25,660 nt of DNA from a virus. The notes under the pieces are model-generated. The model worked only from the letters and a program-made list of their open reading frames with translations. It had not been told where the DNA came from and searched no databases. Below, one piece after another: positions 1-25,660 of this stretch. The first letter of the stretch is position 1. The number at the start of each line of letters is the position of its first letter. The stretch spans positions 1-25,660 of the IMG/VR virus record IMGVR_UViG_3300020174_000060, one strand, 5' to 3'. A program made the position numbers and the translations under genes.

Positions 1-401
1 GTGGATGCCTTACGTAACGCTTTCATTTCCGCACGTAGCCCATCCAAGTTAGCAGTAATCTCTGAGCGTACACTTGATAGTACCGCCTCAACTTCTCTTT
101 GATTACCTCGTGATTCAGCAGCAACTTCACGTGACAATGCCAATGCATCACTGGCTTTCTCTTGTGTGATAATCGCACGCTCCATGATCTCTATGATTCT
201 ATTCTGTTGACTACCTAACTTCAATTCAATCTCTTTGATCTTCGCTTCGTCGTATGACTCAATCACCGAAACCATATCGTTGTAAAGGGTTATCCCCATG
301 TAACTGATCCCACCGATGACGGGCAATACCCCTAAAACTATCCCCAATATCATCTGATTGGATAAAGTTAAAGAGAATGTTTTGGTCTTGGGCGTAGTCA
401 T
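1..401 (-). CDS. Partial small membrane protein with coiled coil (runs off window)
   Basis: The frame is open from an ATG at 401 to the window edge, giving 133 N-terminal residues with no stop. Residues about 17-40 are a hydrophobic membrane segment (motif GIVLGVLPVIGGISYMGI). They are followed by a charged, helix-favouring stretch rich in Glu, Lys, Arg, Ala and Ser that looks like a coiled coil. The topology is a single N-terminal anchor with a long helical domain outside. Similar small anchored coiled-coil proteins are common in marine phages. An inner-membrane spanin or a holin accessory would fit, but I see nothing diagnostic. The ATG lies 143 bases inside the end of the upstream gene in another frame. 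The Shine-Dalgarno is weak, so a later Met (first base 353) is possible. Confidence 0.6.
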   Translation of the reverse strand, partial: MTTPKTKTFSLTLSNQMILGIVLGVLPVIGGISYMGITLYNDMVSVIESYDEAKIKEIELKLGSQQNRIIEIMERAIITQEKASDALALSREVAAESRGNQREVEAVLSSVRSEITANLDGLRAEMKALRKAS

Positions 402-1218
402 CTTCTAATTGTCCTAAGTAATCTTCAATGGGTTGTGCGTATGTTTCATTGTTGGTTTGTTCTATTAACTTAATAGCAATCCCAAACCCAGGCACAACTT
501 CCTCGTTCTCTTTTGTCTTTGGTGCTTGTGTCTCTTGCTCTACTTTCTCTTCTGTCTCTGTCTCCACTGTCGGCATCTCCATCTCTTGCTGTACAGGATC
601 CTGGCTCGCAGTTACAGGTTCTGTGGCTGGAGTTTGGACAGGTGTGGAGAGTGGCACTGTCGTATTTAAAGGCGAAGCTGGATTCAACGGGCTTTCGATG
701 CTTGTTGGATCGCTGGCTTTTAGGGTACACGAACTGGAGATTGTAGTCCAAGGTAATACTGTCGGGATCGAGTAGGGTGTCGAGCATGTTGTATGTCTTT
801 GCTCTACTGATAATCCATGATACCCAGGTTCGCATTCTACTGTCCTCTCTTCCACAGCTTCGATGCAAGTTGCTGGGTCAGGTGTACAATGAGATGAGCT
901 AACAATCCAATCACTCCAAGACTGAGAATTGCAAGTATAGAAACGAGATTCATTAACGAAACCACTAGTGTTTGGCTCTGTGCAAGTAGTTGTTCTTTGC
1001 TCTGTTTGGTCAACGCATGTAGAGTATGCATTACAGATTGGATCTTCTGGCTGATAGTTGACACACCAGTAATCACGGATTGCAACTTCTTCTTCAATGT
1101 CGTAACAAGCCAATGACTCTTCATCCATGTAGCCATTCGAGTCAGGTGTATACGTACAGTACCAAGCATTTGCATCACTCCATATTAAGAGGAATAACCA
1201 GAACAAAGTTCTTGCCAT
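259..1218 (-). CDS. Exported cysteine-rich protein with two TSP1-like repeats
   Basis: A 319-aa product of unknown function. I chose the ATG at 1218 rather than the upstream one at 1251: GAGGA sits 6-7 bases before it, and it starts a clean signal peptide (residues 1-18, MARTLFWLFLLIWSDANA). The mature N-terminus has 12 cysteines between residues 21 and 164. Two tandem four-cysteine units (C68-C79-C96-C111 and C118-C129-C145-C164) share an E-x-R-T-x-x-C motif, an E/Q-x-R-x-x-T-C motif and a Trp followed by S-S-x-C. They resemble thrombospondin-type-1 repeats and the adsorption proteins of some filamentous phages. Residues about 165-240 are a Pro/Thr/Glu-rich linker. The start overlaps the upstream gene by 44 bases and the last 143 bases overlap the next gene. 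A surface, attachment or lysis-related role is inference. Confidence 0.6.
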   Translation of the reverse strand: MARTLFWLFLLIWSDANAWYCTYTPDSNGYMDEESLACYDIEEEVAIRDYWCVNYQPEDPICNAYSTCVDQTEQRTTTCTEPNTSGFVNESRFYTCNSQSWSDWIVSSSHCTPDPATCIEAVEERTVECEPGYHGLSVEQRHTTCSTPYSIPTVLPWTTISSSCTLKASDPTSIESPLNPASPLNTTVPLSTPVQTPATEPVTASQDPVQQEMEMPTVETETEEKVEQETQAPKTKENEEVVPGFGIAIKLIEQTNNETYAQPIEDYLGQLEDDYAQDQNILFNFIQSDDIGDSFRGIARHRWDQLHGDNPLQRYGFGD

Positions 1219-1747
1219 ATAGATCCTCAAATCGTTTAGGGTGTAGATCATACCATGCTGATCTTGCTGCTACCCCAGTTGACCCACCAATAGGGCAAGG
1301 GCTTCCAGATAATTCCATTGCGTTCCAGACTTTAATGTCTTCACACATCACAGAGACAGCGGCAACTTTAAGGCCTAAATCATTTAAGACTTTTGCATAC
1401 TTACGTCGCTGACATGCATCATCTTCAATCGCTGTACCACCAGCAACAGAAATGATACCACCTGAGATGGCACCGGTGACTGGCACTACACATAAGTCTT
1501 GAGAGTATGCAGAGATCGATGGGGCTATCGCGGTGGGGACTGGCATTCCGCGTTGCTCAATGATTGTTCGGGTTTCAGCTTTAGCAACAGATGACACAAA
1601 GACTAGGATGATGGAACCAAATGCAATGATGATTCCCCAGATGAGTTTGCTAAGCATCGCTTCAATGCGATCAAGACGATAGTGCAATGTTGCATATCGT
1701 TCTGCACAAAGCTTCTCGTGGGCCGCTAGCTTCTCGTCTGGTGTCAT
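1175..1747 (-). CDS. Membrane-anchored protein with XhlA/holin-like N-terminus
   Basis: A 190-aa protein with a good ribosome site (AGGAACACAAA before ATG). Residues 1-33 are an amphipathic, charged helix. Residues about 36-54 are hydrophobic (motif IWGIIIAFGSIILVFVSSV), followed by AKAE, which resembles a signal-peptidase site. The helix-plus-anchor layout recalls XhlA/haemolysin-type accessory holins. The C-terminal 130 residues are predicted outside the cytoplasm. They contain four cysteines (two near each end of a Gly/Ala/Val-rich stretch) and a conserved-looking aromatic tail (WYDLHPKRFEDLYGKNFV). I do not recognise this C-terminal domain. The 3' end overlaps the cysteine-rich gene, whose ribosome site lies inside this one, so the two are probably co-translated. 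Local GC is higher than in the genes upstream. Confidence 0.6.
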   Translation of the reverse strand: MTPDEKLAAHEKLCAERYATLHYRLDRIEAMLSKLIWGIIIAFGSIILVFVSSVAKAETRTIIEQRGMPVPTAIAPSISAYSQDLCVVPVTGAISGGIISVAGGTAIEDDACQRRKYAKVLNDLGLKVAAVSVMCEDIKVWNAMELSGSPCPIGGSTGVAARSAWYDLHPKRFEDLYGKNFVLVIPLNME

Positions 1748-1759
1748 TTTGTGTTCCTG

Positions 1760-2341
1760 TTAATTTTCTGCATAGTTTATAAATTGAGCAATGCTTACCC
1801 TTGTTCCATCTCCCTGTATTGGTGTTGTTGCATGTGATGCACACCCAGGAAAGATAATAGCTCTGTTTTCTTTAAAGTCTACTTGATGATCTATGTCTTG
1901 AAAGTACATATCACCACCACTAAACTCACCAATACCTAATAACACAATTACTGTAAACACTGAGAGATCTGTATGTTGATTGTATACCTCATTATTATTA
2001 TAGTAATTTACTAATATCGTATCAACAGTAGACTTCTTAATATGTTTATAATGCACGCTACGTGCAATTAGTTCGTCTAAATATTTATCTGTAAATATCT
2101 TTTTATTGTATTGTACAATTAATGATTCACTAGCATCATAATACAACTCATATAAAAACACACCCGTTCCAGTTTTTTGAGAGTTATTACCATTCATTGC
2201 ATCCCCAGTTTTACCAGGTGGTTTCCTGTATTTATGAATACTAACCACTTCATTCTTAACATGTTGCAACTCTTCAGGTGTGTAGAAATCATCAAGGATT
2301 ACGAGATCTAAATTAGGCTTTTCCACAAAACTTAATTTCAT
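1760..2341 (-). CDS. 2OG-Fe(II) oxygenase (prolyl-4-hydroxylase-like), third in tandem
   Basis: A 193-aa protein. The ATG at 2341 forms an ATGA overlap with the stop of the preceding gene, so I preferred it to the further upstream start at 2365. The double-stranded beta-helix signature is visible: iron ligands H123 and D125 (motif YNQHTDLSVFT), F-S-G-G-D at 140-144, distal ligand H170 (motif IIFPGCASHATTP) and R181, the expected 2-oxoglutarate salt bridge, 11 residues later. These enzymes use O2 and 2-oxoglutarate to hydroxylate a protein or small-molecule substrate, releasing CO2 and succinate. The target here is unknown. It follows two other oxygenases in the same coupled cassette. Codons are very AT-rich (a counted stretch near 2041-2100 is 28% GC). 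Confidence 0.85.
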   Translation of the reverse strand: MKLSFVEKPNLDLVILDDFYTPEELQHVKNEVVSIHKYRKPPGKTGDAMNGNNSQKTGTGVFLYELYYDASESLIVQYNKKIFTDKYLDELIARSVHYKHIKKSTVDTILVNYYNNNEVYNQHTDLSVFTVIVLLGIGEFSGGDMYFQDIDHQVDFKENRAIIFPGCASHATTPIQGDGTRVSIAQFINYAEN

Positions 2342-2922
2342 CGCCAAGGTTCTCCACCTACCCACAACACTGCTGTTTTTCTAACACCCTTAGTTACTGG
2401 GGTAACTCTATGCAACAAGTACGATGGGAAGAACCATGCTCTGCCTAACCTCATCTCTAAAGTTTCATCAGTATCAGAAACTTTAAACTGCAACTCACCA
2501 CCCTCATATTCTTTTGGCTCAGATAGCATTAATACCATAGACAGCTTGCGTGGTACTGTGTTGTCTGAGGGACAAGCATCTGTGTGCCAGTTGTAATGTC
2601 CTTGGTATGCTCCACTATATTCTGACAACTGCATGTCTTCATAAAAACCAGTGAGATTAATGTGAAAAAATTTACTATTAACCTCCGATACTACTTGAGC
2701 AATCTTCTGCCAAATGTGTTGATTTTGTTCTGAGAAATCTACCCATCCAACATTTGTTCTTCTTGTATGCATATCATTACCAGAGTTCCCAACTTCTGCT
2801 GCATGATAATTTATCCACGATGGATGATGTCTTAAAAAATGTATATCTTCTTCAGTAAGAAAGTTATCCCAATAAACTACATTCTCTTTTCCGTTAGGGT
2901 TTCTCGGATTTAACAACATCAT
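2338..2922 (-). CDS. PKHD-type 2OG-Fe(II) hydroxylase, second in tandem
   Basis: A 194-aa enzyme with the full PKHD hydroxylase pattern. It has iron ligands H113 and D115 (motif YNWHTDACPSD), the R-K-L-S-M-V-L-M-L-S-E-P strand and Y-E-G-G-E-L at 139-144. Next come R-A-W-F-F-P-S with distal ligand H171 (motif LLHRVTPVTKGVRKTA) and R181 for 2-oxoglutarate. This is the PiuC/YbiX-like class, common in marine cyanophages and pelagiphages, where the substrate is generally unknown. It starts with tandem ATGs at 2922 and 2919, five bases after the previous stop, and its own stop overlaps the next start (ATGA). The length matches a single-domain member. Catalytic residues appear intact, so it should be active. 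Confidence 0.88.
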   Translation of the reverse strand: MMLLNPRNPNGKENVVYWDNFLTEEDIHFLRHHPSWINYHAAEVGNSGNDMHTRRTNVGWVDFSEQNQHIWQKIAQVVSEVNSKFFHINLTGFYEDMQLSEYSGAYQGHYNWHTDACPSDNTVPRKLSMVLMLSEPKEYEGGELQFKVSDTDETLEMRLGRAWFFPSYLLHRVTPVTKGVRKTAVLWVGGEPWR

Positions 2923-2927
2923 ACAAG

Positions 2928-3488
2928 TTACTTAATCTCCATAAGATAAGTTCTGTCTTTCAAGTAAGAGTAAACTTCTCTATTAGTATTATCACCTATC
3001 TCATCAGTATGCTTACCATCAGCATACACATAATGTAAAAACACTTGACCAGAGTAATATCCATCTGGCCCATCACATTTATTTCTCCAGTGTTCTTGGT
3101 CCATGCCGTTATACAAAACTCCATCACCTTCGGCAAGATCAATACGTGTACCCTCTAAATAAATTGGGTATGAGTAATGATGCGATCTGCCTAGCTGTAT
3201 AGTTACACTAACTTCACATGCAGGTCTGTCAGTATGCTTCTCTAACTCATTGCCGTTTTGATATAACCTAGCGTATGCGTAAGTTGGAATTAACTTTTTA
3301 CCAACAACACTTTCGATCCTAGACCACAATCTTTCTTGTAATGTTTCAAACACAATGTCATGATGCATAAGTGTCAATGAATTTGGCACTTGATCGTCTT
3401 CTTTTTGCTCCTGCAAATCTACATTGCGTAATAATACATGTGTAAAAAACTGACAAAATTCTTTTGGTACAAGGTTTTTAATTATCAT
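2928..3488 (-). CDS. 2OG-Fe(II) oxygenase-like protein, first in tandem
   Basis: A 186-aa protein. The iron-binding H-x-D is at H85 and D87 (motif LEKHTDRPACEVSVTIQLG), followed by a strand pattern typical of the jelly-roll core. The distal histidine is probably H133 (motif MDQEHWRNKC), and the chain continues to GQVFLHYV. The usual Arg or Lys about ten residues after the distal His is not in its normal place. This variant, ending in Q-V-F-L-H-Y-V, is one I associate with marine phage and bacterial members, so it may bind the co-substrate differently. It starts in an ATGA overlap with the cupin-like gene upstream and ends five bases before the PKHD hydroxylase. The substrate is unknown. Confidence 0.75.
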   Translation of the reverse strand: MIIKNLVPKEFCQFFTHVLLRNVDLQEQKEDDQVPNSLTLMHHDIVFETLQERLWSRIESVVGKKLIPTYAYARLYQNGNELEKHTDRPACEVSVTIQLGRSHHYSYPIYLEGTRIDLAEGDGVLYNGMDQEHWRNKCDGPDGYYSGQVFLHYVYADGKHTDEIGDNTNREVYSYLKDRTYLMEIK

Positions 3489-3958
3489 TTAACAGTAAAC
3501 TTATGAACAATGCCGCCATTTAATTCTACCATAACATTCTTATCTAACGGTACATAGTTAAACTGTCTTAGCTTTACCCCATTCACTTTTACTTTGTCAC
3601 CATCAGTGACTAGTAAGAATGAGTTTGCAGCAGCATTCACTTGACCATCAGTCACATCAGCAACTGTATATTCATCAACATTGTTTTTAGGTAGAATCAA
3701 TACCCATGTGCATCCTTGTTCATTAGTAGAGTAAGTAATCTTTTTGTCATTCTTAAACTCACTCAGATCAAACCATTTTTTCAATGGTAAGTCATGGTTA
3801 ACTACTCCATTAGATACATTGACATATCCATGTGCAAGATAAAACTGCATCTGCGTATTGCCTTGTAATGTGTTTGGATGCACGATAGAATCATTTGCTG
3901 TTGCTGCTCCAAAGCATATTGCAAAATCTCTGCACTGTACAAGATTCATTACTCTCAT
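3485..3958 (-). CDS. Cupin-like beta-rich protein of unknown function
   Basis: A 157-aa product. I chose the ATG at 3958 because AAGGGGAT lies just upstream; longer readings (to 3991) overlap the previous stop without a better site. The chain is largely beta-strand with alternating hydrophobics, e.g. TWVLILPKNNVDEYTVADV and then SFLLVTDGDKVKVNGVKL and GGIVHKFTVK. The pattern of strands with N-G turns is like a small jelly-roll or cupin. No clear metal-binding His cluster is visible, so an enzymatic role is not supported. Its stop overlaps the start of the first oxygenase (ATGA), which suggests it works with that cassette, perhaps as a binding or regulatory partner, but that is inference. Confidence 0.6.
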   Translation of the reverse strand: MRVMNLVQCRDFAICFGAATANDSIVHPNTLQGNTQMQFYLAHGYVNVSNGVVNHDLPLKKWFDLSEFKNDKKITYSTNEQGCTWVLILPKNNVDEYTVADVTDGQVNAAANSFLLVTDGDKVKVNGVKLRQFNYVPLDKNVMVELNGGIVHKFTVK

Positions 3959-3968
3959 TATGATCCCC

Positions 3969-4334
3969 TTACTCTGCCATTGGAGGTACAATTACTTCGC
4001 TAGCAAATGTTACCTCTGTGTTAGTGTTTATTAAATCAACAACATTATATTCAAATGTTTGTCCGACTAAAGATTTAAGCTTGGCTTGCATTTCAGTATT
4101 AGCATGAGCTTGTTCTGCTAGCTTGGCCTGCTCTGCTAATCCTATGCCTTGCTCTGCAATTCTTTTCTTTAATAGTTCAACATCAGTAATATCAGGATAT
4201 TGTTCTATTGGTTGCATCGCATAAGCTTCATAGTCTTCTGGATTATTAGTCGTTGTTTCATCAGATGAAAAAGACACTACAATTGAATGAGAGTCTTCGT
4301 CATACGCCTTTACTTTAAATTTAATTGTCTTCAT
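3969..4334 (-). CDS. Small fibre-associated protein (putative chaperone), unknown function
   Basis: A 121-aa acidic protein. The ATG at 4334 has GAGGAC about five bases upstream and removes a 40-base overlap that the upstream start at 4388 would create. The N-terminus (MKTIKFKVKAYDED) is beta-like and followed by N-P-E-D-Y. The middle (about 50-90) is a Gln/Ala/Glu-rich helix (motif AEQGIGLAEQAKLAEQAHA), and the C-terminus returns to beta strands. Small proteins of this shape often follow the fibre or adhesin genes in marine podoviruses. A tail-fibre assembly or chaperone role is inferred from position only. It lies 14 bases after the glycine-rich adhesin candidate. Confidence 0.6.
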   Translation of the reverse strand: MKTIKFKVKAYDEDSHSIVVSFSSDETTTNNPEDYEAYAMQPIEQYPDITDVELLKKRIAEQGIGLAEQAKLAEQAHANTEMQAKLKSLVGQTFEYNVVDLINTNTEVTFASEVIVPPMAE

Positions 4335-4348
4335 AATGTCCTCATTAA

Positions 4349-5338
4349 TTAACTTGATCCACCTAATTGTGTGCCAGTTGTTTGCCATGTTGCGAAAGAT
4401 TGCCCTGTAATGTATCTACCTGTAGCACCCCCTGCTCCAGGAGGTCTTGGATTTTGTACATAACTTGGGCTATTAGCTCCAGGAGGTACTCCTGCTACTC
4501 CATTAGCACCTCTTGCTCCGCCAGTACCACCTGCACCTGTCCATCCTCTACGTGGTATATAGCTGTTATATTTTGTTGCTCCTCCTGCACCACCCTGTGT
4601 GTCATTACCAGAAGATCCTGCGTTCCCATTATACTCAGGGGCTGCTCCTGTGCCTGCTGCACCACCAGATCCTGCTTGCACACCTGCTCCACCTCCACCA
4701 CCAGAACCACCATATGTTGCAAAGGTTTGCCCTTTTTGACCTTCAGCAATAGTAAGCATAGAAGTACCAGATCCACCACCACCACCACCTGCTCCTGCAA
4801 TAGTACCATTGTTAGTGATATTCACAGGTCTATTAATATATAAAGCATGACCTCCTGCTTGACCAGCAACGCCATTGCCGAGAGGATGATTTCCTCCACC
4901 ACCACCATTACCTGCACGCCCTACAATAGTTCCTTGATTGGTAACATTAATCTGATCAGTTGGGCTAAATGCTGATGGTATAGATAAAGCGTATGTGCCT
5001 GTAGATGTAGATCCTACAGTCACGCCTGGATTAACAGTCAGGTTTACAATGGATGCTCCTGCTGCATAAGCTGGATTAGATGATACTTGTGTATATAAAT
5101 CGTAGTTATTTGTATTCGATGTAATCGCTAAGTTAAGAATGGTTACATTACCACTGCCATAGAAATCACCTAAAGAAATTTCACCACTTGTTGGAACACC
5201 AGCAGCAGCATTAGTGGAGTTGTCATCAACTAATCCACCACCACGATAATATTCTGTAATGGCATGTGGAGCAGTGCCACCAAACTCACCAACAATATCG
5301 TTTTCTAATCCGAGATCACCTGATGTTTTGACTGTCAT
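4349..5338 (-). CDS. Glycine-rich tail adhesin / receptor-binding protein candidate
   Basis: A 329-aa protein starting in a TAATG overlap with the fibre stop. Residues 1-62 are a small domain with TEYYRGGGLV and a terminal ISLGDFYGSG motif. This is an N-terminal module I recognise from many marine phage virion proteins. Residues 65-140 are beta-rich. From about residue 143 to the end, the chain is Gly/Ala/Asn/Thr-rich with runs such as GNGGGGGN (143-150), AGAGGGGGGSG (181-191) and GGSGGGGGAG (210-219). Such runs are the hallmark of the polyglycine-II sandwich in T-even gp38 adhesins, which bind host surface receptors at the fibre tip. Position directly after the fibre supports a distal host-recognition role. 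There is no obvious enzymatic motif. The function call is by analogy. Confidence 0.75.
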   Translation of the reverse strand: MTVKTSGDLGLENDIVGEFGGTAPHAITEYYRGGGLVDDNSTNAAAGVPTSGEISLGDFYGSGNVTILNLAITSNTNNYDLYTQVSSNPAYAAGASIVNLTVNPGVTVGSTSTGTYALSIPSAFSPTDQINVTNQGTIVGRAGNGGGGGNHPLGNGVAGQAGGHALYINRPVNITNNGTIAGAGGGGGGSGTSMLTIAEGQKGQTFATYGGSGGGGGAGVQAGSGGAAGTGAAPEYNGNAGSSGNDTQGGAGGATKYNSYIPRRGWTGAGGTGGARGANGVAGVPPGANSPSYVQNPRPPGAGGATGRYITGQSFATWQTTGTQLGGSS

Positions 5339-7530
5339 TAGATAGTTCCATAAGCTGTTACATCACCAGTCACTGTTAAGTTACCGCTAGCATCTATCTT
5401 CATTTGGTTTGTACCAGCATTAGCAAAGTACAATACGCCACCTGCTTCAGTTACTGTCCAGTCACCTAAGTCCACAGTAGTTGCATTGACTGTAGCAAAT
5501 GTAGGTGAATTAGTTGTACCTAAGTTTTGATCAATAGTGTATGCAGTAATGTTTGATGCTGTGCCTGTAGTGTTTTGATTGCCTGTAGTATTTACACCAG
5601 GTAAATCGATGTTAGCAGAACCATCAAATGATACGCCACCAATTGTTCTTGCTGTTGATAAAGCATCTGCTGTGCTAGCGTTACCAGTCACATCACCTGT
5701 TAAATCCCCAGTAAATGAAGTTGCTGCAACATCAGCTAATGCAAATGATGCATGAGCTGTATCAATTGCTGATCCAGGCTCAGGTGTATAGCTATCAAAG
5801 AATTTAAATGTACCATCTGTTGCATCACGGAAAATACCAGCATGTGCATAAGTGCCATCATTATAGTTACCTACCCAGCCCAAGTCGGGGTTAGTAACAG
5901 TTGAGCCATCATTTAAATAAATTAAGTTATCTTCAATTGCTAACTCAGTAGCAGAAATAGTAGTTGTAGTACCATTAATTGTTAAGTTACCATCAACAAT
6001 CAGATTGCCTTGGAAGTTTGCATTATCATCATCATACTTCGCAATGTCTGCATCGTATGCTTGTACTGTTACTCCGATGTCTGAGTCAAGGACTGCATCA
6101 GATCCTAACGCTGTGTTGACATCAGAAGCTGATAAAGTCACTGCACCTGTTCTAGTATTGAATGATGTTACAGCACCTGATGCTGAGAACGCTGCTTCAT
6201 CCCACGCAGAACCATTCCAAATATATAATTGTCCAGCAGTAGAGTTATAATACAAAGCCCCTGTAGTGGTTGTAGTTGGAGGAGATGCATATACACCAAG
6301 ATATGTTTCAGCAAAGGTTACTACATCTGTAACATTAGTTGCAACTGTGTTAATGTTGGTTTCATTGCTAACAACTGAAGCAATGTCTGTTGCTAAACCA
6401 GCCACTGTATTGACATTAGATATGTTACCACCAACTGAATTAACATTTGATATGTTTGTTGCTACTGTACCAATTGTATCTGCACCATTTAAGTTTGTAG
6501 CGACAGTATTAATATCTGTATTTGCACTAGCTACTGTGTTGACGTTTGTAATGTTAGATCCAACTGCATTAACATTAGCAATGTTAGTGACTACTGTTGC
6601 AATGTTAGATGAATCTGTTGCTACTGTGGTGACATTACCTGAAATACCAGCAACTGTTTCAACATCAAGAATCGCAGTGCTAACTGTTACAACATCACTA
6701 ATAGATCCAGCAACGGTGTTGATGTTTGTCTCATTAGCGTAGATTTGATTTAAGGCTGTCGTGTTAGCAGCCACTGCTGACACTTCCGTATCTAGTCCAG
6801 CAACTGTATTGACATCTGCAATATTTGTTGCCACTGTGTTTACATTACTAATACTACCAGCCACTGTGTTTACATTAGTAATACTACCACCAGTATTATT
6901 AACATTTGATATACTACCAGCAACTGTAGTTACATTAGCATCATTGTTAGCTACGGTCGTTACATTCGATGCAATGCCTGATACGGTAGTCACATCACTT
7001 GCAATACCAGCAATAGTAGTCACATCAGTGACCGCATTAACAACTTCAGGGTTACCAGTCGTAGAGTTAAATGATAGATACTTACCTTTACGATCATCAT
7101 CTTTAGGCAAGGTCATATCAATCGTATCTGGATCGGTCACGGGTGCTTTAATCGCACGCTCATTAGATTCAAGTACTTGTTGTGCAAAGATGGTTAAGCT
7201 ATCAAACTCATCATTGAGTGAGGTAGCAAATAAAGGACCACCTGTGGTAAAGTCTGTTGTTCTTTCAATGGTACGATCACCCACAATAGTGATACGATCA
7301 TCAGCATCTGGAGTTGTAGGTACGTTAGTTCCAACAACAATAGTCACTGAACCTGTACCATCAACGTTAACAGTGATAGTGTAATCTGTAGTAAGAGTCA
7401 GTTCTGTATCATTAAAGTATACAGCAACATCAGTCTGAGTTAAGACTTCAAAGTTAAATGCGTATGGGCCTACACCAGCAGAGCCAGTATAGACAATACG
7501 TCGTGTTGTGCTTGATATATCAATTGCCAT
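5338..7530 (-). CDS. Tail fibre protein with T7-type N-terminal domain
   Basis: A 730-aa trimeric-fibre candidate. Residues about 1-150 match the T7 gp17 N-terminal attachment domain, which docks on the tail tube (motifs RRIVYTGSAGVGPYAFNFEVL and GDRTIERTTDF). Residues about 166-410 are an uninterrupted series of ten-residue repeats, consensus N-T-V-A-x-x-I-x-N-V. Residues about 415-440 hold a short motif common in phage fibres (GALYYNSTAGQLYIWNGSAW), followed by SFNTRTGAVTLSASDV. The C-terminal 220 residues resemble repeated beta modules (NLIVDGNLTINGTTTTIS, FTGDLTGDVTGNAS). The start has AGAGGA seven bases upstream. It shares one base with the adhesin gene that follows, and a 53-base gap separates it from the internal virion proteins. 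Confidence 0.88.
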   Translation of the reverse strand: MAIDISSTTRRIVYTGSAGVGPYAFNFEVLTQTDVAVYFNDTELTLTTDYTITVNVDGTGSVTIVVGTNVPTTPDADDRITIVGDRTIERTTDFTTGGPLFATSLNDEFDSLTIFAQQVLESNERAIKAPVTDPDTIDMTLPKDDDRKGKYLSFNSTTGNPEVVNAVTDVTTIAGIASDVTTVSGIASNVTTVANNDANVTTVAGSISNVNNTGGSITNVNTVAGSISNVNTVATNIADVNTVAGLDTEVSAVAANTTALNQIYANETNINTVAGSISDVVTVSTAILDVETVAGISGNVTTVATDSSNIATVVTNIANVNAVGSNITNVNTVASANTDINTVATNLNGADTIGTVATNISNVNSVGGNISNVNTVAGLATDIASVVSNETNINTVATNVTDVVTFAETYLGVYASPPTTTTTGALYYNSTAGQLYIWNGSAWDEAAFSASGAVTSFNTRTGAVTLSASDVNTALGSDAVLDSDIGVTVQAYDADIAKYDDDNANFQGNLIVDGNLTINGTTTTISATELAIEDNLIYLNDGSTVTNPDLGWVGNYNDGTYAHAGIFRDATDGTFKFFDSYTPEPGSAIDTAHASFALADVAATSFTGDLTGDVTGNASTADALSTARTIGGVSFDGSANIDLPGVNTTGNQNTTGTASNITAYTIDQNLGTTNSPTFATVNATTVDLGDWTVTEAGGVLYFANAGTNQMKIDASGNLTVTGDVTAYGTI
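6298..7036 (-). repeat. Decapeptide (30-bp) repeat array inside the tail fibre gene
   Basis: About 25 copies of a degenerate 30-base unit encode ten-residue repeats such as NTVAGSISNV, NTVATNIADV and TTVAGSISNV. The phase is kept exactly from residue about 166 to 350. One 13-residue unit (NTVATNLNGADTI) then shifts the register, and the array continues to about 410. Hydrophobic residues fall 3-4-3 apart, as in a decad coiled coil. The low-complexity codons also leave long stop-free frames on the plus strand. Confidence 0.85.
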
Positions 7531-7537
7531 AAGTTAT

Positions 7538-7550
7538 CCTCTAGTGTGTA
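7538..7550 (-). promoter_or_regulatory. Possible phage-type promoter core before the tail fibre gene
   Basis: On the minus strand this reads TACACACTAGAGG and lies in the 53-base gap before the fibre gene. It resembles the CACTA-NA-GG core of T7/SP6/K11-family RNA polymerase promoters and recurs, with one base fewer, before the capsid gene (about 19308-19317). Against it, a start at the GG would leave an unusually short leader and use part of the fibre gene's ribosome site. No RNA polymerase gene is in view. Low confidence. Confidence 0.25.
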
Positions 7551-7583
7551 ATCCTATCATAAAACCCTGAAATAGTCCATATA

Positions 7584-10157
7584 TCACTCGAATGGAGTGC
7601 TGTTTGGATTTGTCTCTCCAGGCTGCCACCAATACTCCTTACCCTCTTTATAATCTCTGCTTAATGTTCTGTTAATTTGTGATTGATAATCAGGATCAGA
7701 CCACAATAATAAACGTTCCCATACCATACGTTTCATTGCTGTATTAATCATCCAGTTGTTTTGATATGGTGTGTGTCTAATTAATGTCTTTAATGTTCTT
7801 GTTCTAAATTTGCTTTCAGCATCTTCGTCGCCTTCAGCAAAATCTTTAGCTGATCCAAATAAAGCATAACCAATACTATCTATTGCTCCAATAACTGGAC
7901 CAGCAACATAACCTGATAAACCTTGACGATAGTCACCTAACCCAATAGCTACATCCACAAGAGGGCCAAGACCTCCGCCACGTGTAAATGCAGTTGCCCA
8001 AAATATACGACCTTCTTCAGTTGTTGGATCCATGCTTTGTGGCTTAACACCTCTAGCAACGTTCATTAGTTGAACACCAACACCACCTAGTACAGTCATC
8101 ATAATAGCAACATCAGCGACTGCTCGCATCTTTTGTAATGGAGTTTTAGCTTCAGATAGTTGTCTATCTAAATGTAAATGTTTAAATGCAAATGGCCAAG
8201 ATTTAAACATACCAAATGATCTTGTAATTTCTCCAGGAATGGTGCCTGGTTTTGTAGTGCCTATTAATTGTGTACGTTCTAATAAACTAACTGTTGGAAC
8301 TCCACGTTCAGTTTCACCTAAGATCATACGCATATAAGCATCTGCTATCTCTTGAGCTTCTCCAGCTTCTAATCCACTAATCTTTTCAATATCTCTTGGA
8401 CTCATGTATTTAAATTCAACATCACCAAACTGACGACTACCTTGTTTCGCTTGACGTATTTTGTTCCACATATCATCAGTAATTTCATATCTACTTAATG
8501 CAACTCTATCACCATCAGCTAACTTATCCCATGGTGTATCAGCAAGCTTAGCCCACTTTTCCATTAATGATCGACCAGCAAATTGTCTACCTCTTTCAGT
8601 TACTGCTGTTAATCCAGTCAGACGTAATGAAGAATCGCCGATAAATCTAAACAATGGAGTTGCTGTATCTTCAGCTAAATATCTATTTAATGTTGATGCT
8701 GTTTGTCCTAGTACTGCTTCATTGATTAATCCTAATTCAGCTGCTTCTTTTTTACGTGCCGCACCGTTAGTAATGTTGAGTAAGTTTTCAATATACCCAG
8801 CTACTGCTTTGACCTCAGGAATATTATTCATCTTAAACATACGAGCGACTGTGCCAGCATCAGTTGGTGCAGCAAGTAATGAAGTAAATCCTAATGAGGT
8901 AGACATAAGTAATGATCTGTAATTTCTAAGCAACTCTCCGCCACCTTCTTGTACTCCGTTGTATACGCGATACATATCACCAAAGAACTCTGCTGTTCGT
9001 TGTGCAGTTTTATCTGGATCTTTATACTTCTTGCGTCCTGTGTATTTACTCTTTAACTTTGAGTAGTCATTATTTCTTGCCAAGTCAAGTATTTCATTTT
9101 GTAAAAAGCTTACTGTAGAATCTGCATTAGGGCCAAGCACTTCCATCTTAGCAATGTCTTTAGCCATGCCACGCATGTAGTTAATCATAGAGTCGTATAC
9201 TTGAGGCTCTCCATACAACTTCTGATACTGTTTAAATGAAGATGCATTTTTAAACTGAAGGATACGTTCTTCTTGATGTCTAAGGTATACAGCAGAACCA
9301 GCAGTGTAGTTAGATGCGTAAATAGATTTGTCTAACTTGTTTCTACCTTCTGATGTAATGCTATCATACACTTCACCTAAAACTGTGTTTAACTCATCAT
9401 CTGTCATTTGACTTCCGGTACGCTTACTAATCATTGCCTCTTTGTCCATCAGTTTTCCAGTATCTTCTACCCATTGCGTTTTAGGCACTTTCCTAATCTT
9501 ACCGATGTTGTGTGATTGTGGCATACGCCATTTGTTATTGTATTGTATGTTTCCGCCATGCTGATTAAATACAATGAATGCATAATCTGTTGCTTCTTTC
9601 CATGCCTTAGCAAACTCTGCGGCTTCTTTATTCTTTGTTGATCCCGGCTCAAACACTTCGTCTAATACATTATCAATTAAATCTTGTTTACGTTTTTGAC
9701 TAGGTATGATTTTGCGAGTAAAGTCTGTTCCAGTGCGACCAAGCGCTGTCTGTTCCATTTCAAGTATTAAATTGTTTAATGGCGCAATGATGCGACTAAA
9801 GACTACATTCTCTTGTAAGTATAAATTCTTACCAACAGTAGTTTCAGGAACGGGTGTCATAATAGATTTAAGTGTTTCAAATGGATCTTCTGACGCATGT
9901 AGCTTATTACGCAATTCAATTTTCTTTAATGCTGTTTGTAGTTGCACACGCATCTTATGATTTTCACGTCCTTCAATAAAATCAATCGCTTTGTCTTGTG
10001 CAAACTTAATTCGATCTTCTGGATTTCTTAATGCAGCTTCAGATGATTCATAGAATTGTTTATAAATATCTATTGCTTCTTGACGAAACTTCTCACTCAG
10101 CACACCTTGTGCTGCTGCTAAACAAGATTCTAATCCATGTGTTATTTGTTCTGCCAT
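7584..10157 (-). CDS. Internal virion / ejection protein, gp16 C-terminal-like
   Basis: An 857-aa protein, the last of four internal virion proteins; its ATG shares a base with the previous stop (TAATG). It is mostly helical and charged. Recognisable phage-type elements are a FNQHGGNIQYNNKWRMPQSHN stretch near 197-217 and several Ala/Gly-rich membrane-like segments in the second half (e.g. LLMSTSLGFTSLLAAPTD and IMMTVLGGVGVQLMNVARG). The position corresponds to T7 gp16, which forms part of the channel that carries DNA across the cell envelope. Gp16 is about 1,318 aa and begins with a lytic transglycosylase. Here that domain is not visible, and the gene plus its upstream neighbour have a combined length of about 1,620 aa. 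The structural role is inferred from order and size. Confidence 0.7.
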   Translation of the reverse strand: MAEQITHGLESCLAAAQGVLSEKFRQEAIDIYKQFYESSEAALRNPEDRIKFAQDKAIDFIEGRENHKMRVQLQTALKKIELRNKLHASEDPFETLKSIMTPVPETTVGKNLYLQENVVFSRIIAPLNNLILEMEQTALGRTGTDFTRKIIPSQKRKQDLIDNVLDEVFEPGSTKNKEAAEFAKAWKEATDYAFIVFNQHGGNIQYNNKWRMPQSHNIGKIRKVPKTQWVEDTGKLMDKEAMISKRTGSQMTDDELNTVLGEVYDSITSEGRNKLDKSIYASNYTAGSAVYLRHQEERILQFKNASSFKQYQKLYGEPQVYDSMINYMRGMAKDIAKMEVLGPNADSTVSFLQNEILDLARNNDYSKLKSKYTGRKKYKDPDKTAQRTAEFFGDMYRVYNGVQEGGGELLRNYRSLLMSTSLGFTSLLAAPTDAGTVARMFKMNNIPEVKAVAGYIENLLNITNGAARKKEAAELGLINEAVLGQTASTLNRYLAEDTATPLFRFIGDSSLRLTGLTAVTERGRQFAGRSLMEKWAKLADTPWDKLADGDRVALSRYEITDDMWNKIRQAKQGSRQFGDVEFKYMSPRDIEKISGLEAGEAQEIADAYMRMILGETERGVPTVSLLERTQLIGTTKPGTIPGEITRSFGMFKSWPFAFKHLHLDRQLSEAKTPLQKMRAVADVAIMMTVLGGVGVQLMNVARGVKPQSMDPTTEEGRIFWATAFTRGGGLGPLVDVAIGLGDYRQGLSGYVAGPVIGAIDSIGYALFGSAKDFAEGDEDAESKFRTRTLKTLIRHTPYQNNWMINTAMKRMVWERLLLWSDPDYQSQINRTLSRDYKEGKEYWWQPGETNPNSTPFE

Positions 10158-12460
10158 TAATTTCTACACCTGTTAATATATTCTAAATGACGATCAACTT
10201 CAGCGTAATCATCTAAGACTTCTTGCAATGTTTTTGGTTGTCCACTTTCATCTGTCAACACTCTAAGATTTAGTATTGCTTCATCAGCATCATCAGCGAC
10301 TAATCTTTCACGCATTGATTTAACTTCATTCTTAACGCTTTGTGATGCTGCACCATTTCTATAATCATCTAATGTCTTTATGTCACTAGCAATTTGTTTA
10401 GCGACTCGAGATGTTTCCGATATAAAACTGCTTGCTGCGATGTCTCCCCTATATATTTGGCCATCAAAAGCGCCTTCTGATAATCCCTGTCTGAGATTGA
10501 GGACTGTGTTGTTTGAGACGACATCGAAGTCTTCTCCGCGTCTAATTGCTTTTGCTGCGTTTGTGATTTCATTCGAGAGGATTCCCGCTTCGTCCCCATA
10601 CGACCTAATGAGTTTGATGAGTTTTTCATTCTCTGATCTCCTAAATTTATTGATTGTTGTTGGTTCTTGTTTACTTAAAGCAGCACTTTCTCTTTCTAAG
10701 TATTTAACCATATCATTGATAATTGCATTACGCTCACGCGTAAAGTATAGACCCTCTAAGTCAAGAGATAATTCAGACATATTATATGATGATAAGTCTT
10801 TTGTTTCCATGACTAACTTTTCAATATTGTCTACATTCTTTAAGCCAGACTTGTTAATGATATCAAACATAGCAATCTGCTCTGCTTCATCTTTAAATTT
10901 TCTAGCTACAATCTTAGCAACATCTTCACTCACAATTCCACGAGTAAATGCTACAAATCCTTTTGCAGACAATCTAGCCAATTCACTGCTATCTTTATAT
11001 GTAGGTAACATATCATCAATAATATCCTCTAATCCGGGATACATTTTAAATACCTTCATATCTTTTGGTGAAATAGTGCGGTCTAATGCATTACGTACAA
11101 TACTAGATAGTCTTACTAATTCTGGAGTAAATCCTGATGACTCGTTTAATATAATTGCAGAAATAGGTTGATTGGCCTCTTGTGCTAAACGTAATCTTGT
11201 ATGACCATCTACTACAGTTCGTATTCCTTTAGCATCTTCAAATACAATAATATGTCCAGCTTTGACCGGATCGTATACAACATTTTTAGGAACAGGCTCT
11301 TTAAATTGTTTAAACTGAAATCTATCTTCATCTATCTGAATGGTTTTAGAATCTACCTCTTCTGCCATGTTATATTGTTTTTCTGTTAACTTCACATCCT
11401 CCGGTACATTTAATCCAGCGTTAGGCCCTTTGTCTAATGCCTTCATATCATTGTCTAACAAATGTCTAAAGAATTGTATTGTATTGCCATGATGAGCAGT
11501 ATTGTTTGGATCATTAGGAAAGAAGTTATTAGTTTCATTTACATCCAATGCTGTTTGTCTATCTAACCCCATTTCTAATTCAGGATCAGGTTTATATGTA
11601 TAGCCTTGATTATCTGCATGTGCAGCTCTAAGAGCTTCAATACCTTCAATACGCTCTTTAGGTGTTAATGCTCTTTTGATTTTGTTTTCAGTATACTTAA
11701 AGTATTCTTTAATAGGCAGATGAGTTGCTCCAATAATAGCGCCACCAAATGCAGAACCTAATGCAATGTTTTGCAACATCTCTTGTTTGGTATAATCTTC
11801 ACCTGTCAAGCGCTGATGCCATTGCTTGACTTGATCATATTCATATAATTCTACACCCGCAAGGATTGCAGAGTTGGTAGCAATCTTGCTGGTTAAGTTC
11901 CATGATGATCCTATAGGAATTAACATACTTGCTAAATCTAAATCATCCGAAGCCGCGCCAATCATTGATCCAGCAAAAGCGCCTATCTTACCTAATATGC
12001 TTTGTTTTTCACCAACTCGGTATTGTTCTTGTATTGTTTCTTCTGCATTAGTTGCTGCTTTAGTTTGAGCTGATCTATAAAAACTATCTGTGCTATTAAG
12101 ATCAAACCCTTGTTCTGTAAGATAAGTCTTGTATTCTGGATTGTTTTCAGCTAATGAATATAGTTTATTGATTGTGCTTTCAATGCCGGTGCTACGCTTA
12201 CCTGTAGGATCTTGCAAGTAAGTTGGGTTATCCATGATCTGAGTCATGTCAATACTATTTTGATTAGTCATTGATGCATACTGCTCAACAAGAGGTTGAA
12301 GTATGTCTGACATATAATCACGCTCTGCATCAGCTCCAAACGATGCAAACGTACCTTTAGTAAATGCAGTAAGGTTTTCTATACCACCACTATATTCTCC
12401 ACCAAGGACAGGTTCTCTATAGTTAATCAGTGATGCATCAGGCGCACTTAATAGCTTCAC
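10157..12460 (-). CDS. Internal virion protein with DdrB-like ParB domain
   Basis: A 767-aa virion protein whose ATG overlaps the previous stop (ATGA). Residues about 1-370 are helical, with a hydrophobic segment near 155-170 and another near 232-246. Residues about 370-445 form a ParB/Srx-superfamily domain: a F-Q-F-K motif at 381-384, AGHIIVFEDAKG at 401-412 and VVDGHTRLRLAQE at 416-428, then I-S-A-I-I-L-N-E. This arrangement matches the ParB domain of P1 DdrB, a packaged anti-restriction protein, better than it matches chromosomal ParB. The remaining C-terminus is helical. It probably enters the cell with the DNA as part of the ejectosome. An anti-defence or DNA-binding role is inference; nuclease or CTPase activity is not shown by the sequence. 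Confidence 0.8.
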   Translation of the reverse strand: MKLLSAPDASLINYREPVLGGEYSGGIENLTAFTKGTFASFGADAERDYMSDILQPLVEQYASMTNQNSIDMTQIMDNPTYLQDPTGKRSTGIESTINKLYSLAENNPEYKTYLTEQGFDLNSTDSFYRSAQTKAATNAEETIQEQYRVGEKQSILGKIGAFAGSMIGAASDDLDLASMLIPIGSSWNLTSKIATNSAILAGVELYEYDQVKQWHQRLTGEDYTKQEMLQNIALGSAFGGAIIGATHLPIKEYFKYTENKIKRALTPKERIEGIEALRAAHADNQGYTYKPDPELEMGLDRQTALDVNETNNFFPNDPNNTAHHGNTIQFFRHLLDNDMKALDKGPNAGLNVPEDVKLTEKQYNMAEEVDSKTIQIDEDRFQFKQFKEPVPKNVVYDPVKAGHIIVFEDAKGIRTVVDGHTRLRLAQEANQPISAIILNESSGFTPELVRLSSIVRNALDRTISPKDMKVFKMYPGLEDIIDDMLPTYKDSSELARLSAKGFVAFTRGIVSEDVAKIVARKFKDEAEQIAMFDIINKSGLKNVDNIEKLVMETKDLSSYNMSELSLDLEGLYFTRERNAIINDMVKYLERESAALSKQEPTTINKFRRSENEKLIKLIRSYGDEAGILSNEITNAAKAIRRGEDFDVVSNNTVLNLRQGLSEGAFDGQIYRGDIAASSFISETSRVAKQIASDIKTLDDYRNGAASQSVKNEVKSMRERLVADDADEAILNLRVLTDESGQPKTLQEVLDDYAEVDRHLEYINRCRN

Positions 12461-14748
12461 TCATCACCACCCATGCGCTCATATCTGTATGAACTAAATC
12501 CAGTTCTTACACGTTTCTTACCAGCTAATGGTATGTCTTGTTGTAATGATCCAAACTGTTCTTTGGCTGTGTAAATTTCTTGTAATACATGTCCATCAAA
12601 TCTAATTGGCACATTACTTTCATTAGTAAATGGATGTCCGTTTTTATCTAATAAAATGTAATGATCGCCAATTCTTTTTGGTGTAGCATTAGCTAAATCT
12701 TCTGTAATGTGTTGTTGCTTATTTGGTGCCGTAATAGAAGGCACTTCCCCTGTATCTACAACAACAGATGATAAGAAATCATTTGCATCTGCGGTAGAGA
12801 AATACTTAGGAAATTCCTCAAAATCCATATCATTATGAATGATTACAAATCTATCATTAACTTGAGATAATCCACCCATTTTACCCTCTGCTCCAGTTAC
12901 TGCCATAATTGCTTCTTTATATTTGGCATCATTAACATTTGTGCTTCCAGCAGCATCAGGATACATTCTAGCATAATATGCATCAGCTGCCTGTAGTATT
13001 CTATCTGACTCTCCAGGATGTAACGAGACGGCATCAATTAAAGCTAATGCAGATTTAGTTTTCTTACGTTTGCTCTTCATATCTAAATTAGATTCTACTA
13101 TAAATTGCTGACCTTCCAGTATAGTAGCCAGTGTATTTGGATCTGTGCCATTAACCGCTAACGCGCCAACATGAGCAAACACAGGATCTTTCGGAGACAC
13201 TTGTTGGAATACAGATAAAGCATCTGCACCAAACGCATCAACTATTTGAGATGCAACTGAAATTTTCTGATCCTTAGTAATTTCATCAGATGAAATAATA
13301 CGTGTTAATCGCTGAGCTTGTTGTTTAGTTAAGAAATTAGTCTCTCCAGGAATATAATCTGGCTGAGATCTAATTGCGTTAAATTGTTTTTCAAATGACA
13401 TCTGTAATTGTTTTGAATCTCCAGTTAACAATAAATCAATATCGCCATGATTAGTACCTGATCGTGTAAGTGTATATTGTGCTAAGTCTTTATCCCTTGC
13501 TTCTTCTAATTTCTTAGCATGATCTTTTGCAAGCGTTACGTATGATTTAGGATAGCTCTCAGGATCATTGTCCCATCGTGAAATTAAAGCTTGTATTTCT
13601 GGTAATGATTTACTTTGAAATTCTTGAGATATACTTACTAACGCCATGGTAGTGTGGAAATCTTCTAAAGCCGCTGCTTTTGCTGGACCAGATAACTTAG
13701 CAATCTTATCAGTATATGATGTAAGCTCCACTCTCCAATTATTTACATTTGCACCTTCTTCAAGGTTTGATCTAATTGTCTTACCTTGGTCAGTAATGCC
13801 TTTTAATTCAGCTTTATATTCTGATGCTATCTGTGAGTATTTTGATTCAATACGAGATTGTAATGTATTCTTTTGAGTAGGTTTAAGATGTTTCCAAACA
13901 TCTGAATATTTACCTAACTCACCTTTTTCTAATTGGTCATATACTTCTTCAATGGTTGCAAACTCAAGTTGTAATTCATCTGCAATGTGTCTATATAATG
14001 CTTCTGAGAATTCTTTTTGAATATCGTTTTTAAACGATTCTTTACGTGGACTGTTTGCAAATAACTGTTCTGCTTCTTGTTGTGAAGCTAAAAACTTAGC
14101 AAAAATAACACTAGGCTCTTGATTCTTCATATCTACTTCCATTTGCCTAACCATGCCAAACATAGTGTCTTTAGCTAAATCATCTTGTCTTTCTTGTTCT
14201 TTGCTGCGTAATTCTTTTAATGATGCTTTATAGTAACTATTACCATCTGTAATACGTTTTTGATAGAATGCATTAGCAGATTCAGGATCTATCTGTGCAA
14301 TAACATTTGACCATGACTTTAATGGTGTTTCTAATTCTCGTTGAATAATTGCTGCATCAGTCAGCTGACCATTCTTAACTCTTTCATAAACATCTTCATA
14401 ATGTTTATATGCACTATTAGTTAATTCAGATGTAGCTTGTTGAGCGTATAGTTTTTGTACTGCATCATTCCAAACCATACCACCATTTAATGCAGCTTCA
14501 ATCGGATTGACACCAGTTGCTTGTGCATCTTCTAGTTGTTTAGTAGTTAATGGATTAGCAACTGTATATTGTGCAGCTTGTTTTTTAATGCCTATCTCTG
14601 CTTGTCCGGCAGCAAACTTACTAATAACGTCAAGACTACCTTCAATCGATTTTGATCTTCTAATTTGTTCTTGCAGATTAGGAGTTTGGATGGTATCAAT
14701 ACCAGCCATTAATGGTGCTTTTTGTTCGTATGTAGGTAGTCTAGCCAT
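12457..14748 (-). CDS. Internal virion protein, gp15-like
   Basis: A 763-aa helical, Gln/Lys/Glu/Ala-rich protein. It occupies the T7 gp15 position and nearly the gp15 length (747 aa). T7 gp15 is a core protein that is ejected with the DNA and forms a periplasmic tube. The N-terminal 100 residues (MARLPTYEQKAPLMAG, then a long Ala/Gln-rich helix) are typical of this class. No enzymatic motif is seen. GGGGAG sits upstream of the ATG. It begins three bases after the gp14-like gene and ends in an ATGA overlap with the ParB-domain protein. The assignment rests on order, length and composition, not on strong motif identity. Confidence 0.72.
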   Translation of the reverse strand: MARLPTYEQKAPLMAGIDTIQTPNLQEQIRRSKSIEGSLDVISKFAAGQAEIGIKKQAAQYTVANPLTTKQLEDAQATGVNPIEAALNGGMVWNDAVQKLYAQQATSELTNSAYKHYEDVYERVKNGQLTDAAIIQRELETPLKSWSNVIAQIDPESANAFYQKRITDGNSYYKASLKELRSKEQERQDDLAKDTMFGMVRQMEVDMKNQEPSVIFAKFLASQQEAEQLFANSPRKESFKNDIQKEFSEALYRHIADELQLEFATIEEVYDQLEKGELGKYSDVWKHLKPTQKNTLQSRIESKYSQIASEYKAELKGITDQGKTIRSNLEEGANVNNWRVELTSYTDKIAKLSGPAKAAALEDFHTTMALVSISQEFQSKSLPEIQALISRWDNDPESYPKSYVTLAKDHAKKLEEARDKDLAQYTLTRSGTNHGDIDLLLTGDSKQLQMSFEKQFNAIRSQPDYIPGETNFLTKQQAQRLTRIISSDEITKDQKISVASQIVDAFGADALSVFQQVSPKDPVFAHVGALAVNGTDPNTLATILEGQQFIVESNLDMKSKRKKTKSALALIDAVSLHPGESDRILQAADAYYARMYPDAAGSTNVNDAKYKEAIMAVTGAEGKMGGLSQVNDRFVIIHNDMDFEEFPKYFSTADANDFLSSVVVDTGEVPSITAPNKQQHITEDLANATPKRIGDHYILLDKNGHPFTNESNVPIRFDGHVLQEIYTAKEQFGSLQQDIPLAGKKRVRTGFSSYRYERMGGDE

Positions 14749-14751
14749 TTA

Positions 14752-15372
14752 TTAATATCTCCCCGGAAATGCCTGAAATGGGCTATTGCCAACTGGATTA
14801 AACATAGAGGTTTCAAACATTGATGTTGGTCCTGTGTATGTATTCATTGCGTTAATTTGTGCGCCAGCATTTTCAAATCCAGCCACAGCTTCTGTTGGTG
14901 CTGGTGCGCCACCGGGCATTAATGAATAAGTTGTTGCAGCTGCGGATGCAATTTTAGTAAAGGCATCAAACCTAGAACTAGATACTGCTGCGTCTGCTGC
15001 TTCTTCAAACATCATCTTCTGTATTTCACCAAATGATCGTTTTTCTTTAGCTGCAATTTGTAAGTTTTTAAAGTCACGTCCAGCAAACTTCTCATTGATG
15101 TCTTGAACAAGTTTAGCTGATCCAGAGAATCCAGATACGCCACCAGCAAAGCCACGAGCAATCGCTGCTGCATTAGTTTGTCTGAGTTTGCGTAATACAT
15201 CATTTGCTTGTATCTCTGCATTAACAGCATCACGTTCTGATTTAGCAAGAGCCATCTCACCTTGCAGTTCGTACATTGCTGCTTGATAGCGACCTTGCTG
15301 AAGAGCCTGTAACGCACCAGCTGCTTGAGAAGCTGCTGATACTGCCATCATAATGGTTGTTGGTTCTGCCAT
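14752..15372 (-). CDS. Internal virion protein, gp14-like
   Basis: A 206-aa protein in the T7 gp14 position (gp14 is 196 aa). In T7, gp14 inserts in the outer membrane after ejection and starts the DNA channel. Residues 1-25 are Ala/Met-rich and helical (motif MAVSAASQAAGALQALQQG). A long charged helix follows to about 140, then a Pro/Gly/Asn-rich tail ending in FPGRY. The ribosome site AGGAAGG precedes the ATG. It follows the tail tubular B gene by three bases and precedes the gp15-like gene by three, so the three ejection genes are almost certainly one transcript. Confidence 0.72.
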   Translation of the reverse strand: MAEPTTIMMAVSAASQAAGALQALQQGRYQAAMYELQGEMALAKSERDAVNAEIQANDVLRKLRQTNAAAIARGFAGGVSGFSGSAKLVQDINEKFAGRDFKNLQIAAKEKRSFGEIQKMMFEEAADAAVSSSRFDAFTKIASAAATTYSLMPGGAPAPTEAVAGFENAGAQINAMNTYTGPTSMFETSMFNPVGNSPFQAFPGRY

Positions 15373-15375
15373 ATT

Positions 15376-17352
15376 CTACCTTCCTGGATAAACTGATACT
15401 TTATATTCTAAACCTAATAATGTAAGCTTTAACGGTGCGCTTTGCGTCACTGTTATCTGGCCATCATTATTATACCCCAATATACCATGTAATGTCTTTG
15501 TACCTGTAAACTCTGGAACTGGACTACCTAATGCTCCAGCACCTAAAGATCGAATAGGAACAAGATTACCGTTAATTACTAAGTTCTGTGTTTCTAAGAT
15601 TAATGCATTAACTTCTACAATACGTTTTTTAAATCCAATACGTGTACCTGTTTGTGTAGCCACTTCAATCGGCATGGTTTTAATCTCTACATCAATCGGC
15701 AATCCTACTTCACAAGATGTTGTTGGTGTATTGATAAATGTGACTGCACTGTCTGCTGTTTGATTTTCTTCTACATAACCATCTGATAACACATTCACTG
15801 TTTGTCCATCAATATGAGACATATCCAAACTAGCAACAGCACCACCTTGTTTTGCACAATCTGTTAAATAGTTACTATCAAAGACTTCAACATAGTATTT
15901 TAATGTACCACCATCATCACGTTCTACAATTGTATAAATATCAGTAATGTCAACACCTACGTCTAAGAACTTACCTTGTGTAGTAAACTCTGATGGGGCA
16001 ATAACATCTTGCGCACGAAGTAATGAGAATACAGCCATAGAGCCATCATCTTCATTGACAATCAATAACAGATCATTTTCGTCAGTAGCCACTGCACGAC
16101 GAATATCCATGTGCTTAGGACCTTTCAGTAAATGTCCAGCAAGCAATGAAATTTTAGATGTAATATAAGTTAATTGTGTATCAGAGTAAGCAATCTCAGA
16201 TAACTGTTTACCTTGTCTTTGTATAAATAACACACCAGATTCTAATTGTTTAACTCGCACACCTTCTCTAATACCATTACGTGATGTCGATGATAAAAAG
16301 AAATCATTTGGAGTGATCGGTGTTAATCCTTCTTGCGGAACATAGAATTCACCACCCGTCGTAAATACTTGCAAATCACGACCAGAAATAATGTCAACGA
16401 TAGCGTTAAAAGTATTAGTATCAAGAGTAGCCTCAACAGCGTCATCGTCTAGTCCTTCCACTGCTTCAAAGTCAAAATATAGACCTACTTTAGAACCCCA
16501 AATAGTTGATGGTCTTGATTTAGATCCGCCAAAGAATAATCTACCTTGATGAAATGTTACTGATCGTGGCCATCCTTTTGTTGCTGACCATACATCTTCA
16601 TAACCTGTTTCTAATTCCCATTGACCAGATGCAGTTGCTGTAGTGTCAAAGAATGGAAATTCAGTCACTGCGTTGACAGATGTAGAGCTGTTATATTTAA
16701 CTATTCTTGCTCGTCCTTGTGGACTAGCGTTAATGTATTGTCCAACATGTCCTGAGTTAAAGACTCCAGCCGATGCTGTTAATGTAATCTTGCCAGATAC
16801 ATCTGATGGTGTCAGCGTAGCAGCTGGATTAGTTGTAGTGATAGTAAATGCATACTGTGGTACAGAATCAAAAACTATATTAGAAATAGTCCATGATGCA
16901 TCATTGGCACCACGCACAATCTTGACTGGTTGTGCATCTTCATCAACAATAATTAAAGTATCAGCAGATTGTGTCCAGCATAAATGATCTAAATGATCTG
17001 ATGTTAATCCATATCCTGTGGTATCTAAGTAATCATTACCAGATGCATTAATGTTTGTAATAAGGACTTTATCTTTGTAAACATACATGCGATTGTTTGT
17101 GAAGCATAGCATGTAGCTATCATCAACTGAGAATTCAAAATGAACTAATCGTACACCATCAGCTGGAGTGCCACCTAATTCATTGATGAACTTAGTTCCC
17201 GGTCTGCGTTTAACGCCACCTTGAGGTTGACAAATAACATTACGAGCTGTCTCTAATGCATTTTGTCTAGCCTTTAAATCAACACGAGCTTTGAGAAGCG
17301 GATCTAACTCGCCTGTTGTAAAGTTAGTTTGTATGCTAACAAAACGTGCCAT
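15376..17352 (-). CDS. Tail tubular protein B (nozzle), gp12-like
   Basis: A 658-aa protein. The N-terminus carries the usual signature of this family (SIQTNFTTGELDPLLKARVD, then RNVICQPQGGVKRRPGTKF). A central RSVTFHQGRLFFGGSKSRPS repeats the canonical blade motif of the beta-propeller nozzle. T7 gp12 (794 aa) forms the lower tail tube and nozzle that carries the fibres. The start shares one base with the upstream tail tubular A stop (TAATG), so the pair is coupled. The protein ends within three bases of the gp14-like gene. The call is confident; the shorter length is typical of marine podoviruses. Confidence 0.9.
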   Translation of the reverse strand: MARFVSIQTNFTTGELDPLLKARVDLKARQNALETARNVICQPQGGVKRRPGTKFINELGGTPADGVRLVHFEFSVDDSYMLCFTNNRMYVYKDKVLITNINASGNDYLDTTGYGLTSDHLDHLCWTQSADTLIIVDEDAQPVKIVRGANDASWTISNIVFDSVPQYAFTITTTNPAATLTPSDVSGKITLTASAGVFNSGHVGQYINASPQGRARIVKYNSSTSVNAVTEFPFFDTTATASGQWELETGYEDVWSATKGWPRSVTFHQGRLFFGGSKSRPSTIWGSKVGLYFDFEAVEGLDDDAVEATLDTNTFNAIVDIISGRDLQVFTTGGEFYVPQEGLTPITPNDFFLSSTSRNGIREGVRVKQLESGVLFIQRQGKQLSEIAYSDTQLTYITSKISLLAGHLLKGPKHMDIRRAVATDENDLLLIVNEDDGSMAVFSLLRAQDVIAPSEFTTQGKFLDVGVDITDIYTIVERDDGGTLKYYVEVFDSNYLTDCAKQGGAVASLDMSHIDGQTVNVLSDGYVEENQTADSAVTFINTPTTSCEVGLPIDVEIKTMPIEVATQTGTRIGFKKRIVEVNALILETQNLVINGNLVPIRSLGAGALGSPVPEFTGTKTLHGILGYNNDGQITVTQSAPLKLTLLGLEYKVSVYPGR

Positions 17353-17966
17353 TAGTACCTCACGTTAATTAATGAGAAATCTTGTATCGCGTTTGTTGGG
17401 TTTCCTTGACCATCGATTGACATTGCTTGTCTCATATATCCACCACGACCATTTTCACTAGCTGTGCCTTCTGCAATGGTTCTCCAATATTCTGATTTGT
17501 CTGCTTGATCTGTAATCGGTAAAGCTAAATGCCAAGCCATTTCATATTTGAGTAATTGTACAAAGTAATGTGGTAATGCATATTCAGGTACATTGTATTG
17601 ATAATCAATGTATACGACTTCATAGTCTGTTAATAGTTTGTTCCCCATCAGACGAAACTCTCTGCGTGGAGGTGCGCCTACATCATCTGAATCATATACG
17701 GCATTCGGTCTGCCAATAATGTCAGAGGGTAGTTGATATTCATATTTGTATTCATTAGCCGGTGTTGTCACCAATCGAGCTAATTGTGTTTTCTTAAACG
17801 AGAATGACCAGTCATACAGAGTTAAAGCACGAATCTTAATGTCTGGATAAAGTCTATCGCAAATGTTAGATTCATCTGTACCTTCTGTAAATGATGATAT
17901 AGGATTTGCACCAAGCATCAATAATGCATCGGAACATATTTTAATATCGGTATCACCTGTAGCCAT
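17352..17966 (-). CDS. Tail tubular protein A (adaptor), gp11-like
   Basis: A 204-aa protein close to T7 gp11 (196 aa), the adaptor ring between portal and nozzle. I chose the ATG at 17966 (MATGDTDIKICSDALLMLGA) because AAAGGAAAG lies just before it. The frame remains open to an upstream ATG at 18008, but that reading would start inside the hairpin at 17991-18014. Characteristic features are the N-terminal ICSDALLMLGANPISS motif, W-S-F-S-F-K-K near 70 and the C-terminal DQADKSEYWRTIAE stretch. It is first after the hairpin, so its expression may be set lower than the capsid genes upstream. Confidence 0.9.
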   Translation of the reverse strand: MATGDTDIKICSDALLMLGANPISSFTEGTDESNICDRLYPDIKIRALTLYDWSFSFKKTQLARLVTTPANEYKYEYQLPSDIIGRPNAVYDSDDVGAPPRREFRLMGNKLLTDYEVVYIDYQYNVPEYALPHYFVQLLKYEMAWHLALPITDQADKSEYWRTIAEGTASENGRGGYMRQAMSIDGQGNPTNAIQDFSLINVRY

Positions 17967-17990
17967 TTTCTTTCCTTTAAATGTGCAAAT

Positions 17991-18014
17991 AGGTAGGCAC
18001 CGAAGCACCTACCT
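17991..18014 (-). terminator. UUCG-capped hairpin between decoration gene and tail gene (terminator or processing site)
   Basis: On the minus-strand transcript, arms of ten bases (AGGTAGGTGC and GTGCCTACCT) pair through seven perfect pairs, two G-U wobbles and a closing C-G. The loop is UUCG, the hyperstable cUUCGg tetraloop. The plus-strand copy would have two C-A mismatches and a CGAA loop, so the structure favours the coding-direction RNA. It is followed by ATTTGC, not a long U-run. Its position, after the capsid and decoration genes and before the gp11-like gene, matches T7 T-phi. It could be a partial terminator or an mRNA-stabilising or processing hairpin. Confidence 0.6.
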
Positions 18015-18033
18015 TTCTGCAATATATTACAAC

Positions 18034-18315
18034 TTAGTCAGCGTCTGCAACTGATAGTGCTGTACCGTCAGATACGTCAACTACGCCAGAAGCATTAGAA
18101 AGCACGACAACTAAAGATGCTGTAGGAACAGAAGCGTCCCATAAGTAAATTAAGTCGCCAACTTTTAATACGCTGTGTGCGTCATTGAAGTAAGCTGTTG
18201 TATTGATATCAGCAAGTGTATCAGTGTCTGGTGCTGTGTAGCTCCACATTTGAGGAGCATTACCAGCTTTAGCCTGACCACCTATTGGTTGTAGATTGTC
18301 TTTATTATAAGCCAT
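18034..18315 (-). CDS. Small head decoration-like protein
   Basis: A 93-aa protein lying 12 bases after the capsid gene, with AAGGAG upstream of its ATG. Beta strands and a V-G-D-L-I-Y-L-W-D motif, followed by T-A-S-L-V-V-V-L-S, resemble the small beta-barrel or fibre proteins that decorate heads in many marine podoviruses. The N-terminus carries MWSYTAPDTDTLADI. It is transcribed with the capsid gene and before the hairpin at 17991-18014, so it should be made in large amounts, as expected for a protein present in hundreds of copies. The exact family is not certain. Confidence 0.65.
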   Translation of the reverse strand: MAYNKDNLQPIGGQAKAGNAPQMWSYTAPDTDTLADINTTAYFNDAHSVLKVGDLIYLWDASVPTASLVVVLSNASGVVDVSDGTALSVADAD

Positions 18316-18327
18316 GTGTCATTCTCC

Positions 18328-19173
18328 TTAAGCTGATTCACGACATGTGATTTGAACAATACCTTCAGCATCGATTGCTACGGCACCAGCTGAGAACATT
18401 GAATTCACAAGGAATGATGTTTTTTCTGGAACGTAGTTAATCTCTGTCTTAGGACCCATACCTTCAGCATAACCAACTGCATCTTTGTGGAATGCCCAAA
18501 CAGTTCTGTCTAAAGAACCGTCAACAGCTAAACCACCTTCAGTTCTGTCGCCAAGTACGTGGAATGTGAAACCTAAGAATGTATTGATTTCACCAGATAC
18601 TAAAGCTTTAACTGAAGCATAATCAGAAGATGTAAGTTTTTGTTCTGCTAAGATTGATGCTAAAGAGTTAGCATGAATCACCATGTGACGATCTTGTGGA
18701 GGTACGTTACCTTTATCTAACAATTTCTTAGCTGAAAGAAGTTTGTCTAAGTTAAGGTTTGTATCTGTACCACCAATGTCGTTTGACACAGTGTTTGATG
18801 TTGATGATGCTGTTAATGCATCAATAACAAGTTGGTCTTGACGGCGACCAATAGCATTAGCCACAACTTGCACTAATTCTTGTCTTTCGTCAAAGTTAAC
18901 TTTTTGTTGCATGAAGATGTCAGAATATTCTGCTGCATTCCAATCTTCTAGTGTTGCTGTTACTTGTGAGAAATCCACATTTAACGGTGTTACGTCTGTT
19001 TGTGGAATACGTAATGTTGCTACGCCTTTACCCACTTTAGGAAATTTTGCTGTTGAACCCTCAACGCCGCGTCTTTGTCTTACTGCTGCAATAAGCTGTG
19101 CTTTAGCTTGGTAAGCCTGTTTAACTTCGGCATCAAATAGGGTAACAAAAGCATTAGATAATCCAATAGCCAT
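18328..19173 (-). CDS. Major capsid protein
   Basis: A 281-aa protein in the standard position, directly after the scaffold. The N-terminus (MAIGLSNAFVTLFDAEVKQAY) is followed by RQRRGVEGSTAKFPKVGKG, and by the V-Q-V-V-A-N-A-I-G-R-R-Q-D-Q helix that precedes the A-domain-like region. An HK97-like fold is inferred, not shown. T7 gp10A is longer (345 aa); the shorter form is common in HMO-2011-like phages. The ribosome site AAGGAG (minus strand of 19180-19185) is strong, as expected for the most abundant protein. It has its own leader of 181 bases with several hairpins and a possible promoter. Confidence 0.9.
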   Translation of the reverse strand: MAIGLSNAFVTLFDAEVKQAYQAKAQLIAAVRQRRGVEGSTAKFPKVGKGVATLRIPQTDVTPLNVDFSQVTATLEDWNAAEYSDIFMQQKVNFDERQELVQVVANAIGRRQDQLVIDALTASSTSNTVSNDIGGTDTNLNLDKLLSAKKLLDKGNVPPQDRHMVIHANSLASILAEQKLTSSDYASVKALVSGEINTFLGFTFHVLGDRTEGGLAVDGSLDRTVWAFHKDAVGYAEGMGPKTEINYVPEKTSFLVNSMFSAGAVAIDAEGIVQITCRESA

Positions 19174-19354
19174 TTGAGACTCCTTAGTAATTAATAAAGT
19201 AAATTAATCGCTGTGGTATGCCAGAATAATCTGGGCCTTGCTTGCTATTTACGATAGCCGGTCGACAAGATTACTTGCGTTTAAGGGTTACATAGAATAA
19301 TGTAATAGGCCTTAGTGTGAATATTACCACAAAAAGGCCTGAATTACAAGAGAT
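19174..19354 (-). promoter_or_regulatory. Hairpin-rich leader between scaffold and capsid genes
   Basis: This is the largest non-coding gap in the window. Five inverted repeats are visible: 19307-19340 (seven-base arms AGGCCTT/AAGGCCT with an inner TGTG/CACA), 19288-19305 (TTACAT/ATGTAA), 19244-19258 (GCTAT/ATAGC), 19221-19234 (CCAGA/TCTGG) and 19190-19208 (ATTAAT/ATTAAT). None has a clear U-run after it, so a simple terminator is unlikely. The last one lies only a few bases from the capsid ribosome site and could modulate access. Arrangement as a structured 5' leader or RNase processing region is inferred. Confidence 0.5.
19321..19349 (-). promoter_or_regulatory. Possible sigma70-type promoter for the capsid gene
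   Basis: On the minus strand, TTGTAA (19344-19349) and TAATAT (19321-19326) are 17 bases apart, each matching four of six consensus bases. A start would fall near 19314, inside the first hairpin. The same stretch continues as TTCACACTAAGG, which resembles a T7-family RNA polymerase core (CACTA then GG), so the two readings compete. AT-rich DNA gives such hits by chance; the support is position before the most heavily expressed gene. Confidence 0.3.
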
Positions 19355-20173
19355 TTAGCCGTAGACTTGCTGGAATGCTCGTTCTACTTTGGCTCGGTAG
19401 GATGGATCTGTTTGATACTTAGGATCTGCAACTAACTGTTGCAATTCGTCTTTAGATGGTGTACCGTCTACTGGAGTTACTTCTGTAGGAATACGTCCTT
19501 CATAAGATGCTCTAAGCTTTTCTAATGCAGCAATACCTTTTGCAGTACCGCCCATGATTTTAAACTCTTCAAAGTCATCTGATGACCATACACCTTTTTG
19601 AACAAGACCAGCTCCCCATTTAACCATGCCTTGAATACGTGCATCGGCATTAGGGCCTAACATTTTCTTTTCTTGTTCTACGTTGACCGATGCTTCTTTT
19701 GCACCCATCATTTGCATATCAACTACTTGACCAACTAAATCATCAAGAGCAGCTTGACTGACTTGATATTCTTTTGCCCAACTCATGACATGATTACGTA
19801 CTGGATCATCTTCTGCAATTTCACCAAATGCTGAAGTATCATAGTTCCCATCAGCTGGTGCTTTGTGTTTACCTTGAGAAATCTGCTTACGCAAATCTTT
19901 CCAAGACTTAGCCATACCTTCTAAATCAGGTGCTGAGTCTTCTGCTTTCCAAAAGTTCTCAGGCCACCAATCAGGTCGCTCTAATGGTTCATCATCTTCA
20001 CCCGCTTCTTTAACAGCAAATTCTTCCTTTGCTTTTAATTCTGCTGGATCACGATGATCTATTTCTGTTGCTTGAGGATTTACTTCTGTTGTTTCTTCTG
20101 GCTCTGCTGATGCTCCATCGAGTAGGCCAGTGGATTCAGTTTCCTGAATACTAGGCTCGATTGTATCACTCAT
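19355..20173 (-). CDS. Scaffolding protein
   Basis: A 272-aa very acidic protein between portal and capsid, as in T7 (gp9, 307 aa). The first 85 residues are Glu/Asp/Pro-rich and probably disordered, with RPDWWPENFWK at about 67-77. The middle is helical (motif ALDDLVGQVVDMQMMG). The C-terminus ends with DPKYQTDPSYRAKVERAFQQVYG-type residues seen in related scaffolds. It guides capsid assembly and is absent from mature heads. It starts in a TAATG overlap with the Bbp19-like gene and is followed by the hairpin-rich leader. Confidence 0.85.
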   Translation of the reverse strand: MSDTIEPSIQETESTGLLDGASAEPEETTEVNPQATEIDHRDPAELKAKEEFAVKEAGEDDEPLERPDWWPENFWKAEDSAPDLEGMAKSWKDLRKQISQGKHKAPADGNYDTSAFGEIAEDDPVRNHVMSWAKEYQVSQAALDDLVGQVVDMQMMGAKEASVNVEQEKKMLGPNADARIQGMVKWGAGLVQKGVWSSDDFEEFKIMGGTAKGIAALEKLRASYEGRIPTEVTPVDGTPSKDELQQLVADPKYQTDPSYRAKVERAFQQVYG

Positions 20174-20436
20174 TATAATTTCCTTGCTCTAATTAACCTT
20201 GCTTCTAAATCCCGTACGATACTATTTTGTCCTTCTCGATAATATGCGTAGCTAGGATCGCTACCCGGCAAGGCAACAGGTTGCTCAACGACTGCTTCAC
20301 GCAGCCATTTTAATAACTGTTTACCGTCCTCACCTCCAAGGACTTTAAGACAGAGACGATCTACATCATCTCTTTTTTGATTCACATCTCTAACGTCAAG
20401 CGGTAATGCTTGTTCTAAATCATCCCATCCAGCCAT
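20173..20436 (-). CDS. Small Bbp19-like phage protein
   Basis: An 87-aa protein between portal and scaffold genes. The second half (motif GKQLLKWLREAVVE, then PSYAYYREGQNSIVRDLEA) matches the pattern of the Bbp19 family: a short helical protein with an A-x-x-R-E-G-x-x-x-hydrophobic motif found next to portal genes in podoviruses. Its function is not established; a head-assembly or virion role is assumed. It begins two bases after the portal stop and its own stop overlaps the scaffold start. Confidence 0.65.
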   Translation of the reverse strand: MAGWDDLEQALPLDVRDVNQKRDDVDRLCLKVLGGEDGKQLLKWLREAVVEQPVALPGSDPSYAYYREGQNSIVRDLEARLIRARKL

Positions 20437-20438
20437 AA

Positions 20439-22010
20439 TTATCCTTGTGACTGCATTACATTGTTCATCACTTCAGCAGCGGCTTCTGGGTTTTGTTGTG
20501 CAGCTTGTTGCGCCATCGCCATTGCTTGTTGTTGAGCTATAATGCGTTCAGTCTTTGTTGTTCTAATACGTTGTGGGATACCTAATTGTTCTGCAATAAA
20601 GTCCATCATCTCATCGATTTTTAATGTTGACGCTGCTTCTGGACCAGCTGCTTGTACGATTTGTGCGTATTGTAATACCTTGTCCACTTCTTCCATTGCT
20701 TGTGACATTGCTAATGGAGCTACTGGAGCAATCCTAATTTCTAAACCATTTACTTTTAATGGTAAATCAATTAAGCCACGTTCGCTCATGACATCAAGTA
20801 TCTTAGTTACTAATGGTACCATGGTTTCATTGATGAGTCTACCGAATGCAGAGCCTAGGTTTTGTGCTAATTCCTTCATACGTTCAGCCACTTCTGTAGC
20901 AGATCTAGCTGACATATTGTCTGGTGGTAATGATTCATCCAATAAGATACGTTTAATATTCATACGTAAATCATTCATCACAATTTGTGATACGTTAAAG
21001 TCACCAGCACGTGGTAATGGTCTAAGTGATTCACCTTGTGGACCCCCGTTACGTGCTACAGGAATAATAGCACCCGGCATAATCTTCACTGTATTTGGAT
21101 TCAATACACCATCATCAGCTGCTGTGTAAACACCAGCAATAGAGAGAGAAGCATTCTTTAACACTAACTCTAATGTTTTATTTAAAGTCTTCACATCAGG
21201 CAATGCTGTGATTAATGGACCACGACCATAGATCTCACCAGCTACTTTAGCATAGCGTGATACAATCCATGGACTCACTTCCATACGTCTGTAAACTAAT
21301 TCTGTTTTAGATTCTTTGTGAATCACATGATAGCAATAATCACCACGCTTCATATCATAGATGGTTGCTTCCACTAACTCTACATCATCTGTTGGTTTGT
21401 CATCAATCTTCTTTTGTAATTCAGATGGAATCTTTGCATCAGGCCATTGTCTTTGGATGGCTTCACCTTTAAGACGCATACGTCTGTATACATTATCCAC
21501 TTGACCATTAGCGCCTTCTTCAAATGAAACTAAGTATTGTGGTACTGGAATAAAGTTTAATGGATTAACATCATCACCCGGCTGTACCATCATCACTGCT
21601 GTACCTACACATAAGTCAAGTAAGAACTCACCAATCGCAATGTCAAAGTTAGATTGCTTAAGAGAAGAAAACATCTTGTCTGAGTATACGTCTAATGCGG
21701 CTTGTGCTTCCATGCGACGCTCAACAGGAATGTCAGTACCAGGTTCTAATCGACACCATTTGCGTTGTGGAGGGAAGATACCAGATTGCATACGATTAGC
21801 AAATCGCTGTGTTGAGTTGATGGCTGTAGAATCAAACACACGATTCATCTTTTTCGTGCCGCCTACTTTACCATCGTAATGTCCATCATAAAGATTACGT
21901 TGAGGTAAAGCAAACTCATAACATTCTTCGTATAAGTTTCTAAAATCTTCTTTTTTGATTAAAGCTTTATCGTGTCGCTTTAATACATCTTCGGCTTTTA
22001 ATCTCATCAT
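20439..22010 (-). CDS. Portal protein (head-tail connector)
   Basis: A 523-aa protein close to T7 gp8 in length (536 aa). Clear family motifs are the N-terminal EECYEFALPQRNLYDG, DSTAINSTQRFANRMQSGIFPP near 58-79, FGRGPLITALPD-like residues (IYGRGPLITALPDVKTLNK) and NMSARSATEVAERMKELAQNLG near 370-391. The C-terminus is Gln/Ala-rich. It forms the dodecameric ring at the head vertex through which DNA is packaged and ejected. The start has tandem ATGs (22010 and 22007) with AAAGGAA about 10-12 bases upstream. The call is secure. Confidence 0.93.
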   Translation of the reverse strand: MMRLKAEDVLKRHDKALIKKEDFRNLYEECYEFALPQRNLYDGHYDGKVGGTKKMNRVFDSTAINSTQRFANRMQSGIFPPQRKWCRLEPGTDIPVERRMEAQAALDVYSDKMFSSLKQSNFDIAIGEFLLDLCVGTAVMMVQPGDDVNPLNFIPVPQYLVSFEEGANGQVDNVYRRMRLKGEAIQRQWPDAKIPSELQKKIDDKPTDDVELVEATIYDMKRGDYCYHVIHKESKTELVYRRMEVSPWIVSRYAKVAGEIYGRGPLITALPDVKTLNKTLELVLKNASLSIAGVYTAADDGVLNPNTVKIMPGAIIPVARNGGPQGESLRPLPRAGDFNVSQIVMNDLRMNIKRILLDESLPPDNMSARSATEVAERMKELAQNLGSAFGRLINETMVPLVTKILDVMSERGLIDLPLKVNGLEIRIAPVAPLAMSQAMEEVDKVLQYAQIVQAAGPEAASTLKIDEMMDFIAEQLGIPQRIRTTKTERIIAQQQAMAMAQQAAQQNPEAAAEVMNNVMQSQG

Positions 22011-22024
22011 AATCTATTTTTCCT

Positions 22025-22528
22025 TTATTCAGTCCAGCTTAATATAATCTCAGCAGCATGAGGATTGTTATTCGTATCTGCATTAGTTAATCTAAATAAG
22101 TAAGTAGTCAATCCTTTAAGAATAATGTTATTACCACCTACTTCTCCACCACCACCTTTTTTACCAACACCTCCGGTAAGTATTTCCTGTAAGATTGTTG
22201 TTCCTGTTGATGTTACTGTTGGATTAACAATCGCTACACCTTGGCTAGTAATCGTACTGGCTCGATTACGATTAATAATCGGCAATGAGGTTCCACCACT
22301 GACTACTGCATTCTCATATAAATAACCAATCGCATTACCATTACATAATCCTGAAATACTAAATACTGGGTTTAATCCACTCGGAAACGCAATGGCAATA
22401 TCAATACTTTGTCCAGCGGGTAATGGATCAGCAAATGTACGTAATGATCCTGTTGAAAAGCCATGGCCTTCAATTAGCCTGACTTGTTCAATGTCTCTTG
22501 TCGAATATGCGTCTCTATATAATTGCAT
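22025..22528 (-). CDS. Putative virion structural protein
   Basis: A 167-aa protein, starting in a TAATG overlap with its upstream neighbour and ending 14 bases before the portal gene. It is beta-rich: N-terminal SIDIAIAFPSG, a middle with GNAIGYLYENAVVSGG, and a C-terminus LTTYLFRLTNADTNNNPHA ending in I-I-L-S-W-T-E. That C-terminal L-x-N-x-x-hydrophobic-W pattern recurs in many small phage beta-sandwich virion proteins located near head genes, so a head or tail accessory is likely. A Gly-rich turn (KKGGGGEVGGNN, 123-134) divides it. No catalytic residues are apparent. Confidence 0.55.
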   Translation of the reverse strand: MQLYRDAYSTRDIEQVRLIEGHGFSTGSLRTFADPLPAGQSIDIAIAFPSGLNPVFSISGLCNGNAIGYLYENAVVSGGTSLPIINRNRASTITSQGVAIVNPTVTSTGTTILQEILTGGVGKKGGGGEVGGNNIILKGLTTYLFRLTNADTNNNPHAAEIILSWTE

Positions 22529-22836
22529 TAGAATGAATACTCCAATGATCCGCCAAGATATGTTGGCATCATCACTTTAAAGTCTTTACCATGTACATAT
22601 ACTCCGGATGCACGTATCGTTGCATTTAATCGATCAGTAACTGGATGAGTGTAACCAATACTGCCAAACACGACATCTGCACCACCAAATCTTTGATAAC
22701 CTCTTTCATCAATCGTTATTGTCTCTTTCTTTCTACTTTTATCTTGTGAATAACCTTGCACTTCTAAATCAAACCGCTTTATGTATTCTTTAGCAATATT
22801 CTTAGCTTGATCTATTTCAATAATATTATCACTCAT
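22528..22836 (-). CDS. Small protein with outer-membrane-like C-terminal strand
   Basis: A 102-aa protein whose ATG overlaps the lysozyme stop (ATGA). Residues 1-45 are a charged helical part (IDQAKNIAKEYIKRFD). The second half is alternating beta (VVFGSIGYTHPVT, LNATIRASGVYVHG) and ends in Y-L-G-G-S-L-E-Y-S-F. This has the aromatic-terminal pattern of outer-membrane barrel strands, but there is no signal peptide and there are only a few strands. Alternatively it is a tail or adhesin fragment or part of the lysis set. I do not recognise the family. Confidence 0.5.
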   Translation of the reverse strand: MSDNIIEIDQAKNIAKEYIKRFDLEVQGYSQDKSRKKETITIDERGYQRFGGADVVFGSIGYTHPVTDRLNATIRASGVYVHGKDFKVMMPTYLGGSLEYSF

Positions 22837-23519
22837 TTAAACGCACTCATCATGTCTTGATTTATTTTCTTAAACTGACTATCTTCCATTGTTTGGTCAA
22901 ATACAAACTTACCCATTTCAACATTGGTAGCAAACTTAGATATGGTATTTTGTGCAATCTCTAATCGTCTAGTTACACCATCATTACCTTTTGCTTTTCT
23001 TTCTTGATACTCACTATGATTAAGTAACTCTTGTGCAGCCGCATTATACTCGCCATTGTTCATTTGATTTACCCATTTATACAGATTACCTGTTTTACTT
23101 CTCAAATCACCACGATATTCTAATTGTATAATTTCAGCTTGTAATTCTTCTGGCATATCTTTTAATTTTGGAATAGCCTCCATTGCTCTTTTTTTGTGAG
23201 CGTTGAAAGATTCTAAAAATCCTTTATCAATATATTCATTAGTTTGTCCAATGCCATAAGTCAGTACTGGTTTTTTTGCATCATCATAATAAAATGCATT
23301 TACAAAACCTTCCTCTTCTACTACTCTTCTTTGAGCTAATGTAAGTGATCCACCGATTAATTGTTCTACTTTTTTAACAGCAGACGGCCCGCTCAATTTT
23401 AATGAACTTGGAATGTCTTTAGACGACTTGTATGGATTTTCTCTTGTGCCTAAGGTTTTATCCATGTAAGCTTGTCCTTGGAGCATTATACAAATTAATA
23501 GGAGCAAAATATATTTCAT
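22833..23519 (-). CDS. Signal-peptide T4-type lysozyme (GH24 endolysin)
   Basis: A 228-aa muramidase. I chose the ATG at 23519 (a TTG nine bases further up is possible). Residues 1-17 are a hydrophobic export segment (motif MKYILLLLICIMLQGQA). The GH24 core begins near 65: E70 (motif VVEEEGF), D79 or D80 (AFYYDDAKK) and T87 (VLTYGIGQT) match the T4 lysozyme catalytic triad E11-D20-T26. RGD (134-136) and the G-V-T-R-R-L-E-I motif near 190 are the usual C-terminal helices. It cleaves the MurNAc-GlcNAc bond of peptidoglycan. With its own export signal it would not need a holin. It lies among head genes, so an entry-associated role is also possible. Confidence 0.8.
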   Translation of the reverse strand: MKYILLLLICIMLQGQAYMDKTLGTRENPYKSSKDIPSSLKLSGPSAVKKVEQLIGGSLTLAQRRVVEEEGFVNAFYYDDAKKPVLTYGIGQTNEYIDKGFLESFNAHKKRAMEAIPKLKDMPEELQAEIIQLEYRGDLRSKTGNLYKWVNQMNNGEYNAAAQELLNHSEYQERKAKGNDGVTRRLEIAQNTISKFATNVEMGKFVFDQTMEDSQFKKINQDMMSAFK

Positions 23520-23528
23520 GCCACTCAA

Positions 23529-23663
23529 TCATGCCCACTCAGCTTTCTGAATACGCAGAGGTCCTAAGTTAATTAAAAAGTAATCTACAGGCGCACCATC
23601 GACTTCGCCTTCGTAGATCTCGACTCCAATATTAAATCCCCAGTAAAAGTGATATGACCACAT
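23529..23663 (-). CDS. 44-aa hypothetical protein
   Basis: A short frame with ATG at 23663, one base after the stop of the DUF6496-like gene, ending in TGA at 23531-23529, about ten bases before the lysozyme ATG. The product is aromatic and beta-like (motif MWSYHFYWGFNIGVEIYEG, then VDYFLINLGPLRIQ). Close packing on both sides, with AAAGG and AGAAG upstream, supports it as a real gene. I do not recognise the product. A small virion or regulatory peptide is possible. Confidence 0.5.
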   Translation of the reverse strand: MWSYHFYWGFNIGVEIYEGEVDGAPVDYFLINLGPLRIQKAEWA

Positions 23664-23664
23664 A

Positions 23665-23811
23665 CTACTTCTTACCTTTCTTAGCTTCAGACATTGCAAT
23701 CGCTACAGCTTGATCTCGCTGAGTTACTTTTGCACCAGAACCAGATTTGAGTGATCCTGATTTATATTCCTTCATCACTTTCTTAACTTTCTTTTGAAAC
23801 TTGTCCATCAT
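23665..23811 (-). CDS. 48-aa DUF6496-like basic protein
   Basis: A short basic protein starting at 23811, where ATG overlaps the preceding stop (ATGA), with GGAGG nine bases upstream. The second half (GSGAKVTQRDQAVAIAMSEA, 25-44) matches a small family I know as DUF6496: a Lys-rich helix, G-S-G-x-x-V-T, Q-A-x-A-I-A-x-S-E-A and a Lys-rich tail. Members occur in phages and bacteria; the function is not established. Its basic composition could suit nucleic-acid or membrane contact. Confidence 0.7.
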   Translation of the reverse strand: MMDKFQKKVKKVMKEYKSGSLKSGSGAKVTQRDQAVAIAMSEAKKGKK

Positions 23812-24446
23812 AACTTAATACCTCCACCAAGTATTGATCCTGTAATACCTAAACCACCTTCACCCAGTGCTGGTAATCCTGTTGATGGCTCATCACCGGG
23901 TTGTCTTGCTTTACCCATTAATCCACCAGTGGCTCTTGCTAAGCGGCGTTTAGTTGCTTTACTTTCTGCTGATGTACGTTTTGCCTGTTGCGCTCCAGTC
24001 TTTGCACTTCTTTCAATATCTTTTAATTCACCTGCGGTAAAGTCTTGACGATCCTCACCAGTAAACAATTGAGCTGATCTAGTTTGATATATAGGTCGTT
24101 GACTAACTGGCCCATATAATCCACCTACAAATGGCGTGTATCCTTTAATCAAAGCATTTTCTGGCGCACTGTAACTCACCGAATCAAAACTACCAATTTG
24201 ATGTGCAACTGCTTTATTAAAACTACGCACTCCAGCCTGCCACTGACCAGATGTGGTCATATACTCTAAACCTGTTTCTTGCTTTCGCATGCCTTCTGAT
24301 ATTTGTGTATCAACGGCTTTGTTCCACCAGTCTTCAGATTTAAATACATTACGGCCACCAGCGAGATCAATTAAATCTTTCTGTGCATTTGCAGCTTTAG
24401 GAAGCATACCTCTTGCTAATGCCATACCAAAGTCAAGCGCAGCCAT
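23808..24446 (-). CDS. Hypothetical virion-associated protein
   Basis: A 212-aa protein with an excellent ribosome site (GGAGG overlapping the end of the preceding gene). It is helical with a basic stretch near 148-175 (KRTSAESKATKRRLARATGG) and a Gly/Leu-rich tail (GEGGLGITGSILGGGIKL). The N-terminal half has aromatic and Tyr-rich segments (FDSVSYSAPENALIKGYTPF). It lies between the small coiled-coil gene and the DUF6496-like gene, one base after the former. Genes of this kind in marine podoviruses are often virion components. The function is unknown; no catalytic motif is seen. Confidence 0.6.
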   Translation of the reverse strand: MAALDFGMALARGMLPKAANAQKDLIDLAGGRNVFKSEDWWNKAVDTQISEGMRKQETGLEYMTTSGQWQAGVRSFNKAVAHQIGSFDSVSYSAPENALIKGYTPFVGGLYGPVSQRPIYQTRSAQLFTGEDRQDFTAGELKDIERSAKTGAQQAKRTSAESKATKRRLARATGGLMGKARQPGDEPSTGLPALGEGGLGITGSILGGGIKL

Positions 24447-24447
24447 A

Positions 24448-24690
24448 TTAACCTCCTAATGTATTTTGTTCTTCGTCTAACCCGACTTCTGGATTTAATC
24501 GTGTATCAGACAACAACATACGCTTACCGCCACGGCTTGTTGCACGACGTTTAGCTGCCATTTGTTCTTGTAAATCACGCTTTTCTTCTTCAGATTGTTT
24601 ACGCATACGTTCTGTTTCTGCTCGTTGTGCAGCTAATTGTGCTTCTGCTGCTGATGTGTCTGGCTTACCGCCACCGAATACACCACCCAT
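24448..24690 (-). CDS. 80-aa coiled-coil virion-type protein
   Basis: A short protein starting in a TAATG overlap with the GNAT gene stop. It begins MGGVFGGGKPDTSAAEAQ, continues with a charged helix (QRAETERMRKQSEEEKRDL) predicted as a coiled coil, and ends with a basic R-G-G-K-R motif and an acidic tail. The glycine-rich start followed by a coiled coil is common among small phage proteins near terminase and portal genes, including T7-like heads. Its role is unknown; a head-assembly or tail-adaptor peptide is likely. Confidence 0.6.
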   Translation of the reverse strand: MGGVFGGGKPDTSAAEAQLAAQRAETERMRKQSEEEKRDLQEQMAAKRRATSRGGKRMLLSDTRLNPEVGLDEEQNTLGG

Positions 24691-25184
24691 TAGGTTCTCC
24701 TCATAATATAATAATCTGTTTTATCTGTACTATACTCTTTCAAAAGACCTTCAGATTGAAAACCTAAACATCTAGCCCAAGAAACAGCACGTTTATCAGT
24801 GGATCTTACAGTAATTTGTATACGATGTAAAGAAAATAATATCTCACATATATCAAAAAATGTATTAGCACCCTTAGTCATCGCGATTGGATATCGTCTT
24901 GCTTCATCTGAGAATAAAGACCACGCTTCACCCAAGCCTTCCCATATAACAACAGTGCCAAAAATAGCGACAGGAATGCGATGCAACATTGCAGTAACGC
25001 AAGGACCACATTGAGATTGATAAACCACACGGCGTTTTCGATCGCTTTGAGGAACTTGAAAAGCTGTGTCATCAGATAATCCTTTAAAGTTATTTAAATG
25101 TTCGTAGGCAAATGGATGATAAGTGACACCTTTAACTTTTGGCATATACTCATCAAGATGTTCTTGACTAATTGAATATATCAA
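24690..25184 (-). CDS. GNAT-fold phage protein, T7 gp13-like (DUF2833-type)
   Basis: A 164-aa protein. The longest reading starts at a TTG at 25184, overlapping the terminase end by 17 bases; an ATG at 25145 is an alternative start. GNAT elements are visible: VAIFGTVVIWEG, then a G-E-A-W-S-L-F-S loop, the RIQITVRSTDKRAVSWARCL stretch and G-F-Q-S-E-G-L-L-K-E-Y. This is the acetyltransferase-like fold I associate with T7 gp13 (internal virion protein A, DUF2833). Whether it binds acetyl-CoA is not shown. In T7 the gene lies downstream of gene 12, whereas here it follows the terminase. The role may be morphogenesis rather than acetyl transfer. Confidence 0.7.
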   Translation of the reverse strand: MIYSISQEHLDEYMPKVKGVTYHPFAYEHLNNFKGLSDDTAFQVPQSDRKRRVVYQSQCGPCVTAMLHRIPVAIFGTVVIWEGLGEAWSLFSDEARRYPIAMTKGANTFFDICEILFSLHRIQITVRSTDKRAVSWARCLGFQSEGLLKEYSTDKTDYYIMRRT

Positions 25185-25660
25185 AATCTGAATTGACTAC
25201 AGTTTGTGAGATTAATGTATTCTGTGTCAGTGCTGATTTGGTCATGCGTTTATGTTCACCACCGCCTAAGAGTAAGTAGCCAAATGCATCACCAATGTGT
25301 GAGTGTTCGTTTTTATTTGGACTATCTTTGAATCGTTCTTGTCCAGCACCAACAGCCACCCGTTTAAAGTGATAGCCTCCAGATAAAGATTTACGAATAC
25401 GCTTGCATGATGTATGCACTAACAATCCGGGTTTACCATTAATTAAGCGTTGCATTGGAGCTGCTGCCCCTTCACGTCGTACTTGAAAATTGTTAGAAGG
25501 TGTTGGCTGTGCGCGCAATCCTAATGTCCGTAAATAATCAAATGCAGTGACTTCATAGATCGCATCACGTTGCATACCGGCTGGATCTCCCCACACCATC
25601 ACTTGTGCTTTTGGATAACGCGCATTGATCTCGGCTAACAACTGTTGACCAAATCTTTCA
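25168..25660 (-). CDS. Terminase large subunit, C-terminal part (runs off window)
   Basis: The frame is open from the window edge to its stop at 25168, giving about 164 C-terminal residues. The start and the ATPase domain lie outside. The RNase-H-like nuclease domain is recognisable: an acidic residue in VMVWGDPAGMQRD, a conserved PSNNFQVRREG loop, LLVHTSCKRIRKSLSGGY, and the closing S-H-I-G-D-A-F-G-Y-L-L-L-G motif that supplies the last metal-binding Asp. It cuts concatemeric DNA during packaging. The gene precedes the portal in transcription order here, unlike T7 where it is near the end of the late region. There is no evidence of disruption. Confidence 0.85.
   Translation of the reverse strand, partial: ERFGQQLLAEINARYPKAQVMVWGDPAGMQRDAIYEVTAFDYLRTLGLRAQPTPSNNFQVRREGAAAPMQRLINGKPGLLVHTSCKRIRKSLSGGYHFKRVAVGAGQERFKDSPNKNEHSHIGDAFGYLLLGGGEHKRMTKSALTQNTLISQTVVNSDFDIFN

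Follow-up and report, generated by a model that had tools for sequence, protein, structure and literature searches.

A conserved and exchangeable 2OG-Fe(II) oxygenase cassette in the receptor-binding gene block of a marine phage, with the adhesin or fibre tip as candidate substrate

The window analysed here is the whole stretch of 25,660 bases of an IMG/VR virus record, and it is probably a fragment. On the minus strand the terminase end comes first, then the portal, capsid and tail genes, the fibre and, after it, a block of oxygenase genes (Table 1). A preliminary description of this DNA had reported four coupled genes from position 3958 to 1760, and all of them were recovered on the minus strand, with ATGA overlaps between the genes of P0004 and P0003 and between those of P0002 and P0001, and a 5-base gap between those of P0003 and P0002. 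A scan for promoters and terminators gave counts no higher than in shuffled sequences, and an Rfam search returned no match.

Table 1. Genes of the fibre, adhesin and oxygenase block in the window.
Gene product	Position	Strand	Basis or remark
P0007, tail fibre, 730 aa	5338..7530	-	N-terminal ~169 aa conserved with MEP301, rest replaced there
P0006, Gly-rich adhesin, GP38 type, 329 aa	4349..5338	-	PF05268 and Gly-rich motifs
P5, small conserved protein adjoining the adhesin	3969..4334	-	Pfam matches all below the cut-off or absent
P0004, predicted two-cupin-fold protein, 157 aa	3485..3958	-	Structure model; metal ligands not conserved
P0003 (oxA), 2OG-Fe(II) oxygenase	2928..3488	-	PHROG 2954 ('ferrochelatase' label), motif, model
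P0002 (oxB), PKHD-type 2OG-Fe(II) oxygenase	2338..2922	-	Pfam PF13640, PDB matches
P0001 (oxC), third 2OG-Fe(II) oxygenase	1760..2341	-	Near relatives have different oxygenase families in this slot

The H-x-D...H signatures attributed earlier to the three oxygenases are intact in all of them. The metal triad of P0003 (H85/D87...H133) is invariant across 35 aligned sequences, that of P0002 (H113/D115...H171) is kept in at least 90% of 64 sequences, and P0001 carries H123/D125...H170. In both P0001 and P0002, R181 occupies the basic 2OG-binding position about 10 residues past the distal histidine; P0003 has neither Arg nor Lys at this usual position, and its R74 and R101 are invariant. The agreement with Pfam profiles differs among the three. 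P0002 matches 2OG-FeII_Oxy_3 (PF13640) over the cut-off (E=1.1e-16), and its matches in the PDB are PKHD-type hydroxylases (best E=2.5e-10). P0001 is borderline, falling slightly below the cut-off for the same profile (E=1.3e-5) and over it in a six-frame scan, and is by these scores a weaker PF13640 member than P0002. P0003 gave zero matches in Pfam-A at E<=1, the ferrochelatase profile included. P0001 and P0002 are 22% identical, and profile comparison gave no link of P0003 to the other two; both observations rule out a recent duplication of one oxygenase, in agreement with the earlier view that the three belong to different branches.

The database name of P0003 is at odds with its predicted structure. 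PHROG 2954, named 'ferrochelatase', matches P0003 at E=9e-45, and the AlphaFold model of the protein (pLDDT 90.3) has the double-stranded beta-helix fold of 2OG oxygenases, as the preliminary description led one to expect. P. putida P4H ranks first for this model by Foldseek (E 4.9e-7), and structural comparison gave matches to PiuC (Z 14.7, 2.6 Å over 149 residues), collagen P3H1 (Z 14.1), chlorovirus vCPH (Z 13.2, 2.8 Å over 145 residues) and PHD2 (about Z 13). Enzymes that act on proteins, namely P. putida P4H (EF-Tu), PHD2, P3H1 and the chlorovirus collagen hydroxylase, are among its closest solved folds. Given the missing Pfam match and the confident oxygenase-fold model, the reading of P0003 as a ferrochelatase was rejected. 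The PHROG 2954 / GC 615 family as a whole is, judged by sequence and model, a 2OG-Fe(II) oxygenase family for which the name 'ferrochelatase' is unsupported, and the predicted enzyme class of the cassette oxygenases is firm. They resemble the PKHD-type hydroxylases PiuC and Sbal_3634, P0002 by sequence and P0003 by fold; in contrast to the window genes, those two are cellular and lie outside phage adhesin loci, and the name PiuC refers to iron uptake.

The first gene of the four had been described as cupin-like, and the model of P0004 (pLDDT 88.7) indeed shows a two-cupin fold, with AerE, HutD, YhhW and BacB as neighbours (Z 12-13, ~3 Å over ~150 residues). In an alignment of 10 sequences, none of the columns that are invariant or almost so holds a His or Glu that could serve as metal ligand. 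An active cupin was ruled out for this reason, and because the ligands are not kept P0004 is more likely to be a helper or binding protein than another enzyme. In relatives the cupin slot is occupied by a member of the P0004 family or of family u1; the two are mutually exclusive, and hhalign did not link them despite their common slot. P0004, P5 and one u1 protein had no tblastn match in the isolate phages of the phage collection.

P0006 bears three marks of a GP38 adhesin: a match to PF05268 over the cut-off (E=1.6e-6, 28.6 bits against 25), a place after the fibre, and Gly-rich motifs, with all Gly5 runs of the record lying in this one protein. From its position next to it, P5 would probably be the adhesin chaperone. 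This arrangement is like the GP38 module of Salmonella phage S16 and the T-even phages, in which the fibre is followed by a Gly-rich receptor-binding adhesin. S16 carries the type GP38 adhesin, yet its genome gave no match to PF13640, and its gp38 is followed by a holin, whereas in the window the adhesin is followed by P5, the cupin-fold protein and the oxygenase array. Adhesin composition was tried as a guide to which residue is modified and set aside, given that it does not clearly follow the oxygenases present and that only a weak Pro trend was seen (p=0.011, uncorrected).

The first surveys of relatives started from genes of the cassette itself, for the most part the oxygenases. In the relatives found through the oxygenases, the fibre is followed by the adhesin, P5, the cupin slot and the oxygenases, in this sequence. 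The four-gene order is beyond chance, because it recurs in dozens of viral contigs; the genes are not scattered in related phages, and the place after the fibre genes noticed in the preliminary description proved to be a lasting tie to fibre and adhesin genes across relatives. A second survey, seeded on P5 and blind to oxygenases, gave 78 loci, 61 of them with at least 3 kb downstream, drawn partly from the same contigs as the earlier scans and with near-identical contigs all counted: the adhesin lies upstream in 73 of the 78, a cupin-slot gene comes next in 59 of the 61, and labelled 2OG genes number at least one in 50/61, at least two in 48/61 and at least three in 34/61. Pairwise distances between loci are correlated for oxA and oxB (r=0.92) and for oxA and the adhesin (r=0.81), with 0 of 499 permutations as high; the comparison covers cassette genes only, with no core-gene control, and is fitted both by joint transfer and by shared phage descent.

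Within this order, the set of other families found between oxA and oxB and after them varies from locus to locus. Of these, u4, u8, u38 and u89 have profile scores of 2OG oxygenases, and u3 does so less strongly. In the closest relatives the last slot holds u8, u38 with u89, or u4 in place of oxC, with adhesin, oxA and oxB constant, indicating a fast turnover of the third oxygenase slot. Three such genes in a row are less unusual than was first thought, since as many as four or five distinct oxygenase-like genes occur at this locus in relatives, and cyanophages have similar clusters. The multistep modification suggested in the preliminary description gained no support. Family u2 was also considered as a 2OG enzyme; it has no Pfam or PHROG match, carries HxD in 25 of 38 sequences with only the His conserved, and stays a candidate.

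A natural experiment is provided by the OM43 phage MEP301, the nearest isolate by portal in tblastn (84% identity over the match). It is identical to the window at 85% in the capsid, 81% in the portal, 79% in tail tubular B and 73% over 169 aa of the fibre N-terminus; the similarity then ends inside the fibre and picks up again at the lysis side. Between these breakpoints MEP301 carries an S74-chaperone fibre, SPRY, other tail genes and a homing endonuclease, and it has zero PF13640 matches and zero Gly5 runs. A search of MEP301 for oxA, with no positive control of its own, found nothing, and the same model matched 13 other records. By this comparison, the block past the fibre N-terminus is swapped as one unit between MEP301 and the window. 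The joint absence of oxygenases and adhesin in MEP301 bears on whether the enzymes could be ordinary auxiliary metabolic or nucleic-acid oxygenases in a variable locus, linked to the adhesin only by hitch-hiking. Phage 2OG oxygenases, frequent in marine phages, are usually treated as auxiliary metabolic genes with an unknown role (PMC10436341, PMC10580990), a divergent oxA copy adjoins DNA replication genes in P-SSM7, and the third slot turns over fast. Hitch-hiking is nonetheless quite unlikely, given that the order is kept across divergent contigs with matched distances and that both components are missing together in MEP301.

The link to the Gly-rich adhesin itself is looser than that to the locus. 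A third survey started from the fibre N-terminus and covered 43 loci with sufficient sequence. Of these, 10 carry arrays, which in 5 loci are accompanied by a separate Gly-rich adhesin and in the other 5 are not; 6 further Gly-rich adhesins stand without an array (Fisher p=0.09; 0.06 after thinning). HxH motifs bind iron in some fibre tips, and in L190, L206 and L215, which have no separate Gly-rich adhesin, the inspected tips carry HxH and belong to the fibre itself; oxA/oxB-type genes come after these fibres (L215:7071 on, L190:10001 on, L206:3451 on). In six of the 13 other phage records that contain oxA (S-SSM5, P-RSM4, S-SM1, HTVC033P, Sf-CH11 and ACG-2014b), Gly6-run genes are no more than ~6 kb away from it, and in the first four every Gly6 run of the genome is near oxA. 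The distance is within ~14 kb in syn9 and S-H9-2, and in the remaining records such genes are distant or absent; divergent oxA copies are distant from them in P-SSM7, S-CAM22 and ACG-2014g, and S-SCSM2R has oxA and no Gly6 run. The Gly-rich adhesin as sole obligatory partner is weakened by the array-only loci and the distant oxA copies. Because arrays occur without the adhesin and adhesins without an array, it is neither required nor sufficient, and on these locus comparisons the array belongs to the receptor-binding module.

The cyanomyophages S-SSM5, P-RSM4 and S-SM1 are like the window in that a Gly-rich gene downstream of their fibres has oxB-like and oxA-like genes nearby, in clusters where 2OG, 'ferrochelatase', leprecan and PhyH genes follow the fibre genes. 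They differ in being large T4-like phages that carry a bigger and different set of enzymes, and no homologues of P5 or P0004 were found by tblastn of the phage collection. For a cyanophage cluster of carbamoyltransferase, halogenase and 2OG genes, capsule decoration or a secondary metabolite was proposed in a jumbo phage paper (PMC7824862), and the array of the window might likewise make or decorate a small secondary metabolite or capsule component. A carbamoyltransferase adjoins the array in S-SSM5 and P-RSM4, the Synechococcus phage Sf-CH11 has a tryptophan 7-halogenase, and the small-molecule cupins AerE and BacB are among the closest folds of P0004. Such a product is, for the window, distinctly improbable: neither a carbamoyltransferase nor a halogenase was seen among its genes, the tie to adhesin and P5 is tight, and P0004 is without conserved metal ligands. 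The halogenase gene of Sf-CH11 (L174:9732-11288) lies between 2OG genes and is likewise flanked by Gly-rich genes, shortly before oxA.

Modification of the host envelope was also considered. The oxygenases could act on lipid A, an LPS sugar or a membrane lipid, for instance to block superinfection, and they would stand at this locus because the choice of receptor is tied to changes of the envelope. There are 2OG hydroxylases of lipid A and of Kdo, and a desaturase-like gene of the membrane fatty-acid type lies in or beside some cassettes (L032:7781-8512, L080:2726-3451, L120:6884-7666), matching Pfam FA_desaturase below the cut-off (E=5.4e-5). LPS glycosyltransferases are found in pelagimyophage host-recognition islands (PMC7029224). 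Both the modification and this reason for its location are rather unlikely, since few of the loci have the desaturase-like gene and the oxygenases sit among late virion genes, a position that would fit assembly better than an early change of the envelope.

In its gene order, coupling, motifs, predicted folds, adhesin linkage and one-unit exchange, the cassette is real, conserved and exchangeable. It can be understood as an exchangeable receptor-binding cassette consisting of the fibre shaft, the GP38-type Gly-rich adhesin, P5, the two-cupin protein, probably a non-catalytic helper or binding protein, and the 2OG-Fe(II) oxygenase array. Most likely, the oxygenases would act in the host cytoplasm on the adhesin or fibre tip after its synthesis and ahead of assembly, hydroxylating its side chains, and this would change the surface chemistry, stability or receptor fit of the tip; we infer both this substrate and the residues modified. 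The location of the oxygenase genes inside the virion gene block suits modification during assembly. Also in favour are the intact catalytic motifs and folds, the protein-acting enzymes among the folds closest to P0003, the adhesin linkage in the P5-seeded survey, the correlated distances, the exchange seen with MEP301 and the Gly6 runs near oxA. Against it weigh the arrays and Gly-rich adhesins that occur apart, the distant oxA copies, the indistinct relation of adhesin composition to the oxygenases present, the S16 genome free of PF13640 matches and the missing Arg/Lys of P0003. Of the single explanations considered, an accessory kit for hydroxylating the receptor-binding tip of the phage itself is the best, with about as much confidence as doubt attached to it. 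More tentatively, a dedicated modular protein-hydroxylation kit for receptor-binding proteins may exist among aquatic phages, in which adhesin and mix-and-match oxygenases spread together. If so, host recognition would be diversified chemically as well as by sequence. The conserved tie to the receptor-binding module offers a concrete, testable candidate substrate, and would shift many phage 2OG oxygenases from host metabolism to virion maturation.

Precedent comes from the collagen hydroxylases of chlorovirus PBCV-1 (vCPH) and mimivirus (L230), virus-encoded 2OG hydroxylases tied to collagen-type proteins (PMC9301287; PMC9546862), of which vCPH is among the closest folds to the P0003 model. 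Those two are giant viruses that infect eukaryotes and have genuine collagen repeats, whereas the neighbour in the window is a GP38-type adhesin, the presumed substrate. Viral use of prolyl 4-hydroxylase 'remains cryptic' according to a study that cites the chlorovirus precedent (PMC9301287). Neither a phage 2OG enzyme tied to fibre hydroxylation nor a description of the adhesin, P5, cupin and oxygenase cassette was found in the literature searched, which covered few subscription journals. Oxygenases in marine phage host-recognition islands are previously on record, given that variable islands with Fe(II) oxygenases and a Gp38 adhesin were assigned the inferred function 'host recognition' (PMC3909814).

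Some further observations concern relatives and annotation. The 'ferrochelatase' label of PHROG 2954 / T4-like GC 615 proteins is widely used and appears in many cyanophage records. PHROG 274 and 2297, named 'DNA endonuclease (V)', match several 2OG oxygenases of these loci, and by these matches their labels look unreliable too. Bacterial oxA neighbours (Rhizobacter) include an FkbM methyltransferase and another 2OG gene, which is not decisive. Proteins of ~370 aa with an oxA-like domain (L222:14222-15334, L209:14463-15578, L168:7487-8596, L113:3704-4819) adjoin another, Gly_rich_2-like, type of Gly-rich adhesin, and the one in L168 contains a second 2OG domain as well (PF13640 at 277-363).

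Follow-up and report, generated by a model that had tools for sequence, protein, structure and literature searches.

The locus and its genes

The sequence we studied is a 25,660-base virus record from IMG/VR, and we refer to this whole stretch as the window. Based on Pfam and PHROGs, the late genes around the protein described here, which we call the slot protein, make up a T7-type morphogenesis block that also holds a capsid gene and a gp11-like tail protein gene, with the tail fibre lying beyond the phrog_684 gene. The genes that concern us are as follows:

7584..10157, minus strand: phrog_684 / epsilon15-gp17-type pilot protein, 857 aa (PHROGs E 4.6e-125, under the name 'virion structural protein')
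10157..12460, minus strand: slot protein, 767 aa, at the epsilon15-gp16 position, bearing a ParB/Noc-like unit, GTG start (ORF and profiles)
12457..14748, minus strand: gp15-position protein, 763 aa, cysteine-free, no profile match (assigned by position)
14752..15372, minus strand: T7 gp14-like internal virion protein, phrog_418 (E 7.1e-12)
15376..17352, minus strand: gp12-like nozzle (profile search)
20439..22010, minus strand: head-tail connector (portal), E 2.9e-98

An earlier note on this DNA took the slot protein for an internal virion protein at the gp16 position. It does belong to the ejection cassette, but since its gene precedes the phrog_684 gene, it does not occupy the final, T7 gp16-like position.

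Compared by nozzle, the isolate most like the window phage is Methylophilales phage MEP301 (78.9%), and pelagiphages come next at ~30-36%. Because MEP301 is the nearest isolate by this protein, the phage may infect a marine Methylophilales. Beside the tail-fibre genes, three adjoining ORFs at 1760-3488 have PHROGs matches annotated as '2OG-Fe(II) oxygenase', 'DNA endonuclease V' and 'ferrochelatase', and these are possibly shared fibre-type modules.

Relatives of the slot protein

When the window protein alone was used as a query against viral contigs, no relative was found. Relatives came instead from capsid-anchored searches (80 of at least 597 loci) and alignment-anchored searches (80 of 201 loci). 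Among isolates, tblastn gave three records, which lead to Dunaliella viridis virus SI2, with a homologue at the same gene position, and Ruegeria phage 45A6; a further isolate search added 17 P-SCSP1 cyanopodoviruses and one uncultured Nohivirus. The record of SI2 (HQ332136, L002) gives an algal host, yet its late block is that of a bacteriophage podovirus, and its true host is probably a bacterium. In the accessible text of the P-SCSP1 papers, g20 and g21 are possible internal virion proteins left unannotated, and the corresponding text of the P-SCSP1u cryo-EM paper names no core proteins and contains neither 'core protein' nor 'internal core'.

A ParB/Noc/KorB-like unit in the slot protein

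The earlier note placed a DdrB-like ParB domain at 11126-11353 on the minus strand, which is exactly residues 370-445 of the 767-aa slot protein, and the motif strings that it quoted are indeed there: FQFK at 381-384, AGHIIVFED at 401-409 and VVDGHTRLRLAQE at 416-428. We divide the protein into the parts listed below, together with the cysteine of the neighboring pilot protein:

11375..12460, minus strand: all-helical N-terminal scaffold, residues 1-362 (AF2, HMM)
11078..11374, minus strand: predicted ParB N-terminal (nucleotide-binding) fold, residues 363-461 (AF2; Z 9.8 vs 7bm8)
11309..11320, minus strand: FQFK, residues 381-384, putatively box-I-like, with Q382 and K384 invariant
11195..11209, minus strand: DGHTR, residues 418-422, box II / P motif GxxR (alignments)
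11090..11092, minus strand: N457, at the Asn of ParB box III (ENxxR) in the alignment
10784..11077, minus strand: HTH/central domain of seven helices, residues 462-559, like the Noc DNA-binding domain (Z 8.8)
10241..10783, minus strand: helical region, residues 560-740; 26/38 homologues have a cargo insert near its end, and there is none here
10160..10240, minus strand: conserved C-terminal tail, residues 741-767 (alignment)
10166..10168, minus strand: C765, sole cysteine of the slot protein
10122..10124, minus strand: C12, sole cysteine of the pilot protein

Pfam, NCBIfam and PHROGs gave no significant match to the window slot protein, so the ParB call of the earlier note went beyond routine annotation; the best hint of ParB in direct annotation was phrog_1033, 'ParB-like partition', at E 0.026. 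A search of the family profile against PDB sequences with hmmsearch found no ParB, and PF02195 (ParB_N) placed 0/35 records above its cut-off, with two weak matches. One of these (E 6.4e-5) is in a separate 257-aa ORF at 10939-11136 of G004, the record of L103, which also has a slot ParB, and the other (E 0.0012) lies, by its coordinates (G001:13985-14110), inside the insert of slot protein L155.

Structure prediction was more informative. The AF2 model of the whole protein, from 38 sequences, has a mean pLDDT of 68.7, with most of the ParB core at 70-90, and the domain modelled alone reaches 79.7; the prediction runs from a helical N-terminus through a ParB N-domain to a set of seven helices. 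Foldseek of the domain model returned 15 PDB chains at E<=0.001, all of them Noc/ParB (best 1.1e-5). With VIA-align, the model matches Noc (7nfu) at Z 10.9 over 185 residues spanning both domains and KorB at Z 9.2. Taken separately, the N-domain of Caulobacter ParB (7bm8) gives Z 9.8 across 91 residues (rmsd 2.6), and the DNA-binding domain of Noc (6y93) gives Z 8.8 across 96 residues (rmsd 3.7). Sulfiredoxin scores ~6-7.5, where values under 8 can reflect a common arrangement, and the Noc/ParB/KorB values exceed those of unrelated rows. Profile comparison with 10 chromosomal ParBs by hhalign agrees (score 33.5, E 3.8e-4, 156 columns), pairing DGHxRL with GERRWRA and [RK]N with EN, while the controls, 20 column shuffles and three further regions of the slot protein, all scored 19.6 or less. 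The fold claimed in the earlier note therefore holds, but its extent of 370-445 does not: the unit is larger, consisting of an N-domain and an HTH/central domain at residues 363-558.

Invariant in the 38 homologues are D418, G419, H420, R422, Q382, K384, G412, E440, N457 and C765, in a set that was gathered with a pattern containing DGH and is hence selected for the motif. DGHxR is also kept in the window protein and its six ParB-bearing capsid neighbors, which were found via capsid identity (one is cut at its 3' end). Outside the DGH-selected set, [DN]GHxR is present in 22/22 ORFs that match the domain HMM (19 with D, 3 with N), a set that takes in the window and genome loci that are partly pattern-selected. 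The motif, whose conservation among relatives the earlier note had made a test of its proposal, thus held in all relatives that we examined and, together with the structural match to 7bm8, supports placement in the ParB/Srx superfamily; as far as the sequences go, its conservation is more than chance.

The unit resembles Noc, Spo0J-type ParB and RK2 KorB in having a nucleotide-binding fold with GxxR at its N-terminal end and, after it, a seven-helix HTH/central domain. It differs from them in sitting inside a phage ejection-cassette protein, below the reach of Pfam and PDB sequence detection, in having GHxR for GERR and [RK]N for EN, and in having no recognised C-terminal dimer domain; helices at 568-661 follow, and with VIA-align residues 560-663 matched helical structures no more than moderately well. 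In the pocket, GxxR, Q382, K384 and N457 are kept, while the Glu of GERR is replaced by His and the Glu of ENxxR by Arg/Lys, and because of these replacements NTP hydrolysis may be lost. A GGDxxGVTxRL stretch that follows FQFK in most homologues is absent from the window protein and L020, which could weaken the base-contacting motif; L116 and L131 are among the homologues whose box I is complete. The net charge of the HTH domain argues neither way, because the mean over the 38 homologues (-1.8) is close to that of the 10 chromosomal ParBs (-2.2). We are highly confident that a ParB/Noc-like unit lies within an ejection-cassette protein.

Not a P1 DdrB domain

The earlier note assigned the motifs to the order seen in DdrB-type ParB domains of phage P1. 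In 12/13 aligned DdrB-ParB domains, including that of P1, the corresponding position reads G-N-x-R, and P1 DdrB itself has GNGRT where the window family has DGHxRL. The Pfam model ddrB-ParB (PF18763, cut-off 27.6 bits) matched 0/35 family records at E<=1, while P1 DdrB, as a positive control, was found at E 2e-39. Comparisons of the family with DdrB-ParB by hhalign scored 10.8 and 12.9, under the 18.4 of a control region and thus in the noise. With both PF18763 and profile-profile similarity negative, we rejected membership of the P1 DdrB-ParB family; the feature is real, and its subtype was mislabelled. Like P1 DdrB, the slot protein has a ParB superfamily domain and is encoded by a late phage gene with structural genes adjoining, whereas DdrB-ParB polyvalent proteins have the motif GNxR and no HTH unit shown there.

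Position and swapping of the cargo

In the alignment-anchored set (80 of 201 loci), every locus that extends 1.2 kb or more past the ParB slot gene has the phrog_684 gene directly after it (63/63), and every locus with 3 kb or more of upstream sequence has a nozzle gene there (77/77). Among the capsid relatives (80 of at least 597 loci), the ejection cassette consists of four genes, the third of which encodes 154 to 836 aa. Thirty-three third-gene proteins, including some truncated where the contig stops, group into a family of 10 and one of 23. Of the family of 10, six have the ParB unit; the other four (L012, L016, L018, L024; 403-412 aa) keep the scaffold and the C-terminal Cys of the ParB-bearing slot proteins without it. 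Because relatives this close are without it, the ParB unit is not essential to ejection. The scaffold (residues 1-362) is, by HMM, common to these ParB-less proteins and to phiVC8 p18, which is homologous to the window family there at E 7.6e-15.

The phrog_684 gene was found in 8/80 capsid-anchored loci (of at least 597), each with the family of 10; the five remaining loci of this family (L017, L025, L030, L041, L044) stop short of it. It was found in 0/23 loci of the other family, whose members are short or fused to further domains. Among the 37 third-gene proteins scanned, ART-PolyVal models matched four and methyltransferase models one. Five members read from sequence look like such fusions to ART-PolyVal or methyltransferase (L008:8169-9122, L022:13609-14670, L042, L065 and L063). 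MEP301, the nearest isolate, has the other third-gene type, and therefore the window phage differs from it by cassette exchange.

The same slot holds a true DdrB-ParB (E 3e-99 to 3e-71) in Piluca, TPWB-05 and APEC, and neither a ParB-like unit nor a DdrB-ParB in phiV10 and phiVC8. The proteins phiV10 gp19 and phiVC8 p18 have the gene position and C-terminal cysteine of the window slot protein without the ParB unit. The comparison of gp16-position proteins proposed in the earlier note thus finds the ParB unit in some relatives and ParB-less proteins or DdrB-ParB in others. Because a ParB unit, a DdrB-ParB, nothing or added domains alternate there, we regard the position as one for exchangeable cargo in what is probably an ejection machine, a virion role suggested by gene position. 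That two ParB-fold modules dissimilar in sequence occupy one slot suggests that the fold is useful there.

The existence of ParB-less slot proteins would also fit a unit that has kept the fold, lost the old chemistry and now serves the ejection core only in oligomerisation or packing. The altered catalytic Glu positions and the shortened C-motif region of the window protein point the same way. However, G-H-x-R, Q382, K384 and N457 are invariant or nearly so at ~20-25% overall identity and therefore point to a kept pocket, and we consider this explanation improbable.

Additional cargo in homologues

In 26/38 homologues, an insert of 329-523 aa precedes the C-terminal tail, and only two kinds were observed. 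Zeta toxin inserts scored above the Pfam cut-off in 12/41 records:

L108, L114, L115, L125, L128, L133, L146, L156, L157, L161, L162, L164: Zeta-toxin insert between the ParB/helical part and the tail

Fourteen inserts at the same place are RelA/SpoT-like by profile comparison (the A6 members, e.g. L098:8092-9093 and L093:7762-9276). Pfam detected RelA/SpoT in 0/41 records at E<=0.01; hhalign against only two RelA/SpoT sequences gave a probability of 81, E 1.2e-5 and a score of 41.7, compared with 17.1 or less in 10 shuffles, and on this we go no further than the label 'RelA/SpoT-like'. The window slot protein has no insert and a single recognised unit. In Ruegeria phage 45A6, ANH49087.1 has the ParB unit of the window family (E 8.4e-110) and differs in its length (3912 aa) and in also carrying helicase, methyltransferase and LPD38. 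In Prochlorococcus phage P-SCSP1u, the protein that bears the unit is 2563 aa long. The homologues with inserts and the 45A6 protein fit the phage polyvalent proteins of Iyer et al. (2017), the accessible part of which describes DdrB-ParB, RelA/SpoT and ART domains in such proteins and contains neither 'internal virion' nor 'epsilon15'. Separately, we noted that positions 1004-1327 of the 1362 in the profile phrog_21, named 'portal protein', hold the ParB unit (E 2.4e-23 with 45A6; 6/37), which is either a fusion to portals or a misnaming.

Cargo of this kind raises the possibility that the ParB unit works like P1 DdrB, as an injected effector that counters defence or processes nucleotides: it would sense or hydrolyse NTP or nick DNA, blunting restriction or another defence. 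Zeta-toxin and RelA/SpoT-like domains are both conflict-type, the unit is found in a polyvalent protein in 45A6, and the same slot carries a true DdrB-ParB in three phages; NTP-regulated DNases have been proposed for DdrB-ParB (Iyer et al. 2017, in the part accessible), and injected T4 proteins block type IV restriction, according to the available text of Silas et al. (2025). Against this, similarity of profiles to DdrB-ParB is nil, we identified no nuclease motif, and conservation extends from the N-domain to the HTH/central domain, for which NTP hydrolysis or nicking alone would have no need. We consider an effector role unlikely, if still worth keeping in mind.

Paired lone cysteines

In the 65 slot homologues that are complete at the 3' end (from the 80 of 201 loci), there is exactly one cysteine, within the last 12 residues (65/65), and the pilot proteins have a cysteine within the first 25 residues and none further on (65/65). 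The preceding gp15-like proteins of the marine family have a cysteine frequency of 0 across 63 proteins. The window phage is not cysteine-poor in general, because its portal, nozzle and gp11 carry 4, 5 and 4 cysteines.

In an independent set of 160 loci (L301-L460), fetched with the phiV10 and Piluca pilots using patterns of which 1/6 per fetch included the N-terminal cysteine, 107 of 111 distinct slot/pilot pairs had both cysteines. Reading the printed protein ends, we found that two of the four exceptions look like broken pilot frames (L400, L423) and two like starts called too far upstream (L430, L453). The annotated pilot of APEC is without the cysteine, though its slot protein has one, and the TPWB-05 pilot has a second cysteine at 844. 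The gp15-like proteins of the independent set are cysteine-free in only 32/102.

We considered gene overlap as a cause of the invariant tail Cys and rejected it for phiV10, phiVC8, Piluca, SI2 and the window, where the coordinates show no overlap at the Cys codon; some other family members may have a Cys codon that overlaps the start of the next gene. On sequence grounds, the simplest reading of the pair would be a disulfide from the tail of the slot protein to the head of the pilot protein; the alternatives are metal binding, homodimers or other thiol chemistry. A literature search on epsilon15 and disulfide gave nothing apt among the matches listed.

The cysteines also bear on whether this is an ordinary partition or regulatory ParB that happens to lie beside structural genes and acts outside the virion. 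The fold does match partition ParBs. However, the unit is fused to the helical scaffold shared with ParB-less slot proteins, the pilot gene is always next (63/63), the matching tail and head cysteines tie the slot protein to the pilot, and there is no parS-like site in the window, which is a partial genome. Palindromes in the window are not in excess either (5 vs 3-11 in block shuffles). We regard a partition ParB as very improbable.

A possible role in genome entry

From the fold, conservation, position and swapping computed here, we infer that the slot protein would be packaged in the virion and leave the head along with the DNA, linked to the pilot protein via the paired terminal cysteines. 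The ParB-like unit, on the cytoplasmic side, would then grip the incoming DNA in a nucleotide-dependent manner, as a clamp, brake or tether. An ejection protein that carries ParB/Noc/KorB-like cargo, clamps entering DNA and is Cys-linked to the pilot is our preferred reading, and we hold it tentatively, at close to an even chance; the nucleotide-gated clamp mechanism itself we would place somewhat below even.

The unit would play the role proposed for the C-terminal part of T7 gp16, a resemblance of role only. According to the accessible text of PMC8954989, that part of gp16 shows no sequence preference in its DNA binding, and the proposal is that it clamps the genome on the cytoplasmic side as this enters; ejection proteins are also described as swapping functional domains among themselves. 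As for the chemistry, the part of PMC12704722 open to us reports that ParB and some relatives are clamp-forming CTPases, that the GxxR arginine is needed for NTP binding, and that 17/28 purified ParB-fold proteins were without NTP binding. This 2025 survey of the ParB-CTPase fold was built on PF02195, and because PF02195 places none of the 35 records above its cut-off, the survey would be expected to miss the window family; in its accessible text 'virion', 'portal' and 'DdrB' do not occur.

A more elaborate version of the preferred reading is a two-part chain, in which a slot-pilot disulfide would form once both proteins reach the oxidising periplasm and the ParB unit would be a nucleotide-gated valve on the first DNA to enter, with optional Zeta or RelA/SpoT-like cargo on the same arm. 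We offer this chain as a speculative extension that is probably not correct in full. In a mostly non-subscription literature, we found no paper describing either the slot-pilot cysteine pair or a podovirus ejection protein that carries a ParB unit.

Genome entry of these phages may thus use a borrowed DNA clamp. A ParB/Noc-type clamp would supply concrete chemistry, namely the GxxR arginine and NTP dependence, for how podovirus ejection proteins hold or meter entering DNA, and the lone cysteine pair gives a simple handle on how two ejection proteins are joined. The swappable slot marks where these phages would carry injected effectors.

Follow-up and report, generated by a model that had tools for sequence, protein, structure and literature searches.

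We propose that the major capsid protein gene in this viral record belongs to a dedicated transcription unit controlled from the 181-nt gap upstream of it. The gap would carry a 5′ UTR anchored at its own predicted transcription start (+1) and insulated from upstream transcription; this is our best reading of the sequence. That the gap consists of a promoter followed by a covarying structured leader we regard as nearly certain, and to the explanation as a whole, a dedicated capsid unit in which a structured, +1-anchored leader serves as stabiliser or enhancer, we assign a probability of about 0.5. The leader RNA has no family match in Rfam 15: at the gathering threshold there were no matches in the window or in seven loci, and searches of three leaders with lax E-values gave only far sub-threshold matches. 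No tRNA was found in the gap. Such an RNA is not described in the literature searched, but an earlier description may exist elsewhere.

Promoter, predicted start and leader anatomy

The window, which is the whole 25,660-bp viral record, contains the gap at exactly 19174–19354, between the capsid ORF and the assembly-protein ORF. The nearest annotated phage, MEP301 of the OM43 clade, is 76.9% identical in DNA over the two genes and the gap, and its counterpart gap measures 184 nt. Gap lengths of 175–271 nt were found in 68 of 80 IMG/VR relatives; two deviated (L033, 9 nt; L054, 83 nt), and in 10 of the 80 the script did not locate the end of the upstream ORF. The original prediction, made from the letters of the window, had described five short inverted repeats in a capsid leader. 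Inverted repeats are indeed present within the 181 bases, and we located six, the sixth (19203–19209/19189–19195) being weaker. They are real, but they do not form five equivalent hairpins: the gap resolves into a promoter spanned by one hairpin and a structured 5′ UTR, with the following features.

19355–20173, minus strand: assembly-protein ORF, upstream neighbour of the 181-nt gap
19320–19349, minus strand: sigma70-like promoter, with −35 TTGTAA (19344–19349), an 18-nt spacer and −10 AATATT (19320–19325)
19321–19326, minus strand: alternative −10 of this promoter, TAATAT, with a spacer of 17
19307–19340, minus strand: promoter-spanning hairpin, arms 19307–19319/19328–19340
19313, minus strand: predicted transcription start, the first A of AAGGC, placed by −10 spacing
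19283–19313, minus strand: hairpin A, made of P1 (19310–19313/19283–19286) and P2 (19300–19305/19288–19293, repeat TTACAT/ATGTAA)
19306–19309 (CCTA) opposite 19287 (C), minus strand: 4x1 internal loop of hairpin A
19263–19279, minus strand: hairpin P3, CAAG/CTTG (19274–19277/19266–19269), with a possible extension (19278–19279/19263–19264)
19244–19258, minus strand: hairpin P4, GCTAT/ATAGC (19254–19258/19244–19248), with a CGTAA loop
19239–19243, minus strand: AAGCA box, directly after P4
19215–19237, minus strand: hairpin P5, outer 19236–19237/19215–19216 and inner CCAGA/TCTGG (19230–19234/19221–19225)
19235 (C) opposite 19217–19220 (CATA), minus strand: 1x4 internal loop of hairpin P5
19189–19209, minus strand: AT-rich hairpin before the Shine–Dalgarno sequence, GATTAAT/ATTAATT (19203–19209/19189–19195), clade-specific and weak
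19180–19185, minus strand: Shine–Dalgarno sequence AAGGAG, read from the sequence
18328–19173, minus strand: major capsid protein gene (phrog_3437, E = 5e-57)

The promoter recurs at a nearly fixed distance from the structured RNA. We scanned the 66 of 67 representatives that had enough flank, and in 58 a distance of 6 or 7 nt separates the end of the best −10 from the core (AAGG); the starts of L309 and L312 lie about 9 nt off. The mean promoter score was 8.23, compared with 6.02 (s.d. 0.14) for mononucleotide-shuffled flanks, and the window's own score of 8 is middling among the representatives. At 21 distant loci the score was 8.57 versus 6.76 after shuffling, with the −10 at 6 or 7 nt in 14 of the 21 and more scatter. 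It is this −10 spacing, together with a pyrimidine at base −1 in 62 of the 66 representatives, that makes the first base of the RNA the predicted +1. The relevant part of the description of MEP301 (PMC8024684) reports no identified RNA or DNA polymerase gene, and the promoter of the capsid leader is therefore likely to be read by the host polymerase.

From the predicted +1 (19313, minus strand) to the capsid ATG, the structured 5′ UTR measures 140 nt and contains four hairpins. Hairpin A and P5 carry the same internal loop, four bases facing one, in opposite orientation. In the 85 close relatives of alignment A2 (defined below), the loop of hairpin A reads C..A in 83 and has the opposing C in all 85, and both twin loops read C..A in 81, again with the opposing C in 85; in the distant set the four-base strand is mostly GATA, ATAA or ACAA. 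A descriptor search for the twin loops found them in 83 of 142 sequences, compared with 25 after shuffling and 30 in the opposite orientation (142 sequences in each case), which is mild support only, since a same-orientation form (71) and a form with one pair opened (80) also scored. P4 is paired in 95.8% of A2 cells, and the AAG of the AAGCA box is invariant in A2. The third outer pair of P5 fails in 38 of 85 sequences and in the window, and the extension pair adjoining P3 is unpaired in 14 of 54 sequences of alignment A1 and 23 of 85 in A2. Covariation of the A-T/C-G kind also links the base preceding P3 with the first loop base of that hairpin (A2 columns 63/71, A1 columns 39/46); it could reflect tertiary pairing or no more than a division between clades, as the change mostly separates two of them.

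Two related A/T segments in loops had also been predicted. The shared segment, AGAATAAT, does occur at 19223–19230 and 19294–19301, within and next to the loops of two hairpins, and most aligned relatives do not have both copies. The AT-rich hairpin before the Shine–Dalgarno sequence was rejected as a feature of the family, as this tail folds no better than shuffled sequence (mean z −0.11; 6 of 67 below −1.5).

Covariation, folding energy and distribution

Pairing was counted in A1, a sequence-only alignment of 54 leaders, and in A2, an alignment fitted to the structure that holds 85 distinct matches to R1, a model built from A1. In A1, 94.1% of cells are paired (79.7% with the 3′ letters shuffled), 18 of 26 pairs changed on both sides, and covariation is 0.432 versus 0.162 shuffled and 0.021–0.120 with slid partners, figures that favour the structure because 13 of the 67 representatives (11 with unusual helices, plus L140 and L304) were left out before pair counting. 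The R1 search recovered the representatives left out, and with these included A2 has 94.7% of cells paired, changes in both partners at 21 of 26 pairs and a covariation of 0.478 versus 0.163 shuffled, the shuffle controls in both alignments taking no account of relatedness. For one of five measures in A1, further pair types, 67 of 500 shuffles did as well. In a blind mutual-information scan of A1, covering 8685 column pairs, structural pairs took ranks 1–5 and made up 8 of the 10 and 11 of the 30 best-scoring pairs. P1 is nearly invariant in close relatives; in the distant set (21 distinct sequences from the loci L420–L499, in an alignment fitted to the structure) both partners have changed at all four P1 pairs, and 98.8% of cells are paired. 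An anchor rule was failed by two of 170 distinct leaders, L054 and L179, neither of which begins with AAGG, yet R1 matches both. These comparisons strongly support the predicted structured capsid leader, in which pairing of the downstream RNA is kept by compensatory change, and conservation of pairing among relatives, one of the checks that the original prediction had offered, is clear.

Folding energy, which the original prediction had offered as a check, gave a divided answer. The 181 nt as a whole fold better than dinucleotide shuffles on the minus strand (z = −3.93; 0 of 200 shuffles as good) and on the plus strand (z = −2.65; 0 of 200), but the part downstream of the predicted start does not stand out: z is −1.65 for the 140 nt from +1 (16 of 200 as good) and −2.02 for the 99 nt from +1 to the end of P5 (8 of 200). 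Over 67 representatives the latter segment has a mean z of −0.22, with only two below −2. Minimum free energy was thus rejected as proof of the leader core, as the +1-started part is not unusually stable. The signal sits in the promoter hairpin (19306–19341 by itself, z = −5.16), which makes covariation the decisive evidence for the downstream RNA. Nor is the consensus fold the energy optimum, costing 6.3 kcal/mol on average over 85 sequences; in RNA modelled from +1, the mean probability of P1 was 0.31 in 16 leaders classed as short and 0.19 in 50 others, and the window's own optimal structure from +1 contains P2, P3, P4 and the inner P5, with the P1 bases engaged in other pairs. The energy cost and the absence of P1 from that fold suggest either that energy rules underrate the internal loops or that a partner holds the fold.

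The leader accompanies this type of capsid gene. R1 was searched in 93 sources (the window and 92 loci) chosen to avoid repeats, and matched 87, of which 54 are its training sequences; every match ends at a capsid start, and every close relative searched has the leader (87 of 87). There was no R1 match in L330–L335, whose capsids are far more distant. Model R2 was searched at E ≤ 1 in 75 of 84 loci (L336–L419), 74 of 80 (L420–L499) and 60 of 80 (L500–L579) together with L330–L335, and gave 41 matches over 75 sources, 27 over 74 and 5 over 66, many of the weak ones not being significant individually. These end at the capsid start codon in 38 of 41, 25 of 27 and 5 of 5 cases; in L456 and L462 the match stops one codon short of the start that the protein match indicates, and the matches in L359, L373 and L374 (2859–3021) lie elsewhere and look like chance. 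Degenerate forms of the leader occur in more distant relatives. Two pattern scans returned at least 119 loci, of which 117 were examined (L030 and L046 were left out), and at least 120, of which all 120 listed were examined; among the matches listed, 112 of 117 and 117 of 120 precede a recognisable capsid start. The eight other loci include L085, L193 and L604, which match R2, L600 and L630, which do not, and L092, L136 and L186, which end at a contig end.

Several further leaders bear a resemblance by eye. L337 and L338 are MAG contigs labelled Alphaproteobacteria and Flavobacteriaceae, whose capsids share 68% and 56% identity with the L077 capsid; their leaders contain similar boxes and have no R1 or R2 match. 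L339 had no model match. In the leaders of L330 and L500, which precede capsids of the Dunaliella viridis virus SI2 type, boxes reading CAAGC and GGCCC can be made out by eye; these leaders have no R2 match and are possibly a further diverged form.

Proposed insulation from read-through and possible end of the capsid unit

The original prediction had placed all the repeats in the capsid leader. One of them spans the promoter, and because RNA started at 19313 cannot form it, this hairpin is possible only in read-through RNA. Its 3′ arm includes the AAGGC that is also needed for helix P1. In counts of per-sequence stem scores, a stem in fixed register at the promoter scored at least 8 in 13 of 24 short leaders (shuffled, 2 of 480) and in none of 25 long leaders (shuffled, 1 of 500); a looser search gave a score of at least 13 in 29 of 164 leaders, near-copies included, versus 0 of 164. 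Among 55 distinct leaders, an intrinsic terminator precedes the promoter in all 28 long ones and in one of 27 short ones. In modelled read-through RNA the mean probability of P1 fell to 0.01 in 16 short leaders and was 0.28 in 50 others. We infer that the terminator and the promoter-spanning hairpin both reserve the leader for RNA started at the promoter. In L179 (2247–2385, minus strand) the terminator stem joins ACCCTT directly, without the promoter and the AAGG arm, through either a real deletion or an assembly join.

A search for a G+C-rich hairpin followed by a T run between the predicted +1 and the capsid gene found none in 168 leaders, and none on the minus strand of the window's own leader, so that a terminator or attenuator within the leader was rejected. 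The absence of such an intrinsic terminator also makes the predicted independent small RNA unlikely, unless the mRNA is cut.

Beyond the capsid gene, strong terminators are rare. None lies within 150 nt of the capsid end at 63 loci, five in total were found over 150,986 nt downstream of the capsid (at 335–347 nt, in 5 of 67 representatives), and by our own terminator rule the capsid reading direction in the window runs on for about 18 kb without one. The capsid unit may be closed by the following element.

17984–18021, minus strand: hairpin after the small ORF (18034–18315) behind the capsid gene, a possible weak terminator or processing site

A hairpin scoring at least 11 occurs behind this small ORF at 57 of 64 loci, compared with 0 of 64 shuffled, with a mean of three T within the next six bases. 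The next ORF (17352–18008, minus strand), at the position that the gene for tail tubular protein A occupies in MEP301, has its listed GTG start inside this hairpin. An in-frame ATG at 17964–17966, with AAAGGAAAGAAA before it, looks like the better start and gives 615 nt, equal to the length of the MEP301 gene.

Candidate roles of the leader

The capsid unit of T7 gene 10, which has a promoter of its own and a downstream terminator, resembles the unit proposed here; it uses the phage polymerase, unlike the host-polymerase reading of the present promoter. We know of no such structured RNA in the T7 gene 10 unit, and structured capsid-gene leaders are, to our knowledge, little known in tailed phages. 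In the mechanism that we put first, host RNA polymerase would start at the sigma70-like promoter, with +1 as the first base of a structured RNA that extends to the capsid Shine–Dalgarno sequence. The upstream side would be guarded by a terminator in the long-leader clade and by the promoter-spanning hairpin in much of the window's clade. The leader would act in cis, and only in +1-started RNA, where base 1 is presumably paired in P1, and the folded 5′ end would yield a longer-lived or better-used capsid mRNA and hence more capsid than neighbouring proteins. The specific step in which a folded and probably protein-bound 5′ end raises the life or use of the mRNA is a tentative suggestion, to which we give somewhat less than even odds.

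Stabilisation, a protein operator and antitermination of the put kind all fit the data, and we place the stabiliser or enhancer first without strong preference. As a translational operator, the leader would bind the capsid or assembly protein at its twin internal loops and so repress or activate capsid translation in the course of assembly. A loop present twice would be suited to a dimeric protein or one with two binding sites, conservation at several unpaired positions equals that of the helices, and the RNA match weakens or disappears with more distant capsids; there is also precedent in T4, where gp32 regulates its own leader by way of a pseudoknot (PMC3014915). Against an operator, forcing the consensus fold shifts pairing of the Shine–Dalgarno sequence inconsistently, with a fall of more than 0.1 in 17 of 85 sequences and a rise in 4. 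Mean pairing of that sequence is 0.69 free and 0.66 with the fold forced, which speaks against the translational control originally suggested insofar as it would work by hiding the Shine–Dalgarno sequence. We consider an operator improbable overall, at about one chance in four. Of the other roles originally suggested, processing and stability may still apply. A riboswitch or thermosensor sequestering the Shine–Dalgarno sequence, or an anti-Shine–Dalgarno switch, was rejected, mean pairing with the CCCT stretch being only 0.02–0.07.

A slightly less probable alternative is that the nascent leader binds host RNA polymerase, as put RNA does, and makes it resist terminators and pauses across a long structural operon. 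The start of the leader at the predicted +1 fits this, as HK022 putL, which works without a dedicated protein, is situated immediately after its promoter (PMC9378689), and so do the long terminator-free run in the window, the hairpin after the next small ORF and the few strong terminators 335–347 nt behind the capsid gene. On the other side, the leader has more helices than put, the models match only once in the window and once in the 32-kb part of MEP301 examined, antitermination does not require restriction to one capsid type, and most loci have no strong downstream terminator to overcome. That only the promoter and the read-through hairpin matter, through processing of the RNase III type or as an operator, with the rest a passive spacer, is very improbable: the hairpin carries the window's energy signal and recurs in the short-leader clade, but it is found in none of 25 long leaders, and covariation across P2–P5, which points to selection on the downstream RNA, speaks strongly against this reading.

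Several known systems, as far as the cited sections describe them, can be compared with the leader. HK022 putL and putR are folded phage RNAs that act in cis, and putL lies directly, and putR about 270 nt, downstream of a host-polymerase promoter, just as the leader follows a promoter-like element and predicted start; put, of about 70 nt and two stem-loops, binds the zinc-binding domain of the RNA polymerase beta′ subunit and suppresses termination, whereas the leader has about 100 nt, six helices and four hairpins and precedes a capsid gene (PMC9378689). The T4 gene 32 operator is also a structured phage mRNA leader upstream of a start codon, with a gp32-bound pseudoknot in place of hairpins with two internal loops (PMC3014915). 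The manA and wcaG motifs, structured RNAs too, came out of comparative genomics and are known mostly from marine metagenomes, but from phages as well; they lie near metabolic and other non-structural genes, and the main text describing them does not use the word ‘capsid’ (PMC2864571). The twin loops may resemble the C-loop, an asymmetric internal loop that is often C-first in its longer strand (PMC8983868); the loops of the distant members are mostly not C-first.

The leader could also represent a new phage RNA class, marked by two inverted 4x1 loops, that sets capsid output as nascent RNA from +1 by binding either a phage structural protein or the host RNA polymerase. It would fold correctly only where upstream transcription is excluded, by a terminator in one clade and by a decoy hairpin across the promoter in the other, an idea we hold to be unlikely. 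As the leader precedes the capsid gene of MEP301, a cultured phage of an OM43 bacterium, its function is open to experiment. The terminator of one clade and the promoter-spanning hairpin of the other would be distinct solutions to the problem of shielding one leader from read-through.
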